In this document: positions 1 to 64,000 of the stretch, one piece after another | Layout: every line of letters begins with the position of its first letter | Numbering within the stretch: the first letter of the stretch is position 1 | Assembly (NCBI RefSeq): GCF_000024625.1 | Contig: NC_013407.1 | Span: forward strand, 186,001 to 250,000 | DNA length: 64,000 nt | Direction of reading: 5' to 3' | From: Methanocaldococcus vulcanius M7 | GTDB lineage: Archaea > AGJL01 > Methanococci > Methanococcales > Methanocaldococcaceae | Program-made: the position numbers and the translations under genes | Notes under the pieces: model-generated | Seen by the model: only the letters and a program-made list of their open reading frames with translations | What the model was told of the DNA's origin: nothing | Databases searched by the model: none

Positions 1-180
1 GTAATACCCAAGGTTATTAATTTTAATTATTAATTTTCATTAAATTTTATTAAATTAAATCAAAAATAACTAAAAACAGTAGAACAAACGTTTAATAATA
101 TGTTTAATAAATATTTTCGTAAATATTGATCACCACATCAGAGAGTTGCTTAGATTATGATAAACTATTTGGTGGACTTG

Positions 181-966
181 ATGAATTTTTTATTATTTGT
201 TCCGATTTTAGTGATAATAGGATTTATTATAGGAATTTTTGGAAGCTTGCTTGGAATTGGTGGAGGTTTTTTAGTAGCTCCTGTTTTAACATTTATCTTT
301 GATTATTTTGGAATTCCTGATGGTATAAAGTTCGCAGTTGGAACATCTTTGTTAGTAGTTTTTATAAATTCTATAATATCAATATTCAGGCATTCGAGAA
401 TTAGAAATATAAATTGGAAAGCATCTTTAATCGTTGGATTAACAAGTTTGATATTTTCATATTTAAGTGGTATGTTAGTTGTTCATTTTATTGCATCTAA
501 TATTTTAAAAAAGATATTTGGGGTTTTTTTAATAGTAAACTCGATATATTTAGCAAAATCCCAACATATTGATAAAATTAAAGAGAGAGAAGAAAAAATA
601 GTTCATTTTATTTTTTGTGGAGTTGTAGCAGGGTTCTTATCTGGGCTTTTTGGTATTGGTGGAGGTATTGTGATAATTCCTTTATTAACATTAATCAAGT
701 ATCCAATAAAAAGAGCCACTTTAATATCAATAAGTGCAGTTCCTATAACATCCCTTGGAGGGCTCATCTCCTATTTAACTGCAAATACGAATGAGTATAT
801 ATATAATATTGGATATGTTTCTGTTCCAATAGCTTTGATAATAGCGGTTCCTATCCTCTATTCCTCAAAGTTAGGAATAAAAATAAGCCAAGTTATTGAA
901 CCAAAGCATTTAAGATCAGTTTTAAGTGCAATACTTGGAGTTATTGGGGTTGTGATGCTTCTTTAA
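181..966 (+). CDS. TauE/SafE-type membrane permease (sulfite exporter family)
   Basis: This is a 261-residue polytopic membrane protein of the TauE/SafE (former DUF81) family, which exports small sulfur-containing or organic anions; the substrate cannot be read from sequence. It has two homologous halves, each opening with a glycine-rich GIGGG motif near residues 22-26 and 160-165, as the family does. I chose the ATG at 181 rather than the in-frame ATG at 157. GGTGG at 171-175 sits five bases before 181, and the alternative has no clear binding site. The gene runs convergently into hypB, and the two coding regions overlap by 26 bp. The 180 bases upstream are A+T-rich and hold no other gene. 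Confidence 0.85.
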   Translation: MNFLLFVPILVIIGFIIGIFGSLLGIGGGFLVAPVLTFIFDYFGIPDGIKFAVGTSLLVVFINSIISIFRHSRIRNINWKASLIVGLTSLIFSYLSGMLVVHFIASNILKKIFGVFLIVNSIYLAKSQHIDKIKEREEKIVHFIFCGVVAGFLSGLFGIGGGIVIIPLLTLIKYPIKRATLISISAVPITSLGGLISYLTANTNEYIYNIGYVSVPIALIIAVPILYSSKLGIKISQVIEPKHLRSVLSAILGVIGVVMLL

Positions 967-1615
967 TGCTCTTTTCAATAAAGTCCAAGACCTCATCAAA
1001 TCCCTCCATCGTTTTTAAACTTAGTAAAACAACCTTTGCATTAGGATTTATCTTTTTAGCATCTTCTTTCATTTTATTTACATCAGCTCCAACTGCCTCA
1101 GCCAGATCAACTTTATTTATGATAATTAGATCTGCCGTTCTCATTATTTCAGGATGTTTTTCTATTGTATCATCCCCCTCGGTTGTTGAAACTACAACAA
1201 TTCTTTTATGAGTTCCTAAGTCAAAATCAGCAGGACAGATTAAATTCCCAACATTCTCAATGAATAAAAGATCTATTTCATCCAAATTTAGATCCTCTAA
1301 CGCATGCCCTACTAAGTGAGCATCTAAGTGGCATTCTTTTCCAGTGTTTAGGGGAATCACTTTTGCCCCATGTTTTTCCATTCTCTCAGCATCAAACTTT
1401 GCTATAACATCTCCAGCAATGCAGGCAATTTTATACTTATCTTTTAAGTTATCGATTAATTTTTCAATCAACAAGGTTTTTCCGCTACCGATAGCTCCCA
1501 TAAAGTCGAAGGCAACTACTCCATGTTTATTTAAAAGTTTTCTGTTTTTATCTGCCAATCTTTTATTTGCCTTTAATATGTCTTTTGCAACTTCTAAAAC
1601 ACCAACTAAATGCAT
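941..1615 (-). CDS. hypB: Hydrogenase nickel-insertion GTPase HypB
   Basis: HypB is the SIMIBI-class GTPase that, with HypA, delivers nickel to the large subunit of [NiFe] hydrogenases in the cytoplasm. The 224-residue protein has the P-loop GAIGSGKT (40-47), the family metal and switch motif GKECHLDA with Cys95 and His96, Cys127 in ENVGNLICP, and the guanine-specificity motif NKVD (167-170). It lacks the histidine-rich N-terminal nickel store of some bacterial HypBs, which is usual in archaea. GGTGA lies four bases before the ATG at 1615. It sits 16 bp downstream of the KH protein gene on the same strand and may be co-transcribed with it. Confidence 0.96.
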   Translation of the reverse strand: MHLVGVLEVAKDILKANKRLADKNRKLLNKHGVVAFDFMGAIGSGKTLLIEKLIDNLKDKYKIACIAGDVIAKFDAERMEKHGAKVIPLNTGKECHLDAHLVGHALEDLNLDEIDLLFIENVGNLICPADFDLGTHKRIVVVSTTEGDDTIEKHPEIMRTADLIIINKVDLAEAVGADVNKMKEDAKKINPNAKVVLLSLKTMEGFDEVLDFIEKSIKEASQPQ

Positions 1616-1631
1616 TTTATCACCCTAAAAC

Positions 1632-2282
1632 TTAATTTTCTTCTTCATTTTCCATATCATCATAATTTGGGTTCATCTTCTCATATAACTCATCAACTTC
1701 ATTCTTTTTCTTCCAAAGCTCAAAATTGGCTCTTTTAATTTTTTGTCGCTCTCTTTCTAAGAATTTGTATGTTTTTGCATGAGAAGCCCCTCTTAGAAGC
1801 ATTTCTACCGCTTCTTTGGCCACTTGAACCGGTTCATGCTCCCCAACTATTGCGACGGTTTTTCCATAAACCGAAACATTTGCTCCGGTTAAACCTTCAA
1901 TATACCTTCTTGATTTTCCCTCTTTACCGATAACTCTCCCTTTTAATCTTCTTAAACTATTTTCAGAGCTCGCATAGTCCTCAATGTCTATAATTTCTAA
2001 AACATAATCATCGCTAACTAATCTTAAAGCGATTTCTGGATTAAATCCCCTTCCAATAGCTCTAACTATATCCTTCGCTTTCCAAACTGCCAGTTGGTCT
2101 TTCTGCTTATCTGTTCCATATATGGTTACAGTTCCATCTTCGTCAATTTCCAATTTAACACCTAACTCTTCCTCAATAGCTTTTTTAACACTTCCTTTTT
2201 TACCAATTAGAACTCCTATTCTATCTTTTGGAATTTTTAAAATCTCTATATTTTTGTCCTGTCCAACGTTTCCAAAGACCAT
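1632..2282 (-). CDS. KH-domain RNA-binding protein (Pno1/Dim2-like)
   Basis: This 216-residue protein has two KH RNA-binding modules. The first GxxG loop is GKKG near residue 27 and the second is GKEG near residue 120, in VIGKEGKSRRYIEGLTG. The double-KH layout and the last part, GASHAKTYKFLERERQ, match archaeal relatives of eukaryotic Pno1/Dim2. Those proteins act in maturation of the small-subunit rRNA 3' end and are linked to aIF2-alpha. The tail is acidic. The ATG at 2282 is preferred over the one at 2291 because GGTGA lies five bases upstream of it. Its neighbours Rio1 and aIF1A also act on the small subunit, so a role in 30S assembly is a reasonable inference. Confidence 0.9.
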   Translation of the reverse strand: MVFGNVGQDKNIEILKIPKDRIGVLIGKKGSVKKAIEEELGVKLEIDEDGTVTIYGTDKQKDQLAVWKAKDIVRAIGRGFNPEIALRLVSDDYVLEIIDIEDYASSENSLRRLKGRVIGKEGKSRRYIEGLTGANVSVYGKTVAIVGEHEPVQVAKEAVEMLLRGASHAKTYKFLERERQKIKRANFELWKKKNEVDELYEKMNPNYDDMENEEEN

Positions 2283-2410
2283 AATTATCACCGAAGATTT
2301 AATTTTTAATATATGTCAATATAAATTTAAGATTTAAGGAGATTATTTAAATTTTAATTTTAATTTTTAATTTGATTTCTGGATTTTAATGTTAATTTAA
2401 AGATTTTAAA

Positions 2411-3259
2411 TTATAGTTGTTTAATCATTGCCTCATCTATTGGATTTATGTCTTTTCCGGTTATATAGGTGTATAAATTTTTATAATTGCAATTAACTTT
2501 CTTTCTTTTAAAGAAATTACACACATTTATACAGTCCCTAATTAGTAGCGGTTGGGATAGAGGATGTTGAGTTATAACACTTTGAGAAAAATCTATAAAG
2601 ATCGGCTCGTTGTCTTTAATTAATATATTATATTCGCTTAAATCTCCATGGATCAGCTCTCCTTCTTCGTAGAGTTTTTTCATACTTTCTTTAATTGTTT
2701 TAAAGCATTTTTCCCAATCTAAATTCTGCACATCTTTAAGTTTTGGAGCAGGAACTCCTCTATGCCCCACAAAATCCATAACTAATATATTTTCTCTTCT
2801 TAATCTTGCCTTTGGAGCGTTTATTATCTCAGACGCTCTTTTTAGATTTCTAAATTCTTTTTCAACCCACGCGTGGATGATCTGTCTTCTACTGCTCTTT
2901 CTTAAATGGAATCTTGGGTCTCCTTGTATATACTTGCTCATTGTTTTGAAATCACATGTAGCAACTCTGTAAACTTTAACTGCTCTGTAAAATTTTCCTT
3001 TTCTTGCTTTAAAAACAACTGCTTCTTTCCCAGAGTTAACTATTCCTACAAATTCAGTTATATGCTTTCCTACAAGTAATCTAAACAAGTTCATCAATGT
3101 TCTTTTATCAAAAACCTCATTAGCTGTTTTCAATTCCTCTAAAAATTTTTTTTCTTTTTCCAAAATTTCTTTTTGATACTGTTTGTCAAGTTTTATCTCT
3201 TCTTCCTCGCTGATCAATTCGTAAAATTCATTATTAGATGATTTAGCTATGACAATCAC
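2411..3259 (-). CDS. rio1: Rio1-type serine protein kinase
   Basis: Rio1 is an atypical protein kinase/ATPase required for late maturation of the small ribosomal subunit. The protein (282 residues from GTG) has the glycine-poor ATP loop with SGKEAVVFKA, the catalytic loop LIHGDLSEYNIL with the RIO-signature Asp and Asn, and the metal-binding IFIDFSQSV. An N-terminal helical region of about 60 residues precedes the kinase fold, as in other Rio1 proteins. The start is uncertain. The GTG at 3259 lies inside the only ribosome binding site (GGGTGAT), and an in-frame ATA at 3250 sits at the usual five-base spacing from GGTGA. A 20-bp palindrome overlapping a TATA-like box lies about 85 bp upstream. 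Confidence 0.93.
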   Translation of the reverse strand: MIVIAKSSNNEFYELISEEEEIKLDKQYQKEILEKEKKFLEELKTANEVFDKRTLMNLFRLLVGKHITEFVGIVNSGKEAVVFKARKGKFYRAVKVYRVATCDFKTMSKYIQGDPRFHLRKSSRRQIIHAWVEKEFRNLKRASEIINAPKARLRRENILVMDFVGHRGVPAPKLKDVQNLDWEKCFKTIKESMKKLYEEGELIHGDLSEYNILIKDNEPIFIDFSQSVITQHPLSQPLLIRDCINVCNFFKRKKVNCNYKNLYTYITGKDINPIDEAMIKQL

Positions 3260-3344
3260 CCAGATTTTAATTTTACTGGATTTTTGTTTACGACCTATTA
3301 CTTTAAAATAACATGAAAATTTAAAAATTTAATTTAATATTTTT

Positions 3345-3364
3345 ATATGCCTAATTAGGCATAT
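3345..3364. promoter_or_regulatory. 20-bp perfect palindrome over a TATA-like box upstream of rio1
   Basis: The sequence reads ATATGCCTAATTAGGCATAT and is a perfect dyad. On the minus strand its left end merges with a TATA-like run (CATATAAAAATATT, about 3336-3349), which would direct transcription toward rio1 with a leader of about 60 bases. It lies in the 283-bp gap between rio1 and aIF1A. A repressor operator for rio1 is the simplest reading. A hairpin after the aIF1A gene is possible but it is about 180 bp beyond that stop. Confidence 0.5.
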
Positions 3365-3542
3365 TTAATATTATGACGACAAATATTAACTAAATAATTA
3401 ACCAATTAACTGACATTAAGTAATCATTCAAATATATTGTAATATATTGTAATTCATACTTAAAATTATTATATTAAAAATTATATTTATAATTAAATAT
3501 TAACAGATATTTAAAGATCTTAAAAGACCTTATTAAAAGGCC

Positions 3543-3851
3543 TTAAAGTATATCATTTAAGAATCCTTTTCTTTTGAGCCATTCAACTTGTGTTTTCGTG
3601 TATCTCCAAATAATATCGCACTTCTGGTCTCCTTGCACATCCCATGGCTTTACAATAACGACATCTCCTTCTCTTATCCAGATCCTATTTTTCAACCTTC
3701 CTGGAATTCTGCCCATTCTTGTTTTTCCATCTAAACATCTAACTCTAACCCTACTTGCTCCTAACATTTGCTCTATTATTCCTAAAATCTCATTTTCATC
3801 TTTTCTTGGAATTCTTACCCTAACCTGTTGTTCTTGTTGTTGTCCTACCAT
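3543..3851 (-). CDS. eif1A: Translation initiation factor aIF1A
   Basis: aIF1A binds the A site of the 30S subunit and helps place initiator tRNA. The 102-residue protein is a single S1/OB-fold domain, with [23 protein letters not shown] and [16 protein letters not shown] as its recognisable strands. A short unstructured basic and glutamine-rich N-terminus ([16 protein letters not shown]) precedes it. Length is normal for the archaeal family. The ATG at 3851 has GGTGA five bases upstream. The gene is transcribed toward rio1 but with a long gap, so it probably has its own terminator. Confidence 0.96.
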
Positions 3852-4066
3852 TTTTTCACCGATAAATAAGTGTTTTTATTATTTTTATTTTAATATTTAT
3901 TTTATAATTGCAAATGTTTTGATCATCTGTTTTTGACAGTTAGTTATACCTCAAATTGTGTTTCGATCGATAAATGTTTCTAACGTTTCTTCAACATTTA
4001 TTTTATATTTTCCTTTCTATATATTCTTTGTGTTAAAGGTTTTTGAATATTTTTTAGGGTGAGAGT

Positions 4067-5161
4067 ATGATAACTAAAAAAGAAGCGGTAGATTTTCTAA
4101 ACTCATCATCAACTGAGAATATCTTGGATATGTTGTCTAAAATAAGCAAAAAAGGAACACATGAAAAAGATAGAAGGAGATGCATAACCTATTCAAAAAA
4201 TGTATTTATTCCTCTTTCAAAATGGTGTAGAAATAAGTGTGGCTATTGTATTTTTAGAGAGGATAAACCAAAATTGATGAAACCATCTGAGGTTAAAGAG
4301 ATCATTTTGAGAGGAGATAAACTTGGATGTAGGGAAGCGTTATTTACATTTGGAGAAAATGTGGATGAAAACGAAAAAATTAAAGAACAATTAAGATCTA
4401 TGGGTTTTGATAACATTTTAGAGTATCTATACTACTTAGAGGATTGGACGTTAAATAACTCCTCCCTATTACCACATACGAATTGTGGAATTTTAAGTTA
4501 TGAAGAGTTAAAGATGTTAAAAGAGGTTAACGCGTCTATGGGTTTAATGTTAGAAAATGTTTCGGAGAGGTTGATGAATACAATAGCTCACAAATACAGT
4601 CCAGGAAAAGATCCAAGATTAAGAATAGAGATGATAGAAAATGCAGGGAAGTTAAAGATCCCTTTCACAACTGGATTGTTGATTGGAATAGGGGAGACAA
4701 ATGAGGAGATCGTTGAGTCGTTATTTGCGATAAGAAAAATATATAAAAAGTATGGCCATATCCAAGAAGTGATAATTCAGAATTTTAGGGCTAAGAAAGG
4801 CATTCCAATGGAAAATTTTAAGGAACCATCTCCTGTAAAGATGTTAAAGGTCATTATTTTGGCAAAACTTATACTTGATGATATTTCCATTCAAATTCCT
4901 CCAAACTTAAATAGGGAAACGGGACAGTTATTTTTATTGGCAGGAGTTGATGATTGGGGAGGGATTTCTCCACTAACAAAGGACTATGTAAATCCAGAGG
5001 CAGAGTGGCCAGAAGTTGAAGAATTGAGAAGATGGACTGAGGAGTTGGGTTTAGAGTTGAAGATGCGACTTCCAGTTTATGATAAGTATATAAGTAGAGA
5101 ATGGCTCAGTGAAAAAGTTTATGAAAAGATTAAAATAGACATTTTAAAAGATCAGAGATAG
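4067..5161 (+). CDS. cofG: CofG, 7,8-didemethyl-8-hydroxy-5-deazariboflavin synthase subunit
   Basis: CofG is a radical SAM enzyme. With CofH it builds the Fo chromophore of coenzyme F420 from tyrosine and a pyrimidine precursor, which is essential for methanogenesis. The 364-residue protein carries the cluster-binding motif CRNKCGYC (Cys54, Cys58, Cys61). It also shows the CofG-specific stretch [16 protein letters not shown] and a C-terminal segment with [18 protein letters not shown]. The ATG at 4067 follows GGTGA by four bases. No cofH is in the window, so the two subunits are encoded apart. The 3' end overlaps the convergent carrier gene by about 10 bp. Confidence 0.96.
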
Positions 5162-6066
5162 ATGTAGTTCCACACTGCAATAACAATAAACGAAAGCACT
5201 GTTGTAATGAATATGGAAGAGGCGATCATTTTAATATCCAACTCATAGAGCGTCCCTAAAACAAGAGTCATCATGGCTGAGGGCATTGAACTCTCAACTA
5301 AAACAACGTTTCTGTCTAATCCATACACATTAAGTATGTTTGAAAGTGTAAACGCAATACTTGGAGAAACAAGAAAACGGAATATTGAAGCCACAATACC
5401 CCAAAAAACTCCGAATTTTAATGCTCTTGGGGATAAAGATAGTCCAAGGGACATCATAATAAGAGGAACTGTTGCAGATGATAAATAATTTAATGATTTT
5501 AATATGAAATTTGGGAGATAACTCAATTTAAATCCAAGAAATACTAATATTACAGTAGATATTCCAGTTATAAGTGGAGGGAACTTTATCATCTCTTTTA
5601 ATACGTTTTTTCCCTTTCCTTTTCCAAATTTTATCCCAATATAGGTTCCCAATAACATGGTTGCAAAAACCCCTCCTAAATCGCAAAATATTGCTCTTGC
5701 TAAGCCAGTATAGCCAAACATTCCTAAGATCACAGGATAACCTAAAAAACCAGTATTTCCAAGCATAGACACCAATATCAAAGATCCGAGTTTATTGTTT
5801 TCTAATTTAAAAATGTATTTTCCAGTTATAAATGCCAAGATTCCTACAATAAAACAGCAGACAAAAATTATAATCGGTAATTTTAAAAATTCAAATATTT
5901 GTGAAGGAGCAACGTTCTTTAAAATTGTTAAAAAGATAGTTGAAGGCATAGTTGCGTAGATAACGATATTATTTAAGATTTTTGCATCCTCTTCTTTTAA
6001 AATATTAAAAATTTTTAAAATATATCCAGTTAGAATCAAAACTAAAACGATCAAAACCACATCCAT
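5152..6066 (-). CDS. Auxin-efflux-carrier-family (AEC) membrane transporter
   Basis: This 304-residue membrane protein of the AEC family (PF03547) has about ten hydrophobic segments in two five-helix halves. Family motifs include [18 protein letters not shown] in the first half and [19 protein letters not shown] in the second; these correspond to the crossed helices of the transport site. In prokaryotes such proteins move malate, malonate or related carboxylates; the substrate here is unknown. I chose the ATG at 6066, one base after the coaD stop codon, over the in-frame GTG at 6075. The tight junction suggests co-transcription with coaD. Confidence 0.85.
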
Positions 6067-6067
6067 A

Positions 6068-6538
6068 CTAACCACTTAACGTTCTCTTTAAATTTCCTTC
6101 TTCATCAATCTCTCCCGACCTTATTCTCGTAGTTGAAATTGGTTTTCCATTTTTTGCCAACACCCTATTGAATACTACTATATCAATTGGTTTTAAACCT
6201 TTTTTTATCCTTAATTTATTTATTTTTTCTGCATTTTTTACTGTCTCTTCTGTAACAACTATAATATCATAATCCTCCTCTACGGCATCACCATATGCAT
6301 TATCTATTATTTTTATTTCATAATCTGCATTGACCTCATCTAAAAACTTTTTTAAATTGCTTATCCTTGTTTTTAGATCGTTTATTTGATGTTTTTTATA
6401 TTTTTTTGCAAATTCATCGCTTGTTATTCCAACAGTGAGCTTTCCTAATGATGATGAAAACTTTAACAACTCCTTATGCCCTCTATGCAGTATATCAAAC
6501 GTTCCTCCGACCACAACTTTTAATTTTTTCTTTTTCAT
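6068..6538 (-). CDS. coaD: Phosphopantetheine adenylyltransferase, archaeal type
   Basis: This enzyme transfers AMP from ATP to 4'-phosphopantetheine to give dephospho-CoA in coenzyme A synthesis. The 156-residue cytidylyltransferase-fold protein shows the nucleotidyltransferase motif [12 protein letters not shown] near the N-terminus (HxGH class) and ISTTRIRSG near the C-terminus, the equivalent of the ISSTxxR motif. It belongs to the archaeal/eukaryotic PPAT group rather than the bacterial CoaD group. The ATG at 6538 was chosen over 6547 because GAGATG is correctly spaced ahead of it. It is followed immediately by the AEC carrier gene and preceded within 40 bp by ksgA. Confidence 0.92.
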
Positions 6539-6577
6539 AGAAAGCATCTCTCATTTTATTTTTTTATTCTCTACTTA

Positions 6578-7402
6578 TCATTTATCATCATGTAAATGCA
6601 GAAATCGGTAGAGTTCATTTGACAGAAATACAAACTCTCCAACAGATAGTTTAAAAACTTTATTTTCAATTAAAGAACCAATTTTTTCTTTTTCAGAAAA
6701 TTTTATTAATATCTTTTTCATCTCTTCCTTTGAATAGCCAAGTTCTTTCGAAGAATCGATCAGTGCCTTTCTAACAGATTTATTCCTATGTTGAAATACA
6801 GCCCTTAAAAAATTATCGAAGAAGATTTCATTTTCTATTTGATATTTATTCTTATTGAGTTTTATTTTTATAAGGGCAGAGTGAATCTTTGGTTTTGGAT
6901 GAAAAGCAGTTGGGGGGACTTTTGTTATAAATTCAACATCTGCTCTTGATTGCACCGCCACACTTAACCTTCCATAATCCTTCGTTCCTTCCTTAGCTAC
7001 CATTCTCTTAGCAAACTCATACTGATACATCAAAACAGCCAAATCAAAGCCCTTTTTTATTAGTTTAAAAGTTATAGGAGAAGATATTTGATATGGAAGA
7101 TTAGCAATAACCTTATTGAAATCTAACGTGTTTAAATCAACTTTCAATGCATCATTCCAGATAATTTCTATATTGTTATAGTTTTCTTTTAATTTGTTAG
7201 CATAGGACTCTAAACTCTTATCTATCTCAATAACATAAACCTTTTTAGCATGTTTAGCTAACTCCTCTGTTAAAATTCCTTTTCCTAAGCCAATCTCTAA
7301 GACAATATCATCCTTTGTTAAATTTGCGGATTCCACTGCCTTATTAACAAAATTTTTGTCTATTAAAAAACACTGCCCTAATTTTTTCTTTGGTTTAAAC
7401 AT
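6578..7402 (-). CDS. ksgA: 16S rRNA dimethyladenosine transferase KsgA/Dim1
   Basis: KsgA dimethylates two adjacent adenosines in the terminal helix of 16S rRNA late in 30S assembly. The protein is 274 residues from the ATG at 7402, the start that matches the family ([16 protein letters not shown]). It has SAM-binding motif I ([14 protein letters not shown]) and the catalytic [10 protein letters not shown], followed by the small C-terminal helical domain that contacts rRNA. Translation from 7429 would add an atypical nine-residue extension without a better binding site. It is the upstream member of a probable ksgA-coaD-AEC run. Confidence 0.95.
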
Positions 7403-7480
7403 TATTTCACTCTGCAAATCAATATACAAAAATTAAATAGATATTATTCAAAATTATTTAAATTTATAAATAAGATCCTC

Positions 7481-8332
7481 TTAGCACAATCTTAAAAACT
7501 CTTTTATAGCGTTTCTCATAACCTCAACATTTGGCTCCACTCCCGTCCATATCTTAAAAGCTACTGCACCTTGATGAATTAGCATTCCCAACCCGTTTAT
7601 GGCCTTTGCATTTGCTTTTTTTGCTTCTTTTAATAAAACGGTCTCTAAAGGGTTATATACCAGATCCATAACTACCATATCCTCTCTTAACTTATCTGCT
7701 TTAACTATTGGTTCAACATCCACATTTGGATACATCCCTATTGGTGTAGCGTTAATAACTATATCAACATCACTCAGATCTACATTTAAGTCGCTAAATT
7801 TTACCTCCTCACCAAATTTTTTATTTAATTTTTCTGCAATTTCCTTTGCTAAATTTTTAGCTTTTTCTATGGTTCTGTTTGCGATTATTATCCTGTTGTT
7901 TTTTGCTAATTCAAACGCCACGGCTCTTCCAGCCCCTCCTGCACCATAAACTACAATATTTTTTCCTTTAACCTCTCCGATCTCTTCCTCAAGTGCCCTT
8001 CTTGCTCCTATACCATCAGTATTATATCCAATTGCTTTACCATTATCTATCTTTACTGTATTTACTGCTCCGATTAATTTTGCATCTTTATCAATTTCAT
8101 CTAAATATTTCATAACTTCAATCTTATGCGGAATTGTTATATTAAATCCAACAATTCCAAGAGATTTGGCTCCTTTTATTGCATCTCCTAAGTGCTCGGG
8201 AAGAACATCAAACGCAACATAAACATAATTTAGTTTTTTGTCTTTAAAAGCAGTATTATGCATTATTGGAGAGAAAGAATGTTCAACCGGATGACCTATC
8301 AACCCTACAACTTTTGTTTTAGCATTTATCAT
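7481..8332 (-). CDS. aroE: Shikimate dehydrogenase
   Basis: AroE reduces 3-dehydroshikimate to shikimate with NADPH in aromatic amino acid synthesis. The 283-residue protein contains the substrate-binding HSFSPIMHN and NITIPHK (catalytic Lys), the nucleotide-binding GAGGAGRA, the phosphate-binding NRTIEKA, and the C-terminal GLGMLIHQGAVAFKIW. Length is standard. GAGGGA lies shortly before the ATG at 8332. No other shikimate-pathway gene is next to it. It is separated from ksgA by 78 bp, which probably contains its terminator and the ksgA promoter. Confidence 0.96.
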   Translation of the reverse strand: MINAKTKVVGLIGHPVEHSFSPIMHNTAFKDKKLNYVYVAFDVLPEHLGDAIKGAKSLGIVGFNITIPHKIEVMKYLDEIDKDAKLIGAVNTVKIDNGKAIGYNTDGIGARRALEEEIGEVKGKNIVVYGAGGAGRAVAFELAKNNRIIIANRTIEKAKNLAKEIAEKLNKKFGEEVKFSDLNVDLSDVDIVINATPIGMYPNVDVEPIVKADKLREDMVVMDLVYNPLETVLLKEAKKANAKAINGLGMLIHQGAVAFKIWTGVEPNVEVMRNAIKEFLRLC

Positions 8333-8555
8333 ACTTTCCCTCGCAAAACTTTTTTATGTTTTTTCTTTTTTATTATCTATCTTTTCAATAGTTTACCTCT
8401 GTTGTAATTAAAAAGTGAAATTATCAAAAATTAGAATTAATTAATTCTGATAAAGGTAATATTATATTCATAAAATAAACACTATAAATGTGGCAAATAA
8501 GATAAAACAAAAAGTTGAGATTTTTCTACCAATATATTTTTATATTTTATTTTCA

Positions 8556-9140
8556 TTATTTTTTATTGATCAACTTCACAACCTCAGCAACCTTTTTACC
8601 TAAATTTCTTGCAGTTTCTAATCCAATTGTATCGTTTTTACAGTCCTCTGGGGACTTTCCAACGCCAGTTCCTCCATAGTGAGCTGTTGGATCGCTGTCT
8701 CCAACAACTATACTTGCATGTATTAAGAAAAAGTTATGTATCTGTTGAATAGTTGTTTCTTGACCTCCATTTCTACTGGCTCCGACTGCTATTGCTCCAC
8801 CAACTTTATTTTTTAGTTGGAATCCGATCCTTAAAGGTCTTGATCTATCCATTAGCATTTTTAACTGAGCGGAGACACCCCCAAAGTAAACGGGGGATCC
8901 TAATATGATTCCATCTGCTTCTTTCATTTTTTCCAATATTTCTTCAACATCATCGATTATTGGACATTTTCCTTCTTCTTTACATAGATTACATCCGATA
9001 CATGGATTTAGTTCTTTATTTGCGAGGGAGATGAACTCAACATCAATTCCTTCATTTTCAATTACTTTTAGAGCTTCCTTGACGAGTAAGGTGGTATTTC
9101 CTTCTGGTCTTGGACTTCCGCTTATTCCAATTACTTTCAT
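8556..9140 (-). CDS. Iron-sulfur flavoprotein (Isf family, NADPH-dependent FMN reductase fold)
   Basis: This 194-residue flavodoxin-fold protein has the phosphate loop SGSPRPEGNT and the FMN-contacting GSPVYFGGVSAQLK. Its four close cysteines (Cys47, Cys50, Cys53, Cys59; CX2CX2CX5C) form the compact [4Fe-4S] motif that defines methanogen Isf proteins. Isf enzymes pass electrons from ferredoxin to FMN and can reduce O2 or peroxide, so a redox-stress role is likely, by family. The ATG at 9140 is preferred to 9152 because GGTGA is five bases upstream. A small regulator gene lies about 180 bp upstream on the same strand and could control it. Confidence 0.9.
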   Translation of the reverse strand: MKVIGISGSPRPEGNTTLLVKEALKVIENEGIDVEFISLANKELNPCIGCNLCKEEGKCPIIDDVEEILEKMKEADGIILGSPVYFGGVSAQLKMLMDRSRPLRIGFQLKNKVGGAIAVGASRNGGQETTIQQIHNFFLIHASIVVGDSDPTAHYGGTGVGKSPEDCKNDTIGLETARNLGKKVAEVVKLINKK

Positions 9141-9317
9141 AATCCTCACCACGAATTGTTCATATTATAAATTTTCCGATTTTTAAGGTGTTCAATTTGC
9201 AACTAATTTTTGTATTTTTATATTATTTTGATATTATTTTAACGTTAACATTCCCATAGTATTATTGTAATTTTTTATGTATTAAGTGTAATTTTATTCC
9301 AATAACAATATAACGCT

Positions 9318-9695
9318 TCATATTTGACTATTATTGCACCTATTCTCTTTGAAATAATTTAACCATTTTTTAACATTACTATACCACTCATCCAGCAGTT
9401 CTTCCATAATCTCTCCTACTTTATCTAACTCAACCGCACTATATATATATTTATAACCAACTGTCTCAGTTATTTTTTTTCTGTTTACTAATCCACAGTT
9501 CATTAAACTCCTCAAAGCTTTTTGAACAGTGGTTCTATCCCTATTAACTCTCTCAGCAACATCTAACACACTACCTTCTCCATTTTCCAGTAGGTCGAAA
9601 TATATCCTTATTTCAATTTCTTGTAATCCTAAAATACACCTCATCAAATCTTCAATAGTAAACTTCTTTAATCTATCAAGAATAAACTCATTCAT
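9318..9695 (-). CDS. Winged-helix transcriptional regulator, TrmB/MarR-like
   Basis: This 125-residue protein is dominated by one winged helix-turn-helix domain. Residues about 20-85 include LQEIEIRIYFDLLENGEGSVLDVAERV followed by the recognition helix region RDRTTVQKALRSLMNCGLV. This resembles the TrmB/MarR superfamily and a group of archaeal regulators in which the wing carries a Lys-Lys pair (NRKKITE). A C-terminal helix probably dimerises. There is no ligand domain. The ribosome binding site is weak (GTGGTATA before the ATG at 9695). The neighbouring iron-sulfur flavoprotein gene is a possible target by proximity only. Confidence 0.8.
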   Translation of the reverse strand: MNEFILDRLKKFTIEDLMRCILGLQEIEIRIYFDLLENGEGSVLDVAERVNRDRTTVQKALRSLMNCGLVNRKKITETVGYKYIYSAVELDKVGEIMEELLDEWYSNVKKWLNYFKENRCNNSQI

Positions 9696-9810
9696 TATAC
9701 CACAATTTCTCTTTATTTTATTATTTTAAATATTGCAATACATAATATCATAAAAATTACAAAAGTGTTAATGTAGAGACGCTAATTATTAACTGTTTAT
9801 TAATTACATA

Positions 9811-10212
9811 TTACTTATCTTCCAAAATTTTTATATAAATAGTTCTATTTCTTGGACCGTCAAATTCTGCAAAGAATATGCCCTGCCAAGTGCCTAATAA
9901 AGGTTTTCCATCTTCAATAATAACTGTTTCTGAACAGCCAATTAGTGAACTTTTTATATGTGCATCGGAATTTCCCTCTAAGTGCGTAAAATCCCAATTT
10001 CTTGGAATTTTTGATGATAAGAATTTAATCATATCATATTTTACCGAAGGATCTGCATTTTCGTTGATGGTTATTCCCGCAGTTGTGTGAGGAGTGTAGA
10101 TAACCGCTATTCCACTTTTGACTCCTGATTTTGAAATTGCGGAGATCACAACCTCAGTTATATCTACGAACTCTTCTCTATTTTTTGTTATTATTTTTTG
10201 GACAAATAACAT
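9811..10212 (-). CDS. YjbQ/UPF0047 family protein
   Basis: This is a 133-residue single-domain protein of the YjbQ (UPF0047) family. It has the hallmark pair of conserved histidines and acidic residues in IYTPHTTAGITINENADPSV and LEGNSDAHIKSSLIGCSE, and the C-terminal GTWQGIFFAEFDGPRNR. The family forms trimers that bind metal; some members have weak thiamine phosphate synthase activity, but the physiological role is not settled. The ATG at 10212 is preferred over 10224 because GGTGA is five bases before it. Confidence 0.9.
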   Translation of the reverse strand: MLFVQKIITKNREEFVDITEVVISAISKSGVKSGIAVIYTPHTTAGITINENADPSVKYDMIKFLSSKIPRNWDFTHLEGNSDAHIKSSLIGCSETVIIEDGKPLLGTWQGIFFAEFDGPRNRTIYIKILEDK

Positions 10213-10550
10213 GATCATCACCACAAAAGGTTTTAAATGTTTTTAAAATTACTTAAATGTTTTTTGAAATAGTTTTTAAAATTTACGCGTTTGATAAATT
10301 AACGAAAAATAGAGGGTAAAAAACAACCTAATTGATATTCAATAACCTAATATTTATATTAATTATAAATGATTGTATTATATAATCATTATATTATATA
10401 TTTTTATATTTTGAATAAAAGAAAGATAACGCAAAAGATATTTATAGAATGCACTAAAATTTTAACAAATGAATAAATAACAAAATATAAGATTACACGA
10501 TTAATAGGAAACTAAGGGAAATACAAAAAACTAAAAATGAGAGGGAAATT
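10213..10550. other. 338-bp A+T-rich intergenic region with inverted repeat
   Basis: I see no coding sequence here. It separates the divergent yjbQ-like gene and the glycosyltransferase block and should hold both promoters. An imperfectly centred dyad, AATGATT at 10368-10374 and AATCATT at 10384-10390, flanks a TATA-like core. Further TATA-like runs follow at about 10391-10407, which could direct the plus-strand block. Confidence 0.5.
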
Positions 10551-12368
10551 ATGAAATTAGATTATAGATTACCCTTATTACTGCTTGCAATATATATAAT
10601 TCTTGGTGCATTTATTCAATATAGTGGAATCTCCGACTTCAAATCTCTTCCATCTCCACTTTATGGAGGAGATTACTACTACCAAATGGGAGAAATATGG
10701 CACATAAGAGATGGTGGAAATCCATTAGATAGTTCTTCAATGCTTGGAGGAGTTCCTGGCTATCTTCCAGTTTATGGTTACCTCTGTGCTAAGTTTTGTG
10801 ATCTATTTAATTTAGATACAATGAAAGGAATGCTATATTTTTCAATAGTGTTATTTGTTGTAGCAAGTGTTATATGGTTCTGTCTATTTAGAGTTCTATT
10901 TAAAGATGATTGGATTGCATTAATTGGGGTTATCTTAGCGAATGGGATAAATGTCTATCCAATATTGAAATATACAAACTTTACTCATCAAGTTATGATT
11001 CCACTGTTTATATTATTCCTTTATCTCTCATTCAAAGAGAGAAGATCCATATATTACGCATTATTGGGATTGATCTATGGTTTATTAACATTATCACACA
11101 TGATTGCGTTTGTTGGAGCGACTTTGATAATAGCAACTTTTGTTATTTATGAGATTTATAAAAATAAAAATAACATTTTGGAATATTTAAAAGAAAATAT
11201 AAAAAATTGGGTAGTTTTTGGAATTGTTGCATTTCCTGTATTAATGCTCTATTGGTATAAGCCGATATTTGTTTACCACCTACATAGACCCTATGACAGA
11301 TTTCACATGGATATTATGGATTTTGGAAGATTAGACGTGCAAATAAAGTTTTTATTCAACACAATAAAAAGTTATTTATTTAATTTTAGTTCAATTGGTG
11401 GAGCGATAACAACACTGTTACTATGGATCGGAATTTATGGGTATTTTAAACTGGAGAAAAATGATTTAAAAGAATTTTTAAAGGTCTTTGCTATTGGATC
11501 TCTTATCTCTACTTTTAGCTACTTCATAACTGAACCCCTATTTCACATAAACTTCATTCCGAACTATATGTCCTACTTTTATCTCTGGGCAACGACAATA
11601 TTATTCGCTACATTTGGATTAAACTATTTAAAAATAAACTTACAACTAACTGAAACTCTGAACAAAAAAATTGCCGTGTTTGGGATTGTATTTGTGATAT
11701 TATTTGCAAACTCTGCATATGCATTTATCAATTATATAGAAAATGACAAATGGGCTAATGTTGGAAAAGAGCCAATGCCTGAGATGTATATATCTTTACA
11801 ACACTATCTTCTGACTCATACAAGTGTAAACGATGTTATACTCTCAACCAAAGAGTTAAGTTTTGTAATAAACGCGATAAGTGGAAGAAAAGTTATGGTT
11901 GACAGATGGGCTCAACAGAACGATCCATATATAAACCTTCCTCAGCGAGACATGGATGCTGCGGTAATACTATACGGCAATGACACAAAGAAAAAATTGG
12001 AACTAATAAAAAAATATCATATAAAATATTTGTATTGGGATTATAACTGGATAAATACCGAGTTCCAAATAGATAAATATGGAAGGATAGTTGGTATATT
12101 TGATCCACTAATGACTTATGATACAGAAAAAAATAGGGAATATCTGAATGAATATGATGTTAAATACATTCCAATGTATTTCTGGATCGATCCTTCTTGT
12201 AGAAGTAAAGATATTAGAAAGTTCCATCTCCTTATAATATCTCCTCAAAACTACTATAACTTTACAAATCCATGGAAGCCCGACTTAAACAAATATTTGG
12301 TTGAGGTCTGGAATTATACAAAAGATGGGAAGACATTAGCAGTGTTGTATAAGATTAAGGTGAATTAA
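10551..12368 (+). CDS. Membrane glycosyltransferase of GT-C type (putative)
   Basis: This 605-residue protein has about eleven transmembrane segments in its first 400 residues and a C-terminal soluble domain of about 190 residues. The first extracytoplasmic loop has an acidic-aromatic patch (GGDYYYQMGEIW). That position is where GT-C enzymes (PMT, AglB and relatives that use polyprenyl-phosphate sugars) hold their catalytic acidic residue. The soluble part (SGRKVMVDRWAQQNDP, IKYLYWDYNW) resembles domains annotated as 6-pyruvoyl-tetrahydropterin-synthase-related in archaeal membrane proteins. It is followed one base after its stop codon by a polyprenyl-phosphate sugar synthase-like GT2, which would make the donor. 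The acceptor is unknown. The GT-C call rests on topology and context. Confidence 0.65.
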   Translation: MKLDYRLPLLLLAIYIILGAFIQYSGISDFKSLPSPLYGGDYYYQMGEIWHIRDGGNPLDSSSMLGGVPGYLPVYGYLCAKFCDLFNLDTMKGMLYFSIVLFVVASVIWFCLFRVLFKDDWIALIGVILANGINVYPILKYTNFTHQVMIPLFILFLYLSFKERRSIYYALLGLIYGLLTLSHMIAFVGATLIIATFVIYEIYKNKNNILEYLKENIKNWVVFGIVAFPVLMLYWYKPIFVYHLHRPYDRFHMDIMDFGRLDVQIKFLFNTIKSYLFNFSSIGGAITTLLLWIGIYGYFKLEKNDLKEFLKVFAIGSLISTFSYFITEPLFHINFIPNYMSYFYLWATTILFATFGLNYLKINLQLTETLNKKIAVFGIVFVILFANSAYAFINYIENDKWANVGKEPMPEMYISLQHYLLTHTSVNDVILSTKELSFVINAISGRKVMVDRWAQQNDPYINLPQRDMDAAVILYGNDTKKKLELIKKYHIKYLYWDYNWINTEFQIDKYGRIVGIFDPLMTYDTEKNREYLNEYDVKYIPMYFWIDPSCRSKDIRKFHLLIISPQNYYNFTNPWKPDLNKYLVEVWNYTKDGKTLAVLYKIKVN

Positions 12369-12369
12369 A

Positions 12370-13086
12370 ATGAGCCATGAGATAAAAAAAGTGTCAATTG
12401 TGATCCCTGCATATAACGAGGAGAAAGCAATTGGAAAAACTCTCGAATTAATAAAAAATACTATAGAAAAAATTAAAGGGTATGATTTCGAAATAATAGT
12501 GGTAGACAATAATTCCTCGGATAGTACTGGAAAAATCGCTAAGAGCTTAGGAGCGAAAGTTGTATTTGAGCGTAATAAAGGATATGGCAACGCATATAAA
12601 AAAGGTTTGAAAGAAGCAGGAGGAGATATAATAATTACAGGAGATGCAGATGGAACTTATCCTTTTGAGGATATTCCAAAATTTTTACAAATTATTGAAA
12701 AAAATAATGTTGATTTTATAAATACGGATAGATTTGCAAATTTAGAAAAAAATTCAATGCCTTTTATAAATTATATCGGGAACAAGGTCTTAACCTTTTT
12801 GATAAATATGATCTATAATGTAAATATAAAAGATTCCCAATCCGGAATGTGGATATTTAAAAGAGAGGTTATTGAAAAAATGAATTTTGATATTATGAGT
12901 GAAGGAATGCCATTTTCCCAAGAAATAAAGTTATATGCCATATATTTGGGATTCAAATTTTTAGAAATTCCAATTACTTATAGAAAAAGGATAGGTAAGA
13001 AAAAACTAGATCCCGTAAAAGATGGTATTGATAATTTTATTAACTTATTAAAGTTTAGAAAAAAACTTAAATCAGTAAAACAGTAA
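12370..13086 (+). CDS. Glycosyltransferase family 2, polyprenyl-phosphate sugar synthase-like
   Basis: This 238-residue cytoplasmic GT2 enzyme has the opening SIVIPAYNEEKAIGKTL, the nucleotide-binding VVDNNSSDSTG, and the metal-binding DAD in ITGDADGTYP. DSQSGMWIFKREV is typical of dolichyl-phosphate mannose/glucose synthases. There is no C-terminal membrane anchor. It probably moves a sugar from a nucleotide donor to dolichyl phosphate at the inner face of the membrane. GGTGA overlaps the end of the upstream GT-C-like gene, so the two are translationally close and almost certainly co-transcribed. Sugar identity is not readable. Confidence 0.88.
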   Translation: MSHEIKKVSIVIPAYNEEKAIGKTLELIKNTIEKIKGYDFEIIVVDNNSSDSTGKIAKSLGAKVVFERNKGYGNAYKKGLKEAGGDIIITGDADGTYPFEDIPKFLQIIEKNNVDFINTDRFANLEKNSMPFINYIGNKVLTFLINMIYNVNIKDSQSGMWIFKREVIEKMNFDIMSEGMPFSQEIKLYAIYLGFKFLEIPITYRKRIGKKKLDPVKDGIDNFINLLKFRKKLKSVKQ

Positions 13087-13142
13087 TAAAAAACATTATC
13101 ACTTTTTATTTTAATTTTAATATGGTGATAAAATATATAGAT

Positions 13143-13484
13143 TCAAAATGAGAAACATAACGCACAAGTTATAATCAAAATTAGCAAAATATGGTTTATT
13201 TTTAAATTAACTCTTTGAATTTTTAGAGCTCCCAAGCGAAAAATTATTTCTTTATTTTTATTTTTTGTAAATTCCACAATTATCTTTAAAATTAATATAG
13301 CAATTAAAGGAAAAAGATAATATATTTTATACATTGGAAATCCTATAAACGATAATATATAAGAAAAACTAATGATATAAAATACTGAGAGAAAAGGACT
13401 CATAATAATTTTTTCCTCACTACTATTTATTGGATTTATTAAATACATTAACATTAAGATAGTTAAAAACAATAAAATACTCAT
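13143..13484 (-). CDS. Possible small membrane protein of unknown function
   Basis: This open frame of 113 residues predicts three or four membrane segments (SILLFLTILMLMYLI, VFYIISFSYILSFIGFPM, IYYLFPLIAILILKIIV and ILLILIITCALCFSF). I do not recognise it. It lies on the opposite strand between two plus-strand genes, and only a weak GGGAT precedes the ATG at 13482-13484. It could be a real small membrane protein, a remnant of a larger one, or a chance frame in A+T-rich DNA. The hydrophobic segments separated by charged loops (EFTKNKNKE) argue mildly for coding. Confidence 0.4.
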   Translation of the reverse strand: MSILLFLTILMLMYLINPINSSEEKIIMSPFLSVFYIISFSYILSFIGFPMYKIYYLFPLIAILILKIIVEFTKNKNKEIIFRLGALKIQRVNLKINHILLILIITCALCFSF

Positions 13485-13516
13485 AACTATCCCATAAACT
13501 AAATTTCGGTGAAATT

Positions 13517-14719
13517 GTGAATTTTATATATAAGATCCCCTATCTATCCTTAGGAATAATATGTGGAACTATAACTGGTTTGTTTCCTGGTATTCATCCA
13601 AATAATATCGTTGCTTTATCTTTTTTAATTTTACCATATTTTGGGGTGGACAATTATATACTATTTTTAATCGGATTGGTTATTACCCACTACTTTATAA
13701 ATTTTATTCCTTCCGCTTTTTTAGGAGTTCCAGATGATGAGACCGCTGTCTCTGCTCTACCAATGCACAAATTAACTTTAAATGGAAGAGGATATGAGGC
13801 AATTGTATTAGCTGGATTTGGAAGTTATTTGGGTGTTGTTTTTTCAATACTTATTAGTTTATTTGTTATTTCAATTTTACATTTTGATGTAAAAGTGTTT
13901 TATCATCATATAAAGATATTTATTCCTTTTATTCTAATTGCTTTTATCCTCTATCAAATTTTTACAGCAAAATCTATCTGGGAAATTTTAGTTATATTCT
14001 TATCAGGAATTTTTGGAATTGCGGTTTTGTATTGTAGTGAAGCATTTAGCATAACATTAACAGCCATATTTACTGGAATGTTTGGAATTCCACTGTTAAT
14101 AAACAACTTAAAAACCTATAAAATAAAAAATCAGATAATAACATTTCCAAATTTTGATTTAAAATTTTTAAAATCATCACTTTTTGCTTCAATATTTGGA
14201 TTTTTTAGAATATTTTTGCCAGGAATTAGCGGATCTCAGTTGAACTATATTTTAAGTAAAATATTAAAAGAAAAGGATTTAAAAAACTTTATCGTTTCTC
14301 AGGGGAGTATTATTTTATCCAACGAGATTTTTTCTATATTAGCAGTTATCTTTATTGGAATTGGGAGAAGTGGTGTTGCAAGAGCAATACAACTTTTAAA
14401 CGTGGATCTTAGTATGAATACTGCAATTTTTTCAATATTAATAACTGCCACAGTAGCAGTAATTATATTATTAAATCTATCGAAATATATTTTATTGTTT
14501 ATCCAAAAAGTGAACTTTAAAATTTTATCCCTGTTTTTTATTGCTTTTTGCTCACTTGTAGTGGTTGTTGGAAGTTATAATCTCTACTTAATACATCATA
14601 TTGTTGTCTACCTAACTGCTGTTTGTATTGGCCTTTTAGCAGTAAAAAGCAACTCAAAATTATCCAATATGATGAATGTGTTAATATTTCCAACGATAAT
14701 TATGTTTTTGAGGGGTTAG
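13517..14719 (+). CDS. TctA-like (DUF112) multi-spanning membrane protein
   Basis: This 400-residue membrane protein has about eleven or twelve hydrophobic segments. The N-terminal GTITGLFPGIHPNNIVAL and FIPSAFLGVPDDETAVSALPMHKLTLNGRG match the conserved parts of the TctA/DUF112 family, the large permease of tripartite tricarboxylate transporters. Archaeal stand-alone members lack the usual small TctB and periplasmic TctC partners, and none is nearby here. It starts at GTG 13517, four bases after GGTGA. The next gene begins two bases after its stop. Its setting among glycosyltransferase and flippase-like genes suggests a role at the cell surface, but the substrate is unknown. Confidence 0.8.
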   Translation: MNFIYKIPYLSLGIICGTITGLFPGIHPNNIVALSFLILPYFGVDNYILFLIGLVITHYFINFIPSAFLGVPDDETAVSALPMHKLTLNGRGYEAIVLAGFGSYLGVVFSILISLFVISILHFDVKVFYHHIKIFIPFILIAFILYQIFTAKSIWEILVIFLSGIFGIAVLYCSEAFSITLTAIFTGMFGIPLLINNLKTYKIKNQIITFPNFDLKFLKSSLFASIFGFFRIFLPGISGSQLNYILSKILKEKDLKNFIVSQGSIILSNEIFSILAVIFIGIGRSGVARAIQLLNVDLSMNTAIFSILITATVAVIILLNLSKYILLFIQKVNFKILSLFFIAFCSLVVVVGSYNLYLIHHIVVYLTAVCIGLLAVKSNSKLSNMMNVLIFPTIIMFLRG

Positions 14720-14720
14720 G

Positions 14721-15662
14721 ATGGATTTAAAAAAGCAGATATTAAATAAAAGGACAGTTGCTTCCTTTGTATTGTCTTTTATCATAATATTATACATTAT
14801 CTCCAAAATCGACCTTGATAAAGTATTGATTATTTTAAAAAATTTGAATATTATTTATTATCTCCTTGCAATAGCAATGTTCTATTTATCAATAGTGATT
14901 AAAAGCTATCGTTGGAAACTCTTCTTAAAAAATGCAAAAATTGATCTGAATTTGAAAGATGCATTTTTGATCTATTATCTTTCAATGTTTGTAAATTCAT
15001 TGGTTCCTGCTAAGTTGGGAGATGTTTATAGAGGGTATTTACTAAAAAAGAAGACAGAGAAATCAATATCTTTAGGATTTGGAACTGTCTTTATTGAGAG
15101 AATTTTTGACCTTGTGGCAATGATTTCGATTTTATTTATTTCTGCTTATTTATCTTTTGAGGCAAATATTCCAAATGAAATTTTATATTCAATAAAATGG
15201 GGAGTTATTATCATACTTTTACTAATTTTGTTTATTATTGGATTTTTAGTAATAAATAGCAGATTAAATTTAAAAAATAGGAGGATAGAAGGAATTTTAA
15301 TGAATTTTGAAAAGGGTCTAAAAGCCGTGAAATTGGAAACATTACCTATTATAACGACTTTATCTTTTCTCGGATGGCTAATTGAAGGATTGACTATTTA
15401 TTTTATATTTTTAGCACTAAACCTTAAATTGAGCATAATCTTTGGAATTTTTTCAGATCTTGCATCTTCTCTACTAACTGCGATTCCATTAACTCCTTCA
15501 GGTTTGGGAATTGTGGACTATGCATTAATATATATATTAAAATTAAAAAATTTAGGATATAGTGAAAGTTTCGCAGTCCTTATACTCTATCGGTTAATAT
15601 CTTATTTTTCTATTGTGTTTTTTGGAGCGATCTTATTTTCTATCAATGATATGAAAAAATAA
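14721..15662 (+). CDS. UPF0104 / lysylphosphatidylglycerol-synthase-type membrane protein (flippase-like)
   Basis: This 313-residue integral membrane protein has about eight transmembrane helices. It carries the family signature YLSMFVNSLVPAKLGDVYRGYLLKKK and the later SSLLTAIPLTPSGLGIVDYALIYILK. The family (PF03706) includes the membrane part of MprF, a lipid flippase, and archaeal AglR-like proteins implicated in flipping dolichol-linked sugars. GAGGGG lies ahead of the ATG at 14721, and the gene is joined directly to the TctA-like gene. Given the GT2 and GT-C-like genes upstream, a lipid-linked sugar flippase is a plausible inference, not shown. Confidence 0.82.
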   Translation: MDLKKQILNKRTVASFVLSFIIILYIISKIDLDKVLIILKNLNIIYYLLAIAMFYLSIVIKSYRWKLFLKNAKIDLNLKDAFLIYYLSMFVNSLVPAKLGDVYRGYLLKKKTEKSISLGFGTVFIERIFDLVAMISILFISAYLSFEANIPNEILYSIKWGVIIILLLILFIIGFLVINSRLNLKNRRIEGILMNFEKGLKAVKLETLPIITTLSFLGWLIEGLTIYFIFLALNLKLSIIFGIFSDLASSLLTAIPLTPSGLGIVDYALIYILKLKNLGYSESFAVLILYRLISYFSIVFFGAILFSINDMKK

Positions 15663-15965
15663 ATAAAATAAATTACTGAATTTAATAAATAATAAAATTT
15701 TAAGAATAAAAATATAAGATAAAAACTATTAATATTGAAATTAATCATTCGGATATTATGATTTTTTATGTGGGTATTTATTTAAGGAACAGTTTATTAA
15801 TCAATATATATACAAATCTATTGATTTCGATTGTTAAACCACAACTGGTTTAAAATTTTCTTAAATAAACTTTAAATAAATTAAAATTATTTTAATTATG
15901 TAAGAGGATGCACAACCTTTAAATATTCTGAGGATACATCTTTTTTATGAGAAATGGTGATAATA
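15663..15965. other. 303-bp intergenic region with mobB promoter elements
   Basis: No gene is visible. It holds a perfect 8-bp hairpin or operator, TTAAACCA (15834-15841) and TGGTTTAA (15846-15853) with a CAAC loop. A TATA-like TTTAAATATT at 15918-15927 would place transcription start about 20 bases before the mobB ribosome binding site. The hairpin could also terminate the upstream membrane-protein operon, but it is about 170 bp after its stop and lacks a following T run. Confidence 0.45.
15834..15853. promoter_or_regulatory. 8-bp perfect hairpin or operator upstream of mobB
   Basis: TTAAACCA and TGGTTTAA flank the loop CAAC. It lies 65 bp upstream of the proposed mobB TATA box, in an activator-like position, or it could form an RNA hairpin. 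Confidence 0.4.
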
Positions 15966-16670
15966 ATGAGAGTAATTGGTATCATTGGCTACAAAGATTC
16001 AGGCAAAACAACACTGATTGAAAATATTTTAAAGAACTCTGACAAAAAGATAGCAGTGATAAAACATAGCAGTGATAGAGTAGAGGTAGATAAAGAAGGA
16101 AGCGACACACATCGACTCTCAAATGCTGGGGCAGAGGTTACAATCTTAGCGACTGATGAGAGAACGGTTTTCTTCACCGACAGGATGGATTTAGAGACAA
16201 TATTATCGCTTTTAATAAACTATGACATTGATTTTGTAATCATTGAAGGATTTAAAGAGGCATTAAAGCGACTAAATATTCCAAAGATCGTGATGTTGAA
16301 AAATAAAGAAGGAAGCGAGTTAATAGATGACCACACTGCCCTTATAATTGAGGACTACAATTACAACATTGAAGAAATTTTAAATGTTATTTACGAAAAG
16401 GCAGTAGTTCCAACAATGAACCTAAACTGTGGACACTGTGGATACAATTGTAAATCTTTTGTAAAGGCGGTTGTGGAAGATGAGGCAAAGTGGAGTGATT
16501 GTGTCTTAGCGAAAGGTATAAAAATAATTGTTGATGGTAAAATAATTCCTGCCGTTCCTTTTGTATCGAAGATCGTCGGCAACACAATAAAAGCGATGAT
16601 TGAAACACTCAAGGGAGTCGAAAATCCGAAAAATATTAAAGTGGAAATCGACATATCAAAATTAAAGTGA
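15966..16670 (+). CDS. mobB: MobB-type GTPase with C-terminal Fe-S domain
   Basis: This 234-residue protein has an N-terminal MobB P-loop GTPase (GYKDSGKTTL, residues about 7-16; then DTHRLSNAGAEVTIL and VIIEGFKE). MobB helps make dinucleotide forms of the molybdenum or tungsten pterin cofactor. After about residue 145 there is a cysteine-rich module, CGHCGYNC, 16 residues, then Cys (CX2CX3CX16C). This matches the layout of the PF04060 four-cysteine Fe-S domain. Tungsten formylmethanofuran dehydrogenase and formate dehydrogenase would be users of the cofactor. The ATG at 15966 is chosen over 15954 because GGTGA lies five bases before it. Confidence 0.88.
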   Translation: MRVIGIIGYKDSGKTTLIENILKNSDKKIAVIKHSSDRVEVDKEGSDTHRLSNAGAEVTILATDERTVFFTDRMDLETILSLLINYDIDFVIIEGFKEALKRLNIPKIVMLKNKEGSELIDDHTALIIEDYNYNIEEILNVIYEKAVVPTMNLNCGHCGYNCKSFVKAVVEDEAKWSDCVLAKGIKIIVDGKIIPAVPFVSKIVGNTIKAMIETLKGVENPKNIKVEIDISKLK

Positions 16671-16843
16671 TTTGGTATAAACGAATCAATATAAATAAAT
16701 AGTCAAAACCAAAATATTTAAATAATAGTAGTATATTATAGTAAAGTTGTGGCGTAATTTAAACATCAATATGGAAAAATATGCCTTCGAAAATATACTC
16801 AAACATTTTACGGAAAAATCAAAAAAATTCGAGGGGGATAGAA

Positions 16844-17113
16844 ATGGAAAAGTACGAAAAAGCAGCAGAAATATTTAAGGCATTTGGAGATCCAACAAGA
16901 TTAATGATATTAAAGCTGTTGGCGGAGAATGGAAGCATGTGCGTCTGCAAAATCATAGACGAGCTGAAAAAGCCACAGCCAACAATCTCACACCACTTAA
17001 ACATACTAAAAAAAGCAGGAATAGTCAAAGCAAGAAAAGAAGGAACTTGGAACTTCTATTACATAGTAGATGATAGAGTTAAAGAGATCATAAAGTTAGT
17101 CGATGAATTATAA
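16844..17113 (+). CDS. ArsR-family metal- or thiol-responsive repressor
   Basis: This 89-residue winged helix-turn-helix protein has the ArsR/SmtB order FKAFGDPTRLMILKLL, recognition helix PTISHHLNILKKAGIV, and wing ARKEGTWNFYYI. The motif SMCVCKIIDEL carries Cys33 and Cys35 in the same place as the ELCVCD metal box of ArsR and CadC. It may therefore sense arsenite, a thiophilic metal or redox state. The ATG at 16844 follows GAGGGGGA and is preferred to the upstream in-frame ATG at 16781. No metal-efflux gene is adjacent. A 35-codon frame begins at 16771 and overlaps its start in another frame. Confidence 0.9.
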   Translation: MEKYEKAAEIFKAFGDPTRLMILKLLAENGSMCVCKIIDELKKPQPTISHHLNILKKAGIVKARKEGTWNFYYIVDDRVKEIIKLVDEL

Positions 17114-17538
17114 ACATCTAAATATTAAAATTAAATTATAGACGTTTGAAGAAACCTTAAAAAGGTTTAAAGTTTAAGTGAAAAAAGAAAATGAGGATAT
17201 GGTGACAAAGAAATTCCTAAAATTTTTATATTAAATTTTATATTAAAAGTTTTAAAACGAAATAGAAAGATTTACAGCATAACTTTCATAATTTTTACTT
17301 TTTAGATTTAAATTTTTAAACTATATAGAATTACTTTTTTATTATTTTTATTATTTTAAAAAATTTTTTCAGTAAATTTAAAGTATAAGTGCTTTTATAC
17401 AAATACACCTATTTTCGCAATTAAAAACAATGAAAAATAAAAAAATAATAAAAAAATAAATAGATATGCAAATTCTATATATCTCATATAACCTAAATAA
17501 AAAATAAACTAAAACAACAATTATTTTCGGTGATCTCG
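17114..17538. other. 425-bp A+T-rich intergenic region
   Basis: I find no supported gene. It contains two tandem copies of the 12-mer TTTTATATTAAA at 17224-17247 and several long A/T runs, so a TATA box for the DRG gene cannot be chosen with confidence. The region separates arsR and the DRG GTPase, which read in the same direction. Confidence 0.4.
17224..17247. repeat. Two tandem 12-bp units
   Basis: TTTTATATTAAA is repeated exactly at 17224-17235 and 17236-17247 in the gap between arsR and the DRG gene. In such A+T-rich DNA this may be chance or polymerase slippage, but TATA-like content means it could affect transcription. Confidence 0.5.
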
Positions 17539-18639
17539 GTGGGAATTGAAGAAGAAATTAAGAGAATAGAAGAAGAACTCAAAAATACCCCCTACAACAA
17601 AGCAACTCAAAAACACATAGGAAGATTAAAAGCAAAATTAGCCAGGTTGAGAGAACAGTCCCAAAGTAGAGGAGGGGGTGGTGGAAAAGGATATGCAGTT
17701 AAAAAAAGTGGAGATGCCACTGCTGCATTTGTTGGATTCCCATCAGTTGGAAAATCCACACTCTTAAACAAACTTACAAATGCAAACTCAGAAGTAGGAG
17801 CATATGCATTCACAACACTAACAATAGTTCCAGGAGTTTTAAATTACAAAGGTGCAAAAATACAACTTTTAGACGCTCCGGGTATTATTGTAGGAGCTTC
17901 TTCTGGAAAGGGAAGAGGGACAGAGGTACTATCAGCAGTAAGAAGTGCAGATCTAATACTATTGACAGTAGATATTTACACACTTGATCACCTCCCTGTC
18001 TTGGAAAAAGAACTATACAATGTAGGAATTAGGTTAGACCAGAAGCCACCAGATGTTAAAATAAAAGTTAAAGAAAGAGGCGGGATAAATGTTAGCTCAA
18101 CAGTTCCTTTAACCCATATTGACGAAGATACCGTAGAGGCAATCTTAAACGAATATAGAATACATAATGCAGATGTAGTTATAAGAGAGGATATAACATT
18201 AGAGCAGTTTATAGACGTTGTCTCTGGAAATAGGGTTTATATTCCTTCTCTTGTTGTGGTTAACAAGATCGACCTGGCAGATGAGAACTATTTAAAATAT
18301 ATAAAGCAGAAGTTAGAAGAATTTGGAAAGGATTATATTCTTGTATCTGGAAATAAAAACATAAATTTAGATCTTTTAAAAGAAAAAATTTATGAAAAAT
18401 TAGGATTTATAAAGATATACTTAAAACCGCAAGGTAAAAAACCTGATTTTGATGAGCCGTTAATAATGAGAAAAGGATCTACTGTAAAAGATGTATGTGA
18501 AAAACTTCACAAGGACTTTGTTAAGAATTTCAGATATGCACAGGTCTGGGGAAAATCAGCAAAACATCCGGGGCAGAGAGTTGGATTAGATCATAGGTTA
18601 GAAGATGAGGATATATTAACTATCGTGATAAAGAGGTAA
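17539..18639 (+). CDS. DRG-family GTPase (Obg-like, TGS domain)
   Basis: This 366-residue member of the DRG branch of Obg GTPases is associated with translating ribosomes in archaea and eukaryotes. The order is an N-terminal helical, basic region (KATQKHIGRLKAKLARLREQ), a glycine-rich linker, the P-loop GFPSVGKST, switch region TTLTIVPG, DAPGI, NKID, and a C-terminal TGS domain (RKGSTVKDVCEKLH...). Start choice: GGTGA at 17529-17533 is five bases before the GTG at 17539, so this is preferred to the GTG at 17530 that lies within the binding site. The dph2 gene follows within one base of the stop codon, linking two translation-related functions. Confidence 0.94.
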   Translation: MGIEEEIKRIEEELKNTPYNKATQKHIGRLKAKLARLREQSQSRGGGGGKGYAVKKSGDATAAFVGFPSVGKSTLLNKLTNANSEVGAYAFTTLTIVPGVLNYKGAKIQLLDAPGIIVGASSGKGRGTEVLSAVRSADLILLTVDIYTLDHLPVLEKELYNVGIRLDQKPPDVKIKVKERGGINVSSTVPLTHIDEDTVEAILNEYRIHNADVVIREDITLEQFIDVVSGNRVYIPSLVVVNKIDLADENYLKYIKQKLEEFGKDYILVSGNKNINLDLLKEKIYEKLGFIKIYLKPQGKKPDFDEPLIMRKGSTVKDVCEKLHKDFVKNFRYAQVWGKSAKHPGQRVGLDHRLEDEDILTIVIKR

Positions 18640-18640
18640 G

Positions 18641-19642
18641 GTGAAGTATTTGTTTGATTTAGAAACAGAACGAGTTATAAAAACCATAGAAGAAATATTA
18701 AATAAAAAGAAAACAGAAAAAAATAATGAGTCAGTAAAAGTAGTATTTCAAGCACCTGAGGGTTTAAAACTCGCGGTTGAAAAAGAGATTGAAAAGATGG
18801 AAGAATATTTTAAAGGAGAGGATGTTGAGTTCTATCTGTGGGGCAATTCATGCTTTGGAGCATGTGATTTAATAGACGATCATGTAGAGAAATTAAATAT
18901 TGATCTTATAGTTCACTATGGCCATGAGAGATTAAGTTATGCAATACCAAAACTAAAAACGCTTTTTATTCCAGCATATCATATATTTAGCAGAGAAGAG
19001 AAAAAAGATATATTAGACAAACTAAATGAATTTATAAAAAATTTAGAAAAAGAAGGAAGACATGTCTCAATAGCCACAACCATACAATATAAAGAACTAC
19101 TAAAAGACCTCAATCCAAGTATAATTTTAGGATGCAGAGGAAATATTAAAGAGGGAACAGTAATTTTATACGTAGGAACTGGAAGATTTCATCCTTTAAT
19201 GCTTTCATACAAGTATCAAAAAGAGGTTTTTATATTCAACCCAGTATCAAAATGTTTTGATAAAATTGTAGAGGAGGAAATAAAAAGATTTATAAAAAAG
19301 AGGATTGCTTCAATATCCAAACTAATGCTTAAACATCCAAAAAAAGTGGGAGTTGTTCTCTCCACGAAAAAAGGACAGTGTAGAAAAAAAGTGTTTAAAG
19401 AAATCATAACCCTACTTAAAGATAACAATATTCCTTATTTACCGATACTCATGGACAATATCTCTCCTGAATTATTGTTTTATGATGTTGACTGCTATAT
19501 AATCGTTGCATGTCCGAGAATCGTTTTAGATGATCATATATTATATAAAAAGCCAATTTACACCCCAGAAGAGTTTAAACTATTTCTCCAAAATCGATTA
19601 GAATATCAATTTGATGAGATTAAAGAGAGCGATTTTTATTAA
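18641..19642 (+). CDS. dph2: Diphthamide synthase radical enzyme Dph2
   Basis: Archaeal Dph2 transfers the 3-amino-3-carboxypropyl group of SAM to a histidine of elongation factor 2, the first step of diphthamide synthesis. It uses a non-classical radical mechanism with a [4Fe-4S] cluster held by three distant cysteines. Here these are most likely in GNSCFGACD, ILGCRGNIKEG and IIVACPRIVLDD, one per repeated domain. The protein is 333 residues from GTG 18641; a TTG at 18650, five bases after GGTGA, is an equally good start. Its TAA shares the four bases TTAA (19639-19642) with the stop of the convergent zinc ribbon gene. Confidence 0.93.
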   Translation: MKYLFDLETERVIKTIEEILNKKKTEKNNESVKVVFQAPEGLKLAVEKEIEKMEEYFKGEDVEFYLWGNSCFGACDLIDDHVEKLNIDLIVHYGHERLSYAIPKLKTLFIPAYHIFSREEKKDILDKLNEFIKNLEKEGRHVSIATTIQYKELLKDLNPSIILGCRGNIKEGTVILYVGTGRFHPLMLSYKYQKEVFIFNPVSKCFDKIVEEEIKRFIKKRIASISKLMLKHPKKVGVVLSTKKGQCRKKVFKEIITLLKDNNIPYLPILMDNISPELLFYDVDCYIIVACPRIVLDDHILYKKPIYTPEEFKLFLQNRLEYQFDEIKESDFY

Positions 19643-19935
19643 CAAAATGTCCTGTTCGTTGCGGGAAGAGCCAGTATCTTACCACAGTGAGGACAGTTAA
19701 TAACTACCTCCTCATTTTTATAGTATGCTTTAAATGGTTTTTCACAGTAAGGGCAGAGATATATCCTCCCCCCGGTTTCTTTACACTCTCCAACTTCTCC
19801 AACAGTAGGATACCTTTCAAAGGTAATCTCACTATCTTTATTTTGATATTTAAAAAATTTCTTTACCATTCTTAAATACATATTCACTGCTTCTTCGTTT
19901 ATACAATCCTTTCCGCAGTAGGGACAAGAGTGCAT
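19639..19935 (-). CDS. Small zinc-ribbon protein of unknown function
   Basis: This 98-residue protein has three cysteine pairs and triplets. CPYCGKDC opens the protein, CPYCEKPF lies near residue 58 and CPHCGKIL near residue 81, so one or two zinc ribbons are expected. Between them is a charged stretch (MVKKFFKYQNKDSEITFERYP, split across two helices). A nucleic-acid or protein-docking role is typical of such archaeal proteins, but none can be assigned. GGTGA lies four bases before the ATG at 19935. It is divergent from the NYN protein gene. Confidence 0.8.
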   Translation of the reverse strand: MHSCPYCGKDCINEEAVNMYLRMVKKFFKYQNKDSEITFERYPTVGEVGECKETGGRIYLCPYCEKPFKAYYKNEEVVINCPHCGKILALPATNRTFC

Positions 19936-20075
19936 ATGATCACCTCTCAGTGGGCATATATTTTATACTATCAAAACCAAACTATTAAATTACTACGCTT
20001 TGCTATTATAAATATATTCTGTTTCGAAGAGTAGTGTTTGTTAATTATTTTCCATTAATAGTGTTTGGTGAAATT

Positions 20076-20684
20076 ATGTGGAAAAAATTGGAGAATTTAA
20101 CAAGTAAAATTTATGAAAAGGCGGTTAGGAGGAAGGGGGAACATAGGATTGCACTGTTAATAGATGGACCTAATATGCTAAGAAAAGAGTTTAATATTGA
20201 TTTGGATAAAATAAGAGAAGTGTTAAATGAATTTGGAGATATTGTAATTGGAAGAGTTTATTTAAATCAATATGCCTCAGACAAGTTGATAGAGGCAGTG
20301 ATTAATCAAGGTTTTGAGCCGAAAATATCTGCTGGAGATGTGGATGTTGAGATGGCTGTCGATGCAACAGAGTTGGTTTTTAACCCCAATATTGATACCA
20401 TTGCCTACGTAACGAGAGATGCTGATTTTCTACCTGCAATAAGGAAGGCAAAAGAAAGGGGAAAGAAGGTTATAGTTATTGGGGCTGAGCCGGGATTTTC
20501 AACCGCTCTACAAAATATTGCCGACTATGTTATAAAAATAGGAGAAGAATTCCAATTAGACAAGGAAAAATTAGAAAAAAAGAAAAAGAACAAATTTTTA
20601 AAAGTAGAGGAGAAGCATAAAGATAACAATGGAAAAAATGAAAAAGAAAATGAAAATAATAAAGAAAGAACTAATACAACTTAA
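20076..20684 (+). CDS. NYN-domain (LabA/DUF88-like) predicted RNase
   Basis: This 202-residue protein has a PIN-like NYN domain covering about residues 20-160. The acidic residues that would coordinate magnesium are in [19 protein letters not shown] and [12 protein letters not shown], and all appear intact. NYN proteins are predicted RNases that act in RNA processing. The last 40 residues are a low-complexity tail of Lys, Glu and Asn, probably disordered and RNA-contacting. The ATG at 20076 follows GGTGA by four bases; the GTG at 20034 has no site. Confidence 0.87.
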
Positions 20685-20846
20685 TAAACCCTATAATAGC
20701 ACAAAAAATTAAAGATATTAAAGATAAAAGAATACACAAAAATTTACTAAAACTACTTTGACATGATATATGATATATTATATGATGTTCGTTTATTTTT
20801 ATCTTTTATGTTCTTTTATATTTTTATATTATATTTTTATTTTTTA

Positions 20847-21443
20847 TTATTTTATACCCAAAACCTTTCTAAGCACTGTTGATGTTGCAAATGAACAGAG
20901 AATATACCAACCAAGCCATCCCAGTGCAGAATTTGAGACAATTTTGAATCCTCCTTTGTATATAAGAGATCCAAGCCAATGCCAGAAGTTTATAAACAGG
21001 ATTTTTGAGAGTATCGTCGGTAAATACACCACTACTCCATTCCATCCGGGATTTAACTCCTGATAGATACCTCCAAATCCATAAACATGTCTCAAATAAA
21101 TGAATATCAATATTATCGGCACCCATGTATAGACCATAGGTTTTAAACTCATTTTCATCAATTCTGCATTCAACTGCATCATTTTTTGCTGTTCCTCTTG
21201 GAGTTTTTGCATCATTTCTGGATTTTTAGACATTTTTTTGAATTTTACCTGATACTCTTGAATCTCTCTTTTTAATTCAGCAACCCTTTCCTGATCAACA
21301 AGTAATTTTGTAGCAAGGTTTATGATCAATGAGACGATTATTGCAATAACTAAAATCGCTAACGCAGGATGCATAACCTTAATGATCGGCATAAAAATTG
21401 CATCAAGCGTTTTGTAATACAGATCAAAGATCGAGCCAAACAT
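20847..21443 (-). CDS. Ylp1 / DUF106 membrane insertase (YidC/EMC3/TMCO1 relative)
   Basis: This 198-residue protein of the archaeal DUF106 family is a structural relative of YidC, EMC3 and TMCO1 that contacts ribosomes and inserts membrane proteins. It has an N-terminal membrane helix ([22 protein letters not shown]), a cytoplasmic coiled coil ([13 protein letters not shown]... with methionine-rich [21 protein letters not shown]), and two or three C-terminal membrane helices. The ATG at 21443 follows GGTGA by four bases. It is the last gene of the cluster SecY-AdkA-Ylp1, which fits a role beside the translocon. Confidence 0.93.
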
Positions 21444-21578
21444 CTACTCACCTTTAAATAAAAATTTTTAAATTTGCATAAACGCTAATTATAAAAGTTT
21501 ATAGATATTAAAAGGTTATTAAACTTAATTTAATAAAAATTAATATTTATTAATGTTTTATTAGTTATTTTATAATTT

Positions 21579-22160
<582 letters not shown>

Positions 22161-22279
22161 TCATCACCCCAAAATCTTTGATTCTCTTTTTAAATAAAAT
22201 TTTTAATACTTTTTTAACCTTGTTTAATCATTCTTAAACTATTTCTATCTTAATTATTTTTATTTTTTTTATATTCTTT

Positions 22280-23602
22280 TTACTTATTTAATAGTTTTGC
22301 TATGGTTGGGTGCAACTCACTTACTTTTTCTTTTAATAGTTGCTCATACATTCTATAAACGATAGAAACCGTTAATAAGACCCCAGTTCCTCCTCCTAAT
22401 GCACCTATAAAGTTCGCGATGGTTGCCAAGAAACCGACGAAGGCAGAGCTCATTACAGTTAAAGGAGGGATGTATCTTTTTAATCTATGCTCTATTGCTT
22501 TTTCACTTTTTCTAAATCCTTTAATTGCCATATTTAAAGATCCTATCCTCTTAGCCATACTCTTTGGATCCAGCCCCGTTGTTTCTACCCAGAACATCCC
22601 AAACACTACACACGTAATAATCATTGCAATCATGTAAATGATCGCATGTATTGGATCTGAGACAATACTTGACAACCCATACGGTGTGGAGAGATAGTAT
22701 GCGATCCCGTCTATTGGTCTCCCACCTTCATAGTGTCCCAGTATTGGAACTCCTGCCCTATAAAGGGCTAATCCCCAAAGTTGAACGTTAGCAAATAATG
22801 CAGATGCCAATATAACAGGGATGTTTGATGTGTAAACAAATTTTATAGGATATTTTCCTACCGCTCCCTTAATCCTTCCATGGGCTAATGGAATTTCAAC
22901 TCTCATACACTCTGCATATACAACCATTAGGAAGACAATTATTGTTCCGATTATAGGGGCGATGTACTCTATATTAGGTGCTCCTTCAATTAGAGATCCT
23001 AAGAACTTCCATAGATAACCTTCTGGACCAAAAGCCCCCACGAATATGGTTTGAGAGACACCTGCGGCAATAAACAATCCAATTCCTGAACCAATTCCAT
23101 ATTTTGAAACAATTTCATCCAAGTAGATCAGTATTATAGATCCAAATGCTATTTGTAGAACTACTAAAAGTGCTAACAGTGGTGTTAATGCTCCAAAGGC
23201 ACCTGCTCCAACGAATAGAACTGCTTCTACAAAACACATTATTATTGAGAGGAGTTTTTGACATCCTTGGAACAGTGCCCTATTTTCAGGAATGGAAAGA
23301 TCCATCTGTATTAATCCAGATCCCACCAACAACTGCATTATTATTCCAGCAGTGACTATTGGCCCAATACCGAGCGTTATCAGTGTTCCGATTCTTGATG
23401 CGGTTATTGTTTGCCAAAATTCGAATATTGCAGGAATTTGCGCCCCTGCTGTATATACATCAATACATCCCATAATAAAATAAAGGATCAGAACTATACC
23501 CGTCCATTTTAGTCGCTCTTTGAATGGGATCTCTCTAACAGGCAACTCAACTTCCGGAATTTTTTCCAGTATTGGAATTAATTTTCTCATAAAATTTTCC
23601 AA
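22280..23602 (-). CDS. secY: Preprotein translocase subunit SecY
   Basis: SecY is the channel subunit of the protein-conducting translocon in the cytoplasmic membrane. The 440-residue protein has ten hydrophobic segments. The plug-region sequence RIGTLITLGIGPIVTAGIIMQLL follows the first helices, and the long cytoplasmic loop with RIKGAVGKYPIKFVYTSNIPVILA before helix 7 docks the ribosome. It starts at TTG 23602, four bases after GGTGA; an ATG five codons inside is the alternative. It follows rpl15 after an unusually long 280-bp gap of A+T-rich sequence, which may contain an extra promoter. Confidence 0.97.
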   Translation of the reverse strand: MENFMRKLIPILEKIPEVELPVREIPFKERLKWTGIVLILYFIMGCIDVYTAGAQIPAIFEFWQTITASRIGTLITLGIGPIVTAGIIMQLLVGSGLIQMDLSIPENRALFQGCQKLLSIIMCFVEAVLFVGAGAFGALTPLLALLVVLQIAFGSIILIYLDEIVSKYGIGSGIGLFIAAGVSQTIFVGAFGPEGYLWKFLGSLIEGAPNIEYIAPIIGTIIVFLMVVYAECMRVEIPLAHGRIKGAVGKYPIKFVYTSNIPVILASALFANVQLWGLALYRAGVPILGHYEGGRPIDGIAYYLSTPYGLSSIVSDPIHAIIYMIAMIITCVVFGMFWVETTGLDPKSMAKRIGSLNMAIKGFRKSEKAIEHRLKRYIPPLTVMSSAFVGFLATIANFIGALGGGTGVLLTVSIVYRMYEQLLKEKVSELHPTIAKLLNK

Positions 23603-23882
23603 GGTATCACCTTTTTATGTTTGGGCATTTGATCGGGATAATTTTTTAAGTTAGTAGTTTGTAGTATAAATTTTTAGTGAATTAAGATCACAAAATAAAA
23701 ACAACATATTTACAAATTTGACATTTATAAATTTGAGAGTATTGTATAAAAAATATGATTGTAAATTGTTCTTTAAATTCTCTATATTTAGATAATCTAA
23801 TAAAATAGTTCTTTCTATATTTTCATAAAACGTGCCAAGATCAAATTCAAAAATTAAAAATAAAAAAAGAATAATTAATAAA

Positions 23883-24314
23883 TTAGAGCTCAACAACCTC
23901 TCCACCTACTTCCTCGATCTTCATTCTGGCTTTTTCTGAAACTTCAACTGCTTTAACGATCATTGGGATGGTTATTTTACCTTTTCCTAAGACCTTTTCA
24001 TAACCTAACTCTACCACATCGACCACAAACTTGTCTCCTTCTTTTTCGAACATCTCTGGGTTTTTCAATATCATCTCTTCAAGATCTCCTACGTTTATTG
24101 TTTCTAACTCTTTTACTAACTTTGGATGTCTCTTAAACCCATATTTTCCAAAGTAGTCGGGGCAATTTTTAATAATCCATGTCCATTTATGTTTTAATCC
24201 ACCAGCCATTCCTCTTCCTCCCTTATTTCCAGCTCCTCTCCTTTTTTTATGACTTCCTCCTCCGCAAGTTCTTGATCCTCTAATCTTTTTTACTTTTCTT
24301 TTCTTTCTAATCAT
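23883..24314 (-). CDS. rpl15: Ribosomal protein L15 (uL15)
   Basis: This is a 143-residue 50S protein. The N-terminal glycine- and arginine-rich extension (RGSRTCGGGSHKKRRGAGNKGGRG) penetrates rRNA, and the C-terminal domain ends VSEKARMKIEEVGGEVVEL, both standard for archaeal L15. It is tightly coupled to the L30 gene (15-bp gap). The gene order S5-L30-L15-SecY matches the universal spc-like cluster. Confidence 0.97.
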   Translation of the reverse strand: MIRKKRKVKKIRGSRTCGGGSHKKRRGAGNKGGRGMAGGLKHKWTWIIKNCPDYFGKYGFKRHPKLVKELETINVGDLEEMILKNPEMFEKEGDKFVVDVVELGYEKVLGKGKITIPMIVKAVEVSEKARMKIEEVGGEVVEL

Positions 24315-24329
24315 ATTTGATCACCTTCC

Positions 24330-24794
24330 TTACATCATTTTTTCTAATAATTCGTTGATTTTTTCTCCTCTATATCCTAAAGCTCCTCCTATACTAAATG
24401 GTTTTTTAATACCTCCTCTTTCGAATCCTTTCTTAGGAGGATGTAATCTAAACACTGGCTTTAATGGTGTTTCTTTTAATTTTATTTCTCCATTTATAAT
24501 TTTTTCAGCTAAGTCCTCAACGTTCATTCCTGTTAACTCTTTTATTAATTCTTCATTTACTCTTTTGTTTCCTGGTAATCTTCCTCTCTTTAAAATAAGT
24601 TTGATTAGAGTATCTTTATCAATTTCTCCATAGGTTACGTAGTCCTTAACTTTTTGTATCATTCCTTTAAATGTTTCTGTTTCGGGGACAATTACACAGT
24701 GATTTACTTTATTTAATCTTAGCATTTTTAATGTGTCTGCAATATCTCTCCTTACTCCGATTCTCCCTCTTATCCTAACAACAGCATACGCCAT
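24330..24794 (-). CDS. rpl30: Ribosomal protein L30 (uL30)
   Basis: This is a 154-residue archaeal/eukaryotic-type L30, longer than the bacterial form by a C-terminal domain of about 90 residues ([17 protein letters not shown]..., [19 protein letters not shown]). The ATG at 24794 lies four bases after GGTGAT. The two extra codons that precede it in the open frame fall in the binding site, so translation from 24803 is unlikely. Confidence 0.97.
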
Positions 24795-24891
24795 GTTGAT
24801 CACCTTAAATATTATAATACGTATATAATGTTAAAATAACATTCAACGAAAAATCCTCTTTTTCATGAAAAACAAAATATTAATTGTAGAA

Positions 24892-25545
24892 TTATAAAAC
24901 CCTTCCTTCAAGAACCCCTAATTTCTCCTTGTGTTTTTCCATAACTCTCGTAAAGTTCAAACTCTTTAATGCCTCAAATGTAGCCATTGCGAAGTTGTAA
25001 GTGGTTCTTGTTTCTCCAAATGTTTTCGTCCACACATCTTTAATTCCAGCTAAACTAAGAACCGCCTTAGCGACATCTCCAGCAACTAAACCAACTCCCT
25101 TAGGAGCGGGTAGTATCTCTATTGCAGTACTTCCACACTTTCCATAACCCTTATATGGAATTGAGTGGGGTGTTCCACAACCACACTCCCAAGAACCACA
25201 ACCTCTTTTAACTCTTATAATATTTTTCTTTGCTTGGGCTATTGCCTTTCTTATTGCTGGCCCAACTTCTTTCGCTTTACCTTTTCCAACTCCAACGTAT
25301 CCGTTCTTGTTTCCAACAACAACAGTAGCTCTAAATCTTGCTCTTCTACCTGATTTGTGCATTCTTTGGACTAATTTAACGTCTAAAACTTTCTCTTCTA
25401 AGTCGGGTAATAAAGCATCTACTATTTCCGGTTCTAAAATTGGCAAGTTGTTATCTAATATATAATCAATATCTGTTATTTGCCCTTCTTTAACCATTCT
25501 TCCAACGGTAGTTTTTGGTTCCCACTCTTCTATGTTGAATCTCAT
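24892..25545 (-). CDS. rps5: Ribosomal protein S5 (uS5)
   Basis: This is a 217-residue 30S protein with the double-stranded RNA-binding-like N-terminal domain ([35 protein letters not shown], in two parts). The C-terminal domain contains [25 protein letters not shown]. It carries an archaeal insert with three cysteines ([10 protein letters not shown]) near residue 115. GGTGA lies five bases before the ATG at 25545. Confidence 0.97.
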
Positions 25546-25554
25546 TGTCTCACC

Positions 25555-26142
25555 TTAAAACATACTATCAATTTTTGCCTTTATTTCATCGAAGTGTTCT
25601 GGCAATTTTTCTGGCTCTAATCCTTTTTCTAAATACTTTGAAAATTGTTTTTTGTATCTTTCTTCATCTTCCTCTTTTAACATTTCAGCATAGGCCTTTA
25701 TGTGTTCTCCTCTTATCCTATCTTCTGGTGGTAGGGATTCATCTCCATGAGGAATTTCTAATCCTGCATCTATGGCTCCTTTTAATATTGCAAAGATTGC
25801 ATTTCCTTTCGTAGCCCTATGTAATCCAATATCTAAAACTGCCTCAGTGTATCCATTTGCTAATGCCTTTTTTCCAAGTAAGTACCCGGTTAGATAAGCA
25901 GAAGGTAAGTTTCCAGTGTGTCCTTTGTATCCGAGTTTTATAAGTTCTCTTGAGTGGGCGGAGACAACAGTTTTATCTCCTTTTTCATCATACAATACAA
26001 TTTGAGCTATACAGTGATTTAATGATTTTCTCGCCACTAATCTTGGTTTTTTTGATAGGAGTAATCTTAATCTTCTTCTATAATCGGTTTTTGCTTCTCT
26101 TCTTCTCCTAAATTTGACCCTATATATTGGACCTTTTGCCAT
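25555..26142 (-). CDS. rpl18: Ribosomal protein L18 (uL18)
   Basis: This 195-residue protein contacts 5S rRNA. The N-terminal basic segment ([21 protein letters not shown]) and the central [20 protein letters not shown] mark the archaeal/eukaryotic L5e-like form, which has a longer C-terminus than bacterial L18. Only nine bases separate it from the S5 gene downstream. Confidence 0.97.
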
Positions 26143-26196
26143 GTTTCCTCACCTTTTAATAAAATTTTGATAATTTAAATCAATTTTATTTAAAAT

Positions 26197-26643
26197 TTAT
26201 TTTAAAAGTTCGTGTTCTTTCATGTATAGGAAGAGGTGGCCTCTGCTTCTGAATGCTCCTCCTTTTGCCATTCTGTAAAGTTTTCTATAAACACTTCTAT
26301 CAATCTTTCCTTCATCTCTTAATTGTTTTAATGTTTTTCTTAATGCCCTAATTGTTGACATCCATTTTTCTTTTGGTGGAGTTCTTGCACCAGCAGCTCC
26401 TCTTCTTGAACCTGGTCCTCTTCTTCTACCTTTTTTCCTTTGCTCTTTCAATTTTTTAACTCTCGCACTACTAATTCCTTTCTTTTGTTTCTTCTTAATA
26501 ACGCCCTCTTTTATTAAGACCCTTATATCGTCCTTTGACATGGCCATTTTTACTCTATCCAACTGTTCAGGATCAATCCATACTCTCTCAATTCCACATT
26601 TTAGGAGTTCAGATGCCATTCTCCTCTGAACAGATACATCCAT
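26197..26643 (-). CDS. rpl19e: Ribosomal protein L19e (eL19)
   Basis: This is a 148-residue archaeal/eukaryotic-specific 50S protein. The diagnostic start DVSVQRRMASELLKCGIERVW is followed by a strongly basic linker (KKKQKKGISSARVKKLKEQ, then RRRGPGSRRG) and a helical C-terminus with FRSRGHLFLYMKEH. It has no bacterial homologue. It lies between L32e and L18, the normal archaeal insertion into the spc-like cluster. Confidence 0.97.
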   Translation of the reverse strand: MDVSVQRRMASELLKCGIERVWIDPEQLDRVKMAMSKDDIRVLIKEGVIKKKQKKGISSARVKKLKEQRKKGRRRGPGSRRGAAGARTPPKEKWMSTIRALRKTLKQLRDEGKIDRSVYRKLYRMAKGGAFRSRGHLFLYMKEHELLK

Positions 26644-26704
26644 AATATCACCTTGTTATTGTAAAAACTGATTAAGGATTTAAGCTCATCTCAAATAAAA
26701 TGTG

Positions 26705-27118
26705 TTATTCTTCCTTTTCTAATGATTTTAAAAGTTCTTCCTGTTTTTCTTGTGAGATGTTTAATATTTTTATCCCGAGTTCTCTTGCTCTTTTAATTAT
26801 CTCAATTTTCTTCCTTTTACCAACAGTTGAAGCAATTCTTGCCCCCTGTGTTTCAGGATTTAATTTTTCTATATCTTTTACATTGTAAACTAATACATCC
26901 TCTAAACCGCAAGGGTGTAAGCCCCTAACTGCCTTTGGACTTCTGTATCCAACCTCTACAATAGCAGGTTTTTCCTTCCACTTTAATCTCATCTTGCTGT
27001 GTCTTCCTTTTGGTTTTCTCCATTTTTCCCCTAATCTTTTATGTCTGTGTGCCTCTTGTCTTATGAAGTCAGGTTTTTTCATTTTTAATTTGAACCTTAA
27101 CCTTAACAATCTGTTCAT
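26705..27118 (-). CDS. rpl32e: Ribosomal protein L32e (eL32)
   Basis: This is a 137-residue archaeal/eukaryotic-specific 50S protein. Recognisable elements are [20 protein letters not shown] near the start, [23 protein letters not shown] in the middle and [22 protein letters not shown] toward the end. GAGGGAGAACC precedes the ATG at 27118. It is transcribed just after L6. Confidence 0.97.
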
Positions 27119-27172
27119 GGTTCTCCCTCAGCATTTTTTCTATTTATTTATCAATTTTCTAATTTTAAATGT

Positions 27173-27724
27173 TTAAATTATTTTTCCTGCTTTCTCTACA
27201 ATGTAAATTCCGTCTTGGAAGACCCTTGGATCTCTTCCTTTGATTCTTGTTGCCTGTTCTATGTTAGCAGCGGTCTGTCCAACTTTTTCTTTGTCTATTC
27301 CGCTAACAATAACATCTTCTCCACTAACTTTAACTTTAACTCCTTCCATTATTTTTGCTCTTCTTGGGTGTTTTTCTCCTAAGAAGTTCTCAATAATAAC
27401 TTCGTTTCCTTTAACACTAACTTTCATTGGGAAGTGGGCATATCTAATTTTTAATTTATAGGTAAAGCCCTCTGTAACTCCTTTTATCATATTGTTAATG
27501 TGTGCCCTTATTGTTCCAATCATTGCTTTGTCTTTTCTTCTTGGGTATTCACAGAAGATAATTACTTCATCCCCTTCTTTTTTAATTTTCACATTGGAAT
27601 GTTCAAATCTTCTTCTTAATTCATTTCCTCCGCTTTTTACTATAACTTCATTATTGTCGTTTACTTCGATTTGAACATTTTCGGGGATCTTTATTCTTTC
27701 TTCAATATAGGCGGCAACTGGCAT
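27173..27724 (-). CDS. rpl6: Ribosomal protein L6 (uL6)
   Basis: This is a 183-residue 50S protein made of two related domains. The first includes [17 protein letters not shown], and the second ends with the conserved rRNA-contact segment [27 protein letters not shown] (two strands) and [27 protein letters not shown] precedes the ATG at 27724 by four bases. Confidence 0.97.
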
Positions 27725-27835
27725 AAACTCACCTCAAAGATTTAAGTTTTCTAACCGTGTTTTGGTTTATATTTATTATTGTCTATGTTTGGATTTAAGT
27801 AAGTAGTTTAGGATTAATAAGTCGGATCGACCAGA

Positions 27836-28228
27836 TTAGTACACGTAAGCTAATAATCTTCCTCCTAATCCCTTCTTTTTTGCATCTTCATGACTCATAA
27901 CTCCTTGTGTTGTAGAAACAATCAATAAACCAAAATCTCTCGCTGGTAGGTATCTTTTTTCAAACTTCTCATAACCAAATTTTTTAACTGGAAATCTTGG
28001 TTTTATAGCTCCACACTTGTTTATCTTTCCTACTAATTCAACTTTAAAAATTCCTGCTCTTCCGTCTTCTATAAATTCAAACTCTCCTATGTAGCCGTTA
28101 TCTTGCATAACTTTTAAAACTCTTCCGATTAATTTAGAGGCAGGTTTTATATAAACAACTTTCTTACCCACTCTCTCACAGTTAGAGATATGGTTTAACG
28201 CGTTTGCCAGTGGGTCCATTAAACTCAT
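27836..28228 (-). CDS. rps8: Ribosomal protein S8 (uS8)
   Basis: This is a 130-residue protein that binds helix 21 of 16S rRNA. The N-terminal [20 protein letters not shown] and the C-terminal signature [27 protein letters not shown] are clear. In many organisms S8 represses its operon by binding the mRNA; no such site was identified here. The ATG at 28228 follows GGAGGG. Confidence 0.97.
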
Positions 28229-28310
28229 GTTTTCCCTCCATTAAGAATTTTTAATACTTTAATATTTGCATTGGTGTTTAGTTTATAGATTGAATAAAAG
28301 TTTTTAGTGT

Positions 28311-28472
28311 TTAGTCCAATTTTTTAAATCCTAACTTGTGAGCTATTTCTCTAAAACACTGTCTACACAAGTTTAATCCATATTTTCTAATTAATCCTGG
28401 CCCAACATGTCCGCATCTCTGACATGGCCTAATCCCATACCCATACTTCTTTTTCCAAGGTTTTTTTGCCAT
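28311..28472 (-). CDS. rps14: Ribosomal protein S14, zinc-binding short form (uS14)
   Basis: This short gene encodes 53 residues. The translation runs from [20 protein letters not shown] to [12 protein letters not shown]. Four cysteines in [10 protein letters not shown] and NLCRQCF (CX2C, 15 residues, CX2C) form the zinc site of the type Z S14 found in archaea. Two ATGs occur back to back; the second, at 28472, lies four bases after GGTGA and gives the canonical MAKK start. Position between L5 and S8 is the universal one. Confidence 0.95.
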
Positions 28473-28485
28473 CATATCACCTTTT

Positions 28486-29058
28486 TTATTGTGTTTCTTC
28501 CTCTTCCTCTAATAGTAATCTTTCAACTTTGATTCCATAGTTCTTCTCTATAAATTCAATTGCCTCTTCTCTTGTTAATCGATGTCTTCTTGGAATCTTT
28601 GACCTACATCTTTTCTTTCTGAAAACTCTAAATCCTGGCCTTTCTAAGGTAACACAAACGTCCATACCAAAAATACCGATCATAGGATCATACTTTTGTC
28701 CTGGGAAGTCAATATGCTCGTGGATTCCAAATGAAAAGTTCCCATAGTCGTCAAATGAATAATCATAAAGTGTTTTACCTTCTTTTTGAAATGCCTCAAA
28801 TGCTTTTTTCAAAAAGTCCTCTGCTTTTTTTCCTCTTAGAGTAACTTTCAACCCTATTGGTAATTTTTTTCTAATTCCAAATGATGGATTTGTTTGTTTA
28901 GCCCTTGTTCTTATTGGCTTTTGCCCTGTCAGCTCTTCAATAACCTGGGCTCCTTTTGTTAATCGATCTCCACTTTCTCCAACTCCAAAATTAACAACAA
29001 CTTTTCCAATTCTCGGCTTTAACATTGGATTTTTCTCCCACATTTCTTCAAAGCTCAT
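28486..29058 (-). CDS. rpl5: Ribosomal protein L5 (uL5)
   Basis: This 190-residue protein binds 5S rRNA and contacts the P-site tRNA. Conserved parts include [19 protein letters not shown] (written here in part), [20 protein letters not shown], and [16 protein letters not shown]. The tail is acidic ([10 protein letters not shown]). GAGGGAG precedes the ATG at 29058. Confidence 0.97.
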
Positions 29059-29088
29059 GTTTCTCCCTCATAAATTTGATGATTTTAA

Positions 29089-29823
29089 TTATAATTTAAT
29101 TATTGGTTCTTCATCTCCAACAACGAAGACGTAGTCCTTAACTGTTTTGAATTTCTCTCCTTCCATGTTTTCTAAGGTAACTATATCTGGGTATATTCCT
29201 CTTCTCTCAATCTCAACGATTTTAGCAAAATCACCGACGTGTTTTCCTCCAGTGATATAAGCTAATTTACCCACTTCAAATGGGATATGTGCTTTAATTT
29301 CTTGTTCTGGAATTGAAATCAGCAAGGTATCTCCTGTTTTATAAACATCCTCTTCTGCCTTTGTAGGATCTGAAACTTTAATAACAACATTCCTCCCATC
29401 GTGTAAATTGAGTTGGATATGTCCTCCTTTAACAACTGTTTTGTTTTTAATTTTACATAATTTTACATCTGGATTTTCTGTTGGTTTTAACTTAACTCTT
29501 CCCTTTCTATCAAACAAAACTCTATAATTCTCATCTGCCTCAGGTAAAGAAACAACGTCCATCAATCCAACTGGAAGCTTTTCTTCTTTTCTAACTCTTC
29601 CATCAACAAAGACCTTTCCCATTTTAATGATTTTCTTTGCTTCTCTTCCGTTATCAGCGTATTTTAACAGATCTCTTACAACTATTAGAAGTGGTAGTGA
29701 TTCACTCATTGGGTGTGCTCCGGGTAAAGGTCTAACTGTAAATTTATGAACCTTTCTTGGTAATTCCCATCTAACTGGAGCTGCTAATCTTTTTAGATGT
29801 CTTTTTGGACCTTTTTTTGCCAT
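29089..29823 (-). CDS. rps4e: Ribosomal protein S4e (eS4)
   Basis: This is a 244-residue archaeal/eukaryotic-specific 30S protein. The N-terminal GPKRHLKRLAAPVRWELPRK leads into an S4-like RNA-binding domain (PLLIVVRDLLKYADNGREAK), then a central domain and a KOW-type motif (GKLAYITGGKHVGDFAKI). It lies between L24 and L5, the standard archaeal insertion. Confidence 0.97.
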   Translation of the reverse strand: MAKKGPKRHLKRLAAPVRWELPRKVHKFTVRPLPGAHPMSESLPLLIVVRDLLKYADNGREAKKIIKMGKVFVDGRVRKEEKLPVGLMDVVSLPEADENYRVLFDRKGRVKLKPTENPDVKLCKIKNKTVVKGGHIQLNLHDGRNVVIKVSDPTKAEEDVYKTGDTLLISIPEQEIKAHIPFEVGKLAYITGGKHVGDFAKIVEIERRGIYPDIVTLENMEGEKFKTVKDYVFVVGDEEPIIKL

Positions 29824-29832
29824 CCTTTCACC

Positions 29833-30195
29833 TTACTCGTTTTTGATGTGTTTAAATCTTTTTTCATCTTTGTCATATAATTTGATGATCATGACGTTTG
29901 AAGGGTGTATTGGGTATGGGACTTCTTTTCCGTCCTGTTTTTTATTATTTGCACCTTCTACATGGATTCTGTATCTTTTTAAGTCAACTTTCACAACTTC
30001 CCCTTCTAAACCTTTGAAGTTTCCTCTCATTATTCTAACAACATCTCCCTTTCTAACTGGAATAGCGTTTTTACCTAACTTTTCTTTCAACTCTTTTGAT
30101 AACATTGCTGACATTACTTTTTTTCTTAAATGTAGTGGAGCGTTAAATAACGCTTTTCTCTGCTTTCTTGGTTGTTTTGACTTGGTAAAGGCCAT
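29833..30195 (-). CDS. rpl24: Ribosomal protein L24 (uL24)
   Basis: This is a 120-residue 50S assembly protein. The basic N-terminus ([20 protein letters not shown]) is typical of archaeal and eukaryotic L26/L24. The KOW motif [21 protein letters not shown] occupies roughly residues 47-67. The ATG at 30195 is preceded by GGTGAA. Confidence 0.97.
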
Positions 30196-30249
30196 TATTT
30201 CACCTATTAACGTTTTTCTTATAATTCGTAATTATATTTTATATAAAGA

Positions 30250-30648
30250 TTATACGATGATTTTAGCTATTCTTGCAATACCTGGCCATCTCTCAGCTGC
30301 TTCTTTTGCCACTGGCCCTTTAATATCTGAACCTTTTGGGTTTCCATCTGGGGTTACTATAACAACTGCATTATCTGCAAACTTAACTCTTGTTCCGTCA
30401 GGTCTTTTGATTTCTTTTCTCTGTCTAATAACAACTGCTGGTAGAACTTGCTTTCTCATTTCTGGAGTTCCTTTTTTAACTGTTACTATAACCATATCTC
30501 CAACTCTTGCTGTTGGTAATCTTCTTGCAACTCCCTTGTAGTTTCTTACTGCGATGATTTCAACTTCCTTAGCTCCTGTGTTATCGGCACAGATACATCT
30601 TGCTCCAACAGGTAAAGCCCTAACTGGTTTTGAACTAATTGCTTTCAT
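30250..30648 (-). CDS. rpl14: Ribosomal protein L14 (uL14)
   Basis: This is a 132-residue five-stranded barrel protein of the 50S interface. It has the conserved core [18 protein letters not shown] and a second signature [20 protein letters not shown] that ends in [18 protein letters not shown]. Length is normal for archaea. It lies 29 bp after S17. Confidence 0.98.
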
Positions 30649-30677
30649 TGTTTTTCACCTTTTGGATTATTTTTCAT

Positions 30678-31031
30678 TTACTCTTCTCCTTTAACTTCAT
30701 CTGCTCTTCCTAATTTCTCAACTACAACAAATGCCTTTGTTTTACTTATTGGTCTACATTCCATGACCCTTACAATATCTCCAACTCTTGCGTGTATACA
30801 TGGTGGGTTATGAGCTGCTAATTTTGCACTTCTTCTTTCGTATCTTTCATATTTTTTTAGGTATTTTACAACTTCTCTTTTTATAATGACTGTGTTGTGT
30901 GGTTTGTCGCTAACTACTACTCCAACGAAACTTTGCCCTCTTACTGGCAAGTTTCCGTGAAATGGACAGTTTTTGTCGTTGCATTCCACTTCTGGAGTTT
31001 TAACTTTTATTCCTATGTTTTTTGCAACCAT
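30678..31031 (-). CDS. rps17: Ribosomal protein S17 (uS17)
   Basis: This is a 117-residue 30S protein with an OB fold. Archaeal features are the N-terminal extension with a cysteine pair ([10 protein letters not shown]) and the core [41 protein letters not shown] and [21 protein letters not shown]. It may begin a separate transcript, because a TATA-like box inside a perfect inverted repeat lies about 60 bp upstream. The gap to rnp1 is 144 bp, long for this cluster. Confidence 0.97.
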
Positions 31032-31083
31032 GTTTTTACCTCCGGATTAATTTTATTGTCTTAGAGTGGCTTCAATATTTAGC

Positions 31084-31112
31084 AAAACATGTATTTATAT
31101 TTTACATGTTTT
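31084..31112 (-). promoter_or_regulatory. Inverted repeat enclosing a TATA-like box upstream of S17
   Basis: Arms AAAACATGTA (31084-31093) and TACATGTTTT (31103-31112) are perfectly complementary. The nine bases between them, read on the minus strand, form AAATATAAA, a good archaeal TATA core. Transcription would start near 31070 and give S17 a leader of about 40 bases. The dyad could be an operator for an internal promoter of the ribosomal cluster, or a terminator hairpin after rnp1. Confidence 0.45.
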
Positions 31113-31139
31113 AGTGATTGTTGATTAATGACTGTCTTT

Positions 31140-31151
31140 TCGGTTGGGGCA
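31140..31151. repeat. Left arm of a 12-bp inverted repeat flanking rnp1
   Basis: TCGGTTGGGGCA at 31140-31151 is the exact reverse complement of 31469-31480. It lies 25 bp beyond the rnp1 stop codon. The two G/C-rich arms stand out against A+T-rich flanks. Confidence 0.7.
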
Positions 31152-31175
31152 AAAATAGAGACAAGATTTTAAAGG

Positions 31176-31466
31176 TTAATATGGATAAAGGATTTTTATC
31201 TTTTTCTTTTTTAGACGATCTTCAGGCCTTCCAACCAATAATCTACCATCAACTTTAACTTTACAGTTTTTTAAGAGGAATACAAATATTGCAATGTCTT
31301 TTGGAATTATAACCTCTCTTCCATCTTTTTTTTCAATTTTTAATGTATTTCGCGTTTCATCAATGACTTTCCCTTTGATCCCTATCATTGATTTATTTTT
31401 AGCATCAATGATCTCTACATCTAAACCAATTAGTTCATGTCTTAGAATGTTATTAGGAGTTATCAT
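31176..31466 (-). CDS. rnp1: RNase P protein component 1 (Rpp29/Pop4)
   Basis: This is a 96-residue subunit of archaeal RNase P, the ribozyme that trims tRNA 5' ends. It pairs with Rpp21 to help substrate recognition. The Sm-like barrel is evident from ELIGLDVEIIDAKNKSMIGIKGKVIDETRNTLKIEK (strands in succession) and DGREVIIPKDIAIFVFLL. It sits inside the ribosomal cluster between aIF1 and S17, the common archaeal position. Start ATG 31466 is preceded by GTTGGGGC rather than GGTGA. Those bases are one arm of an inverted repeat whose other arm lies beyond the stop codon, so initiation could be controlled by long-range pairing. Confidence 0.95.
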   Translation of the reverse strand: MITPNNILRHELIGLDVEIIDAKNKSMIGIKGKVIDETRNTLKIEKKDGREVIIPKDIAIFVFLLKNCKVKVDGRLLVGRPEDRLKKKKIKILYPY

Positions 31467-31468
31467 AC

Positions 31469-31480
31469 TGCCCCAACCGA
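31469..31480. repeat. Right arm of the inverted repeat flanking rnp1
   Basis: TGCCCCAACCGA at 31469-31480 pairs perfectly with 31140-31151. In the minus-strand message this arm reads UCGGUUGGGGCA. It ends two bases before the rnp1 AUG and covers the only candidate ribosome binding site. Confidence 0.7.
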
Positions 31481-31526
31481 TTTAAGCGGGGACGGGGTGT
31501 GCCGATTTAAGGCATCCGCGTCCCCT
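31481..31526 (-). ncRNA. GC-rich hairpin upstream of rnp1 (possible ncRNA or cis-regulatory leader)
   Basis: In a genome where intergenic DNA is mostly A and T, 31470-31525 is 36 of 56 G or C. GGGGACG (31488-31494) pairs with CGTCCCC (31519-31525). Inside it, GG, then GTGCC pairs with GGCAT, then CC around a seven-base loop GATTTAA, with one bulge and a small internal loop. The 10-mer CCGATTTAAG occurs twice, at 31477-31486 and 31502-31511. In hyperthermophilic Methanocaldococcus, local high G+C usually marks structured RNA. It could be a short ncRNA on either strand or a leader element of rnp1. The strand given follows the operon and is not proven. Confidence 0.5.
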
Positions 31527-31609
31527 TTTTCTAAGATTAAAATAAGAAGTTATTTTTATTATTTTTTGTTTTTTGTGAGATTTATTTTAAAAATGCCAGT
31601 ATTCCTGAT

Positions 31610-31918
31610 CTACCTTATTTCGATAGAATCTCGCGAGAATCCCATTTTAACAAGCTCTTCTGCAACTCTCTTTCTGTGATCTCCCTGAAGTTCTATCGTA
31701 TCTCCTTTAACAGTTCCTCCACAGGCACAGATGTCCTTTAATTTTTTAGCGAGTTCCTTTAAATCAATAACACTTGTGTCGAATCCTTCTACTATCGTCA
31801 TTAATTTACCAAATCTTCTTTTTGTAACGTATATTTTTATCTTCTGTTCTTCTTTTGCAATTTCTTCACAAACGCATAGTTCTTTTGGTAATCCACATCT
31901 TGGACAGATTTCTGGCAT
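31610..31918 (-). CDS. eif1: Translation initiation factor aIF1 (SUI1/YciH)
   Basis: aIF1 binds the 30S P-site region and monitors start-codon selection. The 102-residue protein has an N-terminal four-cysteine knuckle ([13 protein letters not shown], residues about 4-16) and the SUI1 domain with [40 protein letters not shown] and [14 protein letters not shown]. It lies between L29 and rnp1. A 144-bp gap with a GC-rich hairpin follows it, before rnp1. Confidence 0.96.
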
Positions 31919-31991
31919 TACTGCACCTCTGTATTTTATGTGCCTTTCGTGTAATTATTTAGTATTTAGACAAGGTATTTAAATTTTTCTT

Positions 31992-32201
31992 TTAGGCAGT
32001 GTTTCTTTTCTTTTCATTCATTATTGTCAATATTCTTGCTATTGTTCTTTTTATTTCTCTAACTCTTCCAGGGTTGGAAGGAGCTCCTGCAACGGCTTTA
32101 CTTGCTCTTTCTTTCAATAATTCTCTTTTTAAATCAGCCATCTTTTCTCTCAATTCTTCAATTGACATTCCTCTAAGTTCGTCAGCTCTTAGTATTGCCA
32201 T
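31992..32201 (-). CDS. rpl29: Ribosomal protein L29 (uL29)
   Basis: This is a 69-residue helical-hairpin protein at the peptide exit of the 50[30 protein letters not shown] and [20 protein letters not shown] are its two helices. The ATG at 32201 lies five bases after GGTGA; the GTG at 32210 is inside the binding site and is rejected. Confidence 0.96.
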
Positions 32202-32252
32202 TGTTTTCACCTGCTATTTTAACTGTTTTAGTTTTAAATATTTTGGAGAGAT

Positions 32253-32873
32253 CTACTCTTCTTCCACAACGTGTTCAACTTCCGTATCTTTAATTATGAT
32301 TTCATCTGGTAAGAGGACGTCTGGTCTCATGATCTTTACTGTAACTCCAATGACTCCCGGCTTGGTTTTTGCTATTGCACTACCTTTATCAACGAGTTCT
32401 TCTGCTGGTTCTCCACAGTGTTTCATATATCCTGCCATAAATTTCTCGGTTCTTGCTCTTTCTCCCGTTAACTTTCCGGAAATAATAACAATAACCCCTT
32501 TTGCTCCTGCGTTCATTACTCTTCTTACAGCAGTGTGCCCTACTCTTCTAAAATGCATTCCTCTTTCTAATGACTGAGCAACCTTTTGAGCAACAACTTG
32601 GGCATCTAAGTCGGGGTTTTCAACTGGTTTAACATCGATTTGTGGTTTTTCAACACCAAATTCTTTCGCAAGTGTTTCTGTTAATTCTCTAATTCTACTT
32701 CCTCTTCTTCCGATAACGAATCCTGGTTTTTCAGCATAGATGATTATTTTAGTTCCAATTGGTGTTTTTCTTATATAGCAGTGGCTATATCCTGCTCTAC
32801 TTAACTCTTTTTTAAAGTATTCGTCTATTAAAAACTCTTTTATGTGTTCTTTAACGAAGGTTCTTTCGATCAT
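32253..32873 (-). CDS. rps3: Ribosomal protein S3 (uS3)
   Basis: This is a 206-residue 30S protein at the mRNA entry. The N-terminal KH domain has [21 protein letters not shown] with its GxxG loop, and the C-terminal S3 domain has [20 protein letters not shown]. The C-terminus is acidic. The ATG at 32873 follows GGTGG by five bases, so the GTG three codons upstream is rejected. Confidence 0.97.
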
Positions 32874-32960
32874 GCTATCCACCTTTTTTATATTTTTGAA
32901 TTTGCTTTATTATTAATTATTTTTATTGTTTTTTATTATTTTATATTGTTCTTATTTATT

Positions 32961-33422
32961 TTAGTGGAATTCTTCTAAGATAACTTGTATGTGAACAGTT
33001 TCTTGGAATTTGGGTGTTGCTCTTCCGAATGCTCTTGGCATGTATCTTTTTATTGTTATACCTTTATTTGTGGATATGTGTTTTATTCTTAACTTTTCAG
33101 TGTTTAATCCTTTATATTCAGCATTTGCTCTTGCATAGTTTAATATTTTTAATATTTCTCTTGATGCTTTTATTGGGTATCTTCCTGCATGCCATCCGAG
33201 TTTTCCTTTTCTATGTCCTACTTTCTTACAGTGTCTTTTAAATAGAACAGGTCTTTTCATTTCTATTACATCTTCTAAGAATTTTATTGCTTCATCTAAC
33301 TTCATTCCATTTATTGCTCTACATATTTCCCTTGCATGTTTTCTTGAGATTGGAACGTTTCTACCCATCGCTCTTGCAGTTTTTTCTGGATTTGTTTGAA
33401 TTTTATATTTTAGTTTGGCCAT
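32961..33422 (-). CDS. rpl22: Ribosomal protein L22 (uL22)
   Basis: This is a 153-residue archaeal L22 whose long hairpin lines the exit tunnel. Conserved parts are RNVPISRKHAREICRAINGM, GRYPIKASREILKILNYARAN and KRYMPRAFGRATPKFQ. It is the first gene of this cluster. The genes that normally precede it (S19, L2, L23, L4, L3) are absent, and aEF1-beta occupies that side. As I recall, the same split exists in M. jannaschii. Confidence 0.97.
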   Translation of the reverse strand: MAKLKYKIQTNPEKTARAMGRNVPISRKHAREICRAINGMKLDEAIKFLEDVIEMKRPVLFKRHCKKVGHRKGKLGWHAGRYPIKASREILKILNYARANAEYKGLNTEKLRIKHISTNKGITIKRYMPRAFGRATPKFQETVHIQVILEEFH

Positions 33423-33625
33423 TTATATCACCTTTTAAAATTGAAGGTTTTTGCTAAATCTTTCTTGTTATGCTATATATTTGTGTTAATCATCATTTTA
33501 TTATACATGTTATTATGTTTATTTGGAGAGTAATTTTAAATGTTGGTGGTTCTGAATTTTGTTTTTAATTTTTTACTGTTTCATGAACGATTTATAATTG
33601 GTAAGATTATAAAATTTTAAAAGTG

Positions 33626-33635
33626 TTATATATAA
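33626..33635 (-). promoter_or_regulatory. TATA box, probable promoter of the ribosomal protein cluster
   Basis: TTATATATAA is a close match to the methanogen box A and lies about 200 bp ahead of rpl22 on its strand. Initiation would fall near 33605 and give a leader of about 180 bases. Other A/T-rich candidates exist in this 279-bp gap, so the choice is tentative. Confidence 0.45.
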
Positions 33636-33701
33636 TTTACTAATTAATTGTGCTATAATCGCTGTTAAAAAGGTGTGTATTCAAAAGAGAAGGTTTGCAA
33701 T

Positions 33702-33971
33702 TTATGCCAGAGATACTTCAACGGTTTCAACGCTCTCAACCTCGTCAATTTCGGATAGGGCATTTTCTATTGGTTCAGTTCCTCCTTCTCTTTCTTCCAT
33801 TTCGATAACTGCATAAACAGCATACAATCCGAATGCTAATGGTTCATCAAATAACCCTCTAACTGCAACGTTTTCTTTTTCTAAAACCTCTTTAACTTTT
33901 TCTTTTAGTTTTTCTTTATCAACTTCTGGACTTGTAGGCATGATTTTTATTTTTGCTAATACTGATGCCAT
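33702..33971 (-). CDS. ef1b: Elongation factor 1-beta (aEF1B)
   Basis: This is the guanine-nucleotide exchange factor for aEF1A. The 89-residue protein corresponds to the C-terminal catalytic domain of eukaryotic eEF1B-alpha. It has ASVLAKIKIMPTSPEVD at the start and the conserved EEPLAFGLYAVYAVIEM-type centre, here FDEPLAFGLYAVYAVIEMEE. It ends ESVETVEVSLA. GGTGA lies five bases before the ATG at 33971; the upstream in-frame start at 33980 is rejected. It follows a small zinc ribbon gene by 20 bp. Confidence 0.96.
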   Translation of the reverse strand: MASVLAKIKIMPTSPEVDKEKLKEKVKEVLEKENVAVRGLFDEPLAFGLYAVYAVIEMEEREGGTEPIENALSEIDEVESVETVEVSLA

Positions 33972-33991
33972 TTTATTCACCTCATTTTTAA

Positions 33992-34156
33992 TTATGGTCC
34001 CTCAAATCCACATTTTGGACACTTGTAAGGGTTATTTAACTTTCTACATTTTTCGCATCTTACAATCTCTACTTCTCCGCAGTTTGGACATGGAAATTTT
34101 GTTGATTTTTCTCTTGGAGCTATTTCAGCATTGCAACTTATGCAAACATACTTCAT
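33992..34156 (-). CDS. Small zinc-ribbon protein beside aEF1-beta
   Basis: This short gene encodes 54 residues. It begins [20 protein letters not shown] and contains [15 protein letters not shown] and CPKCGFEGP, eight cysteines in four CX2C pairs, so two zinc sites. It matches the small archaeal double zinc-finger family (HVO_2753-like) that is widely encoded next to EF1-beta. A translation-linked role is inferred from that neighbourhood only. GGTGGG lies four bases before the ATG at 34156. Confidence 0.88.
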
Positions 34157-34305
34157 TTTCCCACCAATTCATTTTTTTAAGATTTTTCATTGTTTTTAAT
34201 TTTTATTGTTATCTGTATTCGATTATTATAGCAGTATTGTCATAATATAATAATATTGTATATCCTATACATAAAGATGTGATAAATTGCTGGAGGATAT
34301 TTATT

Positions 34306-34941
34306 TTAAATTATTTTGGTGCAAATGGTGTTTTTCCTTTCAAAAATATCAATAACACGTTCTGGGAATTTACCATTAACAACGTATGCTTTCATTTTAA
34401 ACTGTTTTAAAAGAATGGGAAACTTTTCATCAACGGATGTTAAACCTTTAATGTCATTTGCATTAATTGTATTTAATAGTTTCCCTCCTGGGAACTTGTC
34501 GTAGATGCCATCTACATCAGTGGCTATTATAATCTCCTTAACATCTAATAACTTTCCTATATATAAACTTAATGAGTCAGAGGTTATTGACCAACTATGC
34601 TCTGCCATATCGGTTGATAATAATATTGTTGAAGGGAGTAATATTGCAATGTTTTCTTTTCTTATCTCTTTTTTTAAATCAAAAAGGTTGTCATATTTTT
34701 TTATTCCGCCAATTTCAGAAAACACCTCTCCAACAAGATCCATTGACTTTATTGCCAATTTGTGAGATAGAGAGTTAGATATATGTAATTTTTTGTCTAT
34801 TTTCCTTATAACATTAGCAAATTCTCCCCCTCCGGGAATAATTACAATATTTTTATCTTTTTCTTTTGCATAGGTTTTGAGGGTAGTTAGCAGTGGTTTT
34901 ACATGATATGTTAGGGATCCTCCTATTTTTATCAAATACAT
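34306..34941 (-). CDS. mfnE: MfnE, aminomethylfuran-methyl phosphate kinase
   Basis: MfnE phosphorylates [5-(aminomethyl)furan-3-yl]methyl phosphate to the diphosphate in methanofuran synthesis. The 211-residue protein has the amino-acid-kinase fold: LIKIGGSL at the start, IIPGGGEFANVIRKID, SLSHKLAIKSMDLVGEVF, and IIATDVDGIYDKFPGGKLL for nucleotide binding. These features and its place beside aEF1-beta match the M. jannaschii MfnE gene as I recall it. The alternative is a generic AAK kinase. The ATG at 34941 is five bases after GGTGA. Confidence 0.87.
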   Translation of the reverse strand: MYLIKIGGSLTYHVKPLLTTLKTYAKEKDKNIVIIPGGGEFANVIRKIDKKLHISNSLSHKLAIKSMDLVGEVFSEIGGIKKYDNLFDLKKEIRKENIAILLPSTILLSTDMAEHSWSITSDSLSLYIGKLLDVKEIIIATDVDGIYDKFPGGKLLNTINANDIKGLTSVDEKFPILLKQFKMKAYVVNGKFPERVIDIFERKNTICTKII

Positions 34942-35116
34942 AATTTTCACCGAGATTTATGAGGATTAGAAATTCATAAAAATAAATAGAATAAATAAAT
35001 AGAACATTTTAAAATATAAACTTCAAAACAGCCGATTAGACACCCAATAATCTACACACTTGATAATACGATAATTTTTAATAATTTTTATAATTTCCAT
35101 ATTTTCCTTTTTTCTT

Positions 35117-35860
35117 TTAGAAGATCTTTTGTGTTATTAACTTAAAAAGTATTTTAAACCCAGTTATTACATTAGTTCCCCTACTCATTGAGTATTCAGT
35201 ATATATTGTTTTTATTGGGACTTCTTTCAATTTTAATTGATGTTTTTTAGCTATTATTATAAATTCGGAAGAGACCTCATATCTATCACTTTTTAAAGCA
35301 TTTATCACTTTTTTAGCAGATTCGTAAGAAAATGCCCTAAGACCACTTTGACTATCTGTTACAAAATAACCTCCCATGAGATATGTTATTAAATTTAAGC
35401 CAAAATTTCCAACTCTTTTAACCAATGGCATATTCTTTAATTCTTTTTTATCCATCATTCTACTTCCAATAACAAAGTCAAAATTTTGCTCAATTATTGG
35501 TTTTGCAACTTTTTCTACATCCCTTGGATGATGTTGTCCGTCAGCATCGAAGGTTACTATAACTTTGGGATTATAAATTAAAGCACATTTAATCCCCGTT
35601 CCCAAAGCTCCCCCTAACCCTCTATTTAATATATGCCTACAAACAATTACATTCTCTTTTTTAGCGATCTCATATGTCCTGTCAGAAGAGCCATCATCTA
35701 CAACAATAATGTTTTTATAACCTTCTCTTTTTAAATTTTTTAAAGTTTCTCCAATCATCTTCTCTTCGTTAAATGCAGGTATCACTATAAAAATATCTTC
35801 CTTGTTTAATTTATTTGATTTATCTAATTTAATTCGGCTGTTTTGCCTTTGACTTCTCAT
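35117..35860 (-). CDS. Glycosyltransferase family 2, dolichyl-phosphate sugar synthase-like
   Basis: This 247-residue GT2 enzyme has FIVIPAFNEEKMIGETL, VVDDGSSDRTYEIA, the metal motif DAD in VTFDADGQHHPRDV, and FVTDSQSGLRAFSYESA. It is closest to archaeal polyprenyl-phosphate glucose or GlcNAc synthases such as AglJ-like enzymes, which start N-glycan assembly. A basic Asn- and Lys-rich segment of about 20 residues precedes the fold. The ATG at 35860 follows GGTGG; the gene start lies inside the 3' end of the MrpF-like gene, so both are co-transcribed. It differs from the GT2 near 12.4 kb. Confidence 0.87.
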   Translation of the reverse strand: MRSQRQNSRIKLDKSNKLNKEDIFIVIPAFNEEKMIGETLKNLKREGYKNIIVVDDGSSDRTYEIAKKENVIVCRHILNRGLGGALGTGIKCALIYNPKVIVTFDADGQHHPRDVEKVAKPIIEQNFDFVIGSRMMDKKELKNMPLVKRVGNFGLNLITYLMGGYFVTDSQSGLRAFSYESAKKVINALKSDRYEVSSEFIIIAKKHQLKLKEVPIKTIYTEYSMSRGTNVITGFKILFKLITQKIF

Positions 35861-36113
35861 TGTCTCCACCTATCACCTTACAGAAAGCAAATGCTCCTAC
35901 TATTCCACATATAAACATTGCCAGAGCTATTGTATTAGCAAATGCAATATTGTATTTTTGAGAGATAACCACGATCAGTGTTCCTGCAACTACGGTAATT
36001 ATCGATTCCCCTACTAAAACATTTGCAGTTCCTTTTTTGAATGATAATCTTAAACCAACAAGAGCAGAAAATCCTAATGCAACAATTGCAAACAACCAAA
36101 CATAAAAATTCAT
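35829..36113 (-). CDS. Small three-helix membrane protein, MrpF/EhbB-like
   Basis: This 94-residue protein has three membrane helices: FYVWLFAIVALGFSALVGLR, ESIITVVAGTLIVVIS and TIALAMFICGIVGAFAFCKV. The pattern of Arg after helix 1, a GTAN loop, and an acidic residue at the start of helix 2 resembles MrpF, a subunit of multisubunit cation/proton antiporters that also occurs in energy-converting hydrogenases of methanogens. No other Mrp or Ehb gene is close. It overlaps the GT2 gene by 32 bp. The MrpF assignment is tentative; a small membrane partner of the GT2 is the alternative. Confidence 0.6.
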   Translation of the reverse strand: MNFYVWLFAIVALGFSALVGLRLSFKKGTANVLVGESIITVVAGTLIVVISQKYNIAFANTIALAMFICGIVGAFAFCKVIGGDNEKSKAKQPN

Positions 36114-36324
36114 GGTTTCACCGTCGGAATTTGCTTCATCTACTCTCCATATAACTATTACTTTCTGTTCTTCAATATTATTTTAATTTAACTTCTTTAA
36201 TTTTCATTACATTTCTTTAATTAAATCAAAGTATTTTAAGGTTTTGGATCCATTGAAAATTTAACAGAACTAAACGAAAATGCATAAATATGTGCAGAAA
36301 TTAAAACTCTTTTTGGTGAGATGT

Positions 36325-37494
36325 ATGGAGATAGGTACTCCTCTTTTAAAGGATAGTGTAAAGTTTTTACTACTTGGGAGTGGAGAACTCGGAAAAGAGG
36401 TTATTATAGAAGCTCAAAGATTAGGAATAGAATGTATCGCAGTAGATAGGTATCAAAATGCCCCCGCCATGCAGGTTGCCCATAGAAGTTATGTTATTGA
36501 TATGAAGGACTATGATGCATTGATGGCGATTATTAAGAGAGAGGAGCCAAATTATATAGTTCCTGAAATTGAAGCAATAAACACTGATGCTTTAATAGAT
36601 GCTGAAAAAATGGGGTATAACGTTGTTCCCACTGCCAATGCAACAAAAATAACTATGAATAGGGAATTAATAAGACGATTAGCTGCTGAAAAATTGAAGT
36701 TAAAAACTGCAAGATATGCATTTGCCAACTCGCTGGAAGAGTTAAAAGAGGCGGTTGCAAAAGTAGGAATTCCATGTGTAGTTAAGCCAATAATGTCATC
36801 TTCTGGAAAGGGGCAGAGTATAATTAAAAAAGAAGATGATATAGAAAAAGCTTGGAATATTGCAAGAGAAGGAGCGAGAGGGATTGGAAATAGGGTTATA
36901 GTTGAAGAATTTATAAATTTTGATTATGAAATAACATTATTAACTGCAAGAACTGCCAATGGAACCAAATTTTGTGAACCAATTGGTCATATTCAGATTG
37001 ATGGGGACTATCACGAGAGTTGGCAACCACAAGATATGTCCCAAAGTTTGAAAGAGCAAGCAAAAGAAATATCAAAAGAGATAACTGATGCGTTGGGAGG
37101 TTATGGAATCTTCGGTGTAGAGTTGTTTGTTAAAGGAGATGAGGTAATATTTAGCGAAGTTTCTCCAAGACCTCACGATACTGGAATGGTTACGATGATA
37201 ACACAAGATATGAGCGAGTTTGAGATACACGTTAGAGCAATACTCGGTTTTGATGTTTCCACTAAACTGCTCAGATGTGGAGCCAGCCATGTTATTAAGG
37301 CAGAGATAAACAAATATGCTCCAAAATATGACATAAAAGAAGCAGTTAAAGTGCCAAACTCTAAATTGAGATTATTTGGAAAGCCAAATGCAAAAGTTGG
37401 AAGAAGGATGGGAGTTGCTTTGTCTTATGCTGAATCCATTAAAAAAGCGAGAGAACTTGCAGAAAAATGTGCTCATTCTGTTAAAATATATTAA
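36325..37494 (+). CDS. purT: PurT, formate-dependent phosphoribosylglycinamide formyltransferase
   Basis: PurT makes formyl-GAR in purine synthesis by activating formate with ATP, the usual route in methanogens that keep folate-type one-carbon carriers out of this step. The 389-residue ATP-grasp protein starts [21 protein letters not shown], then has [19 protein letters not shown], the ATP-binding [17 protein letters not shown] and [17 protein letters not shown], and the metal site [14 protein letters not shown]. The ATG at 36325 is five bases after GGTGA and in frame; the ATG at 36280 has no site. Confidence 0.96.
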
Positions 37495-37743
37495 AAAATA
37501 TAACTAATAAGATATATTAATTTGGTAGTATGAATATGGAATATATGGGCTCTGCGATTTTACACCATACACATCTATTTTTAACGTTAATTATTTTTTA
37601 TTAGTTCTGTTCTGGTTTTATATGTATTTCCTATTTATTTTTAACACTAAATATTTCAACATTATTGATTACATTTTTAACTGTTTAATTATAAATATCA
37701 CGACTTACAAAAATACTTTTGAATAAAATTTTTTGGTGAAATT

Positions 37744-39030
37744 ATGGAGATAATTTTTAGAGGGGCAGCATTAGAAGTTGGAAGGAGTTGTATTGAAGTA
37801 AAAACTGATAAAAGCAAAATATTATTAGATTGTGGAGTTAAACTTGGAAAAGACATAGAATATCCTCTATTAGACAATTCCATAAAAGATATAGACAAGG
37901 TTTTTGTTTCACATGCTCACTTGGATCATTCTGGATCATTACCAATACTTTTTAGTAAGAGAATAGATGTGCCGATAATTACCACTGAATTAACTAAAAA
38001 ATTAGTTAAAGTTTTATTAAAAGACATGATAAGAATATCTGAGACCGAAAACAGAAAAATTCCTTACAATTATCACGATATAAAAGAAACAATGAGATAC
38101 ACAATCCCTTTAGGTTATAAAGAAAAAAAATATTACAAAGATTTCTCATACGAGTTGTTTAGTGCAGGACATATTCCCGGAAGTGCTTCCATACTCTTAA
38201 ATTACGAAAACGGAAAAAATATTCTTTATACAGGAGACATAAAACTTAGAAATACTCGATTAACGAAAGGAGCAGATCTAAGTTATACAAAAGATGATAT
38301 AAACGTTCTAATTATAGAATCAACTTATGGAAACAGTATTCATCCAGATAGGAAGGCAGTTGAATTGAGTTTTATTCAAAAAATTAAGGAAGTTCTATTT
38401 AGAGGAGGTGTAGTATTAATTCCAGTGTTTGCAGTTGATCGAGCACAGGAGATCGCTTTAATACTAAATGACTATGATATTGATGCCCCAATATACATGG
38501 ATGGGATGGCTGTTGAAGTTACAAAACTCATGCTTAAATACAGAGATATGTTAAATGAAGCTAATCAATTAGAAAAAGCCATAGAAAAAATTAAATTAAT
38601 AGAAAAATCAGAGGATAGAGTTAAAGCAGTGGAAAATTTATCAAAAAATGGAGGGGTGGTTATAACAACTGCTGGAATGTTAGATGGAGGACCAATTCTC
38701 TACTACCTAAAACTGTTTATGCATGATCCAAAAAATGCACTATTGTTAACTGGTTATCAAGTTAGAGATTCAAATGGAAGACATTTAATTGAAACAGGAA
38801 AATTATTTATAGAAAAAGAGGAAATTAAACCAAACTTGGAAGTTTGTTTATACAACTTCTCATGCCATGCCGGAATGGACGAATTGCACGAAATAATTAA
38901 AAAGGTTAATCCAGAACTACTTATAATACAGCATGGAGAGGAAGTTCAAGCAACAATCTTGAGAAATTGGGCATTAGAACATGGATTTGATGCAATAACT
39001 CCAAAATTGGGAGACAAGATAAGAATATAA
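37744..39030 (+). CDS. Beta-CASP ribonuclease aCPSF2
   Basis: This 428-residue metallo-beta-lactamase/beta-CASP nuclease of the archaeal CPSF2 group lacks the N-terminal KH domains of aCPSF1. Zinc motifs are HAHLDH (57-62), GHIPGSAS, and GDIK; ESTYG and the C-terminal CHAGMDEL and QHGEE motifs complete the beta-CASP site. Relatives act as exo- or endoribonucleases in 3'-end processing and RNA decay. GGTGA precedes the ATG at 37744. A methyltransferase gene follows 33 bp downstream, possibly in one transcript. Confidence 0.93.
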   Translation: MEIIFRGAALEVGRSCIEVKTDKSKILLDCGVKLGKDIEYPLLDNSIKDIDKVFVSHAHLDHSGSLPILFSKRIDVPIITTELTKKLVKVLLKDMIRISETENRKIPYNYHDIKETMRYTIPLGYKEKKYYKDFSYELFSAGHIPGSASILLNYENGKNILYTGDIKLRNTRLTKGADLSYTKDDINVLIIESTYGNSIHPDRKAVELSFIQKIKEVLFRGGVVLIPVFAVDRAQEIALILNDYDIDAPIYMDGMAVEVTKLMLKYRDMLNEANQLEKAIEKIKLIEKSEDRVKAVENLSKNGGVVITTAGMLDGGPILYYLKLFMHDPKNALLLTGYQVRDSNGRHLIETGKLFIEKEEIKPNLEVCLYNFSCHAGMDELHEIIKKVNPELLIIQHGEEVQATILRNWALEHGFDAITPKLGDKIRI

Positions 39031-39063
39031 ATTGATGATATAAAAATAGGGTGGTAAAAATCC

Positions 39064-39849
39064 ATGATTGGACTAAAAATCGAAGAAGCAGTTAAACATA
39101 ACGAAAGATTGAAAAAATATGTGTATAAAAAAGGAAATAAACTTAGAATTGACTTTAAAAATAAAGAGGCATTGATAGAGTATAATAGGACAATTTTAAA
39201 GGTTTTATTTAACTTAGATGTTGAATTTCACGATAAAGGTCTCATTCCAACGCCAATAAACAGATATTTATTTATAAAATCGACATTTAAAACCTTAGAA
39301 AACCTCAATATAAAAAAACCTCTTGTCTTGGAAATTGGGACGGGACATTCTGCGATTATCTCCCTTTTAATAAAAAAACTTTATAATGCAGAGGTTTATG
39401 CCACTGAGGTTGATGAAGAGTTTATAAATCTTGCCAAATCCAACATAAAAAGAAATAACTTAAATATTAAGATTATAAATTCTAAAGGGAAAATTATAAG
39501 TGGAATTGATGAGATTAAAGATAAAAAATTTGATTTAATCATATCTTATCCTCCTTTTTATTCAGACAACTCCGTAGCGAGTGGAAGAAAATTTGGTGGG
39601 GCATTAGCTAAAAATGTTGAGTTAATTGGAGGGGGAAAGTTTGGAGAAACTTTTTCATTCAAAATAATCGAAGAGGGTGTTAATTTCCTAAACAAAAAAG
39701 GAGTTATTTCATTAATGCTACCAAAAAAACCAGAGAAAAGGAGAGATCTTATAATTAAAAAAATGAAGGATGTTGGATTAAATGTTGAGATTGATGAGAT
39801 TAGAACAGGAAATAGATTAAGATACGTAATTAAAGGGTTTAGATGCTGA
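39064..39849 (+). CDS. SAM-dependent adenine-N6 methyltransferase, RlmF/METTL16-like
   Basis: This 261-residue Rossmann methyltransferase has LVLEIGTGHSAIISLLI (motif I), VYATEVDEEFINLAKSNIKRN and the catalytic tetrad-like SYPPFY, an N/S-PPF/Y motif typical of adenine-N6 enzymes. It resembles the RlmF/METTL16 group that methylates structured RNA. The N-terminal domain has a proline-rich LIPTPINRYLFIKS loop, probably for RNA contact. The substrate is unknown. A CRISPR leader begins directly after its stop codon. Confidence 0.85.
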   Translation: MIGLKIEEAVKHNERLKKYVYKKGNKLRIDFKNKEALIEYNRTILKVLFNLDVEFHDKGLIPTPINRYLFIKSTFKTLENLNIKKPLVLEIGTGHSAIISLLIKKLYNAEVYATEVDEEFINLAKSNIKRNNLNIKIINSKGKIISGIDEIKDKKFDLIISYPPFYSDNSVASGRKFGGALAKNVELIGGGKFGETFSFKIIEEGVNFLNKKGVISLMLPKKPEKRRDLIIKKMKDVGLNVEIDEIRTGNRLRYVIKGFRC

Positions 39850-40213
39850 TGTCTTGTTGTTTGTTTCTGTTTTTCTGATTTTTTAGTTTTTAGTTGAGGT
39901 TTTTGTTTTTTTAATTGGTTTTAGTTGATTTCTGAGGGTTGATTTGTTTTATTGTTTCTTATATTTGGATGTTTTTGATTATGGAGTTTTTTTAGAGTTT
40001 TTAATTTATTGCAGTTGTTTTTAGAAATCCATGGTTGATTAAGTGTGTTTTTTGTTTTTATTTTCTGTTTATTGTTGTTTTTTAAATAAAAGTTTGGATT
40101 GTTTTGTTATAGGGTTTATAAAGAAAAGGGGTTATCTATGGGTAGAAATTTTATAGTGTAGAAAAATATAAATATTAGTAAAAATATTATAATGAAATAA
40201 GAAAAATTATCCT
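39850..40213 (+). promoter_or_regulatory. T/G-rich CRISPR leader
   Basis: This 364-bp stretch on the plus strand is made mostly of T and G with very few C until about 40110, then turns A-rich. Methanocaldococcus CRISPR loci are known for long conserved leaders of about this size beside the first repeat. It contains a TATA-like AAATATAAATA at 40164-40174, which would start crRNA precursor transcription near the first repeat. No open frame is supported within it. Confidence 0.75.
40164..40174 (+). promoter_or_regulatory. TATA-like box of the CRISPR array
   Basis: AAATATAAATA preceded by an A-rich BRE-like stretch. A start about 25 bases downstream would be near 40198, just ahead of the first repeat at 40214. 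Confidence 0.5.
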
Positions 40214-40448
40214 ATTAAAATCAGCACGGATCGTGATGGAAACTCTTAAATCCCCAGTTCCTTTAGGTGTCTTACTAAATTAAAATCAGCACGGATCGTG
40301 ATGGAAACTTTAGGTTCTGGAGAATTTGGTATCTGGTTTGGGTAATTAAATTAAAATCAGCACGGATCGTGATGGAAACTTGGTTTGGCTTTTGTTTGGC
40401 TCTTTTTTTATTTTTTTTATTAAAATCAGCACGGATCGTGATAGAACA
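40214..40448 (+). CRISPR. Four-repeat orphan CRISPR array
   Basis: Four 30-nt repeats lie at 40214-40243, 40279-40308, 40350-40379 and 40419-40448. Repeats start ATTAAAATCAGCACGG and end GTGATGGAAAC. Their centre, CACG GAT CGTG, can form a 4-bp stem. The ends match the M. jannaschii repeat that I remember, while the central stem differs. The first three copies are identical. The fourth changes after position 24 (GATAGAACA), as expected for the leader-distal end. Spacers are 35, 41 and 39 nt; the third is nearly all T and G. No cas gene is in the window, so processing must rely on Cas proteins encoded elsewhere. Confidence 0.95.
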
Positions 40449-40555
40449 ACTCGTTCAAATATTAGGTATATTTATTAAAAAATCTTAATTAAATAAAATA
40501 TATTAATTGATTTATACTTCAAAGGTTTTCTACCAAAAAGGTTGCAATAGAGTAG

Positions 40556-41620
40556 TCATGGTTTAGAATACCATTTAAAAAAGTTATTTTCTATAAATTC
40601 TCTGATACTCATGGGGGGCAATCCTGTAGCGATGCTGTAAACTGATATTCCCCCTGCTCCGACACCTTCTTTTACGGAACCTCTGCAATAGTTTTTTAGA
40701 CCTTTAATTTTTGCATTTTCGAAATAGAGTTTTGATGCAAATAATGGAACATTTCCGATCTGTTCGACTATTCCTTTTAAATCTCCTTTTTTATCGTTTA
40801 ACACAAATTCTGTTGTTCCTATTGCAATTAAATTATTTTTTAAGACATCTTTATTTATTTCCTTTATAACTGCTAAAACGGCACTCATTTGAGTTCCTCC
40901 TGCTAAAATCACGGGTTTATTTCTCTCAGCAAAACTTAGGGCTAAACCAGCGACAACTGGCATCATTTTATCTCCAACAGCATTTAAAATATCAAAGACA
41001 GATGATTTTTCATTTATTTTTGCCTTTTTCAATCCTTCTTTAACGATTTTTATTTTTAATTCATGAGGGTTATTTACTGAACCGGAGCTAACTTTTCCTT
41101 CAGCATCGTATCCCAAGCCAAGTAAAACCCCTAATGCAGTTGTTGTTCCTCCGGGAACGCTTTCTCCAATAATCAAAAGTTCTGAGTTTAGATTTTTTCC
41201 AAGCAAATAGGACATTTTAAATAGTGATTTTGAGTTATTCATTGCTTTTCCTTCCTCTATTTTCCCAGTCGGCTCTTTATCAATCTCTAAAAATGGAATT
41301 TTTGGTTTAACAAATGCTCCTGCATCTATGTGAATATTTTTTATATTTTTCAGTTCAATGCATGCTCTTGTTATCGTTGCAGGGGTTGGGGAACCTGTAG
41401 CGTCGATTGGAGGAGTTTTTAAAGTTAGAGATCTTCCTAAAAAAACAAGTTCCACATCTGAGGCGGGGGTGTATTTTATAACATCTCTGTGAACTCCGGA
41501 TATTGGGATTGAGAGGGTTGTCTCTATTGATGATATGACACAAGTAAACAGAACATTTTTTTTATTAATTTTTTTAATTTCGTCTAAGAACCCGTTTTCA
41601 TTGATTGTAATTAGAGACAT
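40556..41620 (-). CDS. CobT-like nicotinate-nucleotide phosphoribosyltransferase family protein
   Basis: This 354-residue protein is of the archaeal CobT-related family (TIGR00303-like). Bacterial CobT makes alpha-ribazole phosphate from a lower-ligand base for cobamides; archaeal members probably act in activation of the cobamide lower ligand, but this is not firmly established. Visible motifs are VFLGRSLTLKTPPIDATGSPTPATIT, ESVPGGTTTALGVLLGLGYD (in parts), PVVAGLALSFAERNKPVILAGGTQMSAVL, and the C-terminal CRGSVKEGVGAGGISVY. Strong GGAGGA precedes the ATG at 41620. CbiE at 51.3 kb is another cobamide gene in the window. Confidence 0.85.
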   Translation of the reverse strand: MSLITINENGFLDEIKKINKKNVLFTCVISSIETTLSIPISGVHRDVIKYTPASDVELVFLGRSLTLKTPPIDATGSPTPATITRACIELKNIKNIHIDAGAFVKPKIPFLEIDKEPTGKIEEGKAMNNSKSLFKMSYLLGKNLNSELLIIGESVPGGTTTALGVLLGLGYDAEGKVSSGSVNNPHELKIKIVKEGLKKAKINEKSSVFDILNAVGDKMMPVVAGLALSFAERNKPVILAGGTQMSAVLAVIKEINKDVLKNNLIAIGTTEFVLNDKKGDLKGIVEQIGNVPLFASKLYFENAKIKGLKNYCRGSVKEGVGAGGISVYSIATGLPPMSIREFIENNFFKWYSKP

Positions 41621-41842
41621 AGTAAATCCTCCTTTTATATTTCAACTTTTTTATAGTAGTTTTTTATAGTAGGTTGTGAATAGTTATTAAGTGTTTGAAT
41701 AGAAAAAGCATGAAAAAGTTATATATAATGTCAGGTTTATTTTTAAGTATCATGAGAGTTAAATCTATTATGTTTAACACTCTACTTATTTAATATTTAA
41801 TATCTTAAATAGTTGATATAAGGATCTACTGAGGGAGTTGTT

Positions 41843-42466
41843 ATGAATAAAGATCTGATTAGAAAGGTTATAGAATTAAAGAATAACGGACTCACTATTG
41901 GTGAGATTGCCGAAGAATTAAATGTTTCCATGGAAACTGCAAGATATTTGGCTTTAAATGCAGAAAAATTATTGAAGGAAGAAGAAAAAATAACAAAACT
42001 TGGAAATATAGATATATTTATCGATTGGAGAAATATCGGAAGTTCAGCAAATCGATTAAAAAGCATAAGTTCTATCATCGTTGATATATTAAAAAATAGA
42101 AATATTGAATTTGATACCGTTGTTGGAATCTCAACCAGTGGAGTTCCAATTGCCACTCTTGTTGCCTCAGAACTTGGAAAAGAATTAACCATATACATTC
42201 CAAAAAAACACATTTCCGAAGAAGGAAAGAAAATAACTGGTTCAATATCGCATAATTTCTCACCTGTCCATTATAAAAGGGCTGTTATTATAGATGACGT
42301 TGTAACAAGCGGAAGTACATTAAAAGAATGCTTAAAACAACTAAAAGAAGTATGTAGTCCTAAATTAGTTGTAGTGTTAATAGATAAAAGTGGATTAGAT
42401 GAGATTGAAGACGTGCCTCTTATTCCATTAATTAGAATAGGGGCTGTAAATGTTGAACAGCACTAA
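41843..42466 (+). CDS. gfcR: GfcR-type transcriptional regulator (HTH plus PyrE-like PRTase domain)
   Basis: This 207-residue protein combines an N-terminal helix-turn-helix (LIRKVIELKNNGLTIGEIAEELNVSMETARYLA, in two helices) with a type I phosphoribosyltransferase domain. The PRPP loop VIIDDVVTSGSTLKE is intact. The family (GfcR, orotate-phosphoribosyltransferase-like) regulates sugar or nucleotide metabolism in haloarchaea, with the PRTase domain probably sensing a phosphoribosyl metabolite. GAGGGAG precedes the ATG at 41843. The next two plus-strand genes are a histone and purQ, so purine control is a possible but unproven link. Confidence 0.88.
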   Translation: MNKDLIRKVIELKNNGLTIGEIAEELNVSMETARYLALNAEKLLKEEEKITKLGNIDIFIDWRNIGSSANRLKSISSIIVDILKNRNIEFDTVVGISTSGVPIATLVASELGKELTIYIPKKHISEEGKKITGSISHNFSPVHYKRAVIIDDVVTSGSTLKECLKQLKEVCSPKLVVVLIDKSGLDEIEDVPLIPLIRIGAVNVEQH

Positions 42467-42540
42467 ACATTGGATTAATCTTTTTTATAACTAATTAAAA
42501 AATTTTGCCTAATTCAATAATAAACAAGGAGGTAAAATTT

Positions 42541-42834
42541 ATGCTACCAAAAGCAACAATTAAAAGAATTATGAAAGAGCATACTGATTTTAACATATCA
42601 TCAGAGGCCGTGGATGAACTTTGCAATATGCTTGAGGAGATTATAAAGATAACCACGGAAGTTGCAGAGCAAAATGCAAGAAAAGAGGGAAGAAAAACAA
42701 TAAAAGCAAGAGATATTAAAAACTGTGATGATGAAAGATTAAAAAGGAGAATAATGGAATTAAGCGAGAGAACAGATAAAATGCCCATCTTGATTAAAGA
42801 AATGTTGAATGTAATAACCTCCGAATTGAAATAA
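42541..42834 (+). CDS. Archaeal histone with C-terminal extension (MJ1647-type)
   Basis: This is a 97-residue histone. The fold covers about residues 1-67 (LPKATIKRIMKEHTDFNISSEAVDEL, long central helix ending AEQNARKEGRKTIKARDI). About 30 further residues continue as helices (RRIMELSERTDKMPILIKEMLNVI). This layout matches the M. jannaschii MJ1647 variant, whose tail drives tetramer formation and DNA bridging. Its start follows a strong AAGGAGGT at proper spacing, much better than the in-frame start at 42505. It lies 15 bp ahead of purQ, an unusual pairing that may couple nucleotide supply and chromatin. Confidence 0.93.
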   Translation: MLPKATIKRIMKEHTDFNISSEAVDELCNMLEEIIKITTEVAEQNARKEGRKTIKARDIKNCDDERLKRRIMELSERTDKMPILIKEMLNVITSELK

Positions 42835-42849
42835 AATGGAGGGAAAAAG

Positions 42850-43533
42850 ATGAAAATTGCAGTAGCAAAATTTTTAGGAACTAACTGTGATTTAGATGTT
42901 TGTCATGCTATAAAATTAGCAGGGGGTAATCCAGAACTGGTTTTTTTTACCCAGAGGGATTTAGATAACTATTGTGGAGCAGTTATCCCAGGAGGATTTT
43001 CTTATGGAGATTATTTAAGAGCGGGAGCTATAAGTGCAAGAACTCCAATTATTGAGGGATTAAAAAAGATGGTTGAAGATGGAAAGCCAGTTTTGGGAAT
43101 ATGTAATGGAGCTCAGATAGGTTTAGAAGCAGGATTCTCAAAGGGAACGTTAACCAATAACATTAATGCAAGATTTATATGTAAATGGGTGTATATTAGA
43201 GTAGAGAATAATAAAACTCCATTTACAAAATATTATAAAAAAGGAGAAGTTATAAGAATTCCAATAGCCCATGCAGAAGGCAGATTTTATGCGGATGATG
43301 AGACGTTAGATTATATGTATAAAAATAACATGATTGTTTTCAAATACTGCGATGAGAACGGAGAGATAACAGAAGAAGCGAATCCAAATGGATCTGTTGA
43401 TAATATAGCTGGAGTTTGCAATGAAAATCAAAACTGCGTTTTATTAATGCCTCATCCAGAAAGAGCAAGCGAGAAAATCCTTGGATCTGATGATGGATTG
43501 AGAATGTTCAAGGGAATGTTAGGAACTCTTTAA
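42850..43533 (+). CDS. purQ: PurQ, FGAM synthase glutaminase subunit
   Basis: PurQ supplies ammonia from glutamine to PurL and PurS in phosphoribosylformylglycinamidine synthesis. The 227-residue class I amidotransferase has the oxyanion region VIPGGFSYGDYLRAGAI, the nucleophile in VLGICNGAQIGLEAG, and the His-Glu pair in MPHPERASEKILG. GGAGGG lies just before the ATG at 42850. PurL and PurS are not in the window. Confidence 0.96.
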   Translation: MKIAVAKFLGTNCDLDVCHAIKLAGGNPELVFFTQRDLDNYCGAVIPGGFSYGDYLRAGAISARTPIIEGLKKMVEDGKPVLGICNGAQIGLEAGFSKGTLTNNINARFICKWVYIRVENNKTPFTKYYKKGEVIRIPIAHAEGRFYADDETLDYMYKNNMIVFKYCDENGEITEEANPNGSVDNIAGVCNENQNCVLLMPHPERASEKILGSDDGLRMFKGMLGTL

Positions 43534-43615
43534 ATTTTTAAAAATTTTTAAAATCTAAAAAGTTTATTAAAACCTTAATTAAATCATTAATAATTTTTAA
43601 TTTTTATTTTATTGT

Positions 43616-44470
43616 TTATAATATCATCAAAAGAAGTTCTCTTGCAATTTTAGCTGCGGTTATTGCTGTTATGTTTGCCATATCGTATATTGGAGAGACC
43701 TCAACAATATCAAATCCAACTATTTTATTTTTAGCATTTTTTAGGAGATAAAGAGAGTTAAAAAGTTCTCTACTTGTAAATCCACAGGGTTCAGGGGTTC
43801 CAGTTCCCGGAGCGTAGGCAGGATCTAAAACATCAATATCCAATGTTATATATATTGGAATGTCTAAATCTAAGATGTAATTTATATCATCTTCATTCAT
43901 TAGATCTGCTTTTAAATAGAGGTTGTTTTCTTTTGCAAATTTCCATTCTTCCCTATCTCCACTCCTAATTCCAAACTGGAATGTCCATGGAGTTGTTTCC
44001 CTTATCCTTCTCATAACACACGCGTGAGATAGGTTATTTCCTAAGTATTCATCTCTTAGATCACAGTGGGCATCAAACTGGATAACTGCAACTTCTCCAA
44101 AAACATCCTTTACTGCCTTAACAATTGGAAAAGATATAGAATGTTCTCCTCCAAAGGTTATTACCTTCTTCTCATCCTCTAATATCTTTTTTACGATTGA
44201 GTGTATTGTCCCAAACATCTCTTTCTGGCTTCCATACAGATCAAGGTCTTTCAAATCACAGTATTTTACATCCATAAGATCTCTATCCAACACTGGACTG
44301 TATGTTTCTAATCCCCATGAAGCTGATCTTATTGCAGATCCTCCTTCTCTCGTTCCGGGTTTGAAAGATGTGGTTCCATCGTATGGGATTGAGATCACAA
44401 CACCATCCGCTTCTTCGTAAGAACTATCCGCCATTATAAATTTTGATAAATCTATGAAGTGTTCTTTCAT
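43616..44470 (-). CDS. speB: Agmatinase / arginase-family ureohydrolase
   Basis: This enzyme hydrolyses agmatine to putrescine and urea in polyamine synthesis. The 284-residue protein carries the three binuclear manganese motifs: [23 protein letters not shown] and [20 protein letters not shown]. Length is as expected. GGTGAGGAG lies before the ATG at 44470. It is monocistronic, with 353 bp of A+T-rich DNA upstream. Confidence 0.93.
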
Positions 44471-44823
44471 CTCCTCACCTCGTTTTATAATAAATAACGT
44501 TCTTGTAATAAAATCTAATTTTAAATTAAAATTAATTTAAAATGGAGTTATTGTTAAACTATAAAATTTTTTCGCTAACCGATAACAGGAAAAAGGATAA
44601 AAGAAATTATAAAAGGTTATATTAAGATGGTAATATAAGATTAGGGATTATTAAAAATTTATAACTAAAAAAGGAAAAAAATAAAATAAAATCAACAGAA
44701 GAAAAAAATATAGGAAATAAAAAGTTAGATATTAAAATCCTATTAAAATAATTTTAAATATAAAAGATAAATATAAAAGATTAAACATAAGATAGATGAG
44801 ACAGATAAATAAAGAAATTAATT
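44471..44823. other. 353-bp purine-rich A+T-rich intergenic region
   Basis: I see no gene. The plus strand is dominated by A and G runs (for example around 44660-44720). It should contain the speB promoter at the left side and the terminator of the substrate-binding protein gene at the right. Confidence 0.4.
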
Positions 44824-45960
44824 TTATCCGTTAACTATCTCATTGTATGTTTTTAGATCAAATATATCGTTCTCGATACCTTCTTCTGAAGCATTTTTAA
44901 GTTTTCCATTGATTAAGCCCTGGAGTTTCATTGCTTCAACGAATTTTATAACTTTCGGAATAACTGGTTGTAATCTGTAATCATATTTTATGTGAGGGAT
45001 TGATGCTTCCTCAACAACTTTCTTAGTTCCGAGCCATCTAACTGATGCATTTACAGCTAACTGCTTATTTTTGTTTATTTCATCTGTTGCATCTTTTAAT
45101 AATTTAGCAAAAGCGATAACTATATCTTTCTTGTTTTTTAAAGCGGTCTCGGATGCGGTTAAGCAACAGCATGGATGGTTTGCCCATGTTCCTCCTGTTG
45201 CACTTGGAAGATCTTCACTGTAAGCAACAACTTTTCCAACACCATCATATTTAATAATTTCTGGCATTGGCTCCCAAGCGATAACTGCATCTAACTGTTT
45301 TTGAGATAGCATTTGAGGCATTGTTCCCTGTCCATTACAACTGATTAACAAAACCATTGCACTTTTATTGCTTGGATTCTCTGTGTAGGTTATTCCTTCA
45401 GCTTTTAAAGCATCTTCTATCATAACATATTGAATTGATGTAGGCAAAGGATGTCCTATTTTAACTTGTTTTCCTTCTTTATACTGCTCTTTTATCCATT
45501 TTACAAATTCATCCCAGTTGTTTGCAGGAATATCTTTTCTAACTACAACTGCAGATCCTTCGGTGTGTAGGTTCATTATAACCTTCGCTTGTGTTCCTTT
45601 GTCAATATAGAATATGACTGGTGGATAACCTAACAATGCAACGTCAACTTTACCCTGAGACATTAGGTTCATTATGCTTGCTCCTCCTTTATTCACTCTT
45701 ATCAACTTTATGTTAGCTATTTTTTTATCTCCCTCGTAGAGTTCGTAATCTTCCTTGTCATTAACTTTCTTTAAGTAGATTCCATATTTATCCTTGAATA
45801 TATCTGGATAATCACATGCTACAAATAATGATGCATGATGATCTGTTGGAAGATATGCAACTGTTAATGTTGGGACTGAAGAGGATTCATTCTGAACGCA
45901 TCCTGTAAATGCAACCAAGATCGAGGATATTAAAATTGACAGTAAAATATATTTTTTCAC
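44824..45960 (-). CDS. ABC transporter substrate-binding lipoprotein, SsuA/NMT1-like
   Basis: This 378-residue extracytoplasmic binding protein has a signal peptide ending in a lipobox (LVAFTGC, lipid-modified Cys21). A periplasmic-binding fold of the nitrate/sulfonate/taurine type follows, with [35 protein letters not shown] and [15 protein letters not shown]. Such proteins deliver alkanesulfonates, nitrate or thiamine precursors. It starts at GTG 45960 after GGTGG. No permease or ATPase gene is adjacent, so it is an orphan component here. Confidence 0.85.
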
Positions 45961-46151
45961 GATACCACCTCAAAGTATGATCATAAGAAAAATGTTAGAA
46001 AAATATTATATAAAATTTTTTATTTTATTGCAGTTTGTTTACCTTATAAGAAAAAAGAGATAATTTAAGAAAATATTTTATAATCAAAATAAAGATATTA
46101 ATCAATTAAATTTAAAATGTTTATATCATCTTACTTCGCTTAACAATGTTT

Positions 46152-47198
46152 CTAACTATCTTTCTCCAAATAAACCGTATATGTCGGAAATGCCATTTCT
46201 ATTCCTTCCTTTTCAAATTCCTCTTTTATCTTTAAATTTATCTCAGTGAGAGTGTTTAAATAATAATCGAATCCAAGATTTTTTATAAAATATTCAACTC
46301 TCAAATTTAGAGACCAATCCCCATATTCTACAAAATGAACCCTCTTTGGCTCAATTACTGCCTCGTGATTATTTAGAATGTTCTCAATTATCTCAATCGC
46401 TCTTCTGACTTTCTCAGCCGAAGTATCATAAGTTAAACCGATAGTCATCAAAACCCTTCTTTTTCTCATTGCTGACATGTTTGTTATTTTTGCATCAACA
46501 AGAGAGGAGTTAGGCATTATTATTAAGCTATCTTCCCAAGTCCTTATTCTCGTGCTTCTAATTCCAATCTCTTCCACTATTCCCTCTCCCCCATCAAACA
46601 CAATCCAATCTTTTAATCTAAATGGCTTATCGAAAATTATTATCAATCCTGCGATTAAATTTTTAGTGGTGTCTTGCATTGCCAAAGCAACTGCTAAACC
46701 ACCGATCCCCAAACCTGCAAGTAGTGTTGTTATATCATAACCAAGATTTCTTAGAATAAATAAAATTGCAAATGTATATACAACGCCCCTGGCAAATTTT
46801 CTTATTGAATTTACCAACTGATCGTCTATTTTTCTTTTCTTTCGTTCAGCGAAAGGAATTAAATAACGCTCTATACTTTTATCTATAAATCTTTCAACAA
46901 ATACCACTCCACAAAGAGTTAATGCAACACCTATTGCTTTGTGAATAAGATCTGAAATCTGCTCTGGAAGAGATAGGAATTTTACCCCGAAGTATATTCC
47001 AATTATTACAATAGATACTAAAAGAGGGTCGTTTAATGAGAAAAAAATATCGTTAATTTTTGTATCGTTCTTAGATGTTAGTTGATTCTTCATTATCCTA
47101 CTAATGATTTTTGCCAGTATGACACTTAAAATTATGGTAGAGATACAGAGGATATAGTTGGTTATTGAATTTCCATAGATAGTTATATTAGATAACAC
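46152..47198 (-). CDS. Small-conductance mechanosensitive channel MscS
   Basis: This 348-residue MscS-family channel releases solutes under osmotic downshift. There are four or five N-terminal hydrophobic segments, then the pore helix TTLLAGLGIGGLAVALAMQD with the Gly/Ala packing pattern. The beta-domain has KDWIVFDGGEGIVEEIGIRSTRIRT, and the C-terminal alpha-beta domain ends FPTYTVYLEKDS. Size matches the M. jannaschii MscMJ channel. The start is GTG 47198 after GGGGGGA. Confidence 0.92.
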   Translation of the reverse strand: MLSNITIYGNSITNYILCISTIILSVILAKIISRIMKNQLTSKNDTKINDIFFSLNDPLLVSIVIIGIYFGVKFLSLPEQISDLIHKAIGVALTLCGVVFVERFIDKSIERYLIPFAERKKRKIDDQLVNSIRKFARGVVYTFAILFILRNLGYDITTLLAGLGIGGLAVALAMQDTTKNLIAGLIIIFDKPFRLKDWIVFDGGEGIVEEIGIRSTRIRTWEDSLIIMPNSSLVDAKITNMSAMRKRRVLMTIGLTYDTSAEKVRRAIEIIENILNNHEAVIEPKRVHFVEYGDWSLNLRVEYFIKNLGFDYYLNTLTEINLKIKEEFEKEGIEMAFPTYTVYLEKDS

Positions 47199-47444
47199 AC
47201 TCCCCCCTTTTATTTTGATTTTTCTAACACTAACTCTTTTTCTTATTTAAATAACTTATTGTTTCTTGTTATCTTATTTTTGATGCAGATTTTTACTAAA
47301 AAATCAATTAAATAAAACCTAACTTTAAATAAAAAAACAAAAAATAAAACAAAAATAAAGTTTTAGTTAAAATTAGTTAAAAAAGTTAGAATCAAAAATT
47401 AAAAATCTAAGATTAAAAAGAAAAGAGATTTTTTCAATTATCAA

Positions 47445-50222
47445 TTATTTTAAGTAGGCAGTTCCATAATCTACTTTATATATCTTGAATCCTGGTTCTA
47501 TTCCGAAGTTTGTTGGATCAAATGTTGCCTTTACCAACTTTATATGTTTTAGGCCGTATCCATCTAAGAAATGCAATCTCGCATATACGCTATCTTCTAA
47601 GTTTCTTGTTGATAACCAAGCCCAACCTTTGCCCTCAGATGTCAATCTAATAAACTCTGAGAGTTGTCCATCTTTGTTTATTATTATCTCTTTAACACCT
47701 GTAGGTGTCATTATATACAACTTATGGATTTTAAATGTTCCAACGATCTTCGTTTGTCCGTTTATTTTTTGAACGATTGCTGTGGTTATATTTGTTCTAT
47801 TTATCAATGTTATATAATCATATCCGTAGAGATTTACCTCTGCCAACATGGTTCCATTTCCTAAATAGTAAGATGTTCCTTTAAAGAATGCTCCTTTTTC
47901 CCTCTTACTGTTTGGTGTGTTTGGAGGTAAGGAGAAGTTCCAAAATCCAAACATACTCCAAACAGGGGCAATATCTGTCATTCTGTTATAGGTTATTAAG
48001 TAGTCAGGATTTGGATGCTCTGGATGTGTTGCATTTAACACCAATTTTGCTTCTCTATCGCTTAATCCGTATTTTTTAGTTAATATGTTGTATGCTTCAC
48101 TTCTATCTACTGGAAGTATTTCATTTAATATCTTAACTACCATAGATACGTTGTTATGAGTGAAGTTCATTAAAACACTTCCCTTTTCAAATGCTTCATC
48201 TCCACTTGTTGCCAACATTCTAATTATTCCAATTGAAAGATTCTCATTTGAAGTGGCAAATGCTCTTCCAACCCAGTAAGCTCTTGGACTGTTCTGGGAT
48301 CCTCCATCAAAGGTTACCATTCTTCTTGCTTCATACGTGTAGATGTGCCCGTTATCCCACCAACAAGTTATAACTGAGTTGTTTGGAGTGGTTTCTTTTA
48401 TCCAGTCCAAACCGGCCTTCCATCCATTGTTAAATGTTGGGGCTGTGGTAAATGGAACAACTGCTGAAAGTGGTGGGATTATCATTCCTATGCAAAGTAG
48501 GAGTGTGGCAATTTTTACAATTGATTCCTTTTTATCATTTATGGAGGAGAGAATATCTGCCATCTTATAAATTGCAAGTATTCCAAGAACAACCAACAGG
48601 CCATAGGCAATTATTGGAACATAGGTCGTTGGAAGTATTATCTCTGGGAGTTTTGATGAATACTTAGATAGTATTATTAAGCCAAATAGTCCAACAGGTG
48701 CTCCAACCCCAAAGACGGCCATGTCATTCTTCGTTCTTATAAATCTATCCAATTGACCTGCAAAAATTCCGAAACCAATTGCTAAAGGAGCAGTTGCTAA
48801 CGATGCAAATCTAATACCTTTTGTAGCAGCGTATAAAGTTACTGTGAGCCAGATACTCAGCAGTATTGCATATTTAATATCCAATTTTATCTTTTCATAT
48901 CTTAGAGAGATAAAGGATAATATAATCCCAATAATTCCAATAATTGCTATTGTGTCAGATCCTATGGCATTTATAAAGATCTCACTCCAAGAACTTGGTT
49001 TTGCAAGTTCGGAGACAGTTGTATATACGTTAGGCCAACCTGATGACTGGGTGTATGTTGAAAGTATCTGGTTGTAGCTCAATGGAGAGGTTATAGGTGA
49101 GAGAGCTGCCCCTACTCCATATATTGCAGTTAATAATATTAGAGAGCCGATTATATAGATGGCTGAGAGGTAAATTATATGTCTTAGATTTCCAATATCA
49201 ATGTAATCTTTTAATTTAATGTTGGTTTTTAGTATTGCAAGTGCTATAATGTATATAACTAAAAATGCAACTATGACATCAAATCCATACCACCAAGCTC
49301 CCCACATTTTTGGAGCAACTGCTGTGGTTATAATTGCCAATATTGCAAATAATTCAAATTCTACTTCTTCCCCTTTTAATCTCTTTAATCCTGCAATTAT
49401 AAGCCCAATTAGAACTAATGCAAATGATACTGTGTAGAATATTACCGAGGCAATTACCACGATTTCTCCAGAGGTTAGATTTAAAAATGCTCCTGCAAGA
49501 AGTTCAAATATAAATGCCAGTGCAACAAATATTGATATTGAGTTTACTTTTTTAGCAAAGATTGCTGTTTTTTGCTGACTGTGGATTGCTTCTAATATAA
49601 ACCAGACGATAAATAGGATAGGTAGAACTTCGAATATTGGAGTATCTGCAAACCCTGCACATGTTTTATACAGCAATCCAGGAGCAGTTATTAGGGCGAT
49701 CGCTCCTACAATTCCTCCAATGTTGCTGTTGGTTACCCTTCTTATTGTAAAGTATAGTGGAATTCCCAACAGCATTGAGAGCACTGCTGGAACCCAGAAA
49801 TCAGCGTTCATAAGTGTTACTGTTGGATCTATCGAGTGCCATAGGATATAAAGTGCAATTGCTGAGAGACATATTATTGGCGGTTCCCATGGAAGCGGAT
49901 GTCCGGGAGGAGCATATTGGTAGAGATCATATGGCATTGGTTTTCCATTGATTATTTTTATTGTTTCTCCGCAGTATCCATGATCGTATAGGTTTTCAGC
50001 CAATCTTAGGTAGTAGTAGGGGTCTATTGCAATGAGATACATTCTTCCATGTTCATCTGAAAACATCTTTTTTAGAAATTCATTGCCTTGAGCAAATTTC
50101 ATATCCGCTGTTTGAGCTCTTAGTTGAAAACTCATAAACATCAGTAAAAGAACTATTAATGCTATTTTTATCCAGCGTTTTTCTTTAAACAGGTTATTTA
50201 TTTTTTCTAATGCGTTGGTCAT
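47445..50222 (-). CDS. aglB: AglB, archaeal oligosaccharyltransferase (STT3)
   Basis: AglB transfers the lipid-linked glycan to Asn-X-Ser/Thr sites of S-layer and archaellum proteins on the outer face of the membrane. The 925-residue protein has an N-terminal part with about 13 membrane helices and the metal-binding acidic motif IDPYYYLRLAE. The soluble C-terminal domain has the catalytic signature WWDNG (CWWDNGHIYTYEARRM). The ATG at 50222 follows GGTGA by five bases; three codons upstream are rejected. The DUF190 gene ends six bases upstream. Confidence 0.96.
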   Translation of the reverse strand: MTNALEKINNLFKEKRWIKIALIVLLLMFMSFQLRAQTADMKFAQGNEFLKKMFSDEHGRMYLIAIDPYYYLRLAENLYDHGYCGETIKIINGKPMPYDLYQYAPPGHPLPWEPPIICLSAIALYILWHSIDPTVTLMNADFWVPAVLSMLLGIPLYFTIRRVTNSNIGGIVGAIALITAPGLLYKTCAGFADTPIFEVLPILFIVWFILEAIHSQQKTAIFAKKVNSISIFVALAFIFELLAGAFLNLTSGEIVVIASVIFYTVSFALVLIGLIIAGLKRLKGEEVEFELFAILAIITTAVAPKMWGAWWYGFDVIVAFLVIYIIALAILKTNIKLKDYIDIGNLRHIIYLSAIYIIGSLILLTAIYGVGAALSPITSPLSYNQILSTYTQSSGWPNVYTTVSELAKPSSWSEIFINAIGSDTIAIIGIIGIILSFISLRYEKIKLDIKYAILLSIWLTVTLYAATKGIRFASLATAPLAIGFGIFAGQLDRFIRTKNDMAVFGVGAPVGLFGLIILSKYSSKLPEIILPTTYVPIIAYGLLVVLGILAIYKMADILSSINDKKESIVKIATLLLCIGMIIPPLSAVVPFTTAPTFNNGWKAGLDWIKETTPNNSVITCWWDNGHIYTYEARRMVTFDGGSQNSPRAYWVGRAFATSNENLSIGIIRMLATSGDEAFEKGSVLMNFTHNNVSMVVKILNEILPVDRSEAYNILTKKYGLSDREAKLVLNATHPEHPNPDYLITYNRMTDIAPVWSMFGFWNFSLPPNTPNSKREKGAFFKGTSYYLGNGTMLAEVNLYGYDYITLINRTNITTAIVQKINGQTKIVGTFKIHKLYIMTPTGVKEIIINKDGQLSEFIRLTSEGKGWAWLSTRNLEDSVYARLHFLDGYGLKHIKLVKATFDPTNFGIEPGFKIYKVDYGTAYLK

Positions 50223-50227
50223 TAAAC

Positions 50228-50542
50228 TCACCCTTTGTATACTTCACATTCAGTTATTGCTATCAATCCATTATTTTTCACAACTTCATATAATTTTGGT
50301 AATACTCTATTTATATTTTCTTCAACGTCAATACACTCAATAATTACAGGAAGATTCATAGATAATCGAAATATGTCAAATTCGGCTATTCCTCTAATTC
50401 CATAACCGCATATTCCCTTATACACTGTTGCCCCACTCAACCCTTCATTTTTCATAAGTTTTATTAAGTATTTATACATGAGTTCTCCTTCAAATTTATC
50501 TCCCTCTCTAAGATATATTTTTAGTAGTTTTGCTTTTATCAT
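50228..50542 (-). CDS. DUF190 family PII-like protein
   Basis: This 104-residue protein is of the DUF190 family, with a ferredoxin-like fold related to PII signalling proteins. Conserved parts are KLLKIYLREGDKFEGELMYKYLIKLM, GATVYKGICGYG and LPVIIECIDVEENINRVLPKL. In many genomes it is next to crcB fluoride channels, and crcB lies 246 bp upstream on the same strand here. A modulatory role in ion transport is inferred by that association. GGTGG precedes the ATG at 50542. Confidence 0.9.
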   Translation of the reverse strand: MIKAKLLKIYLREGDKFEGELMYKYLIKLMKNEGLSGATVYKGICGYGIRGIAEFDIFRLSMNLPVIIECIDVEENINRVLPKLYEVVKNNGLIAITECEVYKG

Positions 50543-50788
50543 ATGGATCCACCATTTTTCGATTTATAAATCTCATTTTTATCCATCTGTCTTTATTTTA
50601 TCTGATTTTGAAGCTTTTATTACTATTTAATTATTTTATATCATTATATTTTTAATATTTTTAATTATATTTTAATAGCCATTAATTAAAGATTTTTTTA
50701 TTTTTATTCTTTATTTTGTTTGGTTTATCATTTCAATTGTTATTCAACAATTTATCTTCATTATTCGATTGATGTTTATTCATATGAG

Positions 50789-51163
50789 TTATCTAAATAG
50801 TGCAAGAGCCACTACTCTTCCGAAATATACCATGATTAAACATCCAAGCACGTTAATTAATATATTCAACACTGCTTTAAATACTAACCCTTCATCTATT
50901 AATGCAAATGTTTCATAAGAGAATGTTGAAAATGTCGTCAACGCACCACAAAAACCTGTTCCAATTAGTAGTTTATATTCAGTAGATATTGGAGCAAACA
51001 GTGAGGAGTATAATAAAAATCCTAAAATAAAACTTCCAATCAAGTTTACAGTTAGTGTTCCCGTTGGAAGACCGAACTTTACTGGAATAATCCCGCTTAC
51101 AACATACCTAAGAACTGCTCCAAAGAACCCACCTACACCTATTAAAAGCAATTCCCTCATCAT
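50789..51163 (-). CDS. crcB: Fluoride channel CrcB/Fluc
   Basis: This is a fluoride export channel of 124 residues with four membrane helices that works as an inverted dimer. Family motifs are GGFFGAVLRYVVSG near the start, GTLTVNLIGSFILGFL with the conserved Asn, and GTGFCGALTTFSTFSYET, which contains the Phe-box residues. Three ATGs occur at 51172, 51163 and 51160; the latter two are better spaced from GAGATGAGG. No fluoride riboswitch was seen upstream. Confidence 0.93.
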   Translation of the reverse strand: MMRELLLIGVGGFFGAVLRYVVSGIIPVKFGLPTGTLTVNLIGSFILGFLLYSSLFAPISTEYKLLIGTGFCGALTTFSTFSYETFALIDEGLVFKAVLNILINVLGCLIMVYFGRVVALALFR

Positions 51164-51307
51164 TGTCCTCATCTCACACAGTCAATAATATCTCATTTTT
51201 CAATGACATTAAGTTTCTTCTGCTTTTTCTATCATTTTTTAGTGTTATTAGTTATAAGTTATAGATCACTTCTCACTGCATATTTAACATTTATTTCTAA
51301 AATTTTT

Positions 51308-51931
51308 TTAAACAGGATAAATGCAAACTGTTAAGTATGAGAACTTACTTAAAGATATTTCTTTTAAAGACATTGCTCTTATTCTCTCATTTTCATATGT
51401 TAGATTTTCTAACACCCAAATCTTAGTGTTTGGATTTATTCCATTTTCTATTAAAAATCTTGCATCTTCATTTAAATTATTTGGAAGAAATATTACCTTT
51501 TCTTGATTATTAAATGCCTCTAAAAGTTTGTATTTATTATCTTCTTTACCATGCAAGGTTATTATATTGTAGTCCTCCCAAGATATTTTTAATTTCGAAG
51601 AAGCGATTTGTATTGAGGAGATCCCTGAAATGACCTCTATCTCTTTTTTATCCACTCCAAGTTTCAATAGTGTTTTTAGAAGCCCACTAAAACAGGGATC
51701 TCCTGTTGATAAAATTGCGATTTTTTTATCTTTTAGGTCTTCTCTATTTATAATTTCCTTTAACTCCTCAATTAAGTTTTTAGATAAGATCACTTTTTTT
51801 CCTTCATCAATATCAAAAAGAGCAAGTGCTCGTTTACTCCCAACGACCAAATCCGAGTTTTTGACTATCTCTATGGCTTTTAGTGTTAGATAATCTTTAC
51901 TTCCTGGCCCAACTCCAACGATGTAGATCAT
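51308..51931 (-). CDS. cbiE: CbiE, cobalt-precorrin-7 C5-methyltransferase
   Basis: CbiE methylates C5 of the corrin ring in anaerobic cobamide synthesis. The 207-residue tetrapyrrole-methyltransferase-fold protein starts MIYIVGVGPGSKDYLTLKA, has the SAM loop ILSTGDPCFSGLL, and contains VISGISSIQIASSKL. The bacterial CbiT partner domain is absent, as usual in archaea. The binding site before the ATG at 51931 is weak (GGTTGAGC). It lies within a group of unrelated minus-strand genes. Confidence 0.92.
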   Translation of the reverse strand: MIYIVGVGPGSKDYLTLKAIEIVKNSDLVVGSKRALALFDIDEGKKVILSKNLIEELKEIINREDLKDKKIAILSTGDPCFSGLLKTLLKLGVDKKEIEVISGISSIQIASSKLKISWEDYNIITLHGKEDNKYKLLEAFNNQEKVIFLPNNLNEDARFLIENGINPNTKIWVLENLTYENERIRAMSLKEISLSKFSYLTVCIYPV

Positions 51932-52310
51932 AATTGCTCAACCTTCAATTCTTTTTCATTTATATTAACTATTAAATCTTTTAAATCTTAATGTAATATT
52001 TCTCTTTAAGTTTTTTAGTTATTATTTTCAATGCAAATTTTTAATCATATTATATCATTAAAACTATTATCCTTTAAGATATAAGATTCGTTGAGTTTAA
52101 TTTAAACTCTGATATGATAAGGATTTCTAAAAATAGGGTAGAGAGATTTAAAATTAAAAACCATATTTGGAACTCTTAAAATAGAAAAAGAAATAAAAAC
52201 AAACGTATTTGATAAAAAACAGTTATATAATAAAATTTAATTTCCTTGCTCTTTTTTCTTCTTTTCTGTAATCTTATATAATTTCAACAGCTTTTCTAAG
52301 CATCTCACAG
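51932..52310. other. 379-bp intergenic region between cbiE and the Na+/H+ antiporter
   Basis: No supported gene is present. On the minus strand, a 24-codon Lys-rich open frame directly follows the antiporter stop in another frame (about 52239-52310), but it lacks a ribosome binding site. The rest is A+T-rich and should include the cbiE promoter. Confidence 0.4.
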
Positions 52311-53594
52311 TTAGACACTTAAGGTTTCTTTTTTAGATTTCTTTTTTAGTAGAATATCTGCCAGTGGTTTAGCCCATGAAGCTTCCAATATGACACTTAC
52401 GATTATAGTCATGAACGTTGCCACCAGTATGGTTCCTGCCAGTTCAGTTGGAGGCATTAATTTTGCGATACTTTTAGGAACCATTTCGGGATGTTTAATG
52501 ATCTCAGTGTATACCATTGCGGCAAGTGTTGCAGGCACAACACCTCTCGGCCCCTCTAATGCTAAGTATATCCTTTCAGCAAGTGGTCTGATCGGTGGAA
52601 TAGCAGTGGCTATTAAAACACCGATAGGTCTTGCGAGGAGGATAGATCCTAATGCACATATAAGGGCAGGAACTGCATACTTCTCCAATAATGGAATTGA
52701 GATACTTGCTCCCAACAACACGAAGATCAGTATCCTAATAAATATTGATAATTCATCCATAAATACTGCTACTTTTTCCATATCCTCTTTGTGTTCCTTT
52801 TTATGCACAATAACGTTTCCGATGTAGAGACCCATTATAGCCACAGCCATAAATCCACTTATCTCATATCCATTAGAGAGTGAAGGGAAGATTCCTTCTG
52901 CAAAATACCAAAAAGCAATAGCCAGTCCAAGTGTGAAAGGAGCGATGTAATCATCAAATTTGATTTTTGATATAATTATCTCATAGAACTTACCTGCAAT
53001 AACTCCAAGGATTATTCCACCGATGGCTAATGATATAAATTCGAGTATAGGATTTTCTGCCTTGGCAAGACCGAGGGCAGATAAACATATAAGCGTTACT
53101 ACAATACCAAGAGGATCGTTGAAGACACTTTCTGCTTCCAAGGTTATGGCAACTTCTGGATCTATGTCCATTTTAGAGAATATTGGAATAAGGGTCGCTG
53201 GATCTGTAGCAGATACAATGGCTCCAAATAGTAGTCCAATGAGAGAGAGTAGTGGAAGGTGGAATACAAGATTAAACACCAATCCAGAAATAAACCAAAC
53301 TATTAATAAAGCTAAAATATCAAGTTTAACTATAACATCCAATACTCTTTTCATAACATTCCATTCCATCTCAAAAGATCCAATAAACAACAGTATTATT
53401 AATCCAAAGTTTCCAATAAAATCAAAAGAACCTTCAACAATATTCTTAGGAATAACGTTCAGAATAGATAGTATCAGCCCAAAAATTAACAGCAGAGGAA
53501 TATCAGGTATGCCAATTTTTCTGGCAACTTTTGCAATGATTGCTCCTCCTGCGAAAAGAATCGACAAATAGCCGAGAAATAGGACAATATCCAT
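52311..53594 (-). CDS. Na+/H+ antiporter, CPA1/NhaP type
   Basis: This 427-residue antiporter has about 13 membrane segments. The ion-binding motif SATDPATLIPIF carries the characteristic Asp, and a second conserved acidic site is SVFNDPLGIVVTL, as in NhaP1. Later LEGPRGVVPATLAAMV is typical of CPA1 members. It exchanges sodium for protons across the cytoplasmic membrane. GGAGATGA precedes the ATG at 53594. It is divergent from the geranylgeranyl reductase gene, and the 89-bp gap must contain both promoters. Confidence 0.93.
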   Translation of the reverse strand: MDIVLFLGYLSILFAGGAIIAKVARKIGIPDIPLLLIFGLILSILNVIPKNIVEGSFDFIGNFGLIILLFIGSFEMEWNVMKRVLDVIVKLDILALLIVWFISGLVFNLVFHLPLLSLIGLLFGAIVSATDPATLIPIFSKMDIDPEVAITLEAESVFNDPLGIVVTLICLSALGLAKAENPILEFISLAIGGIILGVIAGKFYEIIISKIKFDDYIAPFTLGLAIAFWYFAEGIFPSLSNGYEISGFMAVAIMGLYIGNVIVHKKEHKEDMEKVAVFMDELSIFIRILIFVLLGASISIPLLEKYAVPALICALGSILLARPIGVLIATAIPPIRPLAERIYLALEGPRGVVPATLAAMVYTEIIKHPEMVPKSIAKLMPPTELAGTILVATFMTIIVSVILEASWAKPLADILLKKKSKKETLSV

Positions 53595-53683
53595 GGTTTC
53601 ATCTCCCCAACTCGTTGGTTAGTGAAGTTATACAAACACCAAAACTTTACATATAGAAAGCATATATACTTTTTGGTGGTAAT

Positions 53684-54856
53684 GTGGAGAAGAACGATTA
53701 CGATGTTGTGATCATTGGAGGGGGCCCAGTTGGATGCATAACAGGAGCAAATATAAAAAATGGAAAGGTTTTGATCGTGGAAGAGCATCAGTCAATTGGT
53801 GTTCCCTTACAGTGTGCTGGTTTGATCAGTAAAAAAGGAGTGAAAGAACTTGGAAATCCGGGAGGAAAAGTTAATGAGGTTAGAGGGGCGTATATTTTTT
53901 CAAAAAGAAATATGCTTAAAATTGGTAATGAAGAGATTAGAGCGTATGTTTTTGAGCGTAAAGTTATGGACAAAGACATTGCAATAAAAACATCAAGATC
54001 TTGTGATTTTTTGTTAAAGGCATATGCCACAATACAACGTAAAGAGGGAAAAAAGAAAGAATATTCCGTGAAAATTTCTCATTTAGGAAAAGATATTGAG
54101 TTGCAACCGAAAGTGATCGTTGGAGCCGACGGGGCTAAATCAACCACTGGAAAAACACTTGGTATTGTAAATAATAAAAATAGAGAGATACTGTCAAGTT
54201 GTCAGTTAGAAATGGTTAATGCAGATGTTGATGATGATTTTGTCTATGTTTTTTTTGATAAGAGATATTCAGAAAGATTTTTTACGTGGATCATCCCAAT
54301 GGGAAAGGATAGAGTAAGAGTGGGCTTAATAGATAGGGGAAACTGCTATAATAAACTTTTAAAATTTATTGAGGAGAATAAAATAGCGAGAGAAATTTTA
54401 AAAAACTCCACAATTTCTGAGTTCTCTACAGGTTCTCTTCCAATCGGATACTTAGAAAGAACAGTTAAAAATAATGTTTTGTTGGTTGGAGATGCCGCTT
54501 GTCATGTAAAGCCACTAAGTGGGGGAGGATTGTATTATGGAGCAATGGGTGGAAAAATAGCTGGAAAAGTTATTGATGAGTATTTAGATGGAGGAAGGAA
54601 TTTAAAATATTATGAAGAGATGTGGAGAGGGGAGTTTGGTAGGGAAATAAAGATGGGGTTAATGATTAGAAGAGTTCTTTTAAAATTTAATGATGATACT
54701 TTGGATAAAATATTTGAAAAAATAAAGAAAAGTGATCTGCTCGATTATATAAATGCCCATGGAGATATGGATAAACAAGCATCCTTAGTTCTAAAGGTCT
54801 TAAAATCGATAGATATTGGATTGGGACTTAGAATTTTAAAAAATCTTATCCAATAA
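53684..54856 (+). CDS. Geranylgeranyl reductase family flavoprotein
   Basis: This 390-residue FAD protein of the digeranylgeranylglycerophospholipid reductase family saturates the isoprenoid chains of archaeal lipids or quinone-like compounds. The dinucleotide motif VVIIGGGPVGCITGANI is at the N-terminus, followed by PLQCAGLISKKGVKELG (the conserved C-A-G-L substrate region) and the second FAD motif VLLVGDAACHVKPLSGGGLYYG (in two parts). It starts at GTG 53684 after GGTGG. Confidence 0.9.
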   Translation: MEKNDYDVVIIGGGPVGCITGANIKNGKVLIVEEHQSIGVPLQCAGLISKKGVKELGNPGGKVNEVRGAYIFSKRNMLKIGNEEIRAYVFERKVMDKDIAIKTSRSCDFLLKAYATIQRKEGKKKEYSVKISHLGKDIELQPKVIVGADGAKSTTGKTLGIVNNKNREILSSCQLEMVNADVDDDFVYVFFDKRYSERFFTWIIPMGKDRVRVGLIDRGNCYNKLLKFIEENKIAREILKNSTISEFSTGSLPIGYLERTVKNNVLLVGDAACHVKPLSGGGLYYGAMGGKIAGKVIDEYLDGGRNLKYYEEMWRGEFGREIKMGLMIRRVLLKFNDDTLDKIFEKIKKSDLLDYINAHGDMDKQASLVLKVLKSIDIGLGLRILKNLIQ

Positions 54857-54876
54857 AAAAGAAATCAAGAAAAGAT

Positions 54877-56076
54877 TTAATTTATCTCTGTTTTTTCTAA
54901 TTTTTTCATTTCATTTTTTGACTTATGCTCTTTAAACTGATTCATCTTTTTTTCATTTTTCATGCTTTTTATATTTTTTGCGTTATAATTTTTCGTATTA
55001 TATTTTTTAATTTTTAATTTCATTGTTCTTTCAATATGTTTGAGTTTTCTATATTCTTTTCTGTTTATTATTGAAATTGCTTTTCCTTTTTTTCCAGCTC
55101 GTCCTGTTCTTCCAATTCTATGCATATACGCTTCCGGGGTTTGAGGAAGATGGTAGTTAACAACATGGCTTAGATCGTTAACATCAATACCCCTACTCAT
55201 CACATCTGTTGCAATCAGTATTTTTATCCTCTTCTGCTTAAACAACCTAACAACTTTTTCTCTTTGATGCTGTTTAAGATCTCCATGAATCGCTCCTGCT
55301 TTAAAACCAATATCTCTCAACATATTTGCAAGATCTTTTGTATCCTTTTTGGTTTTACAAAAAACAAGCCCATAAAAGTTTCTATCTCTTAAAATTCTAC
55401 ATAATGTTTCGAATCGCTTATTTTCATCTACCTCAATAAAGGTCTGCTCAATATCGGCATTTCTCTTAGCCCTCACAAATTCATAATCGTTCATGTATTT
55501 TTTGGCCAAATTTAATATCTCTACTGGCATTGTTGCAGAGAACAGCAAGATTCTCCTATTTTTATTACATGCATTTAATATTTTCTCAACATCATCTATA
55601 AATCCCATATTAAGCATTTCATCTGCTTCATCAAGTATAAAATATTCAACATCTTTCAAATTCAATGTTCCTCTGTTTATATGATCCAATACCCTCCCCG
55701 GAGTTCCAACCACTATGTTGGCATTTTTTAGATATTTTATTTGGGGTTGTATTGGAGTTCCTCCATAAACTTTTACTATTTTTAAATTTTTATTCCCTTT
55801 TAATGAGTTTATCTCATCAGCCACTTGTATGGCTAACTCTCTTGTTGGAGTTAAGATAATTGCCTTTATCCCCTCCCCTTCGTTGATCAGTTCAATCAGT
55901 GGAAGGGCAAAAGAGGCCGTTTTTCCACTCCCAGTTCTTGCCTGAGCAACAATATTCTTTTCTCCATTTAAAAATAAGGGAATAACCTTAGTTTGAATAT
56001 CTGTTGGTTTTTCAAAGCCCTTGTTTCTTACTGCGTTTAAAGTATTCTCCGATAAATTTAATTCCTCAAAATTCAT
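54877..56076 (-). CDS. DEAD-box RNA helicase with basic C-terminal tail
   Basis: This 399-residue ATP-dependent RNA helicase has the order Q-motif FEELNLSENTLNAVRNKGFEKPTDIQ (in parts), motif I ARTGSGKT, Ia PTRELA, Ib TPGR, II DEAD, III SAT, IV-V ATDVMSRGIDV and VI HRIGRTGR. The core is almost the whole of the M. jannaschii helicase of known structure. This copy adds about 40 residues rich in Lys and Asn (KKYNTKNYNAKNIKSMKNEK), which is probably an RNA-anchoring tail. The ATG at 56076 follows GGATGTGA and is preferred to 56130. Confidence 0.94.
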   Translation of the reverse strand: MNFEELNLSENTLNAVRNKGFEKPTDIQTKVIPLFLNGEKNIVAQARTGSGKTASFALPLIELINEGEGIKAIILTPTRELAIQVADEINSLKGNKNLKIVKVYGGTPIQPQIKYLKNANIVVGTPGRVLDHINRGTLNLKDVEYFILDEADEMLNMGFIDDVEKILNACNKNRRILLFSATMPVEILNLAKKYMNDYEFVRAKRNADIEQTFIEVDENKRFETLCRILRDRNFYGLVFCKTKKDTKDLANMLRDIGFKAGAIHGDLKQHQREKVVRLFKQKRIKILIATDVMSRGIDVNDLSHVVNYHLPQTPEAYMHRIGRTGRAGKKGKAISIINRKEYRKLKHIERTMKLKIKKYNTKNYNAKNIKSMKNEKKMNQFKEHKSKNEMKKLEKTEIN

Positions 56077-56313
56077 ATATTTCACATCCAATTGTTCATC
56101 TTTGAAGACACCAAATAAAGGTATCATCAAAAGAGAGATTAAATAAACAATAAACTAATTAGTATAAAAAGGTTTGCATAGTTTTTAAAAATATTTAAAT
56201 AAAGTTTAAATAAAAATTTTGAGATTATGATTAACTAACAAAAAGAAGATAGTTAAGAATAGAGAATAATAAACATATAATAAAAAGTAATAAAAAATAA
56301 GGAGGTGGTATTA

Positions 56314-57342
56314 TTGGGAAAGATTAAAACACTCTATGGAACAATAAAAACAAAAAGCCCATGTCATAACGCTCTTAAGAAGAAGCCCACTTATGTTAAA
56401 AATGTTGAAGTTCCTGTGATTCAGTTTTTTATATTGGAAAAGCAGTTATTAAACGAGTTTAAAAAATGGAATGTTCCTGTTCCAAAAGAGTTATTCAATG
56501 GTGTTGATAGGTTAATGTATCCAATGGGAAGAATAATTCCAATATCAAGTGCTTATCCAAAGGAAAGGGAAGATAACTTTACTGAGGATGTGGGAATATC
56601 ATCATTTAAAAGAAAGATTGGTGTTGAGGGAACTTATCAATTTAAAATTCCGATAAATATTAACGCTCCAACGGAAGAATTGGGACGGCTAATTGGGGCA
56701 ATAAAGTCATTATCTCATGTTGGAATTGGAGGGGATAGGACATTTGGATGTGGAAAGTGTCAAATTACTCTAAATTCTCTTAGTAAATATCCTCTACAAA
56801 AGATTGGAATATTTGCAGAGGTTTGGGATGATGAACTCTTTGATCCCTCTCCTTCATTTTTTGGAAATCTTATGTTAAAGGAGTGGGTAAAATACTCTCA
56901 TAAGTATGGGTGGAGGGGCGTAGAGGAATGGAAGGATCTAAGTGTCAGATATAATTACTGGGCAGAAAAGGTTAGATTACCAGAAGTTGACGTTAGAATG
57001 GTCGTTGAATATTCATTGAAAGAAGAAATACTGGAAAAATATGAAAAAATACACATTTTTGAGCCAATACCTTGGAGAATAAGAAATGATTGTAGAGAAT
57101 ACTGTAAAAAACACGGTTTACCTTATGTAAGATACTTTGGAGGAAGATTTTATATTGGAGAGGATTACATTGCCTATGAATCAATGGCTAAATTTAAACA
57201 TGATGAGATCGTTATCGAAGGTAAGGAGGAGGATGTTGAAAAGATTTTAGAGATTGTTTCCTCTTCATTAGAAAAATATGGTTATGTTAAGAACATTAAA
57301 AAATATGAAAAAAAGCACTACTTTAAACGATGGGCTGATTAA
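56314..57342 (+). CDS. Stand-alone RAMP protein resembling Csm4 (Cas5-like of type III)
   Basis: This 342-residue protein is not clearly known to me. The middle part resembles Csm4: FNGVDRLMYPMG, then GVEGTYQFKIPINI, then a helix ELGRLIGAIKSLSHVG followed by the glycine-rich loop GIGGDRTFGCGKCQI (about residues 152-170). Csm4 normally has another 40-60 N-terminal residues, and these seem to be missing. An extra C-terminal region of about 150 residues includes a second possible ferredoxin-like unit (HDEIVIEGKEEDVEKILEIV). No cas10, csm or cas6 genes are in the window. The TTG at 56314 lies six bases after GGAGGTGG; the GTG at 56305 is inside that site. Confidence 0.6.
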   Translation: MGKIKTLYGTIKTKSPCHNALKKKPTYVKNVEVPVIQFFILEKQLLNEFKKWNVPVPKELFNGVDRLMYPMGRIIPISSAYPKEREDNFTEDVGISSFKRKIGVEGTYQFKIPININAPTEELGRLIGAIKSLSHVGIGGDRTFGCGKCQITLNSLSKYPLQKIGIFAEVWDDELFDPSPSFFGNLMLKEWVKYSHKYGWRGVEEWKDLSVRYNYWAEKVRLPEVDVRMVVEYSLKEEILEKYEKIHIFEPIPWRIRNDCREYCKKHGLPYVRYFGGRFYIGEDYIAYESMAKFKHDEIVIEGKEEDVEKILEIVSSSLEKYGYVKNIKKYEKKHYFKRWAD

Positions 57343-57697
57343 TAAAATTTTAGAGTTAAAATTAAATTAGAATGTTAAAAATGAAATAGAATATTTAAAT
57401 TAAGGGATGCAGTAGGATAATAAAATAATAAACAAAAAATAATCATGAGTAAAATCAACAAAATAGAAAACAATGTTAAATTATTAAATCTTAAAAACGA
57501 TTTATTTTTAATTTTTTAGCTTTTATTTTTAATTTTTTTGTTATTGAAGTAATGGCGAGGTGTATTTCTAATATATATCAAAAATTATATTTAAAGTTTG
57601 CGGTTAGATTATATTAATTATTTAATTATAATAAATCAAAATATTAGAAAAATGTAATCATAAATTTTTGTAATAATTTAAATAATTTAATAATATG
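57343..57697. other. 355-bp A+T-rich intergenic region
   Basis: No supported gene. A 24-codon frame from ATG at about 57445 has no ribosome binding site and I do not accept it. Long T runs near 57505-57540 could end the RAMP-like gene transcript. Confidence 0.4.
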
Positions 57698-57877
57698 TTA
57701 TACTGATAAAATCTTCGATATGCTTACTTTATGTGTTATTGAACTACACATCACTCCAAATCTAACTCTCCTTACCTTATCAACGATCATCTCTTCTCTA
57801 AGTGGGACTATCTTTACAATATATTTTCTCTCTTTTTCATAGTTAAATGTAGTTATTTTTACATAACACTTTGCCAT
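57698..57877 (-). CDS. Small basic protein of unknown function
   Basis: This 59-residue protein begins MAKCYVKITTFNYEKERKYI, continues with VKIVPLREEMIVDKVRRVRF and ends SISKILSV. It looks like an all-beta or alpha-beta mini-domain with net positive charge. I do not recognise it. AAGGAGGTGA, one of the strongest ribosome binding sites in the window, lies six bases before the ATG at 57877, which is the main argument that it is real. It diverges from the 270-residue protein gene at 57993, and the pair may share a promoter region. Confidence 0.65.
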   Translation of the reverse strand: MAKCYVKITTFNYEKERKYIVKIVPLREEMIVDKVRRVRFGVMCSSITHKVSISKILSV

Positions 57878-57992
57878 TGATCTCACCTCCTTGAATCTTT
57901 GCATATATTACTTTCAAATAAAAGGTATAAAAATATTATGCAAAGGATAGTTTTAAATATGCAAGAAAATTTTTAATATATTTGGTGAAAGG

Positions 57993-58805
57993 ATGGAAGA
58001 GGATCAAAAAATATCTGTAAAGGGATTTTTCTTAGGTTTTGCAAGTGTTGAGGAGGGGTATTATTGTAAAGAATGCGGATTTACGTCCAAGGACAAGCGA
58101 GAATGTAGGGAGCATGGAGAGATGGAGAAGTGTAAATTGTTTTCTGGTAATTTCATGAGTCAGGAAAATGGAGTTATAACAATACTGGTGCCAGACCGAA
58201 AGATCATTCCCGATAACGAGGAATTTCTTCAATATTTAAGAAATAAGAAAGATCGTGAGGCAATAAGTATAATGAATGCTAAAATCCCTTTATTAATGCC
58301 GATAATTGTTGACGCAAGTATTGTTATTCCGAGTAAGAGGTTAGATATAACAGATAGTGGTAAAACTCTTGTCTTGTTTTTAAATAATGAAGAGGGAATG
58401 TGGTTAAATCCAGATGGTAGAATAGAGGTTATTTCCACAAGTAGGGATGAAATATTGGATGTATGGAACAAATTAAAAGAGAAATTTTGTGAAGACGTTT
58501 TATATATTTTAAAAAGCGAAGGAGGATATTATATCCCATCCATTCTTTCCCCAGATAGGTTCTTTTTAACAAGGGCATTCGTGGATAGGAGATTTGAAGG
58601 ATTTGGTCATAGATTGTATATAAGAAAGTTAGTAAAAGCAGGAAATAAGATAGTTCCTGTTAGGTATTATTTAAAAAGAAACTTTATAGACCCAGAAGTG
58701 TTTAATGACCTGGGTGTTAATTTCGATGGAAGTATATACGCAGTAGTGAACAGAAAGTATTATCCTTTAGGATACAGTTCTAAGATTTGGGAAGATATTT
58801 TCTGA
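57993..58805 (+). CDS. Unknown protein with N-terminal zinc-finger-like motif
   Basis: This 270-residue soluble protein is unrecognised. Residues 24-49 hold YYCKECGFTSKDKRECREHGEMEKC, a CX2C followed by Cys, His and Cys that could bind one zinc. The rest alternates short hydrophobic strands with charged helices (VITILVPDRKIIP, ILDVWNKLKEKFCEDVLYIL, RFEGFGHRLYIRKLVKAG), with no membrane segment. GGTGA precedes the ATG at 57993. Its stop is only seven bases from the SECIS hairpin of the convergent selD transcript. Together with the two preceding genes it forms a small island of unknown function. Confidence 0.75.
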   Translation: MEEDQKISVKGFFLGFASVEEGYYCKECGFTSKDKRECREHGEMEKCKLFSGNFMSQENGVITILVPDRKIIPDNEEFLQYLRNKKDREAISIMNAKIPLLMPIIVDASIVIPSKRLDITDSGKTLVLFLNNEEGMWLNPDGRIEVISTSRDEILDVWNKLKEKFCEDVLYILKSEGGYYIPSILSPDRFFLTRAFVDRRFEGFGHRLYIRKLVKAGNKIVPVRYYLKRNFIDPEVFNDLGVNFDGSIYAVVNRKYYPLGYSSKIWEDIF

Positions 58806-58811
58806 TTTTTT

Positions 58812-58846
58812 GGATGTGCCTCCCAAAATATGGGTTCGGCACATCC
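58812..58846 (-). promoter_or_regulatory. Archaeal SECIS element in the 3' region of selD
   Basis: On the minus strand GGATGTGCC (58846-58838) pairs perfectly with GGCACATCC (58820-58812). Inside, the 5' side has GAA and the 3' side a single A, then a CCC/GGG stem closed by the seven-base loop ATATTTT. The GAA/A internal loop under a three-pair GC stem is the defining archaeal SECIS structure that directs selenocysteine insertion at UGA. It lies about 120 bases after the selD stop codon, in the 3' untranslated region where archaeal SECIS elements are found. Confidence 0.92.
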
Positions 58847-58965
58847 TCTTGACGTTAAGTTTAATCGAATAAATCTGATATGTTTTTGGTTTTATATTTT
58901 TAATTTATAGGTTGATACTTTTGATTTTTTATCTTTGTTTCAACTTCCCAGCACCGAATTGTATT

Positions 58966-60015
58966 TTAAACCTCAACAATTTTGACATCTTTGCTTAAAA
59001 TTGCTCTACCTTCTCCTTTTTTTACAACTTTTCCTACTTCAAAAGCATAAACTTTATTTTTTCTAAGTTCTTCTATTAAATCATCTTTATAATCATTCTT
59101 TGTGGAAATTAACAAACCACCAGCTGTTTCGGCTCCGTATCCATCCAATAACGCATGTCCAAACATTTTACTGAGTTCGGGCGTTCTTTTTATACATGGA
59201 AGGAGGTTTATCTCAATTAGCACGTTGCTATTCTTTGCCATTTCATTTGAGTGGCCAAGGAGTCCAAATCCTGTTATGTCGGTAAGAGCGTTTGCTACTT
59301 TATCTCCTACTTTTTTTTCTGCATTCCTTAAAGATTTTAACGCATATCTGTTGGAGGTTGTCATCAACTCTATTGCCTTATTTATTATGTAGTTCATTTC
59401 CTCTTCATCTATGCCGATCAGTTCTTTGTAATCGTCAGGAATTCTTGAAAGTGCCATTGCTGTCTGAGTTCCTAATGGCTTTGTTAGAATTAAAACATCT
59501 CCTTCTTCTGCTCCTGCCTTTGTCAAAACCTCTTCTTCTTTTCCAACTCCGGTTACTGCTCCTCCAATCAGTGGCCATGGATTCATTATTGTATGTCCTC
59601 CTACGATCGTGGTGTTGTTCTCTCTGCAAAAGTCCTGAAATCCATTCAGCATTTTTTTGACAATATCTATGGGAAGTTTCTCTGGAATGCCAAGTATTAC
59701 CAAAACACCGATTATATCTAACAAACCCATTGCGTAAATATCGCTTGTTGAGTTGCATGCAGCTATTTTTCCCTGTATGTAAGGATCGTCAACGATCGGT
59801 GTAAAAACATCTACTGTCTTAGCAATAACCAATCCATTCCTTTTTATAACTGATGCATCATCTCCAAGTCCAACAATTATATTTTTTTCAGCGAGATCTT
59901 CATCTAAAATGATTCCTTTTACTAAGTATTCCAATTCGGTGCTGGGAAGTTTACAAGCTCATCCATGAAGTTTAACTAAACTTGTTAATTTTATATCTTT
60001 TTCTTTTTCAACCAT
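58966..60015 (-). CDS. selD: Selenophosphate synthetase SelD, itself a selenoprotein (in-frame UGA)
   Basis: SelD makes selenophosphate from selenide and ATP, the donor for selenocysteine and selenouridine. A normal translation stops at codon 19, and gene finders would place a false start at TTG 59934. Read from the ATG at 60015 (GGTGAAATC upstream), the protein is 349 residues, with TGA as codon 19 in KLHG-U-ACKLPS. The catalytic residue of SelD is Sec or Cys at exactly this place, followed here by Cys21 and Lys22. Further motifs are GLGDDASVI, VGGHTIMNPWPLIGG and TDITGFGLLGHSNEM. The SECIS hairpin downstream completes the case. Confidence 0.95.
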
Positions 60016-60228
60016 GATTTCACCCATCAAAAATATATATAAATTACAATCTACAATTTTGGATCTATAAAATAAAGCATAATAAAGTATGTGAATATAT
60101 GAGTTTTATGGTGTCTATCTTACATATTATCAATAAAATTGATGGCAGTATAAAATACTACCAATTAATTTTTTTAATCAGGTTTTTGGTATTTAAAATT
60201 TTAATTGATGAAAAGAGTTAATGAAGAT

Positions 60229-60792
60229 TTAAAACTCATATCCGCAAACTTTACAAAAGTTTTTTAATATTTCACTTCCATATTCGGTGTGAGCTACTTC
60301 GGGATGAAATTGAACCCCATATATTGATTTAGACATATGTTTCATTGCTTCGACTTTGCATATGTCTGAATGAGCCAAGATTTTAAAATTTTTAGGAATT
60401 TTTTTAACTTCATCCTTGTGTGATGCCCATGCTTTAAATTTTTTTGGAACATTTTTAAAAAGATCGTCTTCTTCATCAACATATATCTCTGTTAACGCAT
60501 ACTCCTCTGCCTCTGCTCGTCCTATCTCTCCTCCATACGCCAATGCAATAATTTGATGACCTAAGCATATTCCAAGAATTGGAAGTTTGGCGTTTAATGC
60601 AATATCTATACATTGTTTTGCCTTTTCAATGTTAGGTCCTCCACTTAGTATAATTCCTTTTATATCTTCATTACTCTCTATTTCAGTTAAAGGGGTTGTG
60701 TTTGGAATTATTTTAGATGGAACTCCAAGATATTTTAAAGATCTATGTATTCTGTGAACGTATTGTCCTCCGTTATCTAAAATTACTATCAT
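60229..60792 (-). CDS. guaAA: GMP synthase glutamine amidotransferase subunit GuaAA
   Basis: Archaeal GMP synthase is split; this is the class I glutaminase subunit that feeds ammonia to the PP-ATPase subunit encoded elsewhere. The 187-residue protein has [16 protein letters not shown], the nucleophile in [16 protein letters not shown], and the His/Glu of the triad in [15 protein letters not shown]. Two ATGs are adjacent; the second, at 60792, has the usual five-base spacing from GGTGA. Confidence 0.95.
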
Positions 60793-60995
60793 CATACTCA
60801 CCCATTCTTTTTGTTAATCAGACATATACTCTTGTATGTTTTTAAGCTTTTTCTGTATAATGAAAACTGGGAGAAATATTTTCAGTAAAAACAGTAAAAA
60901 TAAAAAATTAAAAAACACCCATGCTAAAAAATGATAAAACATAAAAAATAAAACATAAAAAAGAAGTTTAATTTTATTTAAAGTTTTTATACTTT

Positions 60996-62828
60996 TTATA
61001 CTTTAAACTTACTTGCTGATTTTGCCAAGTTATCTGCTATTTTAGCTACTTTTTCAGCAGCTTTACCGATTTCTTCTATAACTCCGTTTAGTTCTTCTGT
61101 TGATGCGGTTAACTCTTCAGCAGTTGCAGCAAACTCTTCAGAGATTGAAGCGACATCTTGCACATCTCTTAACGCTGCTTGTATATTATCTACTGCTTTT
61201 TGAGCATCTTCTTTTATTTCCTCTATTTTCTCCATTGCTTTATCAACTGCCTCTTTTATTTTTAAGAATGCGTTGTTAACTTCATCTATTGCAACAACTC
61301 CTCTGTCAACTTCGTCTTTTCCAGTTAATCCTAAATCGATTGTTTTATTTATTTTCTCTTGTATCTCGGATATTGTCCTATTTATATCATCTACGGATTT
61401 TCCGATCTCTTCGGCTAAACTCTTGATCTCACTTGCAACAACAGCAAAACCCCTTCCTGCCTCTCCAGCTCTTGCCGCTTCAATAGAAGCATTTAAAGCC
61501 AAAAGTCCTGTTTGCTCAGCAATATCCTTAATCAAGACGGTTATTTCGTTGATCTTCTTACTTTCTTCTCCAAGTTCTTGAATTGCTTTTCCTAATTCAT
61601 CAATAACGTTTGCTATCCTTTGCATTGTCTCAATTGCATGCTCTACTTTCTCTAATCCTACTTGTGAGCTTTCTTCAACGTTTGTTATTGCTTCAACTCC
61701 TCCTATCGCTGAATCATAAACACCTTTTGCAATTGTTGTAACTTCTTCTAATTCTTGTGTTATATCTTGGAGTTTTGTTGATTGATCAGTCGCGGCGGTA
61801 GCTACTTGATTTGTAGCGTCTGCAACTTGATCAGAGATCTCTCTTGCTCTATTTAGCTCTTCTTCAACATTGTGGATTTCTTTATTAACTTCTGATACTT
61901 TTTCTTTTAACTCTTTGATCATGTTTGCTAAGTTATCAAGTGCATTGTTTATAAGTTTGTAGATCTCAACTTCCTCTCCGTTTTCCTCTTTTAATCTTAC
62001 TGATAGATTTCCATTAGCCACTTGCCTCATAACATCAGTTATTGTTTCAAATATCTTTTTAATTTTCTCTTTTTCTTTTATTTGCATTTCCATATCTTCT
62101 TTTAAGTTCTGAAGGACTTTTTCTATATTTCTATATATTTTCCCTATTTCATCGTTGCTGAATTTTACTTTTGGTTTTACATCATACTCTCTATTTGCTA
62201 ATTTGCTTGATATTCTCTCTAATTCTTTTAGAGGAGTTAGTATAGTCCTATTTACCACTATTATCGATAGAATTCCTAAGACAATTCCTAAAATTGTGGA
62301 TCCTATTGCAAGATCATTAACAAATTGTATCTTATCGTCATATATTTTTTGATATAACATAACTGCATTGTTCATCTCAGTTAGTAGTTCCATGTTATGC
62401 TTTTCTAAATAACTAAGTGCCTCTTTAAACTGAGGATCATCTGGATTTTTAGTGCAGATTATCTGAATATTTTTATAGAATGGTTCCCACATCTCCTTTA
62501 CTTTTAATAATTGCTGTTTTACTTCATCAGGAGCAGGAGGAATTCCAAGTTCCTTATTACCATATATTAGATTATTAAGCGTAGTGTCAAAAAGTTTCGC
62601 AGTTTCATTTAACGTTTTTCTATATTTCTCATCACCTGAGGCAACCATAAACGCCTCTTTCGTCATTTTTTGTATTAACATTCTTTGCTTTCCAGCTATA
62701 TTTATTATCTTTCCATCATTCTTCATCGATTGATGGACATAAACAACCGTTAACGAAAGCCCCACTATTATGATAATTAAAATTGATAGAATGCTTAGGA
62801 TCTTTGTCCTAACAGAGAGATTTTTCAT
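60996..62828 (-). CDS. Methyl-accepting chemotaxis protein with PilJ-like sensor domain
   Basis: This 610-residue transducer has an N-terminal membrane helix ([22 protein letters not shown]), then an extracytoplasmic helical domain with [22 protein letters not shown]. That is the PilJ/type IV pili-type MCP N-terminal signature also seen in NarX-like sensors. A second membrane helix lies near residue 175-195, a HAMP domain follows, and then a further HAMP-like segment. The signalling hairpin has the invariant tip [29 protein letters not shown] (in parts). There is no CheR-binding pentapeptide. It is divergent from cheW. The leader before the ATG at 62828 contains an unusual G-rich run. Confidence 0.94.
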
Positions 62829-63206
62829 TAATATCCCCCCTTCTCCCCCGATCCACTCCGGGTTTATCTTATTACATTGTCTTTTATCTTCATATAAACA
62901 AGCATCCGAATATATCTACCCACTTATATTACCTTATGTATCTTCTATTTTTTTGACTCTGAATTTTAAAAATTTCGAGAGAAAAATGCTTAGGGGTATA
63001 TTCATTTATTTTTGGGAATAATCCATATGTATATTTTTTGAGTATGTATTTGTGTAGGTAAACGAAAAAAATGCAAAGATATAAAAATTTTATAAATAAA
63101 TTTTTTTGTATTGGTAAATACATTATAAGATCGGTGCGTAGATCATTAAAACCAAAAAATTTTTTAATTTTTAATGACATAATTGATCATTCAAAAAGGT
63201 GAAATC
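62829..63206. promoter_or_regulatory. 378-bp divergent mcp-cheW promoter region
   Basis: No gene is supported. Near the mcp side, 62837-62863 is G/C-rich; on the minus strand it reads CCCGGAGTGGATCGGGGGAG followed by a G run before the ribosome binding site. CCCG and CGGG could form a 4-bp hairpin. Near the cheW side, a TATA-like TTTTATAAATAAATT lies at about 63088-63102. The region should drive both chemotaxis genes. Confidence 0.5.
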
Positions 63207-63659
63207 ATGGGGGACTCAGACACGATGAAGATAGTAGTGTTTAGGTTAGGAAGTAATGAATATGGATTAAAAGTTGATGAAGTTAGAGAAGTTCTAAAAC
63301 TTCATAAATCAGACATAACTCCTCTACCCAACGCTCCAAGTTATGTCGTGGGGGTTACAAACATAAGAGGAGAGATCACTCCAATTATCGATTTGAAAGG
63401 AAAATTAGGGGTCTATGAAAACCCAGAAAATGAAAAAGACGAAAAATTAGTTATGGTAATTGAAATAAATCAGCAAACCTTTGGAATACTGGTTGATGGA
63501 GTTAACGATGTTATGCAAATTAGCCAAGAGCAGATAACTCCTGTTTCAACTATAAAAAAAGCAACTGCGGGAGGGGATTATATTGATGGAATTATAAAAC
63601 TGGATAATCGATTAATAATCTTACTAAATATATCAAGTTTGTTGGATGTAGAGTTCTAA
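63207..63659 (+). CDS. cheW: CheW chemotaxis coupling protein
   Basis: CheW links the MCP arrays to the histidine kinase CheA. The 150-residue protein has the two-subdomain SH3-like fold: VFRLGSNEYGLKVDEVREVLK, VVGVTNIRGEITPIIDLKGKLG and LVDGVNDVMQISQEQITPV. The conserved Asn-x-Arg-Gly for receptor contact is present. The ATG at 63207 lies four bases after GGTGA; the earlier in-frame start has no site. cheB follows 124 bp downstream. Confidence 0.95.
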   Translation: MGDSDTMKIVVFRLGSNEYGLKVDEVREVLKLHKSDITPLPNAPSYVVGVTNIRGEITPIIDLKGKLGVYENPENEKDEKLVMVIEINQQTFGILVDGVNDVMQISQEQITPVSTIKKATAGGDYIDGIIKLDNRLIILLNISSLLDVEF

Positions 63660-63783
63660 TCTGTCATAGTTCATTCATAATTAACTCATAACCAGCTAAA
63701 ATTACAAATAATAATCAAATGCAATATTCAAAATAGAAAATAAATCATAAAATAAAATCAAATTAAGATAAGGGGGAGGGATC

Positions 63784-64000
63784 ATGGCATCAAAAAAGAT
63801 CAGAGTGTTGGTAGTGGATGATTCCGCATTTATGAGGAAAGTTATCTCCGATATATTAAACTCAGATCCAGAGATTGAAGTTATAGGCACTGCAAAAGAT
63901 GGGGTAGAAGCTGTCGAACTTGTTCAAAAATTGGAACCTGATGTTATAACGATGGATGTAGAAATGCCAAGAATGAACGGATTAGAGGCCGTGAAAAAAA
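63784..64000 (+). CDS. cheB: CheB methylesterase response regulator (partial, runs off the window)
   Basis: The first 72 codons of a receiver domain are present: [20 protein letters not shown] with the acidic pair, then [20 protein letters not shown] with the phosphorylated Asp in TMDVEMP. The DSAFMRK start and the spacing are typical of CheB rather than CheY, and CheB commonly follows CheW in archaeal che operons. The effector domain lies beyond position 64000. GGGGGAGGGATC precedes the ATG at 63784. Confidence 0.85.

Follow-up and report, generated by a model that had tools for sequence, protein, structure and literature searches.

The selD gene of Methanocaldococcus vulcanius M7, which is recoded at an in-frame UGA, carries just 3' of this codon a 20-nt sequence perfectly complementary to a sequence lying between the selD stop codon and the SECIS element in the 3'UTR. 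We consider it likely, with a probability of about 0.72, that this pairing acts as a cis-antisense tether by which the SECIS is presented to a ribosome standing at the UGA; this function is inferred, without support from structure probing or expression data. The complementarity, its conservation and covariation, and its reappearance elsewhere in the order, in hdrA, fwuB and fwuB2, are shown by the sequences, as is its absence where the SECIS is near, where the codon is Cys or where no SECIS can be recognised. All coordinates below refer to the window, that is, the whole stretch of 64,000 nt that was analysed.

The selD reading frame and its selenocysteine codon

Under translation table 11, the open reading frame at selD extends over 58966-59934 on the minus strand and encodes 322 aa from a TTG start. 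When TGA is read as selenocysteine (Sec), the start moves to the ATG at 60013-60015 and the product has 349 aa with one TGA, at codon 19. The features of this reading are as follows.

58966..60015, minus strand: selD ORF, 349 aa, UGA codon 19 read through, TAA stop at 58966-58968
59959..59961, minus strand: Sec codon UGA, codon 19 of selD, in the motif G-U-A-C-K, conserved in 32 Methanococcales selD loci
60020..60024, minus strand: selD ribosome-binding site GGTGA, 4 nt 5' of the ATG, by direct reading of the sequence

The N-terminal sequence of the product is MVEKEKDIKLTSLVKLHG-U-ACKLPSTELEYL. In a profile search the SelD equivalog NF010705 matched the 349-aa product at 642.7 bits (cutoff 291) over residues 4-349, therefore the upstream extension restores the N-terminus of the SelD family. 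Membership of the family is met by this full-length match, which includes the catalytic N-terminal motif; PDB relatives of the product are 3fd5 and 2yye. A survey of 36 Methanococcales genomes gave 32 full-length SelD loci, one locus cut by a contig end and three genomes without a match, and a phylum-wide search returned just the same 36 genomes. Every full-length SelD found has one in-frame TGA at the same site, so a sequencing error was rejected. The UGA occupies the catalytic Sec/Cys position of the protein, and does so throughout the order; the presence of Sec in the protein is inferred from the sequence.

The original prediction had described the conventional 322-residue reading from TTG, the extension through one TGA to an ATG preceded by GGTGA, the restored SelD N-terminus and the location of the TGA at the catalytic Cys/Sec position, and all of these held. 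The Sec codon itself is nothing new, as SelD is already known to be a selenoprotein in these methanogens. The published archaeal SelD/SPS selenoproteins (PMC11881835, PMC2933860, PMC11227280) have Sec at the catalytic site and a SECIS in the 3'UTR, both of which are shared by the selD of the window.

The SECIS element and the Sec machinery

The 3'UTR of selD contains one further feature, a canonical SECIS.

58812..58846, minus strand: archaeal SECIS in the selD 3'UTR, GGAUGUGCC GAA CCCAUAUUUUGGG A GGCACAUCC, with the GAA_A motif

This element scored 39.1 bits (E 1.7e-7) against our SECIS model R1 and folds in prediction, and the z-score of the 3'UTR is -2.87. An Rfam scan of the selD locus yielded chance matches only and no SECIS family. 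In the SECIS alignment (A2), some loops were trimmed to equal length, solely for building the model. The detector overlooks variant elements, such as that of M. jannaschii hdrA and those of several genes of Methanococcus and of Methanothermococcus and its relatives, therefore its outcome 'NO SECIS' is not evidence of absence. A convergent 270-aa ORF without a Pfam match (57993-58805, plus strand) ends 7 nt from the selD SECIS.

The genome encodes an intact SelB (512 bits), a tRNA-Sec (70.5 bits) and SepSecS (583 bits). An apparent 'internal' TGA in SelB was rejected, as it is SelB's own stop codon. With a conserved in-frame UGA at the catalytic Cys position, an archaeal-type SECIS carried by its transcript, and tRNA-Sec, SelB and SepSecS all encoded, selD fulfils these criteria for a selenoprotein gene. 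The claim that the organism makes selenocysteine is supported by the same machinery and SECIS, and neither a lack of tRNA-Sec and SelB nor a Cys codon at position 19, named in advance as refuting it, was found. That Sec is used to make its own selenium donor, a feedback arrangement, follows logically and is an inference only. The long-range complementarity, which had gone unnoticed, is the more interesting feature of selD. As a separate observation, the nearly complete genome G014, with UGA-containing selD and fdhA, showed no tRNA-Sec above the Rfam cutoff (best hit 36.9 bits).

A proposed tether helix between the selD coding region and the 3'UTR

The two arms of the complementarity form a perfect 20-nt inverted repeat.

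59932..59951, minus strand: 5' (coding) tether arm, +8 to +27 after the UGA, AACUUCCCAGCACCGAAUUG
58942..58961, minus strand: 3' (UTR) tether arm, between the selD stop and the SECIS, CAAUUCGGUGCUGGGAAGUU

As located by the repeat search, the coding arm begins 8 nt 3' of the UGA and the UTR arm is 990 nt away. No inverted repeat of at least 16 nt with arms 50-2000 nt apart was found in the 64-kb window besides this pair. In the minimum free energy fold of the 1.27-kb selD mRNA segment at 80 C, 20 of the 20 tether pairs are predicted to form, with a mean pair probability of 0.84.

The tether was compared across the order by groups of genomes, which we take to be Methanocaldococcus (g1), Methanococcus (g2), Methanothermococcus and relatives (g3) and Methanotorris (g5), with g4 as a further group. 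Genome G004 contains a 58,407-bp element, of which a sampled 4 kb showed 100% identity to the M. jannaschii DSM 2661 element NC_001732.1. Tether arms of 14-22 bp starting at +7 to +11 are present in all selD genes of g1 (13/13) and g5 (2/2), and the UTR arm in these genes usually begins at the stop codon or a few nt off. The same arm search detected no tether helix in selD of g2, g3 and g4. Since the selD genes of Methanococcus, Methanothermococcus and G033 lack the helix at about the same linear UGA-SECIS distance, the tether is not universally required.

The 15 selD genes with arms represent six distinct arm pairs, in which 98.8% of cells pair; when the partner was slid, pairing fell to 22-47%. 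Four pairs have changed on both sides, one of them with three pair types. The changes in the coding arm fall mostly on synonymous third codon positions and are mirrored in the UTR, and swapping arms between species with differing arms lowered the mean score from 44.2 to 28.1.

The proposed tether in other selenoprotein genes

Tethers were also observed in three other selenoprotein genes. The coding arm of hdrA starts from about +26 to +36, and its helix has 20-29 bp in most g1 and g5 genes and 15-22 bp in g3. That of fwuB starts from about +22, with 19-26 bp in g1 and g5, 14-18 bp in g3 and g4, and 9-11 bp in g2, and that of the second fwuB gene, fwuB2, from +28 to +30, with 17-19 bp. The arms of hdrA and fwuB covary as well, with fewer informative pairs (2/12 and 3/15, respectively). 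The short or bipartite arms of mesophile hdrA and fwuB are still predicted to be paired at 37 C.

Additional helices accompany some fwuB genes. In g1 (L164-L166, L169 and L174) the first helix encloses a second one of 13 bp, between coding positions +107..119 and the 3'UTR. In g5 and G033, CACGGGC, directly 3' of the UGA, is joined by 7 bp to GCCCGTG, just 5' of the SECIS. One g1 hdrA gene (L169) has kept its SECIS with the tether reduced to a degenerate 9-bp remnant.

Controls and correlated absences

The same method recovered the published complementary flanks at the fdhA loci. For 153 ORFs without an internal UGA, taken from the same loci with the same window geometry, the best score averaged 20.0 (s.d. 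2.9) and never exceeded 28, compared with 38-71.5 for the long helices of selD, hdrA, fwuB and fwuB2 in g1 and g5. No tether was found in fwcB, the Cys paralogues of fwuB (n=10; scores 16.5-26.5), nor in vhuU, fruA and vhuD, where the SECIS is within 400 nt. Of five hesB genes, one (L163, from G013) shows a match of 14 bp between coding positions +33..46 and the sequence just 5' of its nearby SECIS. In the g2 fwcB of L258, where Cys replaces Sec (ASVCHGP), a 9-nt coding arm still matches the 3' flank; it is possible that this is a relic of a tether left after the Sec-to-Cys loss.

Absence of a SECIS is accompanied by absence of the helix in hdrA. Among the g1 hdrA genes, five (L164 of G000, L178, L167, L170 and L171), one of them from the genome of the window, have no GAA_A SECIS in the 3'UTRs, which were read by eye, and no helix; the UGA is kept and the 3'UTR contains only a short UGA..UGA hairpin resembling a kink-turn. 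Recoding of these genes by the SECIS of vhuD, which lies some 0.5 kb further downstream in the operon they share, is a possibility, and a tether relocated to that SECIS was looked for without a convincing case. Likewise, no SECIS and no tether were seen by eye in three Methanococcus-like g2 hdrA genes (L205, L206 and L207), for which only the first 260 nt past the stop codon were inspected.

Energetics and spacing

Growth temperatures were assigned by genus and are not measured values. Calculated duplex energies are -10.7 to -19.5 kcal/mol at 85 C for the long g1 and g5 arms and -13 to -17 kcal/mol at 37 C for the shorter mesophile arms, which suggests that arm length is tuned to temperature. 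When whole segments were folded at the assumed growth temperature, the tether was predicted in 12 of 12 mRNAs with mean pair probabilities of 0.83-0.98, and it was little formed or absent in the predicted folds of armless selD and SECIS-less hdrA.

Of the 47 loci whose score exceeds 30, 45 have their UGA-SECIS spacing shortened from 1.0-1.6 kb to 21-55 nt when it is counted across the helix. The exceptions are the selD of the window, which has the longest spacer and an effective distance of 103 nt, and L018 with 89 nt, in both cases because of an inserted spacer. As many of the loci come from close relatives, counts of this kind do not represent independent events.

Other observations on the window and its genome

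The window contains at 56305-57342 (plus strand) a 345-aa ORF without a Pfam match, which by eye resembles a type III CRISPR RAMP protein. The second replicon of the genome (L245, 10,704 bp) shows 86% identity to the Thermococcus plasmid NC_019886.1 over half of a sampled 4 kb. We read this likeness as plasmid sharing between distant archaea, an inference from sequence alone.

Proposed mechanism

The pairing of the arms is strongly supported by the comparison; that it occurs in vivo, and the later steps of the mechanism, are inferred. In the proposed mechanism, selD would be recoded at UGA-19 by its 3'UTR SECIS. The sequence just 3' of the UGA would pair with that between the stop codon and the SECIS, so that about 1 kb of coding RNA is looped out and the SECIS is set tens of nt from the UGA. 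The SECIS, and whatever binds it, may thereby be held ready for a ribosome paused at the UGA. A ribosome that has passed the UGA would unwind the tether, and the helix would re-form behind it. At higher growth temperatures, longer helices may offset thermal melting.

A reporter SECIS without a tether was active at 520-679 nt in M. maripaludis, at a mesophilic temperature (PMC9622424). Addition of fdhA1-like flanks to a 5'UTR reporter SECIS left its activity unchanged, and recoding appeared twofold higher only once normalised to a threefold lower mRNA level (PMC11881835). Given these equivocal reporter results and the activity of the untethered SECIS, the tether probably helps recoding without being strictly necessary for it. 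Its importance is likely, by inference, to grow with distance and temperature.

A bolder reading, which we favour only by a small margin, is that, when the SECIS lies about 1 kb or further from the UGA, the selenoprotein mRNAs of Methanococcales are generally folded by tethers to an effective spacing of about 20-55 nt. The length of these tethers would be matched to growth temperature, and each ribosome would reset them. This would be a positional answer to how SECIS and ribosome communicate in a domain without SBP2 and with a SelB that leaves the SECIS unbound. In archaea SBP2 has no known homologue, and SelB failed to bind its SECIS (PMC11881835, PMC2933860).

Alternative explanations

The alternative that survives best is that the helix alone serves as a downstream roadblock pausing the ribosome at the UGA, like the eukaryotic Sec redefinition element, and that the proximity of the SECIS is incidental. 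In its favour, the arms begin near the leading edge of the ribosome, at +7 to +11 for selD and at +22 to +36 for the remaining genes. However, the arm start varies widely between genes while the effective UGA-SECIS spacing is steady at about 21-55 nt, selenoprotein genes with a nearby SECIS have no helix, and a local hairpin would suffice without an arm in the 3'UTR. We regard the roadblock as unlikely, although it is not excluded.

A second alternative is that the helix serves mRNA stability or decay, or autoregulation of the transcript, with no direct role in recoding. The threefold lower mRNA caused by fdhA1-type flanks in the reporter (PMC11881835) speaks for it. Against it, the helix occurs in selenoprotein genes only, always just 3' of the UGA and beside the SECIS, and is missing from the Cys paralogues and the SECIS-less hdrA genes. 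It cannot be ruled out, but appears very improbable.

Harder still to maintain is the view that the inverted repeats arose merely through recombination or template switching, with gene conversion preserving their likeness, and have no function at the RNA level. The arms are indeed often perfect and their changes mirrored. This reading was rejected on the following grounds: the arms, just 9-29 nt long, lie at an equivalent place in each of four selenoprotein genes; some helices are bipartite or include G-U pairs; helix length tracks growth temperature; and the window has no other inverted repeat of the size and spacing searched.

Finally, a true stop or an error at the selD TGA, with a 322-aa product started at TTG, is what automatic annotation under table 11 would yield, and it was rejected and is all but excluded by the order-wide conservation of the UGA, the N-terminal motif and the downstream SECIS, and by the Sec machinery encoded in the genome.

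Significance and comparison with known systems

By what route a 3'UTR SECIS in archaea gets to a ribosome paused at a UGA one kilobase upstream is an open question. The conserved, covarying tether, which recurs in several independent selenoprotein genes, offers an answer that is concrete and lends itself to mutation. With it, what was a curiosity of one 5'UTR gene becomes an apparent rule for long-distance genes, and the tether may provide a route to designing archaeal selenoprotein genes for high temperature. In the literature that can be searched in full text, outside of which most subscription journals lie, repositioning of a SECIS by complementarity to the ORF had been described for the fdhA1 5'UTR only. 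What appears new, within the literature searched, is that the arrangement extends to 3'UTR genes and that its arms covary, together with the distance rule and the correlated loss.

The closest known system is the 5'UTR SECIS of fdhA1 (Peiter et al. 2025, PMC11881835), in which UTR sequence adjacent to the SECIS likewise pairs with the coding sequence just 3' of the UGA, bringing the SECIS near, and the pairing is likewise longer in thermophiles and conserved in Methanococcales. Complementarity of this type is met by selD with 20 bp and by most hyperthermophile orthologues and other genes with 14-29 bp. The presence of a 5'UTR SECIS flanked on both sides is not met: fdhA1 has an exceptional 5'UTR SECIS with two flanks, whereas selD has a 3'UTR SECIS and a single arm on its 5' side. 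Here the genes are selD, hdrA, fwuB and fwuB2, the main arm lies 5' of the SECIS, the spans are 1.0-1.6 kb, and covariation and negative controls are added.

Two further systems bear a more distant likeness. In Tombusvirus readthrough (PMC3234231), a sequence close to the stop codon that is recoded base-pairs with an element far off on the 3' side, and this promotes recoding. That system is viral and involves no SECIS, tRNA-Sec or SelB, and homology is not claimed. The selenocysteine redefinition element of SEPN1 is a structure directly 3' of the Sec UGA that aids recoding. It is a local hairpin within the ORF, whereas the selD tether has one of its strands in the 3'UTR.
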